Positions 1 through 64,000 of a stretch of 64,000 nt of DNA are shown in pieces (within the stretch, counting starts at the first letter, position 1; every line of letters starts with the position of its first letter). Made by a program: the position numbers and the translations under genes. The stretch comes from Rhodopirellula baltica SH 1. Its GTDB lineage: Bacteria > Planctomycetota > Planctomycetia > Pirellulales > Pirellulaceae. The stretch covers positions 496,001-560,000 of the forward strand of contig NC_005027.1 in NCBI RefSeq assembly GCF_000196115.1, given 5' to 3'. Below the pieces are notes generated by a model. That model did no database searches. It worked only from the letters and a program-made list of their open reading frames with translations, and was not told where the DNA came from.

Positions 1-280
1 GGCGACTGTCGCCCGCCGTTGCGCCGCCAAAGCAGAAAAACGTTTTGTTGACCTCCTTGCAGTAGATCGCAAACGGCTTGTGCTTGGCGCAGTAGGTCCC
101 CAAGCCGCCGCTGTATTTGTAGACGTACTCGTCGCCGGACGGTTGATTCATGTACCAAATGCCTCGATAGCCATCGGCTTTCTGGTTCAATGTGACCGGT
201 TCTTCGGCGGTGGCAGAGAGATCCAGGCTGGTCATGGTGGTGGCTAGCAACAGAGCAATCAGTCCGAGGCTTTTTTTCAT
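1..280 (-). CDS. secreted BNR-repeat family protein, N-terminal part
   Basis: The start codon is the CAT at 278-280 and the frame stays open to base 1, so only the first ~93 residues are present. The product begins with a signal peptide (MKKSLGLIALLLATTM...) followed by ADGYRGIWYMNQPSGDEYVY, the usual opening of the planctomycete/Bacteroidetes BNR_4 family of secreted sialidase-like beta-propellers. Such proteins are generally annotated as carbohydrate-active or sugar-binding, but no catalytic residue falls inside this fragment. It lies 61 bases downstream of the FAD oxidoreductase on the same strand and probably shares its transcript. The family call rests on the N-terminus only. Confidence 0.7.
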   Translation of the reverse strand, partial: MKKSLGLIALLLATTMTSLDLSATAEEPVTLNQKADGYRGIWYMNQPSGDEYVYKYSGGLGTYCAKHKPFAIYCKEVNKTFFCFGGATAGDSR

Positions 281-341
281 GGCGTTTGTGAAGGGTGCAA
301 GGTCGTGGGGATTTGGGTTTGAGATTTTGAGTGATGACTGG

Positions 342-2192
342 TTATTGACTCGAGGCAGCCGACGCGGCGCGGATGAACTCGCCTCGCGTGGTGGTGCCAT
401 TTGCCTGTGGAAGAACGTCGAGTGGCACGCCGATCGACGCAGCCAACGCTCGCCAGCGTTGTTCCAAGTCGGCGTCCAGCGTTTTGTCCAGTTCGACTGC
501 GTGCCACGGAGCAGCCTCGCTGTACTGCCCGTGCAGTCTCTTCCCACGTGGTTTTCGTGGTGTCCCTTCCGGATAGAGCTTTAGCAATCCGCCAGCGGCA
601 CCCCACCACTGCACGGCGGTAAAGTCAGGCGAGCCCGGCAAGACATCGCTGACATAGATCGTGGCAGAACCATCCGCGTGAAGGTGGTGCTGCAGTTCCG
701 AGATATCGACCTGTTGCACGGGGCGGTCGTGCTGCACGGCTAGAGCCGCTGCGTGCCCGGCGGCTTGTCCCAGTGACATCCACACCGGCTCCAAACGCAA
801 CGCACAGAAGCCGACGTGTGACGACGACACGGCACCCGGTACCAACAAATTGTCGACCTCCTTGGGTAGCAAGACTCCATAGGGAATCTGATACGGCGGC
901 ACCGGGTTGTAGAACTCACCGCTGTGTTTGCCGCCGAATCGCGGACCTTCGTGGTGGGTTCCGTGGCAGTTGTTTCCATAGTCCGCCATGGCAATCGAGT
1001 CGGGGTGAAACTTCGCCCGAGTGCCTTCCGCCGCGTATTCGCTGTCCGCCTGAGTGTAAACGTGGACACCCTGCATGCGGCGGGCTTCACGCACATACAG
1101 TTGTGGCGGCAGATGATCGGTGTCCAGGAATTCGTCTCGGCACCATCCCCATAGTTTGGCTTCTTCGCGAAACTCCGGGGGAACTTCCAAGTCGTTTTGC
1201 AGAAAGTACAGCAGGCCGACTTGGTCTCTCAGATGCTCGGCATGGATCGCTTGGCGTTCTTCGGGTGTGCCGTCTGGCCAACCAAGGTTTTTGCCTGGCA
1301 ATGACAATCGCACCAAGCCTCGCGAGACATCGTTGATGTCGTATTTGCCGCCCGGTAGCACGGGCAGATGAGCCTTGAAAATGCACTTGCTCGGATAGTC
1401 GAAGACACGTTGAATTTTGTCCGACTCAATTGCATCCAGCACGCCCACGAAATCTTCGCGTCGGTAACCAGGCGGAGCAACGGGAGTCACCCGGTTGGTT
1501 TCATCTTGGGTCATGATGAAACGGAAGTTGTACGCTTGCAGTTGATCGTCCGCGGTTTCCGGTGCCAGCGATTCGCCATGTTCGTCACGTCCCTCCCGGC
1601 CGGCTCGCCATGGGACTCCTGCCATGGCCATCAAATCGCCTTCGTAGCTGCCGTCAATAAACACTTTGGCACGAACCGTTTGTGTGTTGCCTTGCGGATC
1701 GGCCAAGGTCGCTGATTCGATGCGATTTCGAGGTGACGTTTCAGTCTGGCTCAGTGTGGTGAGCCGGTGTTGATGGATCAGTTCGACGCGGGGTTGCTCA
1801 TTCAACAAGGCGTGGAAGGCGGCGAGGTTGACTTTGGGTTCGCCAAACGTGCCGTGATACGAAGCCTTCACCTGCGGCGAGTCGACGCCAAAGGTTTCTG
1901 CATAGTGAGTCTCAACACGATTCGCAAAATCCAGGAACGCCCCGCTGAGACTTTCCAGGGAATGAAAGTCGGTGTGAGACAGACCGCTGGTGACCAGACC
2001 ACCGATGCGGTTGCTGGGTTCAACCAGCAGAACGGATTGACCCGATTTGCCAGCAGCCACCGCCGCGGCAATGCCCGACGGTGTGGCTCCGTACACCATC
2101 ACGTCAACGTTTGAATCCGCGGCCGCGTTTGGGACCAATCCAAAACTGACGAACGATATCAGGGTCGTGACCAGCCACGTGCAACGACTCAT
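342..2192 (-). CDS. secreted FAD-dependent oxidoreductase (FAD_oxidored family)
   Basis: A 616-residue protein with a signal peptide (about residues 1-25, ending PNAAA) and then an N-terminal Rossmann motif, VMVYGATPSGIAAAVAAG, followed by the acidic end of beta-2 (VLLVEP) and RIGGLVTSGL. This is the FAD-binding signature of the FAD_oxidored family (PF12831), common in planctomycetes near sulfatases and glycan genes. The Gly-rich motif is GATPSG rather than GxGxxG, as is usual in this family. The C-terminal region holds VREARRMQG and GHAAALAV, also typical. The substrate is unknown and is probably a secreted carbohydrate or organic acid. It lies between the lactate permease and the BNR protein, all on the minus strand. 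Confidence 0.85.
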   Translation of the reverse strand: MSRCTWLVTTLISFVSFGLVPNAAADSNVDVMVYGATPSGIAAAVAAGKSGQSVLLVEPSNRIGGLVTSGLSHTDFHSLESLSGAFLDFANRVETHYAETFGVDSPQVKASYHGTFGEPKVNLAAFHALLNEQPRVELIHQHRLTTLSQTETSPRNRIESATLADPQGNTQTVRAKVFIDGSYEGDLMAMAGVPWRAGREGRDEHGESLAPETADDQLQAYNFRFIMTQDETNRVTPVAPPGYRREDFVGVLDAIESDKIQRVFDYPSKCIFKAHLPVLPGGKYDINDVSRGLVRLSLPGKNLGWPDGTPEERQAIHAEHLRDQVGLLYFLQNDLEVPPEFREEAKLWGWCRDEFLDTDHLPPQLYVREARRMQGVHVYTQADSEYAAEGTRAKFHPDSIAMADYGNNCHGTHHEGPRFGGKHSGEFYNPVPPYQIPYGVLLPKEVDNLLVPGAVSSSHVGFCALRLEPVWMSLGQAAGHAAALAVQHDRPVQQVDISELQHHLHADGSATIYVSDVLPGSPDFTAVQWWGAAGGLLKLYPEGTPRKPRGKRLHGQYSEAAPWHAVELDKTLDADLEQRWRALAASIGVPLDVLPQANGTTTRGEFIRAASAASSQ

Positions 2193-2337
2193 GTTGAAAC
2201 TCCATCGAAAGAAACGCTACGAAGCCCAACATCATAGCCTCTTCGGCGGACGAGTTTTTGACAGGCGAGCCGGTTTGTTTGATGTTGGGTCGATGACCTT
2301 TGCATCGTGAGCTTCGTCACTTCATGCCATCGGATCG

Positions 2338-4020
2338 TCAAGAGATGATCCAACCGACAAGTCCTGCGAACAGCGTGTAGTAGAGGAACGCTGGAAGGGT
2401 GCGGCGTAATACCAAGCCTTCTTGCCCGAGCAAACCGACCACGGCGCAAGCGGCGACCACATTGTGAACGCAGATCATGTTGCCTGCTGCACCTCCGACC
2501 GCTTGGAGTGCGACACCCCACGTCGGATCCGTGCCGATGTGTTGGGCGACCGAAAACTGGAACTCGGAAAACATCATGTTGCTGAACGTGTTGGAGCCAG
2601 CGATGAACGCACCCAACCCACCGACCAACGGCGCAACCAGCGGCCATCCGTTGCCCATCCACTGTCCCGCTTGAGTCGCGAGCACGATGGGCATCTTGTC
2701 CAGCGTTCCGTCGCGACCGCCGTCGGAATGGATGAAGACTTGAACCATGGGAACTGAAAACAGCAGCGGAATCGAAGCCCGAACGATCATGCGAAAACTA
2801 CGTCGCCACGCTAATCGAGTTGCCTCGATTGGTGTCCGGTGAAGTGCAATGGTCAGCAGCGAAACCACCACGAAAATCGACCCGGGCAAATACAACGGTT
2901 CGATGCGAACGCTGACCGAGGAAATACCAAAAATGGACTCGAAATTCCAAGCGACCGAACGGATTGCTTCCGCAACGGGTGCGAACAAACGCGTGAGCAA
3001 TAACAGCAGCGCGACCAGCAAATACGGCGTCCACGCCAGCCAAGTTGGCAGAGCTTTTGTAGGCTTCGGCGACGCGAGTGTGTCTTGTTCCGAGTTTGCT
3101 TGCGACTCTCGTCCGGTCCATTCCTGTGGCCACGTGGATGAATCGGCGAACGTCCACACCTTTCCATCCTTTGGCATCATCCACCCGCGGCGGGCTGCCG
3201 TGGTCACCAAAGTCAAGCCAACCAAGGCACCGATCAGCGACGGGAATTCGGGACCCAGGAAGATCGCCGTCAAAACGTACGGCACCGTCATTGAAAGCGA
3301 GGCGAATAAAGCGAACCGCCAGACCGCCAAGCCTTCGGAGAGTCGACGATTGGCACCGAATGTTTTTGTCAGCACACAAACCATGATCAACGGAATGAAC
3401 AAGCCGACGGTCGCGTGCAGAACCGCAACTTTGATTGCAATCAGGTGCAGGAACTCCGCCCAAGGAACGAAGCCTTGCTCTATCGCCAATGTTTGAGCGG
3501 CCGCTGATCCAGACAACCCTTTGTCGACGCCGACCAAGATGGGTGTTCCGACCGCTCCAAACGAAACCGGCGTGCTTTGGATAATCATGCCACAAAAGAC
3601 CGCCGCCAAAGCTGGGAACCCCAGCCCGACCAACAACGGGACGCACACGGCCGCGGGAGTGCCGAAGCCGGCCGCTCCTTCGATGAACGACCCAAACAAC
3701 CAAGCGATGATGATGGCTTGAACCCGAGCGTCGGGTGAGAGGTTGCTGAAAGAAGACCGGATGGTGCTGATCGCTCCGCTGACCGTCAACGATTCCAGCA
3801 GCAGAATCGCACCGAACACGATGAACAGCAAACTGACTGCAATGATCACGCCTTTGATCGATGCCGCTGCGACTTGCAGGATCGGCACTTGCCAGACCAA
3901 CACCGACAAAGCCGCGGTCAAGAAAAATGCGACCGGCATCGCGCGAGACGCTGGCCAACGCAGCCCAACCAGCAATACACCAACCGTCAAAATCGGCACC
4001 AAAGCCACCAGTGCCAACAT
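2338..4020 (-). CDS. lldP: L-lactate permease (LctP family)
   Basis: A 560-residue polytopic membrane protein with more than ten hydrophobic segments. The stretch [19 protein letters not shown], the motif [13 protein letters not shown] and a C-terminal [18 protein letters not shown] followed by [16 protein letters not shown] are hallmarks of the LctP lactate/glycolate:proton symporters. Its length matches the family norm of about 550 residues. It would import lactate or glycolate across the inner membrane. The ATG at 4018-4020 starts directly with a hydrophobic segment ([17 protein letters not shown]), as expected for this family. The substrate could be glycolate or another 2-hydroxy acid. 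The gene symbol is by family membership; no lactate dehydrogenase lies nearby. Confidence 0.9.
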
Positions 4021-4436
4021 CAGTGCTTCACCCGAGTCGTCGATGATGAATCAAGTTGGTTTGTTTTCATTTTGGCAGGCTTCCGCGTGGGGAATCTGAA
4101 TCGGCGAAACCGCTTTCGGGTTGAGCTTTGGAGACGTTCGGGAGACGGCATCAGAGAGGATTGCAAGGCGAGGATGGAAACCGTCGGGGCACATGCCATC
4201 CATTGATGTGCTAAGCACGTCGGCAGGAATAATCGGGCAAAACCATGTGAGCCGTTTGGGTGTTGGCCCCGGTTGTACGAGGGACAGTGGCGTTTGCCAT
4301 CACAGTTCAAATGCTGAAATGCTCCTGCCGACCTGCTTGGACCGGTCCAGTGTTGTCCTTGGGAGTCAAGAGCCTGTTTCGTCGTCTAGGTCACCACTGG
4401 AGAAACGTTTCGCTTCCTAGGCTAACCGATCCACGG
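4021..4436. other. intergenic gap upstream of the lactate permease
   Basis: These 416 bases separate two minus-strand genes. The open frames here are basic, low-complexity and resemble no family I know, and I see no convincing hairpin. The region presumably contains the promoter of the permease and the 3' untranslated region of the APC transporter. Confidence 0.5.
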
Positions 4437-5765
4437 TCAGCTTGCTGATGTATCAGATCGTTTCATGCATTGTTGAAAGACCAATCCGACAGCGATCAAT
4501 GACAAGCCGATGATCCAGATCTTTGGTTGCACCCAGAACGCTAGGCCGAGGCAGGAAGCCAGGCCAAGCCAAGGCACGATTGGTGAGAACAAGCGTTCGT
4601 CAGCAGTCAGGCGTGTTGCTGCGAGATTGGTGAGCGCGTAGTAGACCAACACGGTGAAGGCGCTGAACGACCACGTTGTTTCGACATCTCCGATGAGCGC
4701 GAGCGTTCCCACGCCGATGCCCACCGCGATGACAGCACCAGACGGATTTGAGTTTTGAGTCGAGACGGTTGCCAAGCCACGCGGCAAGTCACCGCGGCGT
4801 CCCATGGCGAAGACAACTCTCGATAGGCCGAGAATCAGGTTGAGGAGCACACCTAGCATCGCGGTCACCGCGCCGATGGCAACTAGTTTGGCGACCAATG
4901 GTGAGTTCAGATGATTTGCGACAAGTTGCAAGGGTGCGGTCTGTTGTGAGGTGGAGCTCCAAACGTCAATTCCCGCCGCGGCGACCGCGATGCCGCCAAC
5001 GATTGCGTACAGCAGCGAAGATACAAGCAGTATTACAATGATGGCTCGCGGAATCGTTCGGCGTGGGTTGTGGACTTCTTCGCCGAGTGTCGCGATTCGG
5101 CCGTAGCCCGTGTAGGCGACGAACATCAATGCGCAGGCCTCCAGGAATTGCCGCGTCGCGATTGCTGGGGAATCCGACGCAAAAAAGGGTGTCAAGTTTG
5201 ACGAGCCTTCTCGCCACGCAAACGGCAAACCGGCGATCACGAAGCTGGCCAGTGCGATCAGCGTCATGCTAACGATCGCAATGTTGGTCCAGTTGGATCG
5301 CCGAATACCGCCGAGCAGCAGCAACGTTGTCGCGACCACTGCACCAATGGCCAACGGCACGATCCAGTCGTCATGATCGAATTGGAAAAGTTGCAACGCG
5401 TATCCGGCAAAACCCAAGGCGGCGGTGGCGGCGGAAGCAGACTTGGCACACAAAAACATCCAGCCCGCCGTGAATCCCATCGAAGGTGTCAGCCAGCGGT
5501 AGCCGTATTCGTAGGTGCCACCACTGACGGGGTGAGCCGCCGCCAATTGAGCGCTGCTCAGGCCGTTGAAGGTGGCGACCAACCCAGCGACGAGAATCGC
5601 GAGCACGACTGACGGACCGGTGATTCCGGCCGCGATTCCGATGCTGACAAAGACGCCCGTGCCAACGATGGATCCCAGTCCCATCATCATCGCACCAAAC
5701 AGGCCGACGTCACGTCGAAGTTTCGCAGGCTCGGAAGGGTTGTTCGGTCGCGAGTCAGTGTTCAT
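4437..5765 (-). CDS. APC-family amino acid permease
   Basis: A 442-residue integral membrane protein with about 12 hydrophobic segments. The N-terminus is hydrophilic (about 18 residues), then LFGAMMMGLGSIVGTGVFV, the TM1 unwound-helix GSIVGTG motif of amino acid-polyamine-organocation transporters. HPVSGGTYEYGYRWL matches the conserved P-x-SGG-x-Y stretch at the start of TM3. It would transport an amino acid across the cytoplasmic membrane; the substrate cannot be read from the sequence. It ends with a short hydrophilic tail (CMKRSDTSAS). It stands alone between two gene-poor stretches, on the same strand as the permease downstream. Confidence 0.88.
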   Translation of the reverse strand: MNTDSRPNNPSEPAKLRRDVGLFGAMMMGLGSIVGTGVFVSIGIAAGITGPSVVLAILVAGLVATFNGLSSAQLAAAHPVSGGTYEYGYRWLTPSMGFTAGWMFLCAKSASAATAALGFAGYALQLFQFDHDDWIVPLAIGAVVATTLLLLGGIRRSNWTNIAIVSMTLIALASFVIAGLPFAWREGSSNLTPFFASDSPAIATRQFLEACALMFVAYTGYGRIATLGEEVHNPRRTIPRAIIVILLVSSLLYAIVGGIAVAAAGIDVWSSTSQQTAPLQLVANHLNSPLVAKLVAIGAVTAMLGVLLNLILGLSRVVFAMGRRGDLPRGLATVSTQNSNPSGAVIAVGIGVGTLALIGDVETTWSFSAFTVLVYYALTNLAATRLTADERLFSPIVPWLGLASCLGLAFWVQPKIWIIGLSLIAVGLVFQQCMKRSDTSAS

Positions 5766-6105
5766 GAGGACGTGCGGGAGAATCGAAGAGAAGTGGTGCG
5801 AGCGGCGAGTGTATCGAGTGAGAGCGCGAAGAGGGGGCGAACAAATGCCGTCGCTCCGCGACTGGGGGACTTGGTGTGATGGGCGGCTGACCTTGGGTTG
5901 AAAACCCGAGGCTTTCGGATTTCGTCGCTCCGCGACTGGTTGTGGGTGTCCGGATGGTTGAGCAACCGCGGAGCGGTGACAGGCGGCGAGCGATGAGCTG
6001 GGGGCGGATTGAAAAAGTGAAATTGTAAATTGTAAAGTTCGGGCGGCTGAGGCGATGACGGGGCACGGATCGGATGGGAACGGCGTCGCGCATGCCGCTT
6101 GAGCC
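5766..6105. other. gene-free region before hairpin array 1
   Basis: There is no credible gene. The 14-base phrase CGTCGCTCCGCGACTGG occurs in near-identical form near 5850 and near 5925, and variants of CCGCGGAGCGG follow near 5970, so the region looks like decayed repeats. The long open frames across it run into the neighbouring array and have no protein-like composition. Confidence 0.5.
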
Positions 6106-6891
6106 TCCTTGATACGGCCTACTTGGTTTGGATGTGATGCCTGAATCTTGGGTGGCGACGAACAGGAAAACCAAGGCCACCTCAGGTGATAGCAGTCGTA
6201 GGCCGGACCGGAACGTAGTGGAGTTCCGGCAGGATGAAGTTGCCTTTGTTGGGACTTGTGCTGTTGCCGTAGCTGCGTCCCGTTGGTCCTTGATACGGCC
6301 TACTTGGCTAGGGAGCTGTTTTATGGCGGTGGCCGGGTTGGTTTGTTGCCGTTCGACCTCCCCTCGCTTTGCTCGAACATTCTGCCAGGATGGTGAAGTT
6401 GATTGCAGTCGTAGGCCGGACCGGAACGCAGTGGAGTTCCGGCAGGATGAGGTTGCCATTGGTTGGACTCGTGCTGCTGCCGTAGCTGCGTTCCGTTGGT
6501 CCTTGATACGACCTACTTGGCGGCGTTGGTTTGATACCGCTGGGCCTTCGCTCGCTTTGCTCGAACATTCTGCCAGGATGGTGAAGGTGATGGCAGTCGT
6601 AGGCCGGACCGGAACGCAGTGGAGTTCCGGCAGGATGAAGTGCCTTTGTTGGGACTCGTGCTGTTGCCGTAGCTGCGTCCCGTTGGTCCTTGATACGGCC
6701 TACTTGGCTGGGTTGGTTTGTTGCCGATCGACCTTCGCTCGCTTTGCTCGAACATTCTACCAGGATGGTGAAGGTGATGGCTGCTGTAGGCCGGACCGGA
6801 ACGCAGTGGAGTTCCGGCAGGGTGAAGTTGCCTTTGTTGGGACTTGTGCTGCTGCCGTAGCTGCGTTCCGTTGGTCCTTGATACGGCCTAC
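6106..6891. repeat. tandem hairpin array 1 (four ~106-base units)
   Basis: Four complete copies of one element lie at 6198-6303, 6411-6516, 6599-6703 and 6786-6891, spaced about 187-213 bases apart. A detached unit end (CCTTGATACGGCCTACTTGG) lies at 6106-6125. Each unit opens with GTAGGCCGGACC and closes with GGTCCTTGATACGGCCTAC, giving an outer 8-bp stem (GTAGGCCG/CGGCCTAC) and an adjoining GGACC/GGTCC pairing. An inner hairpin CCGGAAC...GTTCCGG lies near the left end. The spacers are also conserved, with CTTCGCTCGCTTTGCTCGAA followed by a purine-rich stretch. Copy 2 has one change in the outer stem (GACCTAC). Copies 5-10 of the same family lie 4 kb away. Long open frames through the array are a by-product of the repeat period. 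Confidence 0.9.
6131..6184 (+). pseudogene. detached copy of the 3' end of the small membrane-protein gene
   Basis: These 54 bases match 10869-10922, the last coding part of the small membrane-protein gene, with only three differences by eye. They encode DVMPESWVATNRKTKATS against DVIPESWVATNRKTKATS in the intact gene. The fragment lies immediately before the first hairpin unit of array 1, just as the intact copy lies immediately before the first unit of array 2. This indicates that array 1 and the gene tail were copied together, or that the rest of a second gene copy was lost. Confidence 0.8.
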
Positions 6892-7003
6892 TTGGCGGCG
6901 TTGAGATTTCTGATCCGCTAGACTTAATCCCTTGCAAAATTACTTTCAAACATGCACGACACTCCGTCGCCCATGTATCTGTTGTGCGACCTAGCCGTAT
7001 CCC

Positions 7004-7387
7004 ATGCCCGACGATCTTCCATCGACTCCACGTGAAGCGTACCAACGAATCATCGACCAGCTTGTTGATCGGACGCCGGGAGTCACCGCAAAGCGTATCA
7101 TCGCTGGCGACTCGCTCGCTGATGCTGACCCGGATACCGCCGCTGCTTTCACCGAATTTGCGGCATCACTATCGCAATCCCAACGCGAGGTTTTAGCCCA
7201 ACTCTGCATCGCACAACGTCACGGTGCCATTCACGACACCTTGGCTGCATTGTCATGGTGGATAGATTGCGGCGGCGTTTCCCTTCGATACAACGACTCG
7301 GACATGCCTGTTGACATTAGCGGCATGGGGCTACACGGCGACTACGTTGGGCGCGGTCAGGGCTGGGATTGGCCGGATGATGATTGA
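7004..7387 (+). CDS. small conserved-looking protein of unknown function
   Basis: A 127-residue soluble acidic protein starting at ATG 7004. It has no signal peptide or membrane segment. A predicted helical N-terminal half (EAYQRIIDQLVDRTPG, AAAFTEFAASLSQSQREVLA) precedes a distinctive C-terminal motif LSWWIDCGGVSLRY...MGLHGDYVGRGQGWDWP. I have seen this kind of Trp/Gly-rich ending in small bacterial DUF proteins but cannot assign a family with confidence. It lies alone between hairpin array 1 and the IS91-type element. Its regular codon use and strong C-terminal pattern argue that it is real. Confidence 0.7.
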   Translation: MPDDLPSTPREAYQRIIDQLVDRTPGVTAKRIIAGDSLADADPDTAAAFTEFAASLSQSQREVLAQLCIAQRHGAIHDTLAALSWWIDCGGVSLRYNDSDMPVDISGMGLHGDYVGRGQGWDWPDDD

Positions 7388-7764
7388 TACATCACCGGCA
7401 GTTCACCGTGCGTACAACTATTTAGGATTTGGGGTCAGCGAGGTACGAGCCTGAACCCAAATCCTTGTTCAAGGCGAGTCGCTTTGCGGTGGGGACACTC
7501 CGGCGATGGTTCCCTAGTGGTTTTGTCCGCTGCGGCGTGCCCTGGCGAAGGGCTTTGTGCGAGGTTCGGTTCGGCGCGGTGGTTTGGGCAGCCGCTCTGG
7601 AAACGCAGAACGGTGTTTTGAATCGGGCAAGGGCGTTGATCGGCTGTTGGAATCGTGTGCCGGGATGCGTTTCGTGGCAGGTTTATGCGATGGGCGCGCA
7701 GGGGCAGCGGCGTCACCGATCAGATGACTTTGAAAGCGACGTGTTATTGGAGCGACGATCTGGA

Positions 7765-8892
7765 TCATGGCGGCGCTCTGGCTGGTTGCGGCAAAGTTGT
7801 CGTGGCAGGGGTGTAGCCCAGGTTGATCATCGGGCCGCCGCAGTTGGGGCACTGCATCGCGACCGGTTCCGCCATCACGATCTGCTGGCTGCAAGCCAGT
7901 TCGTATTGACGCTCCAGTGAGACAGCGACCAACCAGCGAACCTCCTCGAGGGATCGCTTGCTGCGCGCGTTGGCGAATCCGTAGTGACGCACACGATGAA
8001 AGCCAGCCGGCAACACGTGCTGGAGCCAACGGCGAATGAACTCTTCCACACGCATCTGCATCGGCTTGTATTGACGCGTTCCGCTGCGTTTGACTTGCAG
8101 CGTCAAGCTGGCTTCTTCGAGCGAAGTCGATTCGTCGCACTGCGTGACGCGTCGATTGGCCACCGCACCTCGCATCACGTACGGGGCCAAGTACGCGACC
8201 GCGAATTCGCCGCTGCCGACCGCTTCGCTGTCGACGACGAAGCGTCCCTTCCAGACATCATCGGGGATCGAATCAAAGTACGATTCGGATCGCAGTTTGT
8301 CTTTCAGCTTTCCGCGAAACAACCTCTCCAGAATCTGCTCGGGCACGAACACACTGGCGCGACTGCTTTGCCAGACTCCGCCAGCGTCGATGCCGCCGGC
8401 GGGCACCACGACGTGAACGTGCGGGTGGTAACCCAGGTCACGTCCCCACGTGTGCAGCACGCTGGTGAATCCCGTTTCGCTCACGCCGACATGTCGCGGG
8501 TTGGTCGCTGCTTGCTGAAGTGCCTGAGCTGCCGCACTCATCATGGCGACGTAGAGGACCTTGGGGTGAGCCATCGCAAACTCGCGTAATCCGGCTGGCA
8601 ACGTGAACGTGATTAGAAAGTACTGGCACGGCAACAGGTTTTCTTGAACACTGGCGAGCCACTGTTGCTGACGCTGGTGCTGGCACGCTGGGCAGTGCCG
8701 ATTGCAGCACGAGCGAGGCACATGAGTGACCTCACCGCAACCGGAGCAGGCATACTGGATCGTGCCCAGAGAATCTTCCCGGCACGCCATCACGGCGCGG
8801 AGGACCTTCTTCTGTTGGGCGGTCATTCGTGTTCCATGCTTCGCGATGTACTGGTCGCCATAGCGTTTCAAGACCATTGAAACGCCTTTCAT
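7765..8892 (-). CDS. IS91-family (Y2, HUH) transposase
   Basis: A 375-residue rolling-circle transposase that nicks and joins single-stranded DNA. The N-terminal zinc-binding domain has CSGC (residues 49-52) and CCNRHCPAC (62-70). The metal-binding HUH region is HPHVHV at 156-160, and the two catalytic tyrosines sit in YLAPYVMRG (Tyr234, Tyr238). A second CPNCGG motif lies near the C-terminus. Its ATG overlaps the stop of the upstream recombinase by four bases (ATGA), so the two were translationally coupled. The length and all motifs are intact, so this gene could still be active in trans. An internal start at Met6 (8877) is possible. Confidence 0.93.
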   Translation of the reverse strand: MKGVSMVLKRYGDQYIAKHGTRMTAQQKKVLRAVMACREDSLGTIQYACSGCGEVTHVPRSCCNRHCPACQHQRQQQWLASVQENLLPCQYFLITFTLPAGLREFAMAHPKVLYVAMMSAAAQALQQAATNPRHVGVSETGFTSVLHTWGRDLGYHPHVHVVVPAGGIDAGGVWQSSRASVFVPEQILERLFRGKLKDKLRSESYFDSIPDDVWKGRFVVDSEAVGSGEFAVAYLAPYVMRGAVANRRVTQCDESTSLEEASLTLQVKRSGTRQYKPMQMRVEEFIRRWLQHVLPAGFHRVRHYGFANARSKRSLEEVRWLVAVSLERQYELACSQQIVMAEPVAMQCPNCGGPMINLGYTPATTTLPQPARAPP

Positions 8893-9805
8893 GAAAGGCC
8901 TTGCTCGGCGACGTCCCCGTTCATGATCTGAGCGACGATCTGCCTGGCTCTTTCGTCACCCAGGCGTGTCAGGTGGAGGTAAACCTCGGTTGCTTGCAAG
9001 TTCTTGTGTCCGAGGTAGCCTTGCAGAACCTTGAGGTTGACTCCGGCGTCCAGCATCGCGGTGGCGTAGGAATGCCTCAGTGTGTGCGGAGTCAATCCGG
9101 AGTCTTGCCAGCCCAGCGACTCGGTGACTTTCGTGAACCCACGCTGGATCGTCCTGGCACTGATGGGTTGGTCAGCCTTCGACGCCGGAGTGTTTCTCTG
9201 CGTCGCCGGAAACAACCAGTTTGGATTGCGATGGGTTGCCCAGTGGGCACGAAACGCATCGAGGGTAGCTTGAGGCAGTGGGACTTCGCGTTGCCGGTGT
9301 CCTTTGGTGGTGCAAACGCGGAGCATCATTCGATCGGCGTCCACGTCTTGGGGTCGCAAGTGGCGAACGTCGACGCCACGGAGTCCGCAGGAGTACATGG
9401 CTCGAAAGATGACTTGCAGATGGGACGCCACGGTGGCGTCAATGAGTTGCCAGCATCGCTCGGGTACCAAGACCATTGGGAGCGTGTTGGACTTGGGGAA
9501 ACGGATTGCTTGCAGAGTTGGGCCAGTCGCGAGGAACGGTCACGCGAAAGAAGAATTTCAATGCTCCGACGATCGGCCGCATCGAACCGAGCTGCAGTTG
9601 CTGTCTTCGCAGCAAGACATACTGCCGGACCTGTGCTTCGGAGAGTTTTTCCGGGGAGCAAGCGAAGTGCTCAGCCAAGTGGGCGATGGCATTGCGGTAG
9701 CAGGCGATGGTGCTGGGTTGCTTTCCGCTGAGCAGCAAGTCTTCTCGAAACCGCTTGGCGAGGTCAGAGTGAAAGCGAGCGAGCGTGGCCTTTTTTTGAA
9801 GTCAT
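8889..9805 (-). pseudogene. IS91-associated tyrosine recombinase, broken by two frameshifts
   Basis: The C-terminal part (8889-9476) has the catalytic core: Arg in SCGLRGVDVR, HTLRHSYAT, LGHKNLQATEVYLH. The N-terminal SAM-like part (FREDLLLSGKQPSTIACYR, LKFFFRVTVPRDWP) is in another frame (9439 to about 9790). The frames rejoin if one base is removed near 9516-9521, restoring RDWPTLQAIRFPKSNTLPMV. A second one-base problem lies in the run of seven T (9791-9797): ATG at 9805 reads MTSKK and then leaves frame, while one A fewer on the coding strand gives MTSKKATLARFHSDLAKRFRED. AGGAA lies upstream of that ATG. Restored, the protein would be about 305 residues, normal for this family. Decay, sequencing error and programmed +1 shifting are all possible; two lesions favour decay. 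Confidence 0.85.
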
Positions 9806-10031
9806 CGTCGAGTTCCTGACGAGGGAGTGAAGTGAAAGACAGGAGACACCATAGTCACCGAAGCAGTCTCCACCCCAACCCCGCCGCAAAGCGGCTCACT
9901 TGAACATGGGTTTTACGACAGGTCTTCAGCACATGTTCCTTGGTTGGTCACGCGGGCCGGCCTTGGTACAATCTTTCGTCGTTCAGGCATCTCTCGCTTC
10001 GTTTAGGGCGGTGTTGTAAAAACCTTCCGTT

Positions 10032-10475
10032 ATGCGATTGGGTCGAATGGAACCTTTTGTCCCAGCCATTTGGAATGTTTTGCATGACGGTGGCATCCAA
10101 CGAATCGAAGGGACCATTCCCGGTGACATTCATGTCCACGTTTCGATCGAATACCTACGCGAGCGTTTTGGCGATGAGGGCGATACCATCATCGTCACAC
10201 TTTTCGACTGCGATGTGTTTTCGCACCGGCTTAACAACGCCGAACATGCGGTCTCTGACCTTACTGCGATCGCGAATGAGTCGTTGACAATTCTCAGCAC
10301 CGAAATGGAGGGCCCATTGTGTCGAGTCTTCACGGGTGTTGGTGTGCTGGAAGTGAGGTGCGACGGTGGTGCCATTTCTCTCGATTCCGGACGCAATGTT
10401 TCATTGGAAGAACTGATTTCCGTAGCGGAGGCGTATTGGGACGAATGGGAATTAAGGTCCAAGAGTTCTCGATAA
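10032..10475 (+). CDS. hypothetical protein, 147 residues
   Basis: A soluble acidic protein with no signal peptide or membrane segment. The N-terminal part (FVPAIWNVLHDGGIQRIEGTI) and a beta-rich middle (DIHVHVSIEYLRERF, DTIIVTLFDCDVF) suggest an alpha/beta fold, and the C-terminus is helical (SLEELISVAEAYWDEWEL). This pattern resembles small immunity-type or DUF proteins of bacterial accessory regions, but I do not recognise a family. Met6 (10047) is an alternative start. It lies between the IS91-type element and a small membrane-protein gene, in a region rich in repeats. Confidence 0.6.
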   Translation: MRLGRMEPFVPAIWNVLHDGGIQRIEGTIPGDIHVHVSIEYLRERFGDEGDTIIVTLFDCDVFSHRLNNAEHAVSDLTAIANESLTILSTEMEGPLCRVFTGVGVLEVRCDGGAISLDSGRNVSLEELISVAEAYWDEWELRSKSSR

Positions 10476-10634
10476 CCATTGGTCGCAGAGCATCGGATTG
10501 AATTTGGTACCTTGTTTCTCTTGCAACACCGAGGTCGACATTGTTGGAAAGTCCTTTCGAATCTACCAAACCTCGGATCTCGCTTGCTTCGTTTTGGCGA
10601 GTCGACTTCGCTGGGGTCCTTTTTGTTCGTTCAG

Positions 10635-10949
10635 ATGACTCGTAAACCCGCCGCTCCATTCTTAGAATTCCTCTCAGGGCTGATTTTGCTCGTTGGGTTT
10701 GGCGTCGCGTTCTTGCTGCTCTGGTTCGTCACGCTGGTTTTGCTTGCTGGTCTCTTGTACGCAGGTTTGTCGGTGGTGACGAACTGGAGTGTGGTCGCGC
10801 GGATCGGTTTCAGCTTTTTCGCAGCGTTGGTCATTCTCAAGGCCGTTGCGTTGGTCGGCGCGGTCTTCGATGTGATCCCTGAATCTTGGGTGGCGACGAA
10901 CAGGAAGACTAAGGCCACCTCAACTCTCCCGCCAGGAGAGCGAGGGTGA
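10635..10949 (+). CDS. small membrane protein, 104 residues
   Basis: Starting at ATG 10635 the product has a short basic N-terminus (MTRKPAAPFLEF) and then two or three hydrophobic segments (FLSGLILLVGFGVAFLLLWF, LVLLAGLLYAGLSVV, FSFFAALVILKAVALVGAVF). A longer frame from 10479 has no plausible coding content before this ATG. The hydrophilic tail (SWVATNRKTKATS, then TLPPGERG) runs directly into hairpin array 2, and its last codons look like array spacer sequence. A 54-base copy of the tail precedes array 1. The function is unknown. Confidence 0.6.
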   Translation: MTRKPAAPFLEFLSGLILLVGFGVAFLLLWFVTLVLLAGLLYAGLSVVTNWSVVARIGFSFFAALVILKAVALVGAVFDVIPESWVATNRKTKATSTLPPGERG

Positions 10950-10957
10950 TGGCCGTC

Positions 10958-12045
10958 GTAGGCCGGACCGGAACGCAGTGGAGTTCCGGCAGGATTCAGT
11001 TGCCTTTGGTGGGATTCGTGCTGTTGCCGTAGCTGCGTTCCGTTGGGCCTTGATACGGCCTACTTGGCTAAGGAGCTGTTATGAGGTGGAAGGCGGATTG
11101 GTTTGTTCCGTTGATGGCTGTCGTAGGCCGGACCGGAACGCAGTGGAGTTCCGGCAGGATGAAGTTGCCTTTGGTGGGACTCGTGCCGTTGCCGTAGCTG
11201 CGTCCCGTTGGTCCTTGATACGGCCTACTTGGCTGGGTTGGTTTGCTACCGCTGGACCTTCGCTCGCTTTGCTCGAACATTCTGCCAGGAGGGTGAAGAT
11301 GATGGCTGCTGTAGGCCGGACCGGAACGCAGTGGAGTTCCGGCAGGATGAAGTTGCCTTTGGTGGGACTCGTGCCGTTGCCGTAGCTGCGTCCCGTTGGT
11401 CCTTGATACGGCCTACTTGGCTGGGTTGGTTTGCTACCGCTGGACCTTCGCTCGCTTTGCTCGAACATTCTGCCAGGAGGGTGAAGATGATGGCTGCTGT
11501 AGGCCGGACCGGAACGCAGTGGAGTTCCGGCAGGATGAAGTGCATTTGGTGGGACTTGTGCTGCTGCCGTAGCTGCGTCCCGTTGGTCCTTGATACGGCC
11601 TACCCGGCTGCGTTGATTTGTTCCGTTGAGCCTTCGCTCGCTTTGCTCGAACATTCTGCCAGGAGGGTGAAGATGATGGCTGTCGTAGGCCGGACCGGAA
11701 CGCAGTGGAGTTCCGGCAGGGTGAGGTTTCCTTTGGTGGGATTCGTGCTGTGCCGTAGCTGCGTCCCGCTGGTCCTTGATACGGCCTACTTGGCTGGGTT
11801 GGTTTGTTCCGTTGGGCCTTCGCTCGCTTTGCTCGAACATTCTGGCTGGATGGTGAAGGTGATGGCTGCTGTAGGCCGGACCGGAACGCAGTGGAGTTCC
11901 GGCAGGATGAGGTTGCCATTGGTGGGGCTCGTGCTGTTGCCGTAGCTGCGTCCCGTTGGTCCTTGATACGGCCTACTTGGCTGCGTTGGTTTGTTGCCGT
12001 TGGACCTTCGCTCGCTTAGCTCGAACCTTCTGGCGGGAGGGTGAA
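10958..12045. repeat. tandem hairpin array 2 (six ~106-base units)
   Basis: Six units of the array-1 family lie at 10958-11063, 11123-11228, 11311-11416, 11499-11603, 11685-11789 and 11871-11976. From the second unit on the period is 186-188 bases. The outer stem GTAGGCCG/CGGCCTAC and the inner stem CCGGAAC/GTTCCGG are kept in every unit, while most changes fall in the loop (TTGGTGGGAC/TTGTTGGGAC and similar) or the spacer. A last decayed spacer (CTCGCTTAGCTCGAACCTTC) runs to about 12045. The array fills the space between two converging genes. The near-exact 188-base period suggests recent unequal crossing over. Confidence 0.92.
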
Positions 12046-12100
12046 GATGGTGGTGGGGGATCGCGATCGTTTGCTTTCCGCTTCGATTCCTTGGTTCCGA

Positions 12101-13276
12101 TCAAGCGGCTCGTAGGAGCACGCGGTTGCGGGGGACTTTTTCGAGCGACTCGCCGCCGTACCGGGCGAGTGTTCCGTTGGCGACTTCGTAGCCGTGACGA
12201 AACAAAAGACTGAACTCTTGATGATTCAAACGGCGAAGCGTCGTTTCTATGCGTGAGACTCGATCGACCTCGTCGTCCGTCAGTGAGGGTTGTTCGGTCC
12301 AATGTGATTCGCGAATGCCGGATCCGTTTGCGTTGTCTTCGCCGGTGCCATGAACACGCAGGGTGGAGCGTTTGCTCTTCAAACCGAGACGCAAGTACGC
12401 ACCGCTACCAGGATTTTTTTTGAAGTGGTCGATCAACATCCTCGCGCGTAGGCTGCGGACTTGATCGGTTGCCACGTCAACCAAACGCATGGAAGCTTTC
12501 AGGTATCCAGGACGCCATTTCGATCGACGCGATTCGCTGCCCAGTGGTCGCGATGCGTCGCAGACGATCAAGAAGTCGGTGCCGTCGACCAATCCGATGC
12601 CGGGTTTGAACAGGGCTTCCACGCCGAGGTTGTCGTACACGCCGCCATCCCAAAGGTGCAACCGTTTGTACTTGGCAGGGATGGAGTGCCACTGGTCGCC
12701 TCGCATCTCTTTCCAGCGATGGTGTTTGGCTTTGACAATCAACGGGCCAATCAAACCAGGCACGGCGGCCGAAGCGGCGAGTGCGTGTGAAAGGCGAAGT
12801 TTGGGATCGACGATGTATTTGGTTTGGTAGTCGCCCATCAAGTCACGTTGGAACCGCCAGTTCTTGCCCGTTTGATAGCAAGTCGCGTTGATCAGCCATC
12901 GAGGCGATTCGGGCAGGTCGGCAAGGTCACCGTTGATTTTCCAGCGACGTTCGAGTTCGTCACCTAACACCGCGGCGCGGCCGCTGAGGATTTGCCAAGG
13001 GAACATCAGCGATTTGATCACGTAGGATCGCTGCAGGTTCTGAGTGGTCAACAGATGCAGGATTTTCGGGACCACCTCGTGCAGGTATTCCGAACTGCTG
13101 GGCCAGCGATTGTTGGTTGCGGAAAACACCAGTCCCGCGGCGAGGCTGCCGCCGGAAACGCTGGAGATCATGTGGACGTTTCCGAGCAAGTCTTCTCGTG
13201 CGAGTCGCGCCAGGACACCCAGGTGAAACACGGTGGCGCGAACGCCACCTCCCGAGAAAGCCAGGGCGATTTTCAT
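12101..13276 (-). CDS. patatin-like phospholipase
   Basis: The product (391 residues from the ATG at 13274-13276) opens with MKIALAFSGGGVRATVFHLG, the oxyanion Gly-rich loop of patatins. The nucleophile elbow is SSVSGGS (serine in SVSGG instead of the usual GTSAG), and the catalytic aspartate is in LWDGGVYDNLG, the DGG/A motif. Patatins are serine-aspartate acyl hydrolases of lipids. The open frame extends 45 codons upstream to 13411, but that part crosses the terminator hairpin of the neighbouring sulfatase and does not look like protein, so I chose the internal ATG. The C-terminal third (DVATDQVRSLRARMLIDHF) is helical. It is likely cytoplasmic, with no signal peptide. Confidence 0.88.
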   Translation of the reverse strand: MKIALAFSGGGVRATVFHLGVLARLAREDLLGNVHMISSVSGGSLAAGLVFSATNNRWPSSSEYLHEVVPKILHLLTTQNLQRSYVIKSLMFPWQILSGRAAVLGDELERRWKINGDLADLPESPRWLINATCYQTGKNWRFQRDLMGDYQTKYIVDPKLRLSHALAASAAVPGLIGPLIVKAKHHRWKEMRGDQWHSIPAKYKRLHLWDGGVYDNLGVEALFKPGIGLVDGTDFLIVCDASRPLGSESRRSKWRPGYLKASMRLVDVATDQVRSLRARMLIDHFKKNPGSGAYLRLGLKSKRSTLRVHGTGEDNANGSGIRESHWTEQPSLTDDEVDRVSRIETTLRRLNHQEFSLLFRHGYEVANGTLARYGGESLEKVPRNRVLLRAA

Positions 13277-13410
13277 CTTGGTTTGCGAGTGGATATCCGG
13301 AAACACGGGCGAGAAGAACACGCTGAGGTTACCGGCGATGACAGTTTCATCGCCACGGCAATCCTGCCGGATTTTGCGGGCGTTCCAGGGGCTTGGGGGC
13401 GGGGTGCGCA

Positions 13411-13446
13411 CAAAAAAAGGGCATCCATTGGTGAATGGATGCCCTT
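13411..13446 (-). terminator. intrinsic terminator of the sulfatase gene
   Basis: A perfect 11-bp stem, GGGCATCCATT (13419-13429) with AATGGATGCCC (13434-13444), closes a four-base loop. Read on the minus strand it is followed by seven T (the A run at 13412-13418). It lies about 40 bases after the sulfatase stop and just before the patatin start, so it separates the two transcripts. Confidence 0.9.
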
Positions 13447-13483
13447 GGTTGGTCTCTTCACTGGCTGAAAGTCGATGCCACTT

Positions 13484-15727
13484 TTAGAGGCCCAGTGACT
13501 CGAGGGTGGGGGCCAAGGCGTCGGCCCAGATCTCGTAGCCCTTTTCGGACAGGTGCAGGTAATCTGGCATGATCGCGGGATCGATCGTGCCGTCTTCGTT
13601 CAGGAAGTGATCGCCCAAGTCGACGTAAACGATGTTCTCGCCATCGGCCATTTTTGCGATGCGGTCGTTGACGGCGATGTTGTTCAGTCGCATCAAGTCC
13701 ATCTTGGTTTTGCCTCGCGGCATGATGGCTTGCAGCACAATCTTGGTGTTAGGCAACTTCTCTCGCAGGATCGAGAGGATCTCTTCGACACCCTCCGCGA
13801 TCTGCGTTGGATCCTGCATGAAGTGACCGGTGTTGTTGGTGCCGATCATCAGCACGGCGACTTCGGGTTGGATCTTGCCGAGGTTCCCGTGGGTCAGACG
13901 CCAAATAATGTGCTCGGTGCGATCGCCACCGATGCCCAAGTTGATGGTGTCGTACTCGGCGTAGTTTTCCTCCCAAACCTTTTTGCCTCGGCCTTCCCAA
14001 CCTTGGGTGATCGAATCACCGATGAAGGCCAGTTTGGGTTTGGCGGTCTTCGCCAGTTTGGACATCGCCATGTTGCGTTTTTGCCAGCCTGGTTCGTCTC
14101 CTCGCGTGGCGGGAATGGTGGCGGTGTTGACGTCATACAAATCACGTAGGTCGATGTAGCGTTTCTTCAGACCCGCCAAGATTTCAGCGTACTCGGGATC
14201 ATCGTGGACCGATTTCATCTCCGTAGGATCCGTTTCCAGATCGAACAGGTTCCACTCGCGGCTACGTGGGAAGAACATCAGCTTGTAACGTTCGGTTCGC
14301 ACGCCGTCGTGAACGGGGACCATGTGAACGGCTGCGTTCTCGTAGTAGGCGTAGTACACCGCGTCACGCCAAGTCGACGAAGCTCGGCAGCCGTCTTTCA
14401 TCATCGAGACCATGCTGCGCCCTTGAATGGCCTCAGGGATTTCTGCCCCGGCGGCTTCCAGGAACGTGGGGGCGTAGTCGATGTTTTGGATCGGCGCGGT
14501 GCTTTCGGTGCCAGGTTCGATCACACCGGGCCAGCGAATCAGGAATGGCATGCGAAGCGATTCTTCAAACATCCATCGTTTGTCGTACCAGCCGTGTTCG
14601 CCGAGGTAGAAACCTTGGTCGCTGCTGTAGATCACGATGGTGTTTTCGGCGAGGCCTGATTCATCGAGGTAAGCGAGCAGTTCGCCCACGCTGTCATCGA
14701 CCGCTTGAACCGTGCCGAGATAATCCTTGATGTAGCGTTGGTATTTCCATTTGGTGATGTCTTTGCTGGACAGTTTGCCAGCCTTCATGTCGGCGATGAA
14801 CTTTTGGTTTTCGGGTTCGTAAGCGGCGTCCCACGCAGCTTTTTGTTCTTCGTTCATGCGGCGATATTCGCCGTTGCCCAGACGCGGCAAGAATTGTTCG
14901 GGGAACAAGCTCTCGCCGTGGAACTTCATGTCGTGGCCCCAGTAAAAATGGTTCTCCAGCGACATTTCGCTTTCGTGAAGCAACTTCGAACGGCCCGAGT
15001 AATCATCGAACAAGGTTTCTGGTTCGGGGACATCCACGCCTTTGTAAAGATCGAAGTGACGCGGTGGAGGCGACCAGTTTCGGTGAGGAGCTTTGTGTTG
15101 GCACATCAGCACGAACGGTTGGTCTTCGTCGCGTTCGTTCTGCAACCAGTTCAATGTGTTCTCGGTGATGATGTCCGTGACGTAACCGGTGTACCGCTTG
15201 CGTGATCCATCCATTTGGATGAAGTCGGGGTTGTAGTAGTTGCCTTGTCCGGGAAGGATTTCCCAGTGATTGAAACCCACCGGGTCGGTGCCCAGGTGCC
15301 ACTTGCCGATCAGTGCGGTTTGGTAGCCAACGTCTTGCAGCAACTTCGGGAAGGTGACTTGGGATCCATCAAAGCGATTGCCGTTGCGTAGGAAACCGTT
15401 GATGTGGCTGTGCTTGCCCGTCAGGATGCAGGCTCGTGAAGGACCACAGATTGAGTTGGCACAGAACGAATTGTGAAAGACAGCACCTTCGTTGGCGATG
15501 CGATCCAGGTTGGGAGTCTTGTTGATCTTCGATCCGTAGGCGCCAATGGCTTGCAACGCATGGTCATCGGAGAACACAAAGACGATGTTGGGCCGTTTGG
15601 CTTTGGCCGGTTCGTCAGCGGAAGCTGCTTGAGGCAAGAGATTGCCGAGCACCGCGAGTGCAATCGACAACGCGACAAGGCGTTTCGTCATACGAGATGC
15701 TTGGCGAGAAACCGGAAGATGATTCAT
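13484..15727 (-). CDS. secreted sulfatase fused to an SGNH/GDSL hydrolase
   Basis: A 747-residue exported protein (signal peptide ending QAASA). Residues 44 to about 500 form a type I sulfatase: metal-site Asp pair in VFSDDHA, and CGPSRACILTG with Cys94 as the residue converted to formylglycine. NTIVIYSSDQGFYLGEHGW is the conserved second metal region. After a linker (about 530-564) a complete SGNH hydrolase follows: block I FIGDSITQGWEGRG (about 569), block II GIGGDRT, block III IGTNNTG (about 628) and block V with Asp722/His725 (DYLHLSEKG), as in PAF acetylhydrolase-like esterases. The pairing suggests removal of sulfate and acyl/acetyl groups from one polysaccharide. An alternative start is Met13 (15691). 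The gene ends in a strong terminator. Confidence 0.93.
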   Translation of the reverse strand: MNHLPVSRQASRMTKRLVALSIALAVLGNLLPQAASADEPAKAKRPNIVFVFSDDHALQAIGAYGSKINKTPNLDRIANEGAVFHNSFCANSICGPSRACILTGKHSHINGFLRNGNRFDGSQVTFPKLLQDVGYQTALIGKWHLGTDPVGFNHWEILPGQGNYYNPDFIQMDGSRKRYTGYVTDIITENTLNWLQNERDEDQPFVLMCQHKAPHRNWSPPPRHFDLYKGVDVPEPETLFDDYSGRSKLLHESEMSLENHFYWGHDMKFHGESLFPEQFLPRLGNGEYRRMNEEQKAAWDAAYEPENQKFIADMKAGKLSSKDITKWKYQRYIKDYLGTVQAVDDSVGELLAYLDESGLAENTIVIYSSDQGFYLGEHGWYDKRWMFEESLRMPFLIRWPGVIEPGTESTAPIQNIDYAPTFLEAAGAEIPEAIQGRSMVSMMKDGCRASSTWRDAVYYAYYENAAVHMVPVHDGVRTERYKLMFFPRSREWNLFDLETDPTEMKSVHDDPEYAEILAGLKKRYIDLRDLYDVNTATIPATRGDEPGWQKRNMAMSKLAKTAKPKLAFIGDSITQGWEGRGKKVWEENYAEYDTINLGIGGDRTEHIIWRLTHGNLGKIQPEVAVLMIGTNNTGHFMQDPTQIAEGVEEILSILREKLPNTKIVLQAIMPRGKTKMDLMRLNNIAVNDRIAKMADGENIVYVDLGDHFLNEDGTIDPAIMPDYLHLSEKGYEIWADALAPTLESLGL

Positions 15728-15840
15728 GGTGTTGCCGGAGTCAGTGGTGGGAAGGTCGGTAGGAAGTGGCTAGTTTAAACCGAACGCTGGCTCTGTTGTG
15801 GCACCGCCCGGTGTTTCTCGTTCGTCAATTCATTGAATGA

Positions 15841-16353
<513 letters not shown>

Positions 16354-16470
16354 CGGTTCGCGTTGAAACGCAGCAGCGACTATCCTGCGACGGTCTATTC
16401 TGCCCTCGACCGTTGGAATTTTGGCGTTTCCTCATCCCGGTTGTTGGTGGATTGAATTGCAAGGCGATCT

Positions 16471-19400
16471 TTGTCCGCAAGCCACAATCGAGTGAGTTCA
16501 TTGAGATCTACCAATTGTTTGTGTCGGCTGATGCTGACCGTTTCGATGGCGTGTCTGGCCATCGTTGCCCACGGCCAAGATGTTCGCGGAGTCGCCCCTG
16601 TCGTGGGACTTCGCACCAATTCGCCGATCGACGTGTTGTTGACCGGTGCCATATTGGTGACCAATCCGGACTACTACTTGAAGGATTTGGGGGCGGACGA
16701 GTCGGCCAAGGATTCCGATGAAAACGTTGCGACGGGCGATGTGCTGATTCGGTCCGGTCGCATCGTCGCGGTCAGCGATTCCATTGAACCGCCGCCGGGT
16801 TGTCGAGTGGTGGATTGTTCGGGCAAGACGATCTACGCCGGATGGATCAATGCTTGGCAAGAAGTGTCAGGTGATTCGCTGACTTCCGGCGATGACTATT
16901 GGAACGCGAATATCGTCGCCAACCGCGAAGTGGGGGAATTGTCGAGCGTTCCGAACGCTGGCAAGCTTCGAAGTCAAGGATTCACCACGACGGTGCTGGC
17001 CCCGAAAGGACGCATCATCGGTGGACAGCCTTCGGTTTGGTCGCTGAATGAATCCAAAGACGAAGCCGATAACGCTCACGCCGGCCCGCAACGCATCGCA
17101 GATTTGAAATGGATGACGGCGGCGTTGTCAGTGCCACTCGGCAACGATTCGGGTGAACGCTATCCCAATTCACCCATGGGCGCGGTGGCGTTGCTTCGTC
17201 AGTCGCTTTACGACGCACAGTGGTACCGCGACGCATCGGCGGCCCATGATGCGAACCCGTCGCTGCCTCAACCCGATCACAGCGAGACATTGCAAACGTT
17301 GCATCAAGCTTTGGTTGGATCGACGTTTGTGTTTGATTGTCCCAACGAACGCATGGCATTGCGAGCTCAGAACATCGCGAATGAATTTTCGATGCGGTCA
17401 ATCATTCGAGGATCGGGACGAGAGTACCGAGAATCGGAAGCGATTGCGGCACTGGACCGAGTGATGCTGTTGCCGTTGGATTTCCCAGAGGCTTCTGATG
17501 TGTCGACGCCGGAGTCGGCGCGAGAAGTGGATTTGGTCAGCCTGATGGATTGGAAGTTTGCTCCCACCAACCCGGCCGAGATGATCCGGCAGGGAGCAAC
17601 GGTTTGCTTGACGACGGATCGCTTGGACGACCCCGGCAAGTTCCTGGCTCGTTTACGAACCGCTGTGGAACGCGGTTTGTCACGCCGCGATGCGATTGCG
17701 TCGCTGACCACCACGCCGGCTGGTTTGCTGGGTTTGGATCGAACCCATGGCCGCATCGCCGGGGGAATGGCAGCGAACTTGATCATCGCCGATGGCGATC
17801 TGTTCGACAAAGAGACAAAGGTTTGGAAGGTGCTGGTTGACGGGCAGGAGTTCGTAGTCAATGAGGAGCTGGAAACCAAAGTTGCGTCGTTGGTCGGTTC
17901 GTGGAAACTCCGCATGCCTGCGGATTCCGCTACGCAAGTTGAGTTGGCGATCTCGCAAAAGGATGGTCGCTTGTCGGCGGAGTTGATTGGCAGGACGCCA
18001 GAGGAAACGAGCGAAGAGATTTCAACCGACGAAAGCGAATCGGATGATTCAAAAGAAGGCGAATCAGAAACGGATGCTTCGAATGACGAAGACGCCGATG
18101 AAGGAGACACCGATAAGAAAGATGACGAACCCACGGAAAAGACCAGCAAGCAAAAGCTGAAGAAGATCGTTCAGCGATTGGATCAATTCGCTGGGCAAAT
18201 CACTTGCGATGATTCCGATGACGATCTGTGCCAGGCCTTGGGGCTTCCAGAAGGCACGCATCGCGTTGTTATCCGATCGGGTGCCAAGACGTTGGCGGAT
18301 GTCTCGAATGCTGAGCCGCTGTCGATCGAGTTCTATCCGATTGGACAATCTTCACGCCGATTCCAAACCAGTTGGATGGAGCCCGAACCTGAAGCAGATG
18401 ACGATTCGGAGGATGAGGAGTCAGCGGATGAGGAGGCATCCAATGATGACATGGACGAAAGTGAAGACACTGACGATGCTGGAGCTGATGACAAGAAGCC
18501 GGAGGGTGAGCTTGCTTTGGTCGACTCCGCGAAAGAAACGAGTGAAGAAGAGTCATCAATCGATGAGTTGCAGATCGTTCGCCCGCTGGGGGCTTATGGC
18601 CGGTCCGAACCGGTTGCGCGGCCGACAAAGGTTCTGTTTCAAGGAGCCTTGGTTTGGACATGCGAAGATCGTGATGACTTGCAGGTTCCTGAGACACCGA
18701 TGGACGTTTTGGTCGAAGACGGCCGGATCGTCGCGGTTGAAGAGCACATCACGGTTCCAACCGGCGATGACTGCACGATCATCGATGCATCAGGCAAACA
18801 CATCACTCCCGGTTTGATTGATTGCCACTCGCACGCGGCGACGGACGGCGGCATCAACGAATCAGGGCAAGTCGTCACGGCGGAGGTGCGGATCGGTGAT
18901 TTCATCGATCACACTGACATCACGATTTATCGACAACTCGCCGGTGGCGTCACGACTGCCAATGTCTTGCACGGATCGGCAAACCCGATTGGTGGCCAGA
19001 ATCAAGTGGTGAAGTTCCGGTGGGGCGACTCGATGGATGACTTCCGTTTCAAGGATGCTCCCCTGGGGATCAAGTTCGCTCTAGGCGAAAACGTCAAACG
19101 TTCAACATCCAGGTATCCCAACACTCGAATGGGCGTTGAACAGTTGCTTCGTGATCAATTGCTCGCCGCACGCGAATATGCCAGTGCACATCGACGTTGG
19201 AATTCTGGCGAGCGAAACACGTTGCCACCGCGAGTCGATTTGCAATTGCAAACTTTGGTTGAGATTCAAGACGGCAAGCGTTGGATTCACTGTCACAGCT
19301 ATCGGCAAGACGAGATCATGGCGACGCTGGATGTCTTGGACGAGTTCGGTATTCGGATTGGAACGCTGCAGCATATTTTGGAAGGTTACAAGGTTGCTGA

Positions 19401-20040
19401 TCGAATGGCCGAGCACGGTGCGATGGCATCATCGTTTGCTGATTGGTGGGCGTATAAGTTCGAGGTCTATGACGCGATTCCGTACAACGGCGTGCTGATG
19501 CACAACAAAGGCATCGTGGTTTCTTACAACAGCGATGATGCGGAGATGGGGCGGCACTTGAACACCGAGGCTGGTAAAGCGGTCAAGTACGGTGGTGTTC
19601 CACCGACCGAAGCGTTGAAGTTTGTAACACTCAATCCAGCGAAACAGCTTCGGATCGAAGATCGCGTTGGGTCGATCGAAGTTGGCAAGGATGCGGACTT
19701 GGTCGTTTGGAGCGGTCCGCCGATGTCCACGACGAGTCGTTGTGAGCAGACCTGGATCGATGGTCGCCCCATGTTCCGTTTGGAAGATGATGCCGAGATG
19801 CAAGCTCGTGATGAAGCATGGCGAAACGAGCTGATTCAGGAGTTGCTTGATGGCAAGCCAAAATCCGATTCGGATGATTCTTCAGAAGACGACGAAGAGA
19901 AGTCGCTCTCGAATCGTCGCATGATGGAACTTGCCGAAGAAGACCGCTGGTTGCGATACGACGAGTTCTGCAATTCACGCGGTGCCCAACAGAGAGCCCA
20001 GCAAAACGCGATGTCACAAGGAACGGAGGAAGTCCAATGA
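16471..20040 (+). CDS. secreted tandem amidohydrolase with acidic linkers
   Basis: A 1189-residue protein that begins at TTG 16471 with a signal peptide (MLTVSMACLAIVAHG; ATG 16531 is an alternative start). The first half (about 45-470) has an amidohydrolase-like composite fold, but the metal motif reads GWINAWQEVSG and lacks HxH. Two Asp/Glu-rich low-complexity stretches (about 510-560 and 635-690) surround a small beta-rich part. The second half is a full amidohydrolase: GLIDCHSHAATDGG with His786/His788, IHCHSYRQDE, GTLQHILEG, YNSDDAE, then ITLNPAKQLRIEDRVGSIEVGKDADLVVW-like ending. It probably acts on a cyclic amide or peptide substrate outside the cytoplasm. Its stop overlaps the next start by four bases. 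Confidence 0.85.
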   Translation: MSASHNRVSSLRSTNCLCRLMLTVSMACLAIVAHGQDVRGVAPVVGLRTNSPIDVLLTGAILVTNPDYYLKDLGADESAKDSDENVATGDVLIRSGRIVAVSDSIEPPPGCRVVDCSGKTIYAGWINAWQEVSGDSLTSGDDYWNANIVANREVGELSSVPNAGKLRSQGFTTTVLAPKGRIIGGQPSVWSLNESKDEADNAHAGPQRIADLKWMTAALSVPLGNDSGERYPNSPMGAVALLRQSLYDAQWYRDASAAHDANPSLPQPDHSETLQTLHQALVGSTFVFDCPNERMALRAQNIANEFSMRSIIRGSGREYRESEAIAALDRVMLLPLDFPEASDVSTPESAREVDLVSLMDWKFAPTNPAEMIRQGATVCLTTDRLDDPGKFLARLRTAVERGLSRRDAIASLTTTPAGLLGLDRTHGRIAGGMAANLIIADGDLFDKETKVWKVLVDGQEFVVNEELETKVASLVGSWKLRMPADSATQVELAISQKDGRLSAELIGRTPEETSEEISTDESESDDSKEGESETDASNDEDADEGDTDKKDDEPTEKTSKQKLKKIVQRLDQFAGQITCDDSDDDLCQALGLPEGTHRVVIRSGAKTLADVSNAEPLSIEFYPIGQSSRRFQTSWMEPEPEADDDSEDEESADEEASNDDMDESEDTDDAGADDKKPEGELALVDSAKETSEEESSIDELQIVRPLGAYGRSEPVARPTKVLFQGALVWTCEDRDDLQVPETPMDVLVEDGRIVAVEEHITVPTGDDCTIIDASGKHITPGLIDCHSHAATDGGINESGQVVTAEVRIGDFIDHTDITIYRQLAGGVTTANVLHGSANPIGGQNQVVKFRWGDSMDDFRFKDAPLGIKFALGENVKRSTSRYPNTRMGVEQLLRDQLLAAREYASAHRRWNSGERNTLPPRVDLQLQTLVEIQDGKRWIHCHSYRQDEIMATLDVLDEFGIRIGTLQHILEGYKVADRMAEHGAMASSFADWWAYKFEVYDAIPYNGVLMHNKGIVVSYNSDDAEMGRHLNTEAGKAVKYGGVPPTEALKFVTLNPAKQLRIEDRVGSIEVGKDADLVVWSGPPMSTTSRCEQTWIDGRPMFRLEDDAEMQARDEAWRNELIQELLDGKPKSDSDDSSEDDEEKSLSNRRMMELAEEDRWLRYDEFCNSRGAQQRAQQNAMSQGTEEVQ

Positions 20041-21344
20041 GCGATTCAGAAAATCTGTCGTCCGCCGTTTTGGCATTCATTGTTGGGGCGTGCATGGTGT
20101 TCTCACCGGCAACGGCTCATGACATCGTTCCTGGTGCACCACAAAGCAAACCGATCGTGATTCGGAATGCGACGCTGCATTTGGGCAATGGTACGACCAT
20201 TGAAAATGGATCGATACTGTTCGAAGACGGGTTGATCAGCGAAGTGGGAGCCTCGGTTCGATTGCCGGAATCGGCACAGGTGATCGAGGGAGCGGGCAAG
20301 CACGTTTATCCAGGCTTGATCGATGCGTACACCGACTTGGGACTTCGCGAAATCACGGCGGTCGATGTGACGATCGACAACGTTGAGCGAGGCGAATTGA
20401 ACCCCAATGTTCGATCTTGGGTCGCCTTCAATCCAGACAGCGAATTGATTCCCGTTGGTCGGTCAGGCGGCGTGATGTTGGCTCACGTCGTTCCGGGTGG
20501 CCGATTGCTGCAAGGACAATCAGGGGTGATGCAACTCGACGGTTGGTCTTACCAAGACATGTTGTTGGAAGGTCCGGTCGGGTTGTGCGTGAACTGGGAA
20601 TCCGTGGTGCCTCGCGGTGGCGACTCCAAGGAGAAAGCCGAACGATACGACGAGCAGATTCAAGAGCTGGATGATTTGTTCGAACGCGCCCGTCGGTATG
20701 GCGAATCGATCGCAGCGGAAGAAAGCGTCGCGACGGACGTTCGGTTAGAAAGTCTGCTTCCGGTGATCAACGGAGAACGTCCCGTGTTTGTGGAAGCGGA
20801 TCGGTTGGGTGCGATTGAATCCGCCATCGCGTTTTTCACTTCACGACAAATTCCGATGGTGATTTGCGGAGGTGCCGATGCGATGCATTGTGTCGAGCAT
20901 TTGACGGCTCATGACATCCCCGTGATTTTGGTCGCGACGTATCGATTGCCGCGGCGTCGGTCCGACCCGGTTAATGCGTTGTATTCGTTGCCATCGAAGC
21001 TTCGCGAAGCGGGAGTCCGGTTTGCGATCGCAGGCGAAGGTTCGGGGTATCCGGGGGGTGCGTCAAACATTCGGAATCTTCCGTATCACGCTGGTGTCGC
21101 GGTGGCTCACGGTTTGCCTCGCGAAGAAGCGGTGCGTGCGATCACTCAATCAGCGGCCGAAATCTTGGGCGTCGCCGACCGAGTCGGTACGTTGACGGCG
21201 AAGCGACATGCAACGTTGATCGTCGTCGATGGCGATGTGCTGGAGTCCGACACGCGTGTGATCGATGCTTACGTCCAAGGTCGCAAGGTTGACTTGGGAA
21301 ACAAGCACAAACAGTTGTACCGCAAATACGAACAGTTGCCCTGA
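20037..21344 (+). CDS. amidohydrolase-family protein with degenerate metal site
   Basis: A 435-residue exported protein (hydrophobic stretch LAFIVGACMVFSPATA). It has the amidohydrolase small beta-sandwich and the expected position of the metal motif, but HVYPGLIDAYTDLG carries Tyr98 and Asp100 where GLIDxHxH has its two histidines. The C-terminal motif GLPREEAVRAITQSAAEILGVADRVGTL is normal. The start overlaps the stop of the tandem amidohydrolase (ATGA at 20037), so the two are co-translated. Loss of both histidines suggests a non-catalytic partner of the upstream enzyme, or a different metal arrangement. The corresponding domain in the first half of the upstream gene has also lost the motif. 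Confidence 0.85.
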   Translation: MSDSENLSSAVLAFIVGACMVFSPATAHDIVPGAPQSKPIVIRNATLHLGNGTTIENGSILFEDGLISEVGASVRLPESAQVIEGAGKHVYPGLIDAYTDLGLREITAVDVTIDNVERGELNPNVRSWVAFNPDSELIPVGRSGGVMLAHVVPGGRLLQGQSGVMQLDGWSYQDMLLEGPVGLCVNWESVVPRGGDSKEKAERYDEQIQELDDLFERARRYGESIAAEESVATDVRLESLLPVINGERPVFVEADRLGAIESAIAFFTSRQIPMVICGGADAMHCVEHLTAHDIPVILVATYRLPRRRSDPVNALYSLPSKLREAGVRFAIAGEGSGYPGGASNIRNLPYHAGVAVAHGLPREEAVRAITQSAAEILGVADRVGTLTAKRHATLIVVDGDVLESDTRVIDAYVQGRKVDLGNKHKQLYRKYEQLP

Positions 21345-21528
21345 TTCGGTCAGCGGTGGGTTGAAATTGTCGAAGGGCAAAGGATCGTTCCGGCGGCCCT
21401 TTGAGACCGGCGTGTTGATATACTGGCCCGCTGCGCAAGCGAGGAACGCGAATGCATGGTGTGCTTGCGACTGTGGCCGATCAGGTCTCGCGACGAGATG
21501 TCTACACGTGGAACGGAATGGTGACCGG

Positions 21529-22806
21529 ATGAAAAAATTGTCTTTGGCTGGAATCGCCTTCCTATTGCTGGCGTGCAACAACTCGTGGGCACAGACTCCA
21601 ACTTTTTCGGAAACCGATTGGCCATGGTGGCGTGGTGCCGGTCGTCAAGGACATGCGGTCGGTGAGCAGACTCCTCCGACCCAGTGGAGTGATTCCGCCG
21701 ACGCGAAACAGAACATTGTTTGGAAAGTCCCGCTCGCCGATCGAGGGCACGGTTCTCCAATTCTGCTGGGCGATCGGGTTTATTTGCAAGTTGCCGACAA
21801 GGCTCGTGACTCGCAGTTCTTGGTTTGTTTGGATCGTGATTCCGGAGAATTGGTTTGGGAGGCGGTGGTTCACAAAGGTGATTTTGATGCCATCGACAAA
21901 CGTGAACCCAACACCAAAGCCTCTTGGGCTTCCTGCACGCCGGCGACGGATGGCGAACGAGTGTTTGTCAATTTTTACTTCGACAAAGCCGTGTACACAT
22001 CGGCGGTCAGTTTGGACGGTGAGCTGTTGTGGCAGCAAAGACTGTGTCGCTATCAGATTCACCAAGGGTACGGTTCATCCCCGACAATCCACGAAAATTT
22101 GGTCATCGCGTCGGCCGATAACAAGGCAGGCGGTCAAGTTGTCGGGATGGACCGAGTCACCGGCGAGGTTGTTTGGCGACACCAACGACCCGAGAAACCG
22201 AACTATGCGTCGCCTGTTGTCCTGTCGATTGCTGGAAAGGATCAATTGATCCTGACCGGATGCGATATGGTCACCAGTTTGGATCCGATGACCGGCAAGG
22301 TGAACTGGGAAATCGAAGGAGCGACGACCGAGTGTGTGACCACAACCGTGACAGACGGCAAGCACGTGTTTTCGTCGGGCGGTTACCCGGACAATCACAT
22401 TTCCGCGGTTGTGGCGGATGGGTCGGGCGAGGTCGCATGGGAAGTCGGCACACGAGTCTACGTGCCTTCCATGTTGGAAAAGGACGGCCACTTGTTCATG
22501 ACGCTGGATGCGGGCGTCGCCATGTGCGTTGATTGCAAAACCGGTGACACAAAGTGGAAAGCTCGCTTGGGTGGCGATTTCACTTCGTCGCCTGTACTGG
22601 TCAACGACCGGATTTATGCGGTCAACGAGGAAGGCAAGTGTTACATCTTCCGGGCCGACCCCGAACAATTCGAATCAATTGGTGAGAACCAACTGGGGGA
22701 CTCTGTGATGTCGACGCCCACCATCAGCGGCGGACGAATCTATTTGCGAGTCGGCGTGCAAGAAGGCGGCAAACGCCAAGAGTACTTGTACTGCATTGGC
22801 GAGTGA
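21529..22806 (+). CDS. secreted PQQ-like beta-propeller protein
   Basis: From ATG 21529 the product has 425 residues and a lipoprotein-like signal peptide (MKKLSLAGIAFLLLACNNSWAQ). It contains the repeating blades of outer-membrane assembly BamB/PQQ-like propellers: NIVWKVPLADRGHGSPILLGDRVYLQ, LVCLDRDSGELVWEAVV, VVGMDRVTGEVVWRHQ, VTSLDPMTGKVNWEIEG, CVDCKTGDTKWKARLGG. Planctomycetes have many such proteins, usually of unknown role. A longer frame upstream overlaps the amidohydrolase gene and is not protein-like. It follows the amidohydrolase by about 185 bases and is probably in the same transcription unit. Confidence 0.85.
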   Translation: MKKLSLAGIAFLLLACNNSWAQTPTFSETDWPWWRGAGRQGHAVGEQTPPTQWSDSADAKQNIVWKVPLADRGHGSPILLGDRVYLQVADKARDSQFLVCLDRDSGELVWEAVVHKGDFDAIDKREPNTKASWASCTPATDGERVFVNFYFDKAVYTSAVSLDGELLWQQRLCRYQIHQGYGSSPTIHENLVIASADNKAGGQVVGMDRVTGEVVWRHQRPEKPNYASPVVLSIAGKDQLILTGCDMVTSLDPMTGKVNWEIEGATTECVTTTVTDGKHVFSSGGYPDNHISAVVADGSGEVAWEVGTRVYVPSMLEKDGHLFMTLDAGVAMCVDCKTGDTKWKARLGGDFTSSPVLVNDRIYAVNEEGKCYIFRADPEQFESIGENQLGDSVMSTPTISGGRIYLRVGVQEGGKRQEYLYCIGE

Positions 22807-22859
22807 ATCATCCGTCATCCGGTTGTTTGGCAACCAGATGGCTAGGCTGCACCAAACGC

Positions 22860-23804
22860 CTATTCGGCGCTCGGTTGATATTGAGCCGGCAATTCATGGT
22901 CGTCTTGCGGGAGGAAACGCAGGACCGATCGCGGTGGATCTGAGATGCTGTCTGGTTGCTGGTGCATCACCCATGTGACCCCATTGGGGCCTTGAACCGT
23001 GTCACCATCTTCGAACGGTTCGTCGCTTTCGACCATGTGGCAAGTGATCAGGCGAAGCATTTCGTCGATGTCGTTGAAGTCATAGGCTTCCGCGAAAAAC
23101 AACGCTTCGACGTCGGGCAGGTCCAGTTGGCCGTTGCCGACGGTGTCCATTGCGGCGAATCCATCGTCAAGACTGTAAAGCCGAACGTTGGCCCAAAGAT
23201 CCAGCGGCGGGAAATCGTTGTCTTCCGATTCCTGGATGACTTGATTCATTCCTTCCAAGTTGCGGATCGTTTCGCCGGCGGGATTGAAGTACGCGATTGC
23301 TTGTGGCAATTCGGTCAGCGCCGCGGCGACTTCGGTGATCAGCGCGAGCTCATCGAACGGTTCGTATTCTTCCGGAACCAGTGGGGCATCGTTTTCGTCG
23401 GTTTTCAGAATGTAGCTGCTGCGGATTCGCAAGAAAGCGGTGTGCTGAGGGACTTCTTCTTTTCCCTCGTCCCATACCCACAGTTGTTCGAGCGAGCGTT
23501 GAAGCGAACCCGGAAAAGTCAACGGTCCGAATGAACCGTTGGACCAAGCTTGCCGAACCGCCGAATCGGCGTCATCGATCTGCATGTCGTCTGGCCAAGG
23601 TTTGTCGACCAAATCGATCGCCAAGTGGCCGGGTGTTTCTTCGTCCATATCCATGATCAGCGACGGACCGGCAATCGCCCAATCCGCCGTAGCGGGCAGG
23701 GGATCAGACGGTTCGTATTCATCGATCGCAGCGGCAATTTTGCGCATCGACACGCGTTCGCGCAGTAGGACAACGACGCACTGGGTGTAGAAGCCTTGGG
23801 GCAT
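22860..23804 (-). CDS. DUF4261-type protein
   Basis: I chose the ATG at 23802-23804 (MPQGFYTQCVVVLL) because the 62 codons before it look non-coding. The 314-residue product is acidic and soluble: DEYEPSDPLPATADWAIAGPSLIM, a middle stretch AFLRIRSSYILKTDEND, then FPPLDLWANVRLYSLDDGFAAMDTVGNGQLDLPDVEALF, the pattern of the DUF4261 family. The last 60 residues (PFEDGDTVQGPNGVTWVMHQ) are typical as well. The family has no known function and is often found in proteins annotated as hypothetical. It converges with the PQQ protein and diverges from the MFS gene. Confidence 0.75.
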   Translation of the reverse strand: MPQGFYTQCVVVLLRERVSMRKIAAAIDEYEPSDPLPATADWAIAGPSLIMDMDEETPGHLAIDLVDKPWPDDMQIDDADSAVRQAWSNGSFGPLTFPGSLQRSLEQLWVWDEGKEEVPQHTAFLRIRSSYILKTDENDAPLVPEEYEPFDELALITEVAAALTELPQAIAYFNPAGETIRNLEGMNQVIQESEDNDFPPLDLWANVRLYSLDDGFAAMDTVGNGQLDLPDVEALFFAEAYDFNDIDEMLRLITCHMVESDEPFEDGDTVQGPNGVTWVMHQQPDSISDPPRSVLRFLPQDDHELPAQYQPSAE

Positions 23805-24191
23805 CCGAAAGAACCTTCGTAGGAGCAAAATCCGTTTGGCAACACAAGAAGTGCGGTGAGAACAGATCACCGCGGAGAAGTTCTTGTGTTGAGCGCGTTT
23901 CCAACGCGCCAGCGATGGACCAACCGAACAGTTTAGACCGCCGGTTGAACGCTCGAAAGCCGGGGCGCAGCTTGACACCGGAACGAACAAACACTTCGAT
24001 TATTGACCTTGGGATCAGAATCACGGGGGATTGGCGATCTTCCGTTCACTCCAAGAAACGCGTGGGAACGCCCATCTCGACGCCGAGCGGAGTGGATCGT
24101 AAGGTGTTGGTCCGCTCATCCGACGTCTCGCCTCACTCTTGCCCCCCAGAATGCCTTGATCACGCCTCCGCACCAGCGACGTTCGGCGGCG
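23805..24191. other. divergent promoter region between DUF4261 and MFS genes
   Basis: About 390 bases separate the two divergent starts. The frame of the MFS gene is open from 24003, but the translated stretch is rich in Arg/Ser and not protein-like. No operator palindrome stands out. It presumably holds both promoters. Confidence 0.4.
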
Positions 24192-25505
24192 ATGGCATTC
24201 ATCCTGTTGACGTTGTTGATCGACATCTTGGCGATCGGAATCATCATTCCGGTGCTTCCCGAGTTGATCAAAGAGTTCGTCGGCGGCGACACCTCACGTG
24301 CCAGTTGGTACGTCGGTGTGATTGGCGCGACCTATTCGCTGATGCAATTCTTCTTTGCCCCGGTTCTGGGAGCCCTCTCAGACCGATTTGGGCGCCGCCC
24401 GGTGATTCTGGCGTCGTTGTTTGGACTGGGCGTCGACTTCATCGTCACCGGTTTGGCACCGACGGTCGGATGGTTGTTTGTTGGACGGATTGTGGCCGGC
24501 GTGATGGGGGCCAGTTTCTCAACCGCGAATGCGTACATCGCTGACGTTTCGACACAAGAAACCCGAGCCCGCAACTTCGGCTTGGTCGGAATGATGTTTG
24601 GATTGGGATTCATCATCGGACCCGCGCTTGGTGGAGTGCTCGGCGGCATTCACATCCGGTTGCCATTCTTCGTCGCGGCTGGATTGTCTTTGGTCAATTG
24701 GTTGTACGGTTTCTTTGTGCTGCCCGAATCGTTGCCGCCGGAAAAGCGAGGATCGATTTCGTTGGCTGCGATGAATCCCCTGGGCACGATCGCGAGACTT
24801 CGCAACTATCCGATGATTGCCGGCTTAGCGGTCGCCTTCATGTTTTCATCGCTAGCCCAACGTGGATTAGAAAACGTTTGGGTGCTGTCGATGGGATATC
24901 GATTTGGTTGGAACGAGGTTACCAATGGGCTGACGCTGGCGCTCGTCGGTTTGATGGCTGCGATTGTTCAAGGCGGCATGGTTCGACCGACAATCAAACG
25001 CTTGGGCGAGCGACGCACCGCGGTGCTGGGAACCTGCGTTTCGTGTCTCGCATTTCTTGGTTACGGGTTGGCGTCTCAGGGTTGGATGATTCCCTGCATT
25101 GTCGTGTTCGGGTCGTTGGCCGGTTTGGCGGGACCGGCGATTCAAAGTTTGGTCGCCGGGCGGGTCAGTCCCGAAGAACAGGGCAAGGTACAGGGCGCAC
25201 TGACATCATTGATCAGCCTCACAAACATTCCTGCACCGTTGTTGTTCACCAGCGGACTGCTGGGCTATTTCACTTCTGACCGGGCTCCGTTTGAATTCCC
25301 CGGGGCTCCGTTCGTGTTTGGTTCATTGTTGCTGGCCATCGCGGTGATCGTTCTGGCTCGCGTGTTCATCAAATTTCCCGCCAGCGGTGATCCTGTGGGT
25401 GACCCGAACGCGATCGTGCCCGCGGATCAGCCGCCGACGGAATTGGACAGTGGCGATGAGAACGATGCGGAGCCAACCCAATCACCGGCACTGGGGTCGA
25501 CTTGA
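24192..25505 (+). CDS. MFS transporter, TCR/Tet-like
   Basis: A 437-residue, 12-segment membrane protein if started at ATG 24192. MAFILLTLLIDILAIGIIIPVLPELI matches TM1 of TetA-like exporters, and the motif A loop reads GALSDRFGRRPVILASL. The remainder has typical MFS segments with SPEEQGKVQGALTSL late. A TTG at 24156 would add 12 residues (ITPPHQRRSAA) that fit related proteins, so the start is uncertain. It is likely a drug or metabolite exporter; the substrate is not readable. Its stop TGA overlaps the ATG of the epimerase by one base, suggesting a two-gene operon. Confidence 0.88.
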   Translation: MAFILLTLLIDILAIGIIIPVLPELIKEFVGGDTSRASWYVGVIGATYSLMQFFFAPVLGALSDRFGRRPVILASLFGLGVDFIVTGLAPTVGWLFVGRIVAGVMGASFSTANAYIADVSTQETRARNFGLVGMMFGLGFIIGPALGGVLGGIHIRLPFFVAAGLSLVNWLYGFFVLPESLPPEKRGSISLAAMNPLGTIARLRNYPMIAGLAVAFMFSSLAQRGLENVWVLSMGYRFGWNEVTNGLTLALVGLMAAIVQGGMVRPTIKRLGERRTAVLGTCVSCLAFLGYGLASQGWMIPCIVVFGSLAGLAGPAIQSLVAGRVSPEEQGKVQGALTSLISLTNIPAPLLFTSGLLGYFTSDRAPFEFPGAPFVFGSLLLAIAVIVLARVFIKFPASGDPVGDPNAIVPADQPPTELDSGDENDAEPTQSPALGST

Positions 25506-26521
25506 TGCGCGTGGTTGTCACCGGTTGCAGCGGATTCCTTGGCGGTGAAATCGTTCGCCAATTGCTGCAACGTGATTGTGAAGTCGTCGGGCTGTCGCGT
25601 CGCGAAACGGCTGATTTGGTTCGAGCCGGAATGACGCATCATCGAGGTGACTTGCTCGACACCGAGTATCTTGCACGTGTGATCGCGGGAGCCGACGTCG
25701 TGATCCACACCGCGGCCGTCGCCGGGGTTTGGGGAAGTTGGCAACATTACTTTGACAACAATGTTGTTGCATCGCGAAACGTGTTGCAGGCTTGCCAAGA
25801 ACTTGGCGTCTCGCAATTGATTTACACGAGCAGCCCCAGCGTCACGTTTGATGGCAACGATCAACGCGATGTCGATGAAGCAGAACCGTATCCTGAAACG
25901 TGGATGTGCCACTACCCGCACACCAAGTCGATCGCGGAACGCGAAATTTTGGCGGCGGATCAGCCGGGCGGAATGCGAACGGTTTCTCTGCGTCCGCATT
26001 TGATTTGGGGGCCGGATGACCCGCACTTGATTCCTCGTGTGTTGCAGCGTGCACGCAGTGGACGGTTGAGAATTATCGGCGACGGCAGCAATGTGATCGA
26101 CACCGTTCATGTCATCAACGCAGCCGCCGCTCACTTGGACGCGATGGATGCAATGCAAACGCGTCCTGATGAGGCGGCGGGACGAGCGTACTTCATCACA
26201 CAAGACGAACCGGTGAATTGTTGGGACTGGATCGGTAAACTTTGTCGTGTTCACGGAGTCGATCCGCCTACCAAGTCCATCTCGTTCGCGGCCGCGTACC
26301 GGATCGGTGCAGTGTTGGAAACGGTGTACCGTTTGACCGGACGCACCAGCGAACCGCCGATGACTCGCTTTGTTGCATCGCAGCTCGCCAAAGATCACTC
26401 GTTTGATATCACGGCCGCGAAAGAGCGGCTGGGATACCGGCCCCGCATCGACATGGATGCGGGGTTGCAGACGTTGACGGATGATCCCGCCGTTACCAAC
26501 GACCGGTCCACTGATCGGTGA
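25505..26521 (+). CDS. NAD(P)-dependent epimerase / 3-beta-HSD family protein
   Basis: A 338-residue extended short-chain dehydrogenase. The N-terminal Rossmann motif VVVTGCSGFLGGEIVRQLL is followed by HHRGDLLD, and the catalytic YPHTK pair (Tyr-x-x-x-Lys) is in the order expected after the strand ending TSSPSVTFDG. The 3-beta-hydroxysteroid dehydrogenase/isomerase branch is suggested by SLRPHLIWGPDDPHLIPRVL and YFITQDEPVNCWDW. It may act on a sugar nucleotide or a sterol/hopanoid-like lipid. It starts within the MFS stop codon and its 3' end overlaps the convergent unknown gene by 29 bases. Confidence 0.88.
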   Translation: MRVVVTGCSGFLGGEIVRQLLQRDCEVVGLSRRETADLVRAGMTHHRGDLLDTEYLARVIAGADVVIHTAAVAGVWGSWQHYFDNNVVASRNVLQACQELGVSQLIYTSSPSVTFDGNDQRDVDEAEPYPETWMCHYPHTKSIAEREILAADQPGGMRTVSLRPHLIWGPDDPHLIPRVLQRARSGRLRIIGDGSNVIDTVHVINAAAAHLDAMDAMQTRPDEAAGRAYFITQDEPVNCWDWIGKLCRVHGVDPPTKSISFAAAYRIGAVLETVYRLTGRTSEPPMTRFVASQLAKDHSFDITAAKERLGYRPRIDMDAGLQTLTDDPAVTNDRSTDR

Positions 26522-27314
26522 CAACGATTCGTTTGGCTTCGTCGCTGATCCCGTACGTCAAGTTCGGTTGGTTGAGTTCCAGGAACACCGTGTACTTTTG
26601 GTGCACCGCGTCGCTGAAAACAACCGGAGCGTGAGTCAGGCGTAGGAAGTGAACCGGGGTGCCGTTCCAACGTTTGGTGAACACGCCGGCCTCCAGCGAT
26701 GGTTCGCGAACCAAGCCATAGTGCGACTGAATCGTCGTCATCAATCGCGATGGGTCGCCGGTAAAACCGTGCAATGAGATTCGCTGGACCGAACCGGATC
26801 GATCGAAGTAGTACGTCAACGTGCCGGCCAAATCAGTGGCTTGTGTGCCGGTGACGATGGGCACGCGCAAGCCTTCGAGTTGCAGGTCCGCTAGGACGGT
26901 TGAAACGCGAGAGAATCGATTGAGGATCGCATGCGTGGTCAAATCGAAACGCAGAACTTCACGCAAGTCAGCAACGTTGTTGCCGGCGAGGGCGGGTGCC
27001 ACGTCGTCGGAGGGAATCGCACCGAGCTTCTTTGCGATTTCCGGCTCGTAGCGATAGCGTTTGGACGCTACACCACGAAGCGTTTCGACTTGATGGTGTG
27101 AGTGAACCGGGTATCGATCCGAATCGGGCGAATTCGTGACGCCGCCAATCGGAGCTTCTCCGGATCCCCAGCCGGTCGCGGTGATGCCTTCTCCGCGAAA
27201 AACGTTGGTCACCGAACCGGCGGCATTCCGCCCCCAATCAGTCTCTGACGCGACGTAGGGTCCTCCCGCGGCGACGGCGAGCACCGTGATTTTGCCCAGG
27301 CGAGTGACGAGCAT
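26493..27314 (-). CDS. planctomycete-type secreted protein of unknown function
   Basis: A 273-residue protein with a weak N-terminal signal or anchor (MLVTRLGKITVLAVAAGGPYVA). A glycine-rich region follows (GEGITATGWGSGEAPIGGV). The last 170 residues look like a compact alpha/beta domain (VLRFDLTTHAILNRFSRVST, TLTYYFDRSGSVQRISLHGF), ending QPNLTYGISDEAKRIVVTDQ. I recognise no catalytic motif or named family. The pattern of a beta-strand carrying YFDRSGSVQRISLHG suggests a lipoprotein-like cystatin-type strand, but this is speculative. It overlaps the convergent epimerase gene. Confidence 0.65.
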   Translation of the reverse strand: MLVTRLGKITVLAVAAGGPYVASETDWGRNAAGSVTNVFRGEGITATGWGSGEAPIGGVTNSPDSDRYPVHSHHQVETLRGVASKRYRYEPEIAKKLGAIPSDDVAPALAGNNVADLREVLRFDLTTHAILNRFSRVSTVLADLQLEGLRVPIVTGTQATDLAGTLTYYFDRSGSVQRISLHGFTGDPSRLMTTIQSHYGLVREPSLEAGVFTKRWNGTPVHFLRLTHAPVVFSDAVHQKYTVFLELNQPNLTYGISDEAKRIVVTDQWTGRW

Positions 27315-27604
27315 GACAAAAGAACCTGCGAACGAGTTGGGAGGAGATGGCGTGTCGTGAAGAGAACACCCTTCGTCGGTATCGGTTCTCTTGCCAGCAA
27401 AGTCGCCCCGTTTTCAATGACCCGGCAGAACCGTGAAGAACGAGCCAGCCGGTGTGTTCGTCACGTCGCGAACAAGCAATGCATTCGGTTTCGCATTTAC
27501 TCTGACGATCAGTGGGACTTTGTTCATTCAGTCACGCGACAATCTTCCTCGTGATCGCAATCCGGAGTGGTCGGCGGATGCTGATCGGATATCTTGTCGG
27601 CATC

Positions 27605-29038
27605 ATGCCTTTCAACGACGAAATCGAATCGCCGAACGACGACCTGAGCGACTCGCTGGATGATGAGTTCGATGTGGACTCTTCGGAAATCGAGGATGTC
27701 GTTCCGGAGGATGCGTCCTTGCCAGCCGATGCGTTGTCAGGGCGGCGAATGTTGATTGTTGGGCGACTGGGTGGCATGAATCGCCGCGAAGCCACCAACC
27801 TGTTGAGATCGTACGGGGCCGTCGTCGTTGAAAGTGAGGCTTCATCGGTCGATTGCATCGTGATCGGTGCCGAAGAATCACCCTTGGCGGAAGCGGAGTT
27901 GATTGAAAAGGCGACCGAGCGCCGCGGAGATGACTCGGATGTGCAGATATTGCATGAGACCGATTTGTGGCAACAGCTCGGGTTGGTCGATGCGGAACAA
28001 TCGATTCGAAAATTGCACACGCCTGCGATGCTGGCTCATCTGTTGGGCGTTTCCGTGCGTGTCATTCGACGTTGGCATCGTCGAGGATTGATTCGGCCGG
28101 TTCGGACGCTGCACAAGTTGCCTTACTTTGATTTTCAAGAAGTCGCAACGGCCAGACGTTTGGCGGCTTGGGTGGCATCCGGTGCCAGCCCTGAGGCCAT
28201 CGAACGACGGATCATGCAGTGGGTCGAAGTGGTTCCGAACTTGCGTCGTCCGTTGGACCAATTGTCAATTTTGGTCGAAGGCAAGCACGTTCTGTTGCGT
28301 CAAGGCGAAGGACTGATCGAACCCGGCGGTCAATTGAGGTTTGACTTCGACGCAATGGAAGACTCCGAATCGTCGATTGAATCAGATTCGTCAGACACGC
28401 CTATTCTGCAGTTCTCGCGGCCGAGTGATCCGTTCGAGAACGAATTTGGCATGTCGGCATCGAGTTCATTTGCCAGCTCAACCTCGTCGTTGCAAAATGT
28501 GGGAATTGGTGCGACCGATCACGGATCGATGCAGTTTCCTCCCGCGGACGAGTTGCCTGAGGAAGAAGACGATTTGCTCTTATCGGCGTATCAGGCTGAA
28601 GATTCCGGCGAGCTGGAAACAGCGATCGACTGCTACCACGCCGTGTTGGCTCGTGATGGAGCCCGGTCGGATATCCATTTTCAGATTGGTGAGTTGCTTT
28701 ACCGAATCGGCGAAACGATCGCCGCGAGGGAACGGTACTACGCCGCACTCGAGGTCGACCCGGATTTCGTGGAGGCTCGTTCGAGTCTGGCGGGCGTGTT
28801 GGCGGAAACGGGTCAACCCGAATTGGCAGTCGCGGCCTATCGAGGTGCCTTGGCGTTGCACGACGATTATCCGGATGTGCATTACAACTTGGCCCGGATT
28901 CTCGAAGACCTGCATCGCAGCGTCGAAGCGGAACATCATTGGCGGCGGTTTCTGCAGCTTTCCCCGGGAAGCCCGTGGGCGGACGAGGCGCACGCGCGAT
29001 TGGAAGAATTGCGTCAATCGGAACAGTCCGATTTCTAA
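27605..29038 (+). CDS. BRCT - MerR - TPR fusion protein
   Basis: From ATG 27605 the product has 477 residues. Residues 1-40 are acidic. Residues 43-126 fit a BRCT domain (LSGRRMLIVGRLGGMNRREA, then a Gly-Ala turn RSYGAVVVES and a late Trp in ETDLWQQLG). Residues 138-205 are a MerR-type winged helix (MLAHLLGVSVRVIRRWHRRG, then PYFDFQEVATARRL). A serine-rich linker (about 250-310) precedes at least four TPR repeats (324-469; ALEVDPDFVEARSSLAGVLAETG is one). The frame is open upstream, but MPFNDEIES is the first credible start. It may link DNA-end or phospho-protein binding to transcription; no target can be named. It is not in an operon. Confidence 0.85.
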   Translation: MPFNDEIESPNDDLSDSLDDEFDVDSSEIEDVVPEDASLPADALSGRRMLIVGRLGGMNRREATNLLRSYGAVVVESEASSVDCIVIGAEESPLAEAELIEKATERRGDDSDVQILHETDLWQQLGLVDAEQSIRKLHTPAMLAHLLGVSVRVIRRWHRRGLIRPVRTLHKLPYFDFQEVATARRLAAWVASGASPEAIERRIMQWVEVVPNLRRPLDQLSILVEGKHVLLRQGEGLIEPGGQLRFDFDAMEDSESSIESDSSDTPILQFSRPSDPFENEFGMSASSSFASSTSSLQNVGIGATDHGSMQFPPADELPEEEDDLLLSAYQAEDSGELETAIDCYHAVLARDGARSDIHFQIGELLYRIGETIAARERYYAALEVDPDFVEARSSLAGVLAETGQPELAVAAYRGALALHDDYPDVHYNLARILEDLHRSVEAEHHWRRFLQLSPGSPWADEAHARLEELRQSEQSDF

Positions 29039-29173
29039 ACGGGTGGCGAGGCCGATGTCGCGGGCGTTTCCGGCCGCAGAAAGCTGGTCCGAAGACAGGT
29101 GAATCCGTGGTCCGACGGATTAGAATGGAGACGCTTCTCGTTCTTCATCTTCGCCAACCCTCGGATTTCCCGA

Positions 29174-31222
29174 ATGGCTGACCGCTTTTTCAGTCGCCTT
29201 CTTGTCGCCAGTTTCGCTGCCCTTTGTCTGTTCGCGAATTTAGGCGTGCACGGCATTGTCGCCCAAGAGACGGCTGCCGATTCAGAAGAATCGACCCCGT
29301 TGCCACCCGATCCGGCAGTGGAACAGTTGATTTTGAAAGCCAGCGGCGGCCCCGAAGCACTCGGACGCAGTTTGAACTCGTTGGCACGAGTGCGCGCATG
29401 GTCGGCGATCAACGAATTGTTGCAGCCTCTCGCCAGCAATGCACCGGCGGCGGATCGCGCGGCTCGGATCGCATCCGAAATCAGCACCGATCAGCGGATT
29501 CGTATTTCGTCAGCGGAGGATGTGTCAGCAGAGGCCAAGAAGGCACTCGATGGATTCTTCGACGCACGAGCGACGACGCTTCGCGACCCGAGTCGTTTGC
29601 AAGCTGCGATCAAGCAATTGACCTCAACCAACGATGACGAAAAGCTGGGTGCCTATCGAACACTTTTTCGTGGTGGCGAATACGCCTCGGCAGCATTGAT
29701 TGGCGACATCGTTCGAACTGGTGACCTGAACCAACGCCGTGAGGATTTGCGAGTCCTTCTGAAGATTGATCGAAGTGCCGGCATCGCTGGGCTTCGTCGT
29801 GTGGCTTTGTACGGGAACGAATCTGCAAGATCGAAGGCGATCGACGCCCTGGCGATGTTGGGTTTGGATGAAGTGCAAGTCGACTTGTTGATGCGTCGTT
29901 TGGAAGCGAGATCCGATGCGGCGTCGCGATTGCCCGCGTTGAAGATCATGCGGTTGTCCTTGCAAGACGCGATGGACGAAGCAGTCGCGAGCCAACATGA
30001 TTTTGGTGATGTTTCAGTTTGGGCCATCAATCCAAAACGTGACGGAGTGGTGCCGACGCAAGCTGCGACCTGGGTGGTTGCCTTTCGGAACGCAGCGGAT
30101 GCGGCTTCGCGATTGAGTCGAGTCGGTGACAACGATCCCGCCAGCATGGTTCAACAGTTGACCGCGCAGTTGGCCTACCGTGTCGCGAACGATCCCGATT
30201 GGGGCGACGCAAAAAATCGCGATGAGTTCATCAAAACCTTCTTCGGTGACGCATCGTCAGAAGACGTGCTGGCGGCTTGGGCGTTGCCCGTTTTGGAAAA
30301 CAGCGTCGCGTCAGAGAACGATCCGGCCGCGATTGGTGTGTTGCGATTGATCGATGGTGAACTCGGTCGCGGTTTGTCGGCTTCGCTGTTGCGACAAGGT
30401 GCCGATGCGAGCGTGTTGGTGGAGACGGTTGACCATCCCAATGCAACGGTTCGCTATGAAGCAGCGGCCACGATTGCTCGCTTGATGGCAGCCGATCCTC
30501 AGCTCACTTTCGCGGGCAGTTCACGTGTTCGTGACCGTTGGCAGCAAATGGCAACTCTGGGGTCCAAAGGCGTTGCGATCATCTTGGAGAATCGACCGGA
30601 GATCATCTCGGCTTGGCAACGAATCATGGCCGGAGCGGGGTTTGAACCACGAATCGCTAATTCGGTCGCGGCTCTCGAACGAAGACTTTCTCGCGGTGAT
30701 GACGTGCGATTGATCGTTTCGAAGGAACAACCCCGTGATGCTTCCGCGATTGAGATGATCGATGTGGTCCGGCGAATGCGAGTGGGCCGCGACGTTCCTC
30801 TACTGATTTATTCGCCCGCACCGATGACTGAAACACCTGAACAGATTGAAGAAGAGATCGACCAACGTACCGAGTCACAGAAAGAGTTTGATGCCAATCT
30901 GCCCGATCAATTTGGTGTTCGCGGCGGGATCGATTCTTTGGATATTGCCATCGAACGCGGGCTTATCCACGGTGCGGTGGATCGAGATTGGACCAAACGC
31001 CGAGGGTTGGATCTGCAGTTGATTGGTCAGACGCGTTGGGGCGATGAGTCTCTGCGAGCCGGTTTGATTCGTTCGATGCCGCGACCGCGATCGGCAGCGG
31101 GGCTGTACGAAATCCTGCTGGATAGTCGACGGCGCGCCCATTTGCCGACGTTGTCGCCGAGCGATCGGATGCGTTACCGCATGATCGCTTTGGACGCGAT
31201 CGCAATGACCACCGAAGAGTAA
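29174..31222 (+). CDS. secreted HEAT-like repeat protein, unknown function
   Basis: From ATG 29174 the product is 682 residues with a signal peptide (MADRFFSRLLVASFAALCLFANLGVHG). The middle (about 150-480) is built of short paired helices such as ALIGDIVRTGDLNQRREDLR and AIDALAMLGLDEVQVDLLMRRL, consistent with HEAT/Armadillo-type repeats. Near 530-620 an alpha/beta stretch (AALERRLSRGDDVRLIVSKE, RVGRDVPLLIYSP) resembles a receiver-like fold without the usual Asp-Lys set. I know no family. It sits between the BRCT-MerR-TPR gene and the convergent glycosyltransferase. Confidence 0.7.
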   Translation: MADRFFSRLLVASFAALCLFANLGVHGIVAQETAADSEESTPLPPDPAVEQLILKASGGPEALGRSLNSLARVRAWSAINELLQPLASNAPAADRAARIASEISTDQRIRISSAEDVSAEAKKALDGFFDARATTLRDPSRLQAAIKQLTSTNDDEKLGAYRTLFRGGEYASAALIGDIVRTGDLNQRREDLRVLLKIDRSAGIAGLRRVALYGNESARSKAIDALAMLGLDEVQVDLLMRRLEARSDAASRLPALKIMRLSLQDAMDEAVASQHDFGDVSVWAINPKRDGVVPTQAATWVVAFRNAADAASRLSRVGDNDPASMVQQLTAQLAYRVANDPDWGDAKNRDEFIKTFFGDASSEDVLAAWALPVLENSVASENDPAAIGVLRLIDGELGRGLSASLLRQGADASVLVETVDHPNATVRYEAAATIARLMAADPQLTFAGSSRVRDRWQQMATLGSKGVAIILENRPEIISAWQRIMAGAGFEPRIANSVAALERRLSRGDDVRLIVSKEQPRDASAIEMIDVVRRMRVGRDVPLLIYSPAPMTETPEQIEEEIDQRTESQKEFDANLPDQFGVRGGIDSLDIAIERGLIHGAVDRDWTKRRGLDLQLIGQTRWGDESLRAGLIRSMPRPRSAAGLYEILLDSRRRAHLPTLSPSDRMRYRMIALDAIAMTTEE

Positions 31223-31259
31223 TGACTTCGTACGCCTAGCGGCAAAATTCCAAGGAGGC

Positions 31260-32474
31260 TTACTTCACTGTTTCTCGCAAACGCGAAGTGAAATCTGGGA
31301 AGGCCGCACGAACTCGGGTCCAGTTTGGAATCGACGGGTTGCCGCTTGGATCGGCCGCGAAGATTTCGCCGGCTTGAGTGACGCATTGGGCGAACGCTTC
31401 GATCGCCATTTCTTCGGAATGGCGGTCGTACTTCAACGAGTTGACGCGCGCGTCCGCAGCGTACTGACGAATGCAGTCTTGGGCGATTCGCAAGAACGAG
31501 GCACGCAGAGTCACAAAGGTCGATTCACCGAAGACGATTCCCTGGCTGGCCAATGTGCGATAGATCGTGGTCAGAATGTCGAGCGCCATCTTGATCAAAC
31601 CGCTGGATGGTTGATCGACCGCGAGCGTTTGATGTTTGTGTTCGTAAAGGCGTGCCAAGTCGACTTGGCAAACGCGTTTATGCGAGGTGTTTCGGTACAC
31701 GTCCGCGAGCGTCCCGACTTCTAGACCCCAATCACTGGCGACTCGGTTGGTGCGGGCGAGGTTGCGTGTCAGCGAGAATTCGCCCGACAGCGGGTACCGG
31801 AAGTTGCCCAGGAACCGTACGAATTGGTTCTCGGGGAAGCACTGCATCAGAGCTCTCAGCAGCGGTGCAACCAGCAATCGGACAACGCGTCCGTGCATTC
31901 GGTCGGTGACCCGTGCGTAGTAGGCTTTGCAAAATTCGAAATCGAGCCCGGGGTGAACCATCGGCAAGCAAAGTCGCGTGAGCAATTGGCGGTCGTAGTC
32001 GACAATGTCACAGTCATGCAGCACAAAGGTTTCGATGTCGGGATCGTCCAACAGATACCCGAAGGCCGTCCAAACGCTACGACCTTTCCCAGGCACGGAC
32101 ACATCAATGCCCGATTCGATCAGTTCGTTGTAGAGCCCTTGGACTTCAGGGCCGTCGGTCCAAAGGACCTTTGCACGGTCGCCCAACGGAGCAATTTTGG
32201 CGCACGTTTCGTCGTAATCGCTTTGATCAGGTGCCACACCCAAACTGACAACGATGGACGCGATGTAATCGGCCTGAGCCAACTCGCGAACGATCACATC
32301 AAAAGGTTCCGCACGCATGTCGGATGCGGTGACCGGCAACACGAGTCCGATGTCATGATTTCGAGTTGATTCCCGAAGCATCGACTCCAAATTATCCAAT
32401 TTGGCTGATCGAAGATCGTGGATCGTCGTGATCATGTCGTGTTGATAAAAGTCTGGCATGCCAACCTGTTCCAT
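31260..32474 (-). CDS. GpgS-like glycosyltransferase (glucosyl-3-phosphoglycerate synthase type)
   Basis: A 404-residue GT-A enzyme using the ATG at 32472-32474 (MEQVGMPDFYQHD). The stretch IGLVLPVTASDM, then IVVSLGVAP, WTDGPEVQG and the DxD metal motif FVLHDCDIVDYDRQLLTRLC match GT81 glycosyltransferases that make glucosyl-3-phosphoglycerate (or a mannosyl analogue). R. baltica is known to make mannosylglucosylglycerate, an osmolyte derived from this reaction. No phosphatase or second glycosyltransferase of that pathway is adjacent, so the pathway link is family-level inference. The frame upstream to 32696 is cysteine-rich and not credible as protein. It diverges from the HD-GYP gene. Confidence 0.82.
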   Translation of the reverse strand: MEQVGMPDFYQHDMITTIHDLRSAKLDNLESMLRESTRNHDIGLVLPVTASDMRAEPFDVIVRELAQADYIASIVVSLGVAPDQSDYDETCAKIAPLGDRAKVLWTDGPEVQGLYNELIESGIDVSVPGKGRSVWTAFGYLLDDPDIETFVLHDCDIVDYDRQLLTRLCLPMVHPGLDFEFCKAYYARVTDRMHGRVVRLLVAPLLRALMQCFPENQFVRFLGNFRYPLSGEFSLTRNLARTNRVASDWGLEVGTLADVYRNTSHKRVCQVDLARLYEHKHQTLAVDQPSSGLIKMALDILTTIYRTLASQGIVFGESTFVTLRASFLRIAQDCIRQYAADARVNSLKYDRHSEEMAIEAFAQCVTQAGEIFAADPSGNPSIPNWTRVRAAFPDFTSRLRETVK

Positions 32475-32737
32475 CGTCGAGAGGCGAGTTTTTCCGGCAC
32501 CAATGCCGCAAGCGAAGCAGTTTGATCGAATGTCGTCATATCGGCAACGAGTGCAAATTATGCAGATGCTGCTTGAAATGCTCGTGCCGACGGGACCGAT
32601 TGTTCCGTCTATGGACTTCTCAAATCCGAAAGATTTGGGGGGGAAGCCATTCGTGTCTGCATATGGACTGTACGTTTGAATGTCTCCGTACCTCAATGGG
32701 GATATGCCCCCTCAATCGTGTGGTGCTTAAGCCAACA

Positions 32738-33694
32738 ATGCTCGCTTCGGATCTCATCGCAATCAGTGTCTCGACGCTGTCGCCCTCATCGGCGATTGGT
32801 GCGGATCTGTATTGCCGTGTCGGATCGACGGATGAAGTGAAGCTTTATCGCGGTGCCAACTACCCGATGAAGCCGGAGGACCTCAACAAGTTGAAGTCCC
32901 GCGGCGTGACAAAACTGTTCATCGAACGTGAAGGCCGCTCCAGCTATCAGGAATACCTGCGAGATCTGGCGGCAGGAGCCGGCGACGATTCGGCCTCAAA
33001 TTCCCAGCGTTCGGCAGCGCTCAATGAAGTCGTTCTCGACGTGTTGCAGGGAAGTTTTGCCAACAACAATGAAGACGAGACGGTCAATGCCGCGAGCGAG
33101 CTGGGCGGGATTGCGGCCAGTTTGGTTTCGCGAGAGGACTTTGCCGCGGGCGATTTGTTCCGCGTTCTGAATCACGACTACGCAACGTTCACGCACAGTG
33201 CCAACGTCGCTTTGTACGCCGGGATGCTGGCGAGCGAGTTGGGGATGACGCAACGCGAAGTGGAACTGGTCGTTGCCGGTGGGTTGTTGCACGACTTGGG
33301 CAAACTGGAAATTCCCGATCAGATTTTGACCAAACCTGGCCGACTGGACGAAGACGAATTTGCACTGATCAAGAAGCATCCCGGTGATGGTTTCAAGCAA
33401 CTCGCTCTTCGTGATGATTTGACGTTTGGTCAATTGATGATGGTGTACCAACACCACGAACGAATTGATGGCGGTGGCTATCCCGTCGGAACTGTCGGCG
33501 AAGACATTCATCCATGGGGCCGTCTGTGTGCGGTGGTTGATATCTATGAAGCCGTCACGAGCCAACGTCCTTACCGGACACCTATGTCGCGCGAAGATGC
33601 GTGTAACCTGATTCGTCGCGAAAGCGGCAAAGCCCTTGACCCGGAGATGGTGGAATGCTGGATCTCAATTATCCACAGCACTATGCCGAAGTAG
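32738..33694 (+). CDS. HD-GYP domain protein (putative c-di-GMP phosphodiesterase)
   Basis: A 318-residue protein from ATG 32738. Residues 1-135 are an unassigned N-terminal part (ADLYCRVGSTDEVKLYRG...PMKPEDLNKLKSRG). The HD-GYP domain (about 145-310) has His153, LLHDLGK (HD at 185-186), IKKHPGDG, HHERIDGGGYP (239-249) and DIYEAVTSQRPYR. All metal-binding positions and the GYP loop are present, so hydrolysis of c-di-GMP is likely. Upstream frame to 32522 is not protein-like. The downstream PilZ-like gene overlaps it by 40 bases in a different frame. Confidence 0.9.
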   Translation: MLASDLIAISVSTLSPSSAIGADLYCRVGSTDEVKLYRGANYPMKPEDLNKLKSRGVTKLFIEREGRSSYQEYLRDLAAGAGDDSASNSQRSAALNEVVLDVLQGSFANNNEDETVNAASELGGIAASLVSREDFAAGDLFRVLNHDYATFTHSANVALYAGMLASELGMTQREVELVVAGGLLHDLGKLEIPDQILTKPGRLDEDEFALIKKHPGDGFKQLALRDDLTFGQLMMVYQHHERIDGGGYPVGTVGEDIHPWGRLCAVVDIYEAVTSQRPYRTPMSREDACNLIRRESGKALDPEMVECWISIIHSTMPK

Positions 33695-34116
33695 TCAGGG
33701 CAACCGATTGGAAGATTGATCTTCCAGAGGCATGGGCGGACTACTTTCATGAGTCCGGCGTGGCTCCGGTGAACTACTGCGACCAACGGCAAGCACAGCG
33801 CCGCATCGTCCGCACATGCGGATTGTTGTATTTTGAAAAAGCATTGCCGAGTTTTCCTCGAGCGTTCCATCCCGTCGGGATCTTCACCCGAGACTTCTCA
33901 AAGAACGCGTGTGGAATTCTCTCTCCGGTCGAACTGTTTCCAGAAGAGGAAGTTCGGTTGATCTTGCCGACGTTTTGGTTGCAGCTGCGAGTCGTTCGTG
34001 CCTACCGGCATCAAGCCAAGTGCTTTGAGATTGGCATGAGGTTGCTGCATCGCAACAGCCCGTCTCGCGACGCTTTTGTGGTGGGCGGTCGATTCGCCGA
34101 AGTCGAAAAAGGCTGA
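33655..34116 (+). CDS. PilZ-like protein
   Basis: A 153-residue protein starting inside the HD-GYP gene. The core (about 48-140) has an Arg-rich stretch RQAQRRIVR followed by GIFTRDFSKNACGILSPVELFPEEEVRLILP and FEIGMRLLH, the shape of a PilZ domain: RxxxR switch, then D-x-S-x-x-x-G and a final strand. The second motif has Ala in place of the usual Gly in DxSxxG, so c-di-GMP binding is likely but weaker than typical. Its position beside a c-di-GMP phosphodiesterase suggests a degrade-and-sense pair for that second messenger. The gene ends in a repeat region with a long hairpin. Confidence 0.75.
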   Translation: MLDLNYPQHYAEVVRATDWKIDLPEAWADYFHESGVAPVNYCDQRQAQRRIVRTCGLLYFEKALPSFPRAFHPVGIFTRDFSKNACGILSPVELFPEEEVRLILPTFWLQLRVVRAYRHQAKCFEIGMRLLHRNSPSRDAFVVGGRFAEVEKG

Positions 34117-34233
34117 GTTGCTTTGATCTGACGCGGTGCTTCGTCAGTAGCGAAATCACCGACGCAGGGCCTGCATTGGGTACGAATTCTCCGACTCAGC
34201 GCCTGCGTCGGTTACAAATTTTTGATCGACCGT

Positions 34234-34301
34234 GCGTACGATGGACTTCCAAGTCCGTCGATCAACCTCGGCTGCGACGGACTTGGAAGTCCATCGTACG
34301 C
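34234..34301. repeat. 27-bp perfect inverted repeat between convergent genes
   Basis: Arm 34234-34260 is a perfect reverse complement of arm 34275-34301, with a 14-base loop. Each arm contains GGACTTCCAAGTCC, itself almost self-complementary. No T run follows on either side, so the hairpin is not a classic terminator, though it could block transcription or protect transcript ends. Just before it, ACGAATTCTCCGACTCAGCG near 34180 and similar phrases (GCATTGGG, GCGTCGG) form short imperfect direct repeats. Confidence 0.85.
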
Positions 34302-34324
34302 AAATGGCTTGGTTGGACGTTGAA

Positions 34325-37300
34325 CTAAGACTTGGTTCGTTCGCCAGTCCACCAGGATGATGAGCTGTCGGACGATCCGCCGGATTTGGACCGGGTGGCT
34401 TCGTTATGAACCAAGCTTCCGATCTCTTCAGCTTCGCTGACTACCGCTTGCATTTCGCGGTCCTCTTCGTCCAGCCACTGATTGCGGGCAGCTTCCGCGG
34501 CTGCTTCATCAGCATCGATCCGACCATCGGCGGGTTCGCGTTGGAACCAAGCCCAGCCGATCGCGTCCGGCGTGGTGACTTCTTCGATGACTTCGACCTT
34601 GGGTTCCGGACGACGAACCGGGCGCTCGATGATCAATTCCGGACGACGAACTCGACGGTGCTGGCGGGCGATGTCTTGGAACTTGTAGCGGAACTTCGAT
34701 TTCGGTTTGATCGGACGGCGATCTTCCACGACCAATTCGATTGGTTTGGGAGCCGGCTTCACGACTGGCGGTGCAACCACGACGACCGGTTCTGGTTTTG
34801 GTGCCTCAATGACAATCGGAAGCGGTTCGGGCGTTGGATCCGGTTCCACTTCTTCGACTTCCATCTCGGGTTCTTCTTCGACGTATTCTTCCTCGTAGAC
34901 GTACTCTTCTTCTTCGTACGTTTCTTCTACCGGTGGTGGAAGAATCTGAGCACGACCGGGAGTTCCCTGGGCGGGCATCTGACGCACTTCGACACCGATT
35001 TCGTGGAAGATCTCGACGATGTGTTCGTGGCACGTGAACATCATGACTTGATGTCCCAGCTCAGCGAACGTTTTCAAGGTGCGAGCGGCGTGTTCCGCAC
35101 GCGATCCGTCGAAGTTGACCAGCACATCATCGAGCACCAACGGCAACATCACGCCACGACGTGCGTAGGCGGCCGCGAGTGATAATCGCAGTGCGATGAA
35201 GACGGCTTCTCCGGTACCACGGCTGAGGACGTCTAGCGGCAACGAATTGCCTTCCGAGTCGTCGATCTTCAGCTGATTGGAACCAAGTGGCGTCCAAATG
35301 CGAACGTATTTGCCATCGGTCAACTGGTTCAAGAAGGAAGATGCTTCGCGGAGCGTTTCGGGTTGGCGTTCATTTTCGACCGTGCCGCAGACGTCCTCCA
35401 GCAAGCAACTGGCCATCGAAAGCGTTTGCCAGCGACGCGAAAGTTGATTGAGTTGTCGTTCGACACAACCCAGTTCCAAACGAGCGGTCATCAACCGATC
35501 GTCGTCGCCGAGTTGCTTCATCGATTGAGCCAATTCACCTTGAGCGGTTTGGAGTGTCGCGATGCGAGCTTCGGTTTCGGTCATTCGAGTCGTCAGCGAA
35601 TCCCAGCGACGCTCCAAATCGGTCGATTTGGCACCGTCGATTTCTCGAGCGACATCGTCGTATTCAACGGAGTTGCCGATCATTGATCGAACTTGTTGAT
35701 CAATTGATTCGAACTGTGCGTTGTGCTGAACGAGCAACGATTTGCGATCGACAATTTCGTAGAACTGTTCGGGAGTCGCGACACCGCACTTGGCCCACAG
35801 GGCACGACGTTGTTGTTCGGCTCGTTCGATCGCACGCGAATGAGTCAGCTGCTGCTTCTTCAATTGCAGGTCGTGTTCTTTGAGTTGCCGACGTTGTTTG
35901 ACCCAGTGTTGTTGACGGGCGACTTCTTCGTGCAGGTGATTGAGTTGATCCAATGGATTGGATCGCATCGTCACCGGACGTTTGCTGCGACTGTTCTCCG
36001 TTTCGCTGGAACGGTTGTCGTCCCGACGATCTCGATTGCGGTTGCGTTTGTCGCCGCGATTCTTCTTGGGGTTTTTCCGTTGCGAGCGAGCATACGATTC
36101 GCTGTAGTCGTCCTCGTCGGCATCCTCGTACTCGTTGGATTCATAGCCGTCCGAGTAATCGTCGTACTCGTTGGCCTGATTGGCGAACTCGTGATCGTCG
36201 CTGTCTTGGAGTGCCTTCAAGGCATCGTCAGATGCATCAATCGCTTCGAGATAGAGCGTTTCGATTCGTTTGGCGAGCGATTGCCGTTCGCGTTGACGTT
36301 GGCTGCGTTCCTCCTTCAATTCGGTCAAGCGACGCATGCTGGTTTGCAATGCTTCGTAGCCGTCACCGAGAACACGAACGCTCTTGGGTGACAATGTCGT
36401 CGATAGTCCGAGTCGATCGAGCGTGGCGGTCCATTCGCGACGAGCGGTCTTGAGACCTTCAGCGGCTTTCTGGGCTCGCTTGTAGGCGCCTTGATAACTT
36501 TGGTGAGCTGCTTCGTGTGCGTGGTACAACGGCATCGATTCATCAAGTTCCGCGAGCAGCGATTCTGATTCACGCAAGCGTGCTTCGAGTGATTCGCTGC
36601 TGACGGACAATGACGAATCCAGGTCTTCTCGTTCAGCTTCGATTTCTCGTAGTTGACGTTTGACCGAATCGATCTGACGTTCGCAATCGTCCAAATCGCG
36701 AGCCGTGTTGCGTTGACCTTTTTCGCGTGAAAGGTAGTAAACCAACAAAGCCATCGCACCAAACATGATGCACAACATGCCCTGCGTTGGGTTGGGTTCC
36801 GCCACAAACGTTTCGATTTGGAAGACGTTGAACATGCCGTAAAGAAGCAGCATGCCGCCGGCGATGAACGGCAGCGACAGCAACCACAAACGATCGATCG
36901 GCACAGCTTCGTCGGTGGTCAGTTCCACCGATTCACGTTCGAGATCTTTGTGGTGGCGTTTGAGTTTTTCGAGGTGCTGGCCAAGCTGGATACGCTGGCG
37001 CAATGTCGAGATATTGTCGTTCTCGCGACGGATCGCTTGTTGCAAATCGGTCGCATGGGCTCGCTGCAGAATCTCCTGCAATTGGTCTTGAAGCTTTTCT
37101 TTGCGAACCTTGTGCGTCTTGCCCTCGGCGCGAGCCTGTTTAAGCAAGAACATTTGTTCTTTGACGTGCTTGGCCGGTGCTGACAAAGCGGACAGAGTTG
37201 ATCGGGAAAGATCAGGCAAATCGCCGTCGTCGCCATCGCCAAGGCGGACTCGTTCATCTTCTTCGATTCCCAATCGATCCGCATCGGCATCGACTTGATT

Positions 37301-38377
37301 GCGAGCCTTCTCAATTTGGTTGTCGAGCCGATCGATTTGTTCTTCGAGGGCTTCAATCCAAGTCGCTTGTTGCGAAGCGGCTTCGATGCGGCCTTGCAGA
37401 TCAAAGAGTCGTTTGTTGATCGGAAGCTGTTCCGATTTATCTCGCAAGCCGCGACGTTTGGTTTTGATTTCTTCCAGTTTGCTGCGACGATCTTCGAGCA
37501 TCGCTTCGATTTGAACGAGTTGCCCGGGGGCTTCGTCAGGCAATGCGGCTTCACCCTCGATCGAATCGATTTCGCTGCGGATTTGATCGCGTTCTTGCCA
37601 TTTGTCATAGACGCTGGTCGCGATCTCGACGCAGCGGGCTTCGCGTTCCCAGGCGATCATGCGGCTGCGCAGGGTTTCGATTTCCTGGCTTTGGGTGCGA
37701 CGCTGAGTCGCCAATTCGCTCCACCGGCGGGTGCTGCCGGAGAGTCGTTGAATCTCATCACGAAGCTTTTCGCGTTTGGTCATCATCGACGCGAGTTTGC
37801 CGATCGCGGCTTCGTTCTCGTCGGATTCCACTTCGCGTTTGCCGACGACTTCGTTGCGTCCGGCTCGCAGACTGCGCAGCACGTCGACCAGCGAAACTCG
37901 GTCCAGACCACTGCTGAGTTTGTACAGTTCGTCCGCTGCGGAGGTGTCGTCCAGCGTCGAGAGCTCTTGCAGTTCGCGAATGCCGATCGCGAAAACGTTG
38001 GTGAAGATTGGTTCGTCAATTTGCCCCAGCAACATGCCCAATCGATGTTGGCCTTGGGCCAATCCGTCCGACCCGGTCACGGTCAAACGGCCGGTCACAT
38101 CGGTGTCGGTCAGTTGGCTGTGCCGGCGGACTTCGTAACCGCCACCCGGTCCGGTGACTCGGATCGCGCCACCGGGAGTGCCACCGTGAATGGGCGGCAG
38201 GTATTTCTGGCGGCGTTCTTCGGTGAAGCCATACAGCATCGCTCGCAGGAACTGCATGAGCGTTGTCTTGCCGGCTTCGTTCGGGCCGTAGAACAGTGTC
38301 ATGCCTTCGGGCAGGGAGTCGACCGACAAACCGGTCCAGACGCCAAAACCGTCGATTTGGATGTCTTTGATCTTCAT
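34325..38377 (-). CDS. YhaN/SbcC-like ATPase with membrane hairpin and acidic tail
   Basis: A 1350-residue protein whose ATG (38375-38377) overlaps the stop of the phosphoesterase by four bases. The N-terminal half-ATPase has FYGPNEAGKTTLMQFLRAML (residues 29-48), the C-terminal half has VLSRGTGEAVFIALRLS and LVLDDVLVNFDG (about 1080). Long coiled coils lie between. Near 494-550 two hydrophobic segments (LWLLSLPFIAGGMLLLYGMF; MLCIMFGAMALLVYYLS) form a membrane hairpin, as in YhaN of Bacillus. Unusual additions are a charged tyrosine-rich insert (about 740-800) and a 215-residue Pro/Glu/Val-rich C-terminal tail. It likely acts in DNA end processing with its neighbour. Confidence 0.88.
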   Translation of the reverse strand: MKIKDIQIDGFGVWTGLSVDSLPEGMTLFYGPNEAGKTTLMQFLRAMLYGFTEERRQKYLPPIHGGTPGGAIRVTGPGGGYEVRRHSQLTDTDVTGRLTVTGSDGLAQGQHRLGMLLGQIDEPIFTNVFAIGIRELQELSTLDDTSAADELYKLSSGLDRVSLVDVLRSLRAGRNEVVGKREVESDENEAAIGKLASMMTKREKLRDEIQRLSGSTRRWSELATQRRTQSQEIETLRSRMIAWEREARCVEIATSVYDKWQERDQIRSEIDSIEGEAALPDEAPGQLVQIEAMLEDRRSKLEEIKTKRRGLRDKSEQLPINKRLFDLQGRIEAASQQATWIEALEEQIDRLDNQIEKARNQVDADADRLGIEEDERVRLGDGDDGDLPDLSRSTLSALSAPAKHVKEQMFLLKQARAEGKTHKVRKEKLQDQLQEILQRAHATDLQQAIRRENDNISTLRQRIQLGQHLEKLKRHHKDLERESVELTTDEAVPIDRLWLLSLPFIAGGMLLLYGMFNVFQIETFVAEPNPTQGMLCIMFGAMALLVYYLSREKGQRNTARDLDDCERQIDSVKRQLREIEAEREDLDSSLSVSSESLEARLRESESLLAELDESMPLYHAHEAAHQSYQGAYKRAQKAAEGLKTARREWTATLDRLGLSTTLSPKSVRVLGDGYEALQTSMRRLTELKEERSQRQRERQSLAKRIETLYLEAIDASDDALKALQDSDDHEFANQANEYDDYSDGYESNEYEDADEDDYSESYARSQRKNPKKNRGDKRNRNRDRRDDNRSSETENSRSKRPVTMRSNPLDQLNHLHEEVARQQHWVKQRRQLKEHDLQLKKQQLTHSRAIERAEQQRRALWAKCGVATPEQFYEIVDRKSLLVQHNAQFESIDQQVRSMIGNSVEYDDVAREIDGAKSTDLERRWDSLTTRMTETEARIATLQTAQGELAQSMKQLGDDDRLMTARLELGCVERQLNQLSRRWQTLSMASCLLEDVCGTVENERQPETLREASSFLNQLTDGKYVRIWTPLGSNQLKIDDSEGNSLPLDVLSRGTGEAVFIALRLSLAAAYARRGVMLPLVLDDVLVNFDGSRAEHAARTLKTFAELGHQVMMFTCHEHIVEIFHEIGVEVRQMPAQGTPGRAQILPPPVEETYEEEEYVYEEEYVEEEPEMEVEEVEPDPTPEPLPIVIEAPKPEPVVVVAPPVVKPAPKPIELVVEDRRPIKPKSKFRYKFQDIARQHRRVRRPELIIERPVRRPEPKVEVIEEVTTPDAIGWAWFQREPADGRIDADEAAAEAARNQWLDEEDREMQAVVSEAEEIGSLVHNEATRSKSGGSSDSSSSWWTGERTKS

Positions 38378-39663
38378 GATTTCCGTCCCCAAGAGGGATT
38401 GCCACCGCGAAGCAATTCGACGCCGAGCAGCGTGGCGTCAGCAAGGATTGCTTCGCGTTGGTCGGCGGGCACGTCACCCAACAAGGACGACGCGGTGCTG
38501 GACAGGTCCGAGTGTTCTTCCGTGAATGGCATCAAATCCAAACGATCACCGCTGGAAGGAGTCGTTGTCGCTTCGTCGGTTGCCGCTCCGCGAACGCGAG
38601 CACCCGCGAATTTTTTGCTGGCACGCAAAAAGTCACCGAGGATGGTGTCTTCGTCCTGCCAAGACTTTGGATAATTGTGCGGTGGTCGCACGGTCAAACG
38701 AGTCGTCCACGCGGCCGGATTCGTGGTGCCGTGATCGCGACGCAAATTGCGAAGCAGTTCGGTAGGATCGCCAACGGACGGCAACACTTCGGCGTTGTCC
38801 AAGGTGACTTCCCATGCGATCAACAGGTGTCGACCGCCGTGTTCGTTGGTAAGCGTTCCGATCTTTTGCCCGAGCAGATTGCGTAGGCTGCCGGCGGAAC
38901 GAATTTCGTCGGAATCGATCGCGACGTTCAGGTAGCGGAACCGGTCCGTTTCAACCCGGCGAACGCGAGCGGTGTGTTCGGCGTCGACATCGACAACGAC
39001 GTAACCATGCGGTCCGGATTCATCGCCGTTGCGACCTTGGGGGGAACCGGGGGCGATGGCACCGGCGGTCGCGCCGCCTTCGATTTCGGTGTGATTATGA
39101 GGTCCACCGAGAGCCCAGTAGTCCATTCGTGCACCCGACAAGGCGCTCGCGTCGGCGATTCCATGACCGACACCAACGGTGAATTCATCGGTGGTTTCCG
39201 TTTGGAATCCGGCAACGTGCAACGTCGAACGGCCTTCACTGCTGCGTCCGATCACCGAGCAAACCGTTCGTCCGGCACGTTGGTGCGGGATCGCGACGGC
39301 GCGGTCTCGTGGGAACAGCGTCACGTTGGGCGGTAACGGAACCGCTTCGGGCCATTGTTTGGGATCATCCGCAATTCCGGCGGCCCAGTAGACCGCGGTG
39401 TTGGCGGCGTGCAGCTTTTCAAATCCATCCAGCAGCAACGACATGCCGTGCGGACCAGCCGCAACGGGATGCATCAAGTCGCCGGAAAGGACCAAAAAGT
39501 CAATGTTTTCGGCCAAAGCGGCTTCGAAGACCGCCGCCGCAGCGTCTCGAGGAGCAGTCGCCATCGCTGTCCGCAATTGAGGCGGCAGATGGTCGAGATC
39601 ACCCAGCGGGGTTTCGAGGTGAAAGTCGCTGGCATGAATGAATCGGAAAGATTCTCCGGGCAT
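38374..39663 (-). CDS. YhaO/SbcD-like DNA repair metallophosphoesterase
   Basis: A 429-residue protein with ATG at 39661-39663 and AGGAGG seven bases upstream, an unusually strong ribosome site in this window that decides the start over the Met 14 codons earlier. RFIHASDFHLE and FLVLSGDLMHP are the first two metallophosphoesterase motifs. The third motif region (usually GNHD) is replaced by VYWAAGIADDPKQW, while GHGIADASA and DYWALGGPHNHTEIEG match later ones. It precedes and overlaps the SbcC-like ATPase, the usual SbcDC/YhaO-YhaN pair. Loss of GNHD may alter nuclease activity. Confidence 0.85.
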   Translation of the reverse strand: MPGESFRFIHASDFHLETPLGDLDHLPPQLRTAMATAPRDAAAAVFEAALAENIDFLVLSGDLMHPVAAGPHGMSLLLDGFEKLHAANTAVYWAAGIADDPKQWPEAVPLPPNVTLFPRDRAVAIPHQRAGRTVCSVIGRSSEGRSTLHVAGFQTETTDEFTVGVGHGIADASALSGARMDYWALGGPHNHTEIEGGATAGAIAPGSPQGRNGDESGPHGYVVVDVDAEHTARVRRVETDRFRYLNVAIDSDEIRSAGSLRNLLGQKIGTLTNEHGGRHLLIAWEVTLDNAEVLPSVGDPTELLRNLRRDHGTTNPAAWTTRLTVRPPHNYPKSWQDEDTILGDFLRASKKFAGARVRGAATDEATTTPSSGDRLDLMPFTEEHSDLSSTASSLLGDVPADQREAILADATLLGVELLRGGNPSWGRKS

Positions 39664-39759
39664 CGTTTCCTCCTTGAAACGGCGTTTTTCGGCCGCGCAG
39701 GCCAATCCTGGTCCTACGCTCGCGTGAAACTGTAGCGAAACATCGAAGATCCTGCAAAA

Positions 39760-40701
39760 TCAATTTGCGGGAAACTCGCGGAATCCCGCGATCGGCATTT
39801 CGACCGAGTACAACGATTTTCTCGCTGTGGCGTACATGGTTTTGAATTCAGGACCACCAAACGTCACATTCGCGGGGATCTCGGGAAACGCGACGATGCC
39901 GCGAGCCTCACCCTCGGACGAGAAAATTTGGATGCCCAAATGAGTGGTGATGTAGAGGTTTCCATCCACGTCGATGGCCATTCCGTCGCCGCCGCGCGAG
40001 GTTTCTCCTTCGACCTGCTGGACCTTGCAAAGCACTCGTTGGGGACCGATTTTGCCGGGAGCCAAAACGTCGTAGGCCAACATCTCGGCTTGCATGGACG
40101 GGATCACATAAAGCGTCTTTCCATTCGGCGACAACCCGATGCCATTGGGTGCCTCGATGTCACCAGTCAAACGAGTGACCTTTGGATCGGTCTCAAAATT
40201 CGCGATGTAGTAAACGCAGCGTTCGGTTTGCGGCCATGGTTCCGGGGCCCGGTATTGCGGGTCGGTGAAGTACAGCCCGCCGTGGTTGTCGACGACCAAA
40301 TCGTTGCAGGCGTTGAATCGTTTTCCGTTGTAGGAATCAGCCAACACGATTCGCTTGGCGGAATCACCCGACAAATCGTGCATCACGACAGCCCCATCCA
40401 TCTCACAAGCCAACAGCTTTGTGTTGGACAATGGCCACAATCCGTTGGAGTGATTGGATTGATTGGTCAGTAAAGACAACTTGCCGTCCGCGGACAGGCG
40501 ATGAATGGCGGTGTTGGGGATGTCGGTGAAATACAGCGTGCCATCGTCCATCGCCGCCGGTCCTTCGGTGAACTGGAATCCGGTGTGGACTTGTTGGACG
40601 GGACCGGTGGGCTGGATCGTTTGGGCGTGTGCAGTTTGGGAAGCAGATGTCCAGACAAGGCCAACAATCGTGGCAAACAACAAAGCGAATCGCGAGTTCA
40701 T
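39760..40701 (-). CDS. secreted SMP-30/gluconolactonase-family protein
   Basis: A 313-residue exported protein (signal peptide ending TAHAQ). The beta-propeller blades are clear: FTEGPAAMDDGTLYFTDIPN, RFNACNDLVVDNHGGLYFTDPQY, EAPNGIGLSPNGKTLYV, GDGMAIDVDGNLYITTHLG. The calcium-coordinating Glu (FTEGP), Asn (CNDL, PNG) and Asp (GDGMAID) are all present, so lactone hydrolysis is plausible. Planctomycetes have many paralogues near sugar-catabolic genes. It is alone here, facing the same direction as the phosphoesterase gene upstream, with a hairpin-rich repeat region on its 5' side. Confidence 0.9.
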   Translation of the reverse strand: MNSRFALLFATIVGLVWTSASQTAHAQTIQPTGPVQQVHTGFQFTEGPAAMDDGTLYFTDIPNTAIHRLSADGKLSLLTNQSNHSNGLWPLSNTKLLACEMDGAVVMHDLSGDSAKRIVLADSYNGKRFNACNDLVVDNHGGLYFTDPQYRAPEPWPQTERCVYYIANFETDPKVTRLTGDIEAPNGIGLSPNGKTLYVIPSMQAEMLAYDVLAPGKIGPQRVLCKVQQVEGETSRGGDGMAIDVDGNLYITTHLGIQIFSSEGEARGIVAFPEIPANVTFGGPEFKTMYATARKSLYSVEMPIAGFREFPAN

Positions 40702-40830
40702 GGGGGCTCATGCGGGGCGGGGCAAAGTGGGGTGGGAAACGCCGCCATTGTAGATCAAGCCCAGAGGTCAAGGCGGCGGAGTGAGGTGGCCAGGGTTTTG
40801 GGGCCACGCGAGCCCATAAACAGAAAGCAA

Positions 40831-40959
40831 CTGTAGCTCGGTGGTCCCCCACCGAGACGAGCACTGAATCCGCGCAAACGTTTGTCGTTTGGTGGTCCTC
40901 CACCGAAGTTCTCGGGATGGAGAGGGTGGTGGTTCACAATGGAGACCACCGTGCTACAG
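40831..40959. repeat. 129-base palindromic element with internal hairpins
   Basis: The outer ends CTGTAGCTCGGTGGTC (40831) and GACCACCGTGCTACAG (ending 40959) are inverted repeats with one mismatch. Inside, CTCGGTGGTCCCCCACCGAG (from 40837) is a perfect 8-bp hairpin, and TTTGGTGGTCCTCCACCGAA is a second one with a single mismatch, giving a clover-like secondary structure. It lies in the 3' side of the GT4 gene and the 5' side of the lactonase gene. Its form fits a small non-autonomous repeat or REP-like element. Confidence 0.8.
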
Positions 40960-40964
40960 GTTTT

Positions 40965-42317
40965 TTATGCTTCCGATTGTTTTGCGAGTGGGGCTTCGCT
41001 TGGCTGGCAGGTGCGGCGCATGTGTTCGGCGGCCGATTCGATGTGGTGACGCTGGTGGACGGATTGCCGACCGGTTTCGCCCAAATTCGCTCTTCGGTCG
41101 GGATCGTTTTTCAAGCCGATCAATTCGTGGATCAATGCGTCGGTGTTTTCAGGATGGAACAAAATGCCACCGCCGGTCGATCGGACCACTTCGGTAAAGG
41201 CACCATGGTCGGGCTGGACGACCGGGATGCCGCACGCCATCGCTTCCAGCAAAAAAAGTCCCTTGGGATCTTCGTATGGAGCCGGAACGCTGAGCACATC
41301 CATTTGTCGTAACAGTTCGATTTTCGTCGATTGATCGGGGCTCTCGTGCACCACAAAGCGATCGGTCAGTCCGGCTTTTGCGATTCGAGAGCGCAATTCA
41401 TCGAGATACGGAATGTTGTGTTCGCCGAGCCATCCAGCGGCATGCAGCGTGACGTTGGCATGTTCTGGCATCGCACCGATTTGAAGAAAGGCATCAACCA
41501 AATGGTGCAAGCCTTTTTCAGGTGCGAGACGTGCCAGGTATCCGATCCGAAATTCGCCCTTCGATTTGTCGGGCGTCTTCGCTGGTTGTTCGCTGACCTT
41601 CTTGTCGGAAGGCGGACTGGTGAACGGGGCGAGGTCGATCGATAGCGGGTGAATGTCAAAACGCTCGTGCGGGATGCCGAGCATCGCTCCCATTTTGTCG
41701 CGATAGAACTCACTGTGCGAAACAAACACGTCGACTTGTTTGGAAAGATCCGAGCACAACGCGATTGCTTTTGAACGAGCGTCGGCGGGTAAATGATCCA
41801 AGAAAATGTCGTCGCCCTGCAACGTGACCACCAAGCGTGTGTTGGGCAGTCGTCGGCGGATGGTTGGGATCGCGCCGCCGATCAACAGATTGCTGAAGAT
41901 GATCGCGTCGGGTTGGATGTCTTTGGCTAACCAGTCCACCAACCGGCCGACTTCTTCGGATTGGCGTCCGTGTTCGCCCCGAAGCATCGACAGCGTGAGT
42001 TCGCCCAGTTTGGCCGGGTCCGTTTTGACCGCCCTGCGGGTCAACATTCGGATCAGGCTGGGGCGGTCCATCCAAGAACGTGTCCATCGTGGCAGCCAAC
42101 GCAACCAAGGCATCTGCTGCAGCAGATAAACATGGATCCCGCCAAAGAATACTTGTTCGGATGCGATGGTGGATTCATCGGTCCGGATCGGTGTGTAGAC
42201 CGGTTGAAGGAGAACGTCATCTCCACTCGCACGCAACGCTTTGGCGATCGCGTTGTCGTGCATGCAACTGCCGCAGTACATCCCTGCGGCACCGGCGGTC
42301 AGGAAGACGATTTTCAA
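40965..42317 (-). CDS. GT4-family glycosyltransferase
   Basis: A 450-residue GT-B enzyme. MKIVFLTAGAAGMYCGSCMHDNAIAKALRA is the N-terminal nucleotide-fold with its donor-loop glycines, and the C-terminal half has GYLAPEKGLHHLVDAF, SVPAPYEDPKGLFLLEAMACGIPVVQPDHGAFTEVV, with the conserved E-x7-E region (ESPD... FLLEAMACGIPVV). It transfers an activated sugar, probably for an envelope or extracellular glycan. It begins with TTG (42315-42317), overlapping by four bases the stop of the acidic protein gene, so translation is likely coupled. Acceptor and donor are unknown. Confidence 0.9.
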   Translation of the reverse strand: MKIVFLTAGAAGMYCGSCMHDNAIAKALRASGDDVLLQPVYTPIRTDESTIASEQVFFGGIHVYLLQQMPWLRWLPRWTRSWMDRPSLIRMLTRRAVKTDPAKLGELTLSMLRGEHGRQSEEVGRLVDWLAKDIQPDAIIFSNLLIGGAIPTIRRRLPNTRLVVTLQGDDIFLDHLPADARSKAIALCSDLSKQVDVFVSHSEFYRDKMGAMLGIPHERFDIHPLSIDLAPFTSPPSDKKVSEQPAKTPDKSKGEFRIGYLARLAPEKGLHHLVDAFLQIGAMPEHANVTLHAAGWLGEHNIPYLDELRSRIAKAGLTDRFVVHESPDQSTKIELLRQMDVLSVPAPYEDPKGLFLLEAMACGIPVVQPDHGAFTEVVRSTGGGILFHPENTDALIHELIGLKNDPDRRANLGETGRQSVHQRHHIESAAEHMRRTCQPSEAPLAKQSEA

Positions 42318-42805
42318 TCCACGGACTCAAAGTCTTCGAAGTCGTCCAGGTCGTCATCCAATTCTTCTTCGTCGTCATCGCCGGCGGTGTTCAATCCGAA
42401 CTCGGCGCTGATCTCGTCGTCGATTTCGATTTCGTAATCATCCTCGAGTTCTTCTTCGAAGTCGTCATCGAAATCGTCGTCGAAGTCATCTTCGTCGATG
42501 TCGTCGAACTCATCCACGTCGTCATCGAGATCGTCGAGGTCATCGCCAACGCCGGGGGTGTCATCGCTGTCCGCGTCGTCGTCCGTGTCACTGGAGTCGT
42601 CGTCATCATCATCGTCGTCAGCCATCGAAGGGCTGTCGGCGGGGATTGCGATCGAGGTGTTGTGACCAGGATTGGGCACCATGCCTGGGATCACCGAAGT
42701 GCCAGGCGTGAGGGTGCCGGGCATGAGAAGCGGATCGGTTGCATCGATTCCCAAATTCGCGGGAGCAACAGAATCAGCAACGGGGGCGGTCAGGATGGCA
42801 GGCAT
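42314..42805 (-). CDS. highly acidic Asp/Glu-rich protein
   Basis: A 163-residue protein. The first 60 residues are Pro/Ala/Thr-rich and loosely signal-like (MPAILTAPVADSVAPAN...). The remaining ~100 residues are mostly Asp and Glu, with runs such as DDDDDDDD and DDFDDDFDDDFEEELEDD, without predicted globular structure. The opposite strand is also open over this stretch because of the GAY/GAR repeats, but the coupling to the GT4 gene (TTGA overlap at 42314) supports this frame. It could bind Ca2+ or cations, or act as an acidic tether for the glycosyltransferase; both are inference. Confidence 0.65.
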   Translation of the reverse strand: MPAILTAPVADSVAPANLGIDATDPLLMPGTLTPGTSVIPGMVPNPGHNTSIAIPADSPSMADDDDDDDDSSDTDDDADSDDTPGVGDDLDDLDDDVDEFDDIDEDDFDDDFDDDFEEELEDDYEIEIDDEISAEFGLNTAGDDDEEELDDDLDDFEDFESVD

Positions 42806-43075
42806 GAACAGATTGTGAATGCGGGTGTGGAGGATGGAATTAGAGAAACTGGGGGATTCTCGCAGTCCGCAACGGTTTGGTGAACCGTGGGGGTTTCAAG
42901 GATTCCATCGAGGATCGGGTCGACGTGGGGTCGATCATTTTGCTAACTGGCACAGCATTCACAAGCCGACAAGCCGGAATTGTTTTCGGAAATTCGCTGA
43001 CAGAACCCGTTCTGAATCAGGTTTTCCGGTCAATGACGTTGTTTCGGCCCACTCAACACCGGGTGATCGACCGCC
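42806..43075. other. divergent intergenic region
   Basis: The 270 bases between the acidic-protein gene and the LpoB-like gene show no convincing gene. They probably contain the two divergent promoters; no operator palindrome is obvious. Confidence 0.35.
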
Positions 43076-43978
43076 ATGGATGGCACTTTTCAAAATGAAT
43101 CCGCACAAAACTTGTCGAAATCCGACGAGCAAAATTCTTTGGGCGAACCAATTTCCCGCCGGGGGATCCTCGCGGCCGCAATGCTGCGAATGACCGCGGG
43201 GGTCGCAATTGTAGGTTCCGGAACGACCGGGTGTGCGTCTCGTCGTTACGGGCATCTGCTCGCCAGCGATGACAAAGACATGGTCGGCAGCCACGAAGCG
43301 GGTGCCGCAACTTGGAATCCATTGGTCGATGAAGCGGTTGCAAAAATTTTGAGCCGATGCCCTCCGCCGAACGAATCGGTGATCTTTCCGGGGCAATTTG
43401 CAGCGAATGGGACACCCGCCCAAATGGCGAGCCATTCGCAAAGTGCAACCGAGTCGATGGTTGACCCCGCAACCGGCGAAACCATCATCGGATCGCAAGT
43501 CACGATGCCGGGATCGGCGCCGTTGGTGCAAGGTCCCGCGAAGGTTTGCTTCATCGGGATCGAAAACAAATCCGCCGAAGAATTGGTCGATTTCAAAGAT
43601 CAGCTCTACGAACGCATCGATTCGCAGCTCAACTCGGGCGGATCCTTTCGAAGTATTAGCCGTCGAATGGTTGATGCGGCGTTGGTCGAAACTCGTTTGC
43701 GTCCCGATTCGTTGTTCTTGCCACAAAACCGTGGTGCCTTCGCGGCTGCACTTGGGCGACAAGGCACTCCGGTCGACTACTTGCTCTACGCAACGATCAC
43801 ATCGGGAACGACGGATCGAAACAAATCGACTCAGCGTGATTACCTGCTGACATTGGAAATGGTCAATTTGGAATCGGGCGACTACATCAAAGAGTCGTCC
43901 AAGATTCGCAAGGGCTATCACAACACGCGGGCGGGCAAGTGGTGGAACTTTGGCATGTTCGACCAAGCCGACGGATGA
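43076..43978 (+). CDS. LpoB-like penicillin-binding protein activator lipoprotein
   Basis: A 300-residue exported protein. A twin-arginine-like stretch (ISRRGILAAA) precedes a lipobox ending TTGC at Cys53. The C-terminal ~150 residues carry an LpoB-like pattern: KVCFIGIENKSAEELVDFKDQLYERI, FRSISRRMVDAALVETRL, and TQRDYLLTLEMVNLESGDYI. LpoB in E. coli activates the peptidoglycan synthase PBP1b from the outer membrane. Its stop overlaps the next start by four bases (ATGA). A planctomycete partner would be a class A PBP, which is not in this window. The family call is moderate. Confidence 0.75.
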   Translation: MDGTFQNESAQNLSKSDEQNSLGEPISRRGILAAAMLRMTAGVAIVGSGTTGCASRRYGHLLASDDKDMVGSHEAGAATWNPLVDEAVAKILSRCPPPNESVIFPGQFAANGTPAQMASHSQSATESMVDPATGETIIGSQVTMPGSAPLVQGPAKVCFIGIENKSAEELVDFKDQLYERIDSQLNSGGSFRSISRRMVDAALVETRLRPDSLFLPQNRGAFAAALGRQGTPVDYLLYATITSGTTDRNKSTQRDYLLTLEMVNLESGDYIKESSKIRKGYHNTRAGKWWNFGMFDQADG

Positions 43979-45381
43979 TCTTCGCGATCGCTCCCCGAAC
44001 GCTTCTGGTGATCGCCGCATTGTGCTCAACAACGCTGGCCGGATGCGCCGCGAAGCTTGCGCACATCGATACCGCCCGCGACGCCTTTGCCGCGGGCGAT
44101 CCAACGACCGCTCGCGAAGTCTTGTCCAAGGTCGCCGACGGCGGCGGTCGTTTCGCGACGCCGGCGAAGCTTGATTTGGCGATGGTCGATTTAGCGGTTG
44201 GGGACGCGACTTCCGCCGAGAAGACGTTTCGGGAACTTCGCGACGAATTCGATTCGTCATTGAAGGTCGCACCGCTGCATGAGGCGGCAGCGATGGTGAC
44301 CGACGACACCGCACGGAAGTTTCGTCCGGCGGGATACGAGCAAGTCATGATCCGCACGATGCTTGCGATGTGTTCGTTGGTTCGCGACGGCGATGACGCG
44401 GAAAGCTACATCAACCAAGCGGCGATGTTGCAGGCCAAACTGCAGCAGGAACACGACGAACGTCGCAGCAGTGTTTTTGGTGAAGTCGCCGCGGACAAGC
44501 TGACCGCCAACCCGCATCAGGAGTTGGCGTTGGCTCCGTATCTGCGTGGTGTTTTACGAGAAGAGAACCTGCACGATTTGGATGACGCTCGTCGCAACTA
44601 CCAATTGGTCAGCGCGATCCGTCCCAGTTTTCTTCCCGCCGCGGATGATTTGAAACGCGCCACCGAAGGCGTGCATAGCAAGCCGGGCCATGGCGCGTTG
44701 TACGTCTTTTCGTTGGTTGGTCGCGGGCCGGTGCTCAAAGCGGTGGAGGCACCCGCCACGACCGCGGCAATGACCGTTGCCAACGCGTTGATGTTGAATC
44801 AAGAGAACCAAGAAGACGATATTGCTACGTTGCCGAAGATCACATCGGTCAAGGTTCCCAGTGTTGTGATTCCGCCCAGTGATGTCGCTGCGGTGACCGT
44901 GGCCAGCTACATTCCAACCGGGCCTGATACGCTGCCGCTGTACGAACTGCACGGTGCCACTCAGCCACTGACGGACGTGGCAGGAATGGTGCAGCAACAG
45001 GTCGATGCGGAGATGCCGTGGACAATTGCTCGCAGCATCATCCGGCAGGGCGGCAAAGAACTGGCGGTCGCATCGGCTCGAAAGAATCTTGGATTGACCG
45101 GACCGGCTGGATCGATGTTCCAATTCGCGACCTCCACGGCTTGGACCGCAACAGAAACCGCGGACACTCGATGTTGGGGGTTGTTGCCTCGTGAGATTCA
45201 GGTCCTGCGAGCCGAATTGCCGGCGGGCGATCACACGGTTGAATTTGCACCGGTTCGTTACGATGGCCAACCCATCGCGACGCCCAGTCGAGTGCCACTG
45301 CGAATTTATAACGCGAAGAACACGTACGTCTTGGTCGTTGCGCCGACCCAGCAGATTTACGTGGTGACGGCGAAACCCTGA
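43975..45381 (+). CDS. COG3014-like TPR lipoprotein
   Basis: A 468-residue lipoprotein (lipobox LAGC, Cys24) starting at ATG 43975, overlapping the LpoB-like stop. The start is chosen over an upstream frame because of the lipobox. Residues 30-300 show helix pairs (DTARDAFAAGDPTTAREVLS, KLDLAMVDLAVGDATSAEKTF) like TPR repeats, and HGALYVFSLVGRGPVLKAVEAP marks the C-terminal beta-rich domain of this family. COG3014 proteins lie beside LpoB and YcfL genes in other bacteria, which matches the gene order here. I see no YcfL. Together the two may form an envelope-anchored regulator of peptidoglycan synthesis. Confidence 0.7.
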   Translation: MIFAIAPRTLLVIAALCSTTLAGCAAKLAHIDTARDAFAAGDPTTAREVLSKVADGGGRFATPAKLDLAMVDLAVGDATSAEKTFRELRDEFDSSLKVAPLHEAAAMVTDDTARKFRPAGYEQVMIRTMLAMCSLVRDGDDAESYINQAAMLQAKLQQEHDERRSSVFGEVAADKLTANPHQELALAPYLRGVLREENLHDLDDARRNYQLVSAIRPSFLPAADDLKRATEGVHSKPGHGALYVFSLVGRGPVLKAVEAPATTAAMTVANALMLNQENQEDDIATLPKITSVKVPSVVIPPSDVAAVTVASYIPTGPDTLPLYELHGATQPLTDVAGMVQQQVDAEMPWTIARSIIRQGGKELAVASARKNLGLTGPAGSMFQFATSTAWTATETADTRCWGLLPREIQVLRAELPAGDHTVEFAPVRYDGQPIATPSRVPLRIYNAKNTYVLVVAPTQQIYVVTAKP

Positions 45382-45519
45382 GCTGATGGGTGGCGGTTTT
45401 TTCGCGATCATCGCAGGCGTTCAAACTCGCCGTACTTCCAGGGCTGCGACGATGCGGGTTCTTTCGCTAAGTTGTGGGGCAAATTGAGATGTCCATTTTC
45501 CCGCACCCCACTGACCACG

Positions 45520-46800
45520 ATGCTCGATCGCAAATTCATTCTGCAAAATGCCCAGCTTGTCGCTGAAAATTCCGCCAAGCGTGGCGTTTCTGTCGACGTC
45601 GACGCGATTTGCCGTCTGGAAGCCGAACGGATGGACGCGCTGAAGCAGGCGGAGGAGCTGAATCGGCAGGCCAACGAAGTCAGCAAGCAGATCAAATCCG
45701 CGAAAGACAACGACGAGCGTCAGGAATTGATCGCCAAAGGTCGCAGCCTTCGCGAGCAAAAGGATGCCGCCGGTGCCGCGCAAGATCGCTTGGAAGCCGA
45801 AATCCTCGAGCTGCAAACGATTCTTCCGAACATGACCCACCCGGATGTGCCCGAGGGTGGTGAGCACGATGCGAACGAGATTGGCCGCGGCAAAACGCCA
45901 GTGCCTGAAATGGACTTCCAACCGCTGGACCATCTTCAGCTCGGCGAGAAGCACGATTTGTTTGACTTCGAAGGCGGAGCCCGCGTGGCCGGGTCCGGTT
46001 TCTATTTCTTGCGAAACGCCGCCGTGCGTTTGGATTTGGCACTGCAACAATTCGCGATTTCGCACTTGGCCGGCAAAGGCTTCACGCCGGTTTCAACACC
46101 TGACCTGGCGCTGACCAGCGTGCTGCAAGGCACCGGATTCAACCCGCGTGGTCCCGAGACACAAATCTACAGCATCGAAAATACCGAATTGAACTTGGTC
46201 GCGACGGCGGAGATCCCTCTGGGCGGAATGCTCAGTGGTCAGATTCTCGCCAGCGAAGAATTGCCGCTTCGTTATTGCGGGCTGAGTCACTGCTTTCGAA
46301 CCGAAGCCGGTGCGGCCGGTCGAGCCAGCAAGGGGCTGTACCGAGTCCACCAGTTCACCAAAGTCGAAATGTTCGCCTTCACGTTGCCCGATCAGAGCAC
46401 CGCGATGCATGAAGAGATGCGTGAACTGGAATGCGAAATCTTTGACGCGTTGGAAGTGCCCTACCGAGTGATCGACACCGCGACGGGAGACTTGGGCGGA
46501 CCTGCGTACCGCAAGTACGACTTGGAAGCTTGGATGCCTGGACGTGGCGAATCGGGCGACTGGGGCGAAGTCACCAGCACCAGCAATTGCACCGACTACC
46601 AAGCTCGCCGATTGAATGTGCGGTCGAAGTCCAACACCCAGAAGGGAACCGACTTTGTTCACACGCTCAACGGCACCGCGATTGCAACCGGACGAGCCAT
46701 GATTGCCATCTTGGAAAACCACCAACGTGCTGACGGAACGATCAATGTTCCTGAAATCTTGCGGCCATGGGTTGGCTGTGACGTTTTGAAATGTGAGTGA
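45520..46800 (+). CDS. serS: seryl-tRNA synthetase
   Basis: A 426-residue class II synthetase from ATG 45520 (MLDRKFILQNAQLVAENSAKRG), the normal first line of SerRS; a longer frame upstream is not needed. The N-terminal coiled-coil arm (LEAERMDALKQAEELNRQANE...) that binds the tRNA long variable arm is present. The catalytic core has motif 2 FRTEAGAAGRASKGLYRVHQ and motif 3 NGTAIATGRAMIAILENHQ, with TSTSNCTDYQARRL between. It charges tRNA-Ser with serine in the cytoplasm. It is followed by a small zinc protein. Confidence 0.97.
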   Translation: MLDRKFILQNAQLVAENSAKRGVSVDVDAICRLEAERMDALKQAEELNRQANEVSKQIKSAKDNDERQELIAKGRSLREQKDAAGAAQDRLEAEILELQTILPNMTHPDVPEGGEHDANEIGRGKTPVPEMDFQPLDHLQLGEKHDLFDFEGGARVAGSGFYFLRNAAVRLDLALQQFAISHLAGKGFTPVSTPDLALTSVLQGTGFNPRGPETQIYSIENTELNLVATAEIPLGGMLSGQILASEELPLRYCGLSHCFRTEAGAAGRASKGLYRVHQFTKVEMFAFTLPDQSTAMHEEMRELECEIFDALEVPYRVIDTATGDLGGPAYRKYDLEAWMPGRGESGDWGEVTSTSNCTDYQARRLNVRSKSNTQKGTDFVHTLNGTAIATGRAMIAILENHQRADGTINVPEILRPWVGCDVLKCE

Positions 46801-46825
46801 TCGCTGACCACCTGAGTTCGAATTC

Positions 46826-46990
46826 ATGTCCGCACATCGCGATGCGAAACGGAACCTTCCGACGAAGATCTGCCCGGTCTGTCGGAGGGAGTTCGCTTGG
46901 CGAAAAAAGTGGGCTCGCGATTGGGACCAAGTCCGCTATTGCAGCAATGCGTGCCGGAAAAAGGCGTCCTCGTCGAGAACCAATCCATGA
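46826..46990 (+). CDS. DUF2256 zinc-ribbon protein
   Basis: A 54-residue protein (ATG 46826, TGA 46988-46990). [20 protein letters not shown] followed by [11 protein letters not shown] matches the DUF2256 family, which has two CxxC/CxxxC pairs and a WRKKW core. The pattern CPVC...CSNAC suggests a single zinc site. The family's function is unknown, though members are commonly near photolyase or translation genes. It lies 25 bases after serS and is probably co-transcribed. Confidence 0.88.
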
Positions 46991-47082
46991 GTTGTCGGGT
47001 ACAATTGAATTGACCCGCCTTTGTGATGCATGATCCGATTGCAACTTCATCACGACCGATTCCTACACATCGAACCTGCCCC

Positions 47083-47352
47083 ATGAGCCAACAGACCGCT
47101 GACGAAATCTTGGACGCGTCGTACCTGGAAGTTCGCGCCAAAGTCTTGGAACTGGCAGCGGTGCTGGATCGGTTGGACCGTGCCCCGGGCGGGAGCGAAC
47201 GCTCGCCGCGCCGCGATCAACTCACGCAAGCGATTGAGATGCTGCTGGTGGATGACCCTGATCGTGCCGCGAAAGTCCAGCATTGGTTCTCTCGCCAGTA
47301 CGATCCGGATTGGAAGACCAACCTCGGTGTGGGAACGCCGAGTACGAAGTGA
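47083..47352 (+). CDS. small hypothetical protein, 89 residues
   Basis: An acidic, helical cytoplasmic protein (MSQQTADEILDASYLEVRAK...). I chose ATG 47083 because the longer frame from 47023 adds a Pro/Ser/Thr-rich stretch. No motif is recognised. The tail (WFSRQYDPDWKTNLGVGTPSTK) is hydrophilic. It precedes the TatD-like gene by 70 bases on the same strand. Confidence 0.65.
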   Translation: MSQQTADEILDASYLEVRAKVLELAAVLDRLDRAPGGSERSPRRDQLTQAIEMLLVDDPDRAAKVQHWFSRQYDPDWKTNLGVGTPSTK

Positions 47353-47421
47353 GCCCCACGGCCATCGACCGCCATCGCTCCATTGCCCTCTCAAACACAC
47401 TCCGACTGACTGACCAGCAAC

Positions 47422-48231
47422 ATGGATTTCATCGACCCCCACATTCACATGGTCAGCCGCGTGACGGATGACTACGAAACTCTCGCCCGAATGGGATGTG
47501 TCGCTGTGAGCGAACCAGCGTTCTGGGCCGGTTTTGATCGTGGCACGGTCGACGGTTTTCGTGACTACTTTGAACAACTCACCGCGGTCGAACCGAAACG
47601 AGCGGCTCAGTTCGGCATCCAGCATTACTGTTGGTTGTGCATCAACGCCAAAGAAGCCGAGAACGTTTCGCTTTCTCGCGAAGTCATCTCGATGATCCCG
47701 GAGTTTCTCGATCGTCCTGGCGTGCTGGGCATCGGCGAGATTGGGCTGAACAAAAACACCAAGAACGAAGCGACGGTGTTTTTGGAACACATGGAGTTGG
47801 CGATCAAGTACGACCAGCCGATCCTGATTCACACGCCGCACTTGGAAGACAAATACCAAGGCACGCGAATGATCTTGGACATGTTGTGTGACGATTCACG
47901 CATCAATCCGGATCGTGTGTTGGTGGATCACGTCGAAGAGCACACCGTCAGCGAAGTGCTGGACCGAGGTTTCTGGGCCGGCATGACGCTTTATCCAGTC
48001 ACCAAGTGCACGCCCGATCGTGCTGCCGATATGATTGAACGACATGCCGGTGAGCGATTGCTGGCGAACTCGGCGGGCGATTGGGGCATCAGCAAACCGA
48101 CCGCCGTGCCCGACTTGATCTTCACGATGCGACGTCGTGGAATGGACGAAGCATTGATTCGCAAAGTCGTGCACGACAACCCGGTCGAGTTCTTTTCAAA
48201 GAGCAAACAGTTTCACTACACGCCTCGGTGA
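47422..48231 (+). CDS. TatD-like metal-dependent hydrolase
   Basis: A 269-residue TIM-barrel hydrolase. MDFIDPHIHMVSRVTDDYE has the HxH pair, GIGEIGLNK carries the conserved Glu, PILIHTPH has the second His region, and VLVDHVEEHT the next; the late Asp lies in LLANSAGDWG. These are the TatD-family metal ligands. The closest resemblance is to the EboB-type TatD proteins, but no other ebo gene (EboA, EboC prenyltransferase) is present, so I give no symbol. It may be a nuclease or amidohydrolase. RecG begins immediately after. Confidence 0.8.
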   Translation: MDFIDPHIHMVSRVTDDYETLARMGCVAVSEPAFWAGFDRGTVDGFRDYFEQLTAVEPKRAAQFGIQHYCWLCINAKEAENVSLSREVISMIPEFLDRPGVLGIGEIGLNKNTKNEATVFLEHMELAIKYDQPILIHTPHLEDKYQGTRMILDMLCDDSRINPDRVLVDHVEEHTVSEVLDRGFWAGMTLYPVTKCTPDRAADMIERHAGERLLANSAGDWGISKPTAVPDLIFTMRRRGMDEALIRKVVHDNPVEFFSKSKQFHYTPR

Positions 48232-48240
48232 TTGAATTTC

Positions 48241-50436
48241 GTGAGCGAGCCAAGCAGCAGCGAATCCACGCTCACGCTGACCACACCGATTCAGTATCTG
48301 CCAGGCGTTGGACCGGCGCGAGCCACCAAGCTTCGCAAGTTGGGATTGCGGATCGCTCGCGACATCCTGTTTCTGTTCCCGCGGAATCACACATTCCCGC
48401 CTCCACCGACAAAGGTGGCGGATTTGGCGGAAGGCCAACCGGCGACCTTCATCGGCACGATCACCGATGCCGAATTGGTTTCGAGAACGCCCGGCAAATC
48501 GATCTTTGCCGCGATTGTTGAGAATGATTCGGGCGCGGTTCGAATCGTGTTCTTCAACCAACCGTTTCGGGCCGAGCAACTGACGTTCGAAACCCAGGTT
48601 CGAATCAGTGGCGCACCCAAGCTCGCCGGCCTGCGATGGGAGTTCACTCATCCTCAATATGAGATCGTCCAAGAAGGTGAGCTGCCTGACGAGGACGCAC
48701 CCGGCGGATTGATTCTGGCGAACTACCCGTTGACCGAAGGGATCAAACAATCGGATCTGCGCCGTTTGGCTCGTCCGTTGGTGAACGAGTTGGCCGGGCA
48801 ATTGACTGAGGTGTTGCCAGAACGTTTGCGAACCGAAGCGGCCCAGCGTTTGAATGCGGCCGGAATGGAGTTGCCCGATGTGTTGCCGGGAATTTCCGAT
48901 GCGCTGCGTGGCATTCATTTGCCGGAAAGCGAAGCGGACCTGACGGCTGCACAAACACGATTGGTGTTTCAAGAGTTGTTGGTGATGCAGTTGGCACTGG
49001 CGATGAGACGCCGGTCGCTGACCAGTGAACTTCGAGCCCCATCGCTGGAGTGCACTGCCACGGTTCGCAATCGAATCCTGCGAAGATTCCCATTTGAGTT
49101 GACCGGTGATCAGCGACGCGTGATGGATGTGATCGCTGCTGACATGGCGCGACAGTTTCCGATGAACCGATTGCTGCAAGGCGATGTCGGCAGCGGCAAA
49201 ACCGTCGTCGCCATTTTCGCGATGTTGGTCGCTGTGGCTGGCGGACATCAAGCGACCTTGATGGCGCCGACCGAAGTCCTGGCGAGACAGCACCACGCGA
49301 CGCTCCAGCGGATGCTCGCGGACAGTCGAGTGCGGGTGGGGCTGCTGTGTGGTTCGCTGGGTGCGGCCGAGCGACGCGGAACCGTCGAGAAAATCCGCAC
49401 CGGTGAATTGGACATCGTGATTGGCACGCAAGCCTTGCTGTATGGCGTCGAGTTCCATCGCTTGGGACTGTGCGTGATCGATGAGCAGCACAAGTTCGGT
49501 GTCAAACAACGGGTGACGCTTCGCGATGGCGGCGTTGATCCGCATTACCTCGTCATGTCTGCCACACCCATCCCGCGCAGCGTCGCGATGACCCAGTTCG
49601 GCGACGTGGACCTGAGCACGTTGCGGGAAAAGCCGGCTGGTCGTGGTGCGGTTCACACGTATCTGGCTGGCGACAGTTGGCGGGATCGATGGTGGGCATT
49701 CGTCAAGGAACGAGTGGCGGAAGGTCGGCAGGCATTTGTGGTCGCTCCACGCGTCGGACCGGAAGTCGAATCCGCAGACGAAGAACTATCCGAGCTGGTC
49801 GATCCAGCCGAACCGCCCGCCGAAGACATCACGTCGGTGCATTCCACCTATGAACAACTTCGCACCGGACCACTCAAAGGTTTGCGAGTCGGATTGTTGC
49901 ATGGCCGCATGGCGTCCGATGAGAAGCAACAGGTGATGGAATCATTCGCGGAAGGCGAGCTGGATGTATTGGTCAGCACCACGGTGATCGAGGTTGGAAT
50001 CGATGTTCCCAACGCGACCGTGATGGCGATCTTGGGCGGCAATCGGTTTGGGCTGGCTCAATTGCACCAACTTCGCGGGCGAGTCAGTCGAGGCACTCAC
50101 GCGGGACATGTGTGCGTGTTTGTCGATGGTGACAAACCGCCGCAAGACGACGAACGATTGAAAGTGTTTGAACAAACACTGGACGGGTTCGAATTGGCCG
50201 AAGCGGACTTTCGATTGCGAGGCCCCGGCGATGTGCTGGGCCAACGACAAAGCGGCGATGCCCGCTTGAGAATCGCGGACTTGCATCGCGACGTCGAGAT
50301 CCTGCAAGTCGCCCGAGAGATGGCCCAGGACTGGATCGACCAAGACCCCGAAATGGAATCCGAAGGGTTGGAAGATCTCAAGTCACAAGTCCTACGTCGG
50401 TATGGCAACCACTTAGATCTGAGCGACGGTGCGTAG
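48241..50436 (+). CDS. recG: ATP-dependent DNA helicase RecG
   Basis: A 731-residue helicase from GTG 48241 (TTG 48232 is possible). The N-terminal wedge domain (GVGPARATKLRKLGL) recognises branched DNA. Helicase motifs are in order: Walker A LLQGDVGSGKTVVAIF, Ia MAPTEVLARQH, II VIDEQHKFGV, III MSATPIPRSVAMT, V STTVIEVGIDVPNA and VI QLRGRVSRG. The length is slightly above the usual ~690. It remodels stalled replication forks and Holliday junctions. The gene ends with RRYGNHLDLSDGA, and a related sequence lies 1.5 kb downstream at 51929-52066. Confidence 0.96.
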   Translation: MSEPSSSESTLTLTTPIQYLPGVGPARATKLRKLGLRIARDILFLFPRNHTFPPPPTKVADLAEGQPATFIGTITDAELVSRTPGKSIFAAIVENDSGAVRIVFFNQPFRAEQLTFETQVRISGAPKLAGLRWEFTHPQYEIVQEGELPDEDAPGGLILANYPLTEGIKQSDLRRLARPLVNELAGQLTEVLPERLRTEAAQRLNAAGMELPDVLPGISDALRGIHLPESEADLTAAQTRLVFQELLVMQLALAMRRRSLTSELRAPSLECTATVRNRILRRFPFELTGDQRRVMDVIAADMARQFPMNRLLQGDVGSGKTVVAIFAMLVAVAGGHQATLMAPTEVLARQHHATLQRMLADSRVRVGLLCGSLGAAERRGTVEKIRTGELDIVIGTQALLYGVEFHRLGLCVIDEQHKFGVKQRVTLRDGGVDPHYLVMSATPIPRSVAMTQFGDVDLSTLREKPAGRGAVHTYLAGDSWRDRWWAFVKERVAEGRQAFVVAPRVGPEVESADEELSELVDPAEPPAEDITSVHSTYEQLRTGPLKGLRVGLLHGRMASDEKQQVMESFAEGELDVLVSTTVIEVGIDVPNATVMAILGGNRFGLAQLHQLRGRVSRGTHAGHVCVFVDGDKPPQDDERLKVFEQTLDGFELAEADFRLRGPGDVLGQRQSGDARLRIADLHRDVEILQVAREMAQDWIDQDPEMESEGLEDLKSQVLRRYGNHLDLSDGA

Positions 50437-50536
50437 CCAGGAAGCGTGACTTTGGATCAAGCTCACTTGATCGAGTTGGCCGTACGGCATTCGCCACGGT
50501 ACTTTTCGCGAAAACCGTGGCGAACACCAAACGGCT
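50398..50536. repeat. repeat copy A, spanning the recG end
   Basis: This 139-base sequence begins in the last codons of recG and matches copy B (51929-52066) at about nine positions in ten by eye. It contains a hairpin CGCCACGGT...ACCGTGGCG (about 50492-50522) with an inner TTTTCGCGAAAA palindrome, which could terminate or stabilise recG transcripts. Confidence 0.85.
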
Positions 50537-50639
50537 ACCTCAAGGTGGCGGTATTCAGATACCTAGTTTATGTTGCTGTGGTTACCCTCAGATTCCAGCC
50601 GGGAATTCGTGCGTCGATCTTAAAAGACAAGGATTCGTT

Positions 50640-51866
50640 ATGAGAAATCAGCGGCGATGTCGCCGACCGCGGTCAGCAATGTTCCTGTGTTTGCTGAGCT
50701 GTTTTGTGTTTTTGCATTCGACGCACGCGGAAGAGCAGCCCGGCATTGTCCGGGTACCATTTGATTTCAACGGTCGGCAGATCGGAATTGATGTCGAATG
50801 GGATTTTAAGACCGTACATTTTCTTTTTGACACTGGGGCATCTCGACACATGCTCGAGTGGAAATTGCTCAAAACCTTTCCGCAAAGAAGAAAAGTTGAA
50901 ATCGGAATCTCGCAAGCTGGTCTTCCTTTGGGAAAGCTCCCCGCATCTGCATTGGAGGACACACCTTTTGCAGAATTCGCGAACGGCAACGATGTTTTCT
51001 TTCACAGCACTGCGGAGATCGAACGCGGCCTTGGGGCTGAGTGCAGCGGGTTGATCGCGATTCCATTGAACAGTGGAAAGTCATGGGCTTTAAACTTCTC
51101 AAAGGAAGTTATTGAAGCTCCAGCCTCACCGGAGACGCACTCGGGAGATCCCTTTGAAATGACGACCAAACGAGACAAGTTCGGAAGAATCTATTTCACG
51201 AACATTGGGTTGCACCATTGGAAAAGTGGTTTTCTTGTTGATACCGGATCGTCCTCAGCTGTTACTGTCGTGCCATCAGTGTTCGGAGAATTAGCTGAAA
51301 GCGGCGAATTGTACGACGTCCATGCAGTGATGATTTCGAGGCTTGCGGAATCAAAGGAAACAAGAAGGGGCATTCTCAAACGGCTTAGTTTTTGTGGATT
51401 TCAATTTGAAAATGTTCCAGTCGTAGAGTCGACCTCAAACAAAATTGGCACTCAGCTTCTTTCGCGTTTTGATTGGGTTTTTAAGGACAATTTGGCACTC
51501 GGGTTTCCACGAGAGTCTGTGTCGGAGTCCTTTCAAGTCGACCGGAGCGGATTGACGCTTGATCGCGAAGGTGTTTTCGTTCGTGTGCACTCTGTTGAGG
51601 TTGGAAGTGCGGCTGATCTAGCTGGTCTTCGTCGTAGCGACATTGTCGTGAGCATTGATAGCGAAAACGTCGTTGCATCAGAGCTCCCGTCGATTCGCAG
51701 GCACATGGCGACTTATGATGACACAATTGAGTTCGTGGTTGTCCGGGCCGGAGAAGGGATCCTTCGGCGTAGTCTGAAGAACCCGGAGGCTGATTTGTTG
51801 TCCGCGGACAACAAATCGTCTTTGCAGAATGACACGAGGTCTGACGGTCCGAAAAATCCCGAGTGA
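50640..51866 (+). CDS. secreted two-DTG aspartyl-protease-like protein with PDZ domain
   Basis: From ATG 50640 the product is 408 residues with an export signal (MFLCLLSCFVFLHSTHA). Two aspartyl-protease catalytic motifs are visible: FLFDTGASRHM (Asp64) and FLVDTGSSSAV (Asp201). Each is followed by the extended strands expected of a retropepsin-like half, and GTQLLSRFDW resembles a late half-motif. A C-terminal PDZ domain (about 305-375; VRVHSVEVGSAADLAGLRRSD, IVVSIDSENV) follows. Bacterial retropepsin-like proteins normally carry one DTG and dimerise, so two in one chain suggests an intrachain dimer. The codon use looks less G+C rich than its neighbours, and repeat copies lie on both sides. 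Confidence 0.85.
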   Translation: MRNQRRCRRPRSAMFLCLLSCFVFLHSTHAEEQPGIVRVPFDFNGRQIGIDVEWDFKTVHFLFDTGASRHMLEWKLLKTFPQRRKVEIGISQAGLPLGKLPASALEDTPFAEFANGNDVFFHSTAEIERGLGAECSGLIAIPLNSGKSWALNFSKEVIEAPASPETHSGDPFEMTTKRDKFGRIYFTNIGLHHWKSGFLVDTGSSSAVTVVPSVFGELAESGELYDVHAVMISRLAESKETRRGILKRLSFCGFQFENVPVVESTSNKIGTQLLSRFDWVFKDNLALGFPRESVSESFQVDRSGLTLDREGVFVRVHSVEVGSAADLAGLRRSDIVVSIDSENVVASELPSIRRHMATYDDTIEFVVVRAGEGILRRSLKNPEADLLSADNKSSLQNDTRSDGPKNPE

Positions 51867-51928
51867 TCCTAAACGATTGAGCAGACCGATCCCTTGCAGG
51901 GTTGTGCCAATCGCCTTCTTGTCTTCAT

Positions 51929-52066
51929 CGGTACGGCAACCAACTCGACCTGAGCGACGATGCGTCGCCAGACAGCGTGACTTTGGATCAAACTCACTTG
52001 ATCGAGTTGGTCGTATGGCATTCGCCACGGTTCTTCCGCGAAAACCGTGGCGAACGCCAAACGGCT
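51929..52066. repeat. repeat copy B, carrying a recG-tail-like sequence
   Basis: The sequence matches 50398-50536 over its whole length. In the frame corresponding to recG it reads RYGNQLDLSDDASPDSVTLDQ, where recG has RYGNHLDLSDGA and stop: the TAG of recG corresponds to TCG here. The same hairpin (CGCCACGGT...ACCGTGGCG) is kept. Either the recG end was duplicated, or a dispersed repeat once overlapped recG. Confidence 0.85.
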
Positions 52067-52191
52067 GATGTCCTGAGCAATGAGGTTGTTCCGCCTCCCT
52101 CTGTAGAGCCGCTGCTTCATTGGGTATTAACGCGATGCACTCAATGGATTGAAGTCTCGCTTGTATCGCGTGAAGCATCTGTTAATTGAGT

Positions 52192-52210
52192 CATGTTCAT
52201 ATTGAACATG
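52192..52210. promoter_or_regulatory. perfect 8+3+8 palindrome, candidate operator
   Basis: CATGTTCA-TAT-TGAACATG is a perfect inverted repeat, about 205 bases upstream of the DUF1559 start. It has the size of a dimeric-repressor site, but no matching regulator is adjacent. It is not the LexA pattern GAAC-N4-GTTC because the half-sites face the other way. Confidence 0.4.
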
Positions 52211-52415
52211 CATGGATTGTCCCTATCCTCCTCGCGAGTCGCCGAAGTGAGTTCCCAAAGCTGTATCTTTGTGTGCTTGGTTGCGACATGGGAAGCCTCT
52301 CGAGGTTCCCGTTTCTTATAGATGCGAATCACTGGGTGGCGATTGAGTCGGTATGTCAACCGGCGTGGTTGCATGCCCAATGGATATTACTTGGACAATT
52401 CAGGGAGTATGGTTG

Positions 52416-53528
52416 ATGGAGTCTCGATCTAGTCGGGGAATGTGTGGTGGTTGTGCGATGTCTTTTGAAAAACGCCGAGGCACGGACAGGGGCAACCGAG
52501 CCCCGGGGTTCACGCTGGTCGAATTGTTGGTTGTGATTGCAATCATCGGCATTCTGGTTGGTTTGCTGCTTCCTGCGGTTCAAGCTGCTCGGGAAGCCGC
52601 TCGCCGAATGCAGTGCTCAAACAACCTCAAGCAAATGAGTTTGGCCGCTCTCAACTTTGAGAGTGCCTATAAGAAATTGCCAGAGGGACCAATGGATGGC
52701 GACCCAGATGCCATCACATCGAGTGGAGATGCGAACACTGCCGGCCATCCTGAAAATGGAACTTGCTGCCGAGCGGCAACGCGGAAGGGATGGAGTGCGC
52801 AATACAAAATCCTGCCGTTCTTGGAAGGGAACAACATTTACGAGCTTGGTCGAGATGACCCGCCATACTGGCCGAACGTCGCGAACAATGGCGGGGAGGA
52901 CGACGTCGCTCAGTCACTGGTTGCAACTTACTACTGTCCTTCGCGTCGCTCACCGAAGGGATACGGCAGTGCAAGATTTGGAAGAGTCGACTACGCGGGA
53001 TGTGCGGGGTTTTATAGTGGTCGGCCAGACTCGACGATCGACTACATTCCAGAAGCTCCGCTGGGTGCCCCAGCCGTTTCGACGCGTTCCAAGACAAACG
53101 GTGGCCTGGAGTACTCAAAGGGAGGAGCAATCGTTTGGCCGGGTGAAGGAGGCAAGCGAACTCTTTCAGATATTCTGGACGGAACATCGAACACGATTGT
53201 CTTCGCCGAAAAATCGCTTCACACTTCTCAACACGGACGTGATGGAGGAGACAACGAACGTTGGAACAATGCTGGTTGGGACGAATGCGTTCTTCGTTGG
53301 CACTTCCCGCCGAAGCACGACAAAGATACCGTCGCCCCACTACCGCCAGAAGCTTATGACGCGTACACGAACTGGAATCGCTACTTTGGTGCGGCTCATT
53401 CAGCCGGTTTGAACGCTGCGTTCTGTGATGGATCGGTTCGATTCTTTTCCTACAGCGTTGACGCGACATTGTGGAAGAATCTGTGCGTTTGCGATGACGG
53501 TGAAGTCATTGGTGGAGAAGCACTATGA
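52416..53528 (+). CDS. DUF1559 prepilin-like protein
   Basis: A 370-residue planctomycete-specific protein. GFTLVELLVVIAIIGILVGLLLPAVQAAREAARRMQC is the type IV prepilin-like N-terminal helix and cleavage site, followed by CSNNLKQMSLAALNFE, a hallmark of DUF1559. The C-terminal part has the usual TSNTIVFAEKS, AGLNAAFCDGSVRFFS ending. I chose ATG 52416 because GGGAG lies eight bases upstream; ATG 52458 is an alternative. Planctomycetes encode many paralogues, often linked to small lipoproteins, as here. The role is probably pseudopilin-like secretion or surface structure. Confidence 0.93.
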   Translation: MESRSSRGMCGGCAMSFEKRRGTDRGNRAPGFTLVELLVVIAIIGILVGLLLPAVQAAREAARRMQCSNNLKQMSLAALNFESAYKKLPEGPMDGDPDAITSSGDANTAGHPENGTCCRAATRKGWSAQYKILPFLEGNNIYELGRDDPPYWPNVANNGGEDDVAQSLVATYYCPSRRSPKGYGSARFGRVDYAGCAGFYSGRPDSTIDYIPEAPLGAPAVSTRSKTNGGLEYSKGGAIVWPGEGGKRTLSDILDGTSNTIVFAEKSLHTSQHGRDGGDNERWNNAGWDECVLRWHFPPKHDKDTVAPLPPEAYDAYTNWNRYFGAAHSAGLNAAFCDGSVRFFSYSVDATLWKNLCVCDDGEVIGGEAL

Positions 53529-53686
53529 AACGGGCAAGCATTGGATTGGCTCTCGTAGTCGTCGCCATCTGTTTTGGCATCAGCGGATGCGGTGGCGAGG
53601 AAGCTCCGCCGCCTCTCAATAAGGACTTGCGACAGCAAATTGAGCAAGAAGACCAGCAGATCGCGGATGGGGAATCTGCGTTGTAG
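53525..53686 (+). CDS. small lipoprotein linked to DUF1559
   Basis: A 53-residue lipoprotein, ATG 53525 to TAG 53686, overlapping the DUF1559 stop by four bases. ICFGISGC is a lipobox (Cys22), followed by a short acidic, glutamine-rich helix (DLRQQIEQEDQQIADGESAL). Small lipoproteins in this position are common after DUF1559 genes in planctomycetes. Confidence 0.85.
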   Translation: MKRASIGLALVVVAICFGISGCGGEEAPPPLNKDLRQQIEQEDQQIADGESAL

Positions 53687-54063
53687 GCCAGCTTGTGCGA
53701 ATGTTGACTAGCAAACTGGTATTTCAATCAGTTGCGTTTTGTTGGCCGTGGTACTCAGCGGAATGCCGCGGCCAACGTGCTCTAGTTCGGTGTTGTCTCG
53801 GATGAATCAAGGTCCCGCCTGCGCCAATGCGGCTGATGTACTGACGGGCTGTTGATTTCATAAGCCGCACCGCGTTAGCGGCGGTTGAGTAGATGCCAAC
53901 CGGGGCTAACGCCCAACGGCTAATCGTTGTCATTCGGTATGCGACTGAATCAACAGCCTGCTAACAGACTCGAACCAACAGGCGTTGATCGCGAAGCGTT
54001 CGCTTGGCCGCTGGGGATTAAAACAGAAATTTGTCGTCGATGGGAAATGGAGCAAGACTCATA
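53687..54063. other. intergenic region with palindromic element
   Basis: About 375 bases without a gene. It contains the element at 53847-53958 and otherwise nothing I can name. Confidence 0.5.
53847..53958. repeat. 112-base palindromic element
   Basis: GGCTGTTGATT (53847-53857) and AATCAACAGCC (53948-53958) form a perfect 11-bp outer stem. Inside are GCCGCACCGCGTTAGCGGCGG, which can form a short GC hairpin, and GGGCTAACGCCCAACGGC. It has the architecture of a small dispersed REP-like element. Only one copy is in the window. Confidence 0.65.
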
Positions 54064-54912
54064 ATGTTTAAGAATGTGTTTGATCGTGCTTGCTCGGCAA
54101 AGTTGCCGTCGGCTGTCGTGCTGTTTTTTTCGTTGTCGATGCTGGGATGCGAGCCCACGTCACCGGCGCCATCCGCGCGCGATGCGCGTCGTGGTGTGCA
54201 GAAGCCGGAGGGGGCACCGGATGTGCAGGAGTATACCGCTTGGCGGCCGTTTTTCACGACGGACTATGGCGTCGTGAGTGGAAGTGACATGGTTGGTACC
54301 GGATTCGCTTTTCGTTTGAGCGACGAATCCAAGCCCGTGTTTGTGACGGCTTTGCACTTGCTCGGCACAGACAATGGGTTGGAGAAAGATCTCCTGCCCA
54401 ATGAATTCAGCGAGTCGATCGAATCAACCTTTCTGAGCGATGTCTTTGGTGCAACGGATGGCGTGAAGCAAATCGGTATGCCCTATCAGCCTTGTGATCC
54501 GGAGGATGAGAACGAGGCTATTGAAGCGGATGTTGTGGCATTTGATTTGGTTGGGAGATTCAAGCCTGAGTTCCTGAAACTCTCGGATGAAGCGGTCCAG
54601 CCGGGGCAGCGACTCTGGATGGTCACTGCGGTCTTTGCAGGTGCCTCGCCGAGTCAGAAGTGCCATGCCGTGAAGGTGAGCGATGTCGAAAATGGAAGGA
54701 TTCAGTATCGCTTCGAGAACGAGCGTTTGTCTTTGCAAGCGACCGATGGGGCGCCCTTGCTCTTTGATTCCGGTCTCGTCGCGGGCATGCACCAGGGCGG
54801 CACGGCGGATGAGACGCAAGGCGTCTCAGGTTATGGCATCACATCCGATGTGTTGCGGCGTGCGATCGAGTCGATGTGTCTGGATCGTTCGTCGGGCGAG
54901 TTCGAGAGGTGA
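54064..54912 (+). CDS. trypsin-fold lipoprotein lacking the catalytic serine
   Basis: A 282-residue lipoprotein from ATG 54064 (lipobox SMLGC, Cys29). GTGFAFRL and PVFVTALHLLG (His98) resemble the first trypsin-fold catalytic region, and EADVVAFDL (Asp156) the second. The third region reads LQATDGAPLLFDSGLVAGMHQGG: Asp228 lies where the catalytic Ser of GDSGGP is expected. The fold is suggested by spacing only. If correct, the protein is a pseudoprotease with possible sensor or binding role. Confidence 0.65.
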   Translation: MFKNVFDRACSAKLPSAVVLFFSLSMLGCEPTSPAPSARDARRGVQKPEGAPDVQEYTAWRPFFTTDYGVVSGSDMVGTGFAFRLSDESKPVFVTALHLLGTDNGLEKDLLPNEFSESIESTFLSDVFGATDGVKQIGMPYQPCDPEDENEAIEADVVAFDLVGRFKPEFLKLSDEAVQPGQRLWMVTAVFAGASPSQKCHAVKVSDVENGRIQYRFENERLSLQATDGAPLLFDSGLVAGMHQGGTADETQGVSGYGITSDVLRRAIESMCLDRSSGEFER

Positions 54913-54989
54913 GATTTGTTATGCCAGGTAATTCGGCATTTTGTGATTTCGGCTTTTGATCGAGCCGGGGATCTTCAACCGGGATCGCG

Positions 54990-57809
54990 TTAGGGCGAAA
55001 CCGTCGTTGGTTCTCGGATGGCGATCCCTTGAGGGACGTTGCGGCTTTCGGCTTCGAGAATCAGGTTGAAGTCTTGGGCTTGGTTGCTGCGAAGGACCAA
55101 CTCGTAGTCGATGGTCTCGCCCGGTTTCATGGTTTTGATCTCAGTGAAGTACATCGTGTTTCCCTTTCGGTCCATGCCTGACAGCTCGGGGCTCTTCGTC
55201 TGGACTAATCTTTCGACCAGCACACCTGGTGGCAAATCAAAGTGAATCAGGACTTGCGAGTCGAGCAGGTCGGTGTCGTTGGTGATTGCGACCGCATAAC
55301 GAATCGCATCGCCGACGCGAGGCGAGATGTCGCGTTGTAGCACTTGCAGTCGCAACACGCCGGCGCGGGCGGGGGTGTTGAAGCCAGGGATGGGTGTGCT
55401 GCGACCGGCGTTGGGATCGACGGGTGCCGTGCCGAGGCCGCCCGGGATGCCAGGCGATGGGCTGACCGGAGGCAAGGCAGGGCCTGGAGTCAATGGAGCG
55501 TTACGGGGGGCGGCAGGGAAAATTTGGATGCTATCGGAGACGCTGTTCGTTGCTCCCTCGTTGCTCTCCGCTGAGAACACAATGCGGCTGCTTTGAGCAG
55601 CTTCTTGAGCTTCGAATTCGGTTTCCAAAATGACCGTCTTGCCGGGAGCGAGTTCGGGAATCGTCCATGCGATGACGTAGGGTGTGTCGATGGCATAGGG
55701 ATAGTCCGTTGTCGCCTGACGCGGGATCAATTGCACGTCGTACGCCATGGTCGCCCGCACGTTGGTCAACGTGACTTCGCCGGAGTTGGTGACTCGGCCC
55801 GTCGCGAGAATCAAGTCGCTGACCGCCATTCGGTCACGAACTTGCAGGTTCGCGGTGACGGCGGGTGTCGGCGGTGCTGGGTTGATGGCGATCACGCAGG
55901 ATTGAGCCTGAGCCCGCTGGCCTCCCGCGGCCAGCGCGACAACGTCGATGCAACGCTGCCCCGAGTCGGTGGGAACAAACGTGACGCTGGTTTTCCATAT
56001 TTCGCCTGGTTCCAATGGACCGTCCGTTTTCTGGTTGCCCACTTCGCGGCGGTTCTTTTCGCGATGAACCATGGCGTTGTCGCCGGTCACTTCCAGTTCC
56101 ACTTCTCGCAGTGGTCGGTCGCCTGTGTTCTCGACTTCGAGATCAAACGTCGCTGGATCGCCCGCGGTCACTCGGTCGGTTTGAGGGCTCACACGAAGAG
56201 CCAACGCGGGACGGAAAATGTCAACGCGGACGGTGTCTTCTGCGATCAATCCTGAGTCGCCGATGGCGCGGAACGTCAGATTGAGTGCCGTTGGTGAAGT
56301 GAGCTGAACCGCCAAGTCCAATTGCTGCTGAGCGGGCATGGTGCCGATGTCCCACACGATCGAGTTCGTGAACCTTTGGGCAAACGCGTCGGTAGAAATG
56401 ATGCGCACACCTGCGGGAAAACCAAGTTCAACTTTGACGCCCGTTGCGTCTTGGTCGCCGGGATTCCGCAGGTTCGCGAAAATGTCGAATGGAATTTGGT
56501 ACGAGGCAACTTCGGGACCGCCGGCTCGCAGATCCAGTTGGGGACTGCTCCAGGTCACGTAGGCTTGGCCGCGTCCGAGTGTCAGGTCGGGCATGTTGTC
56601 GGACGTTCCACCAGGGCGAATCACGCGAACGTCGATGATGGCGTTGCCGCTGGTTCCCGCAATCGGTTCGAGCGTTGCACGAGCGTCACCGGAATCGTCG
56701 ACGTTGACCTCAACCACGGATGAACCACCGGTGCCGGCGAAGGTGGCAAGCTCGGGGTTCATGATCTCGTAGCGGACTTTCCAGCCACGTGCAGGCAGGC
56801 TGCCTTGAGCCCGTGTGACTCGGGTGACCAAGTCCACCACCGTGCCGGCTTGGACGCGTTGCGGCGAGGGGAATTGCCAACGGGCGTCGACCCAGTAGAT
56901 CGTCGCGGTGGCTTTCCGTTGATCCCAGCAATCGCTTTCAGGTGCCAACACGGTCACGTGGCTAGTCCCTTCGCTGGGGCTGCTGAGCGTGATGTAGGTT
57001 TGCCCCTTTTCCAGTTTGATGTCGTCAGCGGCATTGGCGTTACCACGTGTGATCACCATTTCTTTGGTGCTGGTCACTCCGCGAGCGAACCCGGGTGTTT
57101 CCTTTTTTGCAACTGGAACATTGGTCATGCGATGCACGAAACCAGGATCGTCATCACCGACTTCGATGATGTTGCCGACGCTGTCTTGCGTCATCATCCA
57201 TTCCAGCGGTTCCGCGGTCAGCAAATACCCATCGGTGCCGCAGATGCCTGAAAGCAAGATGACTTCGCCGCCGACCGGAGCCACAATCTTTTGTGGCGTC
57301 AGCAGGATGCAGCCTCGGTCACCGCGAGGTGGCAACTGGCAAGCCTTTTGCGCTGTGATCTCGGTTCCGTAGAGAACCGCCGGAGGTCCGGTCAAGCAAT
57401 CGCCGGAGCAGCCGGGCCCGGGAACGCATGGGCCGGTGTTCGCAACTCCGCTGCCGATCGTGGCATTGGGATCGACGCACTGCGGTGGATCTTCTGGTTC
57501 GGGAAACGCCGGGTTGGGTATTCCCAAGCTCGGCGACTTCAAACAGGTGCCCAATTTGCGGAGGCAACCCAAGCATCCGCAGGTGCCATCGTCTAAGCAA
57601 CCCGGCAACGCGAGGCTGGTCGTGGTGGGCAGGGGAGCGAACAAGGTTTCGCCGGTGGGGTTGATCGCCGGCAAACGCAGGTTGGCACAACCGGAGGAAA
57701 GCAGTGCCGAAAGAAGGACGCTGGCCATCGTCAGAAAACGCAAGCGACCGACAACGGCGTGCTGGCCATTGCGGGGGCTTTGATCGTTCATGATCGTTTG
57801 CGTTTTCAT
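54990..57809 (-). CDS. DUF11 cysteine-rich lipoprotein, OmcB-like
   Basis: A 939-residue lipoprotein with start at 57809 (57824 and 57791 are alternatives) and lipobox LLSSGC (Cys41). A Cys-rich stretch (about 70-150; CLDDGTCGCLGCLRKLGTC, CVPGPGCSGDCLTG) follows, then several CARDB/DUF11 beta-sandwich repeats (FDIFANLRNPGDQDATGVKV, FDLEVENTGDRPLREVELEV, and a last one YAVAITNDTDLLDSQVLIHF). A Pro-rich linker lies near 790-830. DUF11 proteins with N-terminal cysteines include chlamydial OmcB, a disulfide-linked envelope protein, so this may be a related planctomycete envelope component; that relation is inference. It converges with the pseudoprotease gene. Confidence 0.85.
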   Translation of the reverse strand: MKTQTIMNDQSPRNGQHAVVGRLRFLTMASVLLSALLSSGCANLRLPAINPTGETLFAPLPTTTSLALPGCLDDGTCGCLGCLRKLGTCLKSPSLGIPNPAFPEPEDPPQCVDPNATIGSGVANTGPCVPGPGCSGDCLTGPPAVLYGTEITAQKACQLPPRGDRGCILLTPQKIVAPVGGEVILLSGICGTDGYLLTAEPLEWMMTQDSVGNIIEVGDDDPGFVHRMTNVPVAKKETPGFARGVTSTKEMVITRGNANAADDIKLEKGQTYITLSSPSEGTSHVTVLAPESDCWDQRKATATIYWVDARWQFPSPQRVQAGTVVDLVTRVTRAQGSLPARGWKVRYEIMNPELATFAGTGGSSVVEVNVDDSGDARATLEPIAGTSGNAIIDVRVIRPGGTSDNMPDLTLGRGQAYVTWSSPQLDLRAGGPEVASYQIPFDIFANLRNPGDQDATGVKVELGFPAGVRIISTDAFAQRFTNSIVWDIGTMPAQQQLDLAVQLTSPTALNLTFRAIGDSGLIAEDTVRVDIFRPALALRVSPQTDRVTAGDPATFDLEVENTGDRPLREVELEVTGDNAMVHREKNRREVGNQKTDGPLEPGEIWKTSVTFVPTDSGQRCIDVVALAAGGQRAQAQSCVIAINPAPPTPAVTANLQVRDRMAVSDLILATGRVTNSGEVTLTNVRATMAYDVQLIPRQATTDYPYAIDTPYVIAWTIPELAPGKTVILETEFEAQEAAQSSRIVFSAESNEGATNSVSDSIQIFPAAPRNAPLTPGPALPPVSPSPGIPGGLGTAPVDPNAGRSTPIPGFNTPARAGVLRLQVLQRDISPRVGDAIRYAVAITNDTDLLDSQVLIHFDLPPGVLVERLVQTKSPELSGMDRKGNTMYFTEIKTMKPGETIDYELVLRSNQAQDFNLILEAESRNVPQGIAIREPTTVSP

Positions 57810-58027
57810 CGATCCATCGGTCATACGTCGAGAAAGAATTCCGTCCGTAGGAAAGTTAGCACGCAGGGGGAACAGTGGCCGGATTGGCAAGGTGGAAAAC
57901 GGAATTCGATCCGTTTCCTTCCGGCGAGATGAGCGATCAGACCGGTGGTGCCGATTGTCCGGGGGATCGGCTAGGCTTTCGGCAACGCATCCCGCTGAAC
58001 GAAGAGAGTCGTTCTCTTTGAAACGCT

Positions 58028-59143
58028 TTGTTCCATCCGATTTACTCGCTCGCGACGACTGAACCTTTGCAGCCAGAACCCACCCTCACGGAAGATGAAC
58101 GCCGACCGATTCGGTTTGGCATTTTGGGCACCGGCCGAATCACTCGCCGATTGGTGGCCGACTTGCAATCGACACCGGGTGTGAGCGTGACCGCGATCGC
58201 CAGCCGGACATCCGAACGCGCTCGTTGGTATGCTGATTCGTATGGAATCGCCCATGCCGTGTCCGGTTACGCGGAGTTGATCGCTCGTGATGATGTGGAC
58301 GCCGTCTACGTTGCGTTGCCACCGTCACTGCATGCGGAGTGGATGATCGCATCCGCCGCGGCGGGCAAGCACGTGCTGTGTGAAAAGCCGCTGGCGACAA
58401 CTTCTCAGGCGACGCAAGAGATGTCAGACGCATGTGCGAAGGCTCGAGTGCATTGGCTCGATGCGACGGCGTGGTTGCATCACGATCGGACAGACATGTT
58501 TCGGCAGTGGTTGAGCGGTGCAACGGTACCGCAAGGCGAAGCGGATTTTCGGCTCGGTTCGCTACGGCATGTCAGTTCAGCAGTTTCGTTTTTCAATCCG
58601 TTCCAATCCGGCGATCACCGACAAGACGCTGCACTGGGCGGTGGCTGTCTGCTCGATTTGGGATGGTACGCCGCTGGGATTCTAAGGCTCGCCAACGACG
58701 GACTACCAATCACGGTGAACGCTCAATCGGTGATGCGTGATGGCGTTCCGTATCGTGTGACCGCGATCATGAATTTTCCAAACGACGTGTCCGCGACAAT
58801 GTCATGTGCATTCGACACCGCGACTCGAAAATGGTTCGAGATCGCGGGTGAAGAAGCTTCCATTGTTTGCGATGATTTCACACGACCTTGGCCGGACAAA
58901 CCCGCACGGGGATGGGTGCACGAAGCGTCGGGCAAAGTGCATCCATTCAGCTGCGAATGCCACCAAGAGCACAACATGATTTCGCGATTGGTCGGTTGGA
59001 TCAACGCGACCGAACAAGATGAACAACTTTGGGATTCACCATCGCCTCCTTGGCAAGCTTATCATCGGCAGGCGCTGGAGACGCAGCGGATGCTGGAGGC
59101 GATGGAAACTTCGATGACGACTGGCCAAACGGTGACGCTATGA
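58028..59143 (+). CDS. Gfo/Idh/MocA-family oxidoreductase
   Basis: A 371-residue NAD(P)-dependent dehydrogenase. IRFGILGTGRITRRLVADL is the Rossmann loop, VDAVYVALPPSLHAEWMIASAAAGKHVLCEKPLATTSQ contains the conserved EKP lysine, and the C-terminal domain has GGGCLLDLGWYAAGILRL with the catalytic-type Asp/His region. The sugar or inositol substrate is unknown. The first codon is TTG at 58028; a second in-frame TTG (58070) also fits and the true start is not certain. The last codons overlap the P-II gene start by four bases (ATGA at 59140). Confidence 0.85.
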   Translation: MFHPIYSLATTEPLQPEPTLTEDERRPIRFGILGTGRITRRLVADLQSTPGVSVTAIASRTSERARWYADSYGIAHAVSGYAELIARDDVDAVYVALPPSLHAEWMIASAAAGKHVLCEKPLATTSQATQEMSDACAKARVHWLDATAWLHHDRTDMFRQWLSGATVPQGEADFRLGSLRHVSSAVSFFNPFQSGDHRQDAALGGGCLLDLGWYAAGILRLANDGLPITVNAQSVMRDGVPYRVTAIMNFPNDVSATMSCAFDTATRKWFEIAGEEASIVCDDFTRPWPDKPARGWVHEASGKVHPFSCECHQEHNMISRLVGWINATEQDEQLWDSPSPPWQAYHRQALETQRMLEAMETSMTTGQTVTL

Positions 59144-59457
59144 TTTTGATTCAAGCCATCATTCAACCGACCAAACTCTCCAACGTCCAATCGGCGCTTG
59201 ATGAAGCCGGTTTCAGCGACACGATTGTCGGTGACGCTCTCGGGTATGGACGTCAACGCGGACAAACGGCGCTTTTTCGTGGCAACGAATACAAAATCGA
59301 TTTGCTGCGGAAGGTCACGTTTGAGATGGTGATTGACGACGACGATTTGGAACCGGTTGTCGAAATCATTCGCAACGCGTCGCGAACGGGAACCGAAGGA
59401 CAGATCGGCGACGGGAAGATCTTTGTCTTGCCTGTCGCCAATGTGATCGACATCTGA
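59140..59457 (+). CDS. P-II family signal protein
   Basis: A 105-residue protein, MILIQAIIQPTKLSNVQSAL, with the P-II T-loop region GYGRQRGQTALFRGNEYKIDLLRKVTFEMVI and the final ATP-binding GTEGQIGDGKIFVLPVANVI. Tyr51 of the uridylylation site corresponds to NEY here, while the neighbouring Tyr46 position is Phe. It stops about seven residues earlier than GlnB/GlnK, without the last acidic tail. It is not next to amtB or a glutamine synthetase, so its target is unclear. Coupling with the oxidoreductase by overlap is unusual. Confidence 0.85.
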   Translation: MILIQAIIQPTKLSNVQSALDEAGFSDTIVGDALGYGRQRGQTALFRGNEYKIDLLRKVTFEMVIDDDDLEPVVEIIRNASRTGTEGQIGDGKIFVLPVANVIDI

Positions 59458-59507
59458 TCGAGCCCTCTGAAAGAAGGCTTGCAGTTGCATTCAGGTGATG
59501 GCGATTT

Positions 59508-61883
59508 TTACTCACCAAATCGGTGCAGTGCCATCGCCGAACGCTCGCCATTGAGCGGTGTTTCGGCCATCCAAGTTCGCAACGCGGCAAGTGGGCTGAG
59601 CTTGCCTTCCCGCATCGCTTGGGTAATCGCCGTTCCGATTTGGTGCTGCGGGTATCCGGGCACCGCGGTTGTAGGTTGCAATCCCATCCATTGGCATCCG
59701 GCGACCAGGAACACTTCGCCCTGTTGCAGATACAAATGACTGCTGGTGATATCGACGTTGCCCAAACAGGTCGTGTCCAGATCGCTGGTTCCCAATTCGC
59801 GATGGTTGCGATCGGATTCTCGGTCCAGCCATCCTACGGGCCGGTAGCCAAATTTCGAGATCGCGAGCGTCGACCAATCCCCGGTCGACGCCATTCTGGT
59901 TTCACCCGTTTCAGGATCGATTTGGGCATACAGCAGTGATACGTTGCCGTGCCCTTCTCCGACGAAGGAGTGATCGCGGATTTGGAACAGCGTGTCATAG
60001 GCTCTGCGGACCGCATCGGACGGTTGGTGCCGATATCCCATGTGGGCCTGCAGAGCCGCTCGCACGACGGTCACATCCATCACATTGCTGAGATCGATCT
60101 TCGCAGTCGCTCCGCCATTGGGCTGGCAGATCGCGATGGCGATTTGACCATCGGGCAAGACGTCCCAGTGATGCCAGCTTTGTGCAACGTCCAGCGGAGA
60201 TTCGATCATGCCATCGGCGTACCAAGACGGGCAAATCTTGGCACCCATCGGTAGCGTTTGGTGTTGCCAGATCGATACCTGATGGGCCAGGTCGATGTCC
60301 TCGGGCTCAGGGGCAACCTCAACCGCTTGATTGGTGAGGATGGAATGATCGTCTTCGCCGGGCTCCGGTGCACGTGATGGAAAATCACTGTCGAAGTCAT
60401 CAATCAACGCAATGATGTCGTCGATCGCGTCGATGGTGTCCGATTCGGGTTTCGATGGCTCATCCAGTGTCGAATCGAACGACAGGACGCTGCCATGGAA
60501 CGGCTCGCCTTCATCGAAATCGCTGGTGTCGGCGAAATCACTGCACATCGAATCGTCTTCGTCGGCCACGTGGCCATCCAGTTCGTCATTGTCCCAACCA
60601 TGGTGGAACTCCAACGCGTCCGCGTCGAACTGATCGATCTCGGTGGGGTCATATTCGCCCGACAGAAACTGTGCGTCTTGGAGATCCAGCTTCGCTGCCA
60701 AACGCATCGTTTCTTCGTCGTAACCCGACAACAACGGCCATTGTTCCGCGTCTTCGCTGAGAGACGATGATTGGGCGGCATCGTCCGTCTCGGCGAACTC
60801 GTTGTCCAAGGCGACATCATCCAAGGCATCGTCATCCGCGACAAAGCCATACGTGGTTTTCTCGGGAACATCCAAATCACGCTGCAGGTCGGCGATCAAT
60901 TCATCGCTTTTGACCAGCTGGGCTTCGATGGCGGATTCCAAGGCCGCATCCAACAAGGTTTCGTCGTCGATCAAGTCCAAGCGGTCCTGTGTGGCGGACT
61001 TCGTTTGGATTTCATCGGAGGAACCATCCGTGACGGGGGCTTTCACGGACACGGACGCATCGGCGGGAGGGAAGCCGATGTCATCCGCGGGGGGCGCGAC
61101 GGTGTCGGGAGGGACAACACCGTCGGAGTTTTCCTCGACGAGGGCAGTCTCGTTGCTGGTGGGATTGTGCTCCGAGATCGTTTCCGAGTCGTCATGAGTC
61201 TCGTGTGGTGGAGGCGAGACATCACGGGAACGATCGAGGGTCACGTCGCTGGGCAGAATTAACCGGATGGAGGAATCCGGCGCGGCTTCTTGTTCTGCCA
61301 AGCGGAGCAACGTTTGCTGCAAGTTGGATGCGGCCAAACGGGCCGCGGCGGTGTGCACGTCGCTGAATGCCGTCACAGCGGCGGCATACAACCACATCGT
61401 GCCAATTGGCATCTCGGTTTCGCCCAAACAAACGCAGATTCCCGATGGGAAGGGTTCCGGTGAACGCCACGTGTTGATGGGGCCGAGATCCATGTCGTCA
61501 ATCGCGACCAAGCCCTTGACCATTGCTTCCAAGTCACCACGAGCACCGCGAAGAGGACGCTGGGATCCCAGACGCTCGGCGGGTGACAAACCGAAGACGA
61601 ATCGAGTTGCGAGAAACTCGGTCTCGTCGTCGAGCAAGTAAACCGCAGCCGCCGTCGTGCCGGTCGCCAACGTCGCATCGCCGAGCAATCGATCGATGCT
61701 CTCGGTCGGATCAGGACGTGATGACTGACCGGCTGCCATGGTGGCTTGGATCGCCAGTTCGACTTGCTGTTGACGCAGGATCGCTTGCTGTGCCTGCAAT
61801 TGATCGGCCAAGTCGTTGGCTTGGGATGCCAAACGATGAGCGTCGCCGGAAGTCACCAATGCACGTTTGCCATGCGACTTCAT
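59508..61883 (-). CDS. GAF-like and PP2C-like protein with a long acidic linker
   Basis: From the ATG at 61881-61883 the product is 791 residues. An N-terminal coiled coil (LASQANDLADQLQAQQAILR) precedes a GAF-like domain (about 70-210; AAAVYLLDDETEFLATRFVFGL...PFPSGICVCLGE). A very acidic linker (about 230-540) follows. The C-terminal ~230 residues fit a SpoIIE/PP2C phosphatase (WDVLPDGQIAIAICQPNGG, VSLLYAQIDPETGETRMASTGD, and a late strand LYLQQGEVFLVAGCQ). The first Asp motif is not the usual DGxG, so activity is uncertain. The last codons are MALHRFGE. Confidence 0.7.
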   Translation of the reverse strand: MKSHGKRALVTSGDAHRLASQANDLADQLQAQQAILRQQQVELAIQATMAAGQSSRPDPTESIDRLLGDATLATGTTAAAVYLLDDETEFLATRFVFGLSPAERLGSQRPLRGARGDLEAMVKGLVAIDDMDLGPINTWRSPEPFPSGICVCLGETEMPIGTMWLYAAAVTAFSDVHTAAARLAASNLQQTLLRLAEQEAAPDSSIRLILPSDVTLDRSRDVSPPPHETHDDSETISEHNPTSNETALVEENSDGVVPPDTVAPPADDIGFPPADASVSVKAPVTDGSSDEIQTKSATQDRLDLIDDETLLDAALESAIEAQLVKSDELIADLQRDLDVPEKTTYGFVADDDALDDVALDNEFAETDDAAQSSSLSEDAEQWPLLSGYDEETMRLAAKLDLQDAQFLSGEYDPTEIDQFDADALEFHHGWDNDELDGHVADEDDSMCSDFADTSDFDEGEPFHGSVLSFDSTLDEPSKPESDTIDAIDDIIALIDDFDSDFPSRAPEPGEDDHSILTNQAVEVAPEPEDIDLAHQVSIWQHQTLPMGAKICPSWYADGMIESPLDVAQSWHHWDVLPDGQIAIAICQPNGGATAKIDLSNVMDVTVVRAALQAHMGYRHQPSDAVRRAYDTLFQIRDHSFVGEGHGNVSLLYAQIDPETGETRMASTGDWSTLAISKFGYRPVGWLDRESDRNHRELGTSDLDTTCLGNVDITSSHLYLQQGEVFLVAGCQWMGLQPTTAVPGYPQHQIGTAITQAMREGKLSPLAALRTWMAETPLNGERSAMALHRFGE

Positions 61884-62193
61884 CTGCCTTTGCTTGGAGG
61901 AAAGCTTGGCAGAATCTGATGCATGGTCGCCACGGTGGACACGCAGAAAATTGGATGGGTTTCTGGACACAGCAGGTACTGGGTGAATGACAAGGGAGGG
62001 AAGTCAACAATGGCTTGACATCCTTGCCAATTGCCGCCTACACGAATCGATCGGCCCGCCGTTGCCGTTTCACTGAGACGAATTGCCGGTAAGGTTTCGC
62101 TTGTTTGCCAAGACGACCGCGCAAGCCGCACAACCCGACTGAACCGGAGCGTTTGCGCTGCTACACTGCTCAGCTTGTGTCTGCGAAGCGGCA

Positions 62194-63255
62194 GTGTTCG
62201 GCAAAAGCCAGCCTCTTCCACGCTCGGTCGTCATTCAGAAGGAAGTCACTGCGTTGTTGAAGCGAGGGTTGAATACCGCCGGACCGATGTTGGCGTTGGT
62301 CATCGTGATCCTGTTCTTTGCCATTGCCGAATGGGCAACCGGTAGCGACGGAAACTTCACGTCCATGGCGTCGGTGCGATTGGTTGGCATTCAGAGCGTC
62401 AAGATCGGCATCGCTTCGCTGGGAATGACGTTGATCATTATTAGCGGCGGAATCGATTTGTCCGCGGGCACGGCGGCGGCTCTGTGTGGATGTGTCGCGG
62501 CACTGACGCTCGAAAGTGAATGGTCGATCGTTCCCGCTCTGGCCATGGCGGTCGGTGCTGGCGCATTGTGCGGGTTGTTCAATGGCATTTTGATCGCGGG
62601 ATTGCGACTGACTCCGTTCATCATCTCGTTGGGATCGATGACGATCTTCATGGGGTTGGGCAAGAGCCTGTCCGAGCAAGGTGGCACGATCACACCGCCG
62701 GCGGAAAGTATCCCTGAATGGCTTTGGGCATCGGTCACGCCGTTTCCCAACCCGGAATGGATTGCCTACCCGTTACTGCCTAATTTTGGATGGGGCGTGT
62801 GGCTGACCATTGTGCTGGCCATCGCGACCGCGTTGCTGCTGCACCAAACTCTGTTTGGACGTCATGTGTTCGCGATCGGATCCAGCGAAGCGACCGCGAG
62901 ATTGTGCGGCGTGAAAGTCCGGCAAACCAAGATCCTGGTTTATGTCATCGCCGGTGCCCTGTTCGGTTTGGCCGGTTGTGTCGACATCGCTCGGCTCGGC
63001 AAAGGCGACGCATCCGCGGGCATGGGATTGGAACTGGAGATCATCGCGGCGGTCGTGATCGGCGGCGGTTCATTGCTGGGCGGCCGCGGCAGCGTGGTCG
63101 GAACACTGTGCGGCGTGTTGATCATGAGCGTGATTGCACACGGATGCACTTCGCTGGGATTGGAAAATCACATTGAAAATATTCTGTTGGGTGTGATCAT
63201 TGTCGCGGCGGTCTACGTCGATCGACTGCGAGCACTCAAGAAAGAATCCGTATGA
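62194..63255 (+). CDS. sugar ABC transporter permease (RbsC-like)
   Basis: A 353-residue, ~10-segment permease starting at GTG 62194. VGIQSVKIGIASLGMTLIIISGGIDLSAGTAAAL and GGIDLSAG are diagnostic of the RbsC/AraH-type BPD_transp_2 branch, as is the late ALFGLAGCVDIARLGKGDASAGMGLELEIIAAVVIGGGSLLGGRG. It would move a sugar such as ribose, xylose or a similar compound with a partner ATPase. The partner ATPase and periplasmic binding protein are not in the window. The stop overlaps the next start by four bases. Confidence 0.93.
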   Translation: MFGKSQPLPRSVVIQKEVTALLKRGLNTAGPMLALVIVILFFAIAEWATGSDGNFTSMASVRLVGIQSVKIGIASLGMTLIIISGGIDLSAGTAAALCGCVAALTLESEWSIVPALAMAVGAGALCGLFNGILIAGLRLTPFIISLGSMTIFMGLGKSLSEQGGTITPPAESIPEWLWASVTPFPNPEWIAYPLLPNFGWGVWLTIVLAIATALLLHQTLFGRHVFAIGSSEATARLCGVKVRQTKILVYVIAGALFGLAGCVDIARLGKGDASAGMGLELEIIAAVVIGGGSLLGGRGSVVGTLCGVLIMSVIAHGCTSLGLENHIENILLGVIIVAAVYVDRLRALKKESV

Positions 63256-64000
63256 CAAAGAAATCGATTCGACTTCTTGGCGCAGCGTTCTGGTTGAGCT
63301 GTCTCGTTCTCGGTGGCGGATGGTTGGTTGCTTCCTCCCGCGACGGTGCGAAGCCATTGATCTCTTCGGTTTGGACGCCGACGGACTCGGTGATTTTGTC
63401 CGACCCGACATTGTCGCTGAGTGTCGGAGATGCCGCGTTTGCAAAGGACTCGGGCGCCGACACGTGGCATCAAGTCGGGCATGTTTTGCGAGTCAATCCA
63501 GAGGCGAAGACGGTCACGTTGTCGCTCTATGAGCCATTTGATTTGGAACGCGAAACACAGTTTTGGGATCCTGATCAATCGATCTCCGCGACGTTGCATC
63601 GATCTTCCGGCAAAGTCGACGACGTCATTGCGACCTTGTTGCCAAAACCGAAACGAGAGCAATTGGCTCAAAAGATCTCTGCCGCGATGCGTGCTCATGG
63701 CAAAGAGATCAGCGAAGCGATGTTACCTTTGGTTTTTGAAACCGTGCGTCAGAGTTTGCCGGTCATCGAATCAGAGTTGTCCGCATCATTGAAACGCCAC
63801 GATGCGGAGGTTGAGGCCATCGCAGCGCGTTTTCGCGAAGACATCATCCAGGAACAAATGGTTCCGTTGGTTCGGACGGAAGTCTTGCCCGTGCTGCGTC
63901 TTCACGGACGAGAGCCGGCGGAATCGATCGGACGCGAAATTTGGGGAAAGGCGTCGCTATGGCGATTTGGTTGGCGAGCGTTGTACGACAGCGCGCCGCT
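63252..64000 (+). CDS. membrane-anchored protein, C-terminus beyond window
   Basis: The ATG at 63252 overlaps the permease stop. The product has an N-terminal anchor (KSIRLLGAAFWLSCLVLGGGWLVAS) and then about 225 residues with no known motif: a beta-rich start (SVWTPTDSVILSDPTLSLSV) followed by helices (PLVFETVRQSLPVIESELSAS, RHDAEVEAIAARFREDII). It is open at base 64000. The start makes it likely part of the sugar-transport operon, but a function such as a periplasmic accessory cannot be read. Confidence 0.75.
   Translation, partial: MTKKSIRLLGAAFWLSCLVLGGGWLVASSRDGAKPLISSVWTPTDSVILSDPTLSLSVGDAAFAKDSGADTWHQVGHVLRVNPEAKTVTLSLYEPFDLERETQFWDPDQSISATLHRSSGKVDDVIATLLPKPKREQLAQKISAAMRAHGKEISEAMLPLVFETVRQSLPVIESELSASLKRHDAEVEAIAARFREDIIQEQMVPLVRTEVLPVLRLHGREPAESIGREIWGKASLWRFGWRALYDSAP

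Follow-up and report, generated by a model that had tools for sequence, protein, structure and literature searches.

Two tandem arrays of GTAG-tagged REP dimers in Rhodopirellula baltica SH 1 and the apparent lack of their matching transposase

Passages of PMC8266576, which treats the E. coli system, describe a BIME as two inverse REPs plus a linker, frequently in consecutive tandem copies, and report that TnpA-REP cleaves single-stranded REP in vitro. According to the consulted sections of PMC3733652 (Di Nocera, De Gregorio and Rocco 2013), dimers of GTAG REPs can be multiplied, along with the DNA beside them, into large tandem clusters; R. baltica is listed there among the species in which different GTAG REP families coexist, and is credited with very many tyrosine transposase genes bordered by repeats. 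Further REP literature is found in parts of PMC2817692 and PMC6006769. Our literature search found no paper joining Rhodopirellula with "repetitive extragenic palindromic", and a word search of the main text of the RepRanger paper (PMC12306157) gave no mention of Planctomycetes or Rhodopirellula.

We report on ten hairpin units in a 64,000-nucleotide stretch of the R. baltica SH 1 genome (the window; positions 496001-560000 of the single 7,145,576-base contig), and consider it highly probable that they are BIMEs, i.e. head-to-head heterodimers of two GTAG-tagged REPs that were placed by a RAYT and then amplified in tandem. With the families in the consulted sections of PMC3733652 they share the GTAG tag, the short GC-rich stem, the head-to-head dimers and the pairing of different stems in one dimer, and the GCCGGA/GCCGTA family is likely one of those listed there. 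With the E. coli BIMEs and REPtron, as presented in passages of PMC8266576, they share the inverse REPs, the linker, the tandem copies and a GTAG beside an interrupted stem; the difference is that tnpA-REP is present and studied in E. coli, whereas no gene of the R. baltica genome reaches the NCBIfam cut-off. The units are therefore a known kind of repeat in an organism where such families have already been reported. A reading of the letters alone (the sequence-only reading) had been aware of no described family with this layout, a statement that falls with the BIME layout in the cited part of PMC8266576 and the R. baltica GTAG REPs named in that of PMC3733652; of the three options it offered, the REP-like palindrome stands, and the structured RNA and the recombination target are very unlikely. 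A supposed new repeat family is hence taken off the list and tied to a studied REP/BIME system, and the find seems ordinary apart from the apparently missing matching enzyme in the R. baltica genome.

Two arrays of head-to-head REP dimers

Repeat search combined with the REP pattern gave an array 1 of four head-to-head dimers (6198-6891) and an array 2 of six (10958-11976), each unit being 105-106 bp long, which agrees with the four units near 6.2-6.9 kb and six near 11-12 kb noticed beforehand. Specifically, array 1 has REP-Y on the plus strand at 6198-6230, 6411-6443, 6599-6631 and 6786-6818, and REP-Z on the minus strand at 6266-6303, 6479-6516, 6666-6703 and 6854-6891. In array 2 the plus-strand REP-Y copies lie at 10958-10990, 11123-11155, 11311-11343, 11499-11531, 11685-11717 and 11871-11903, and the minus-strand REP-Z copies at 11026-11063, 11191-11228, 11379-11416, 11566-11603, 11752-11789 and 11939-11976. 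Moreover, a fragment at 6106-6122 (minus strand; repeat family D4; genome position 502122) represents a truncated right-hand REP of which the GTAG-tagged end alone is left. The tandem-repeat scores of the window arrays, 952 and 1577, are beyond chance.

Within a unit the two palindromes are separated by a linker of 34-35 bp, and the spacers between units are mostly 81-82 bp, while 59 bp separate the first two units of array 2. The distances between unit starts are 213, 188 and 187 bp in array 1 and 165, 188, 188, 186 and 186 bp in array 2, so that the proposed period of 186-188 bp holds for all intervals except the first of each array (213 and 165 bp). A coding repeat was considered and rejected, as four of the eight within-array spacings are not multiples of three.

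Array 1 is flanked by the amino-acid permease gene (4437-5765) and a DUF6547 ORF, both reading away from it, and array 2 by a plus-strand ORF without family match and a patatin-like gene (12101-13411), the two window arrays being the loci that the annotation covered. By analogy with what has been proposed for E. coli, effects on the flanking genes are possible, with the REPs acting as transcript 3' hairpins or gyrase targets. Each array is also preceded by a 57-bp segment, at 6128-6184 and at 10866-10922 (93% identical; repeat family D5), the latter inside the 3' part of the ORF at 10479-10949. The segment was probably copied along with the array edge, and perhaps the whole array was duplicated together with the end of the preceding ORF.

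The region between the arrays has the look of a cassette-like block (6977-10480, edges set by eye), in which small ORFs, 7004-7387 (DUF6547) and 10032-10475, lie beside inverted repeats ending in GTTRNRY-like cores, which we take to be attC-like. One such repeat (9903-10037) has seven matches, two of them partial, between small ORFs in the relative G120 (L147, 1-5300), an arrangement like that of an integron cassette array. The window also holds an IS91-family transposase with an adjoining tyrosine recombinase (7765-9476), and an ORF pair that by eye looks similar splits a Y1_Tnp gene at genome position 1335684-1338670 (L029). That the arrays themselves are recombination sites, integron attC-like, of this block is a reading to which we give next to no credence: the block does have attC-like inverted repeats that recur in G120 beside small ORFs, but these differ in sequence from the REPs (9903-10037 is an example), and the same REPs recur at numerous further sites, in three genomes on both sides of RAYT genes.

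Structure of the REP and of the dimer

Each unit consists of two GTAG-tagged palindromes placed head-to-head, GTAG+GCCGGA...TCCGGC on the plus strand and GTAG+GCCGTA...TACGGC on the minus strand. A typical unit starts with GTAG-GCCGGA-CCGGAACGCAGTGGAGT-TCCGGC and ends as the reverse complement of GTAG-GCCGTA-TCAAGGACCAACGGGACGCAGC-TACGGC, and the order of GTAG-palindrome followed by inverted palindrome-CTAC is the same in all ten. The stem and loop sequences of E. coli REPs differ from those of R. baltica. The 20 window REPs are 33 or 38 nt long (31-39 nt at other loci), and the palindrome comes directly after the unpaired 5' GTAG tag. The strict pattern fits 19 of them, the REP at 6479-6516 having one changed stem base.

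The 8-bp outer stem, the GGACC/GGTCC pairing and the inner stem that had been proposed for the unit are all visible in the predicted fold of the window units. The outer stem arises because both palindromes share the tag and the first stem bases. Whole units fold at -33 to -59 kcal/mol, with z values of -2.0 to -7.5 relative to mononucleotide shuffles (nine dimers), and the authors of PMC3733652 presume that REPs are often transcribed and function as RNA. These two observations favour a reading of the unit as a structured non-coding RNA or cis-acting mRNA element in which the whole 106-nt hairpin is selected.

The pairing pattern points elsewhere. The REP pattern used, GTAGGCCGNA-N16..28-TNCGGC, leaves one stem pair free, while the remaining stem bases are fixed and hence uninformative. 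Among its 76 matches in the R. baltica genome the free pair is G-C in 54, T-A in 21 and A-C in one; Watson-Crick pairing is thus kept in 75 of the 76 matches (40 of 41 distinct sequences), with two pair types, which is the compensatory change in the stems that had been suggested as a check. As background, 43 listed rows came from genomes with four matches or fewer, and the free position pairs in 16 of them. Dimers were then compared at this position: 27 head-to-head dimers were recognised in the loci fetched from the own genome, 22 of them in the window arrays and L022, L025 and L037 (a changed base hid the tenth window unit from the dimer script). The free position pairs within the REP in 53 of 54 REPs and across the unit in six of 27 dimers, unit-long pairing failing in the other 21. 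Since the compensatory change is found within the REP and not across the unit, the conserved hairpin is the single REP, and the unit-long hairpin, which may form as a physical structure according to the folding predictions, is a by-product of two related palindromes in inverted order. The earlier notion of stems kept while loops vary applies, accordingly, to each single REP and fails for the unit-long hairpin at the one informative position. Other data also speak against a structured RNA: Rfam gave no match at the gathering score in the 64-kb window, the linkers differ between loci, and array 1 sits between two genes that read divergently outward. Taken as a whole, we regard an RNA element of unit length as very unlikely.

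Copies across the genome and origin of the arrays

The palindrome pattern has 76 matches in the genome (41 forward and 35 reverse) and none for the reversed-pattern control; the figure is a lower bound, as the pattern needs at least 32 nt and omits 31-nt variants at 640 and 6300 kb. The matches are spread over 19 places more than 20 kb apart. Tandem copies (at least two) are present near 58, 502, 507, 640, 805, 1325, 2456, 6300 and 6979 kb, with periods, in this order, of about 170, 188, 188, 134, 150, 118, 121, 207 and 193 bp. Linker similarity is 85% inside a locus and 45% across loci (24 dimers, six loci), and the corresponding values for inter-dimer spacers are 79% and 37% (16 spacers, four loci); these comparisons cover the loci at which the script gave dimers, and the arrays at 58 and 6300 kb fall outside them. 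Given that linkers and spacers are specific to the locus, what moves is the REP or the dimer, and the period is a property of each locus.

These data also bear on whether the 188-bp unit is a MITE or transposon copy whose whole period moved as one element, for which its inverted-repeat ends and near-identical copies might argue. Against this, other loci with the same REPs have other periods (about 170, 134, 150, 121, 207 and 193 bp), the spacers are unrelated where compared (the 37% between four loci), and the spacer matches intergenic DNA of a relative, G121. We therefore hold such an element to be extremely improbable and retain BIMEs amplified in place as our reading.

The site in relatives provides some insight into how the arrays might have grown. 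G121 is 84-87% identical to R. baltica in the flanking DNA, its permease gene adjoins the patatin gene, and it has one spacer-like stretch between them (the contig gave 4.9 kb). The GTAGGCCG tag is absent from this site and from four other fetched stretches of relatives (L145-L148). The gap between permease and patatin genes is about 0.2 kb in G122 and about 2 kb in G120, and the fetched stretches of G127 and G123 showed no permease gene close to the patatin gene; the evidence for an empty site comes mainly from G121 and G122. As the permease/patatin sites of relatives are without the REP tag, the block at 6.1-12.0 kb would most simply be an addition in R. baltica. In blastn searches the single, REP-free intergenic stretch of G121 matches the right part of the first spacer of array 1 (6304-6410) over 72 bp and three inner spacers of array 2 over 56-64 bp. 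It also aligns with the last spacer copy of array 2 (11977-12053), which passes into the intergenic sequence ahead of the patatin-like gene, the match likewise running on into the downstream flank. With one spacer-like stretch and no REP in G121, the dimer was probably inserted next to host DNA, and the two were subsequently multiplied. The locus hence offers an example of BIME array growth in which the spacer of the tandem period is matched to single-copy intergenic DNA of a relative.

We suggest the following course of events. A RAYT, by our reasoning an HUH/Y1 nuclease that acts on single strands and recognises GTAG together with the hairpin, would once have inserted a REP dimer into the intergenic DNA that separates the amino-acid permease gene from the patatin-like gene. 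Slippage or unequal recombination would then have amplified this dimer locally, along with about 82 bp of the host DNA, into tandem copies with the 186-188-bp period, and the array would later have been duplicated, or split around the cassette-like block, to leave two arrays about 4 kb apart; the order of these steps is our inference. With the cognate RAYT lost from the genome, the copies would probably be immobile now and would change by recombination alone.

Among 119 genomes of the host family 69 have a REP match, most of them one to five, which is within the control range, and ten have at least 20 matches (their controls giving 0 to 8). In the genus (13 genomes) seven have 76, 80, 75, 70, 34, 29 and 20 matches and the other six 0-4. 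The family is consequently patchy in its distribution, as known REP families are. REPs of the R. baltica type were also seen on three contigs (L141-L143) of a metagenome bin labelled Candidatus Kuenenia stuttgartiensis, possibly as misbinned DNA.

The transposase

Twenty loci around Y1-transposase genes were examined, 17 in relatives and three in R. baltica itself. At three of the 20, L070 (G101), L073 (G083) and L079 (G028), GTAGGCCG REPs bracket a RAYT gene (two adjacent ones in L073), and the other 17 have no such REPs on both sides; other GTAG hairpins are present on both sides in L071, L081 and L083, and most of the remaining loci have none or stray ones. That the units might prove to be part of a known transposon, as the sequence-only reading allowed, is borne out to the extent that REPs of the family flank RAYT genes in these three relatives. 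Of the four RAYT proteins encoded at the three loci, the others are 80, 99 and 69% identical to the first, and one from each locus was scanned against the NCBIfam model REP_Tyr_transpos, scoring 170-178 bits (cut-off 80). In the REPtrons of G083, G101 and G028 the RAYT is bordered left and right by GTAGGCCGGA...TCCGGC REPs, as in the REP-Y stem of R. baltica; their loops differ from those of the R. baltica REPs, and none of the RAYTs of L070, L073 and L079 was accompanied by the T-A (GCCGTA) variant seen in R. baltica.

A profile of the cognate enzyme, built from an alignment of RAYTs from relatives, returned 30 loci (L090-L119), the first three being the genes of L070, L073 and L079. GTAG REPs with different stems occur at L098, L101, L102, L106, L107, L108, L112 and others; eight of the 30 are without a GTAG hairpin and several have a stray one alone. 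Within the genus, the RAYT lies between REP arrays with stems GCCAGG, GCCATG or GTCAGG at L150, L151, L152 and L153/L155 (one locus), and at L149 there is no GTAG hairpin beside the RAYT gene. Going by these sequence comparisons, different RAYTs tend to go with different REP stems.

In the R. baltica genome the cognate profile has no match at E<=1e-10, and the REP_Tyr_transpos model has nine matches, all below the cut-off of 80, with 69.1 bits for the best. An approximate RAYT-like protein query likewise found no match there. The best 25 rows from tblastn of RAYTs against the loci fetched from the own genome were all divergent Y1 transposases, none at the REP loci of the family, and none of the 11 own Y1_Tnp matches has a GTAGGCCG REP within 1.5 kb (perfect stems of at least 6 bp). 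As no own RAYT scores above the cut-off, the R. baltica copies look orphaned, or else moved by a more distant enzyme.

A similar situation is seen elsewhere in the genus. None of the four genomes with 70-80 REP matches (R. baltica, G115, G119 and G127, of which G115 and G119 are draft assemblies split into many contigs) matches the cognate RAYT profile, and just G127 has a RAYT above the cut-off (84.3 bits). The seven genus genomes that match the profile have 0-34 GTAGGCCG REPs each. REP-rich genomes without the cognate RAYT argue against a simple rule of RAYT present, REP abundant. It is conceivable, if unlikely, that these genomes maintain, and even multiply, their 70-80 copies without a canonical cognate RAYT, the dimers being moved by one of the remaining divergent Y1 transposases or kept for a host function. 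A genus in which the REP-richest genomes lack the cognate transposase is in any case a natural test of REP persistence without a mover.

Other REP families in the genus were seen next to Y1 transposases. Beside own Y1_Tnp genes, L015 has a separate family (GTAGCTGACCGAGG) and L018 one GTAGGCCATG hairpin. At L015/L039 (genome 5209825-5211014) this second REP family, GTAGCTGACCGAGGCC(T)CTCGGTCAG, flanks a 238-aa Y1 transposase on both sides, with three copies in steps of 205-207 bp on one side and a variant copy on the other. Finally, L112 (G045, same genus; 1447-3289) has a stop-free RAYT beside tandem GTAGGGCCGG head-to-head dimers in steps of 224-241 bp, an arrangement like that of the window, here accompanied by the enzyme.
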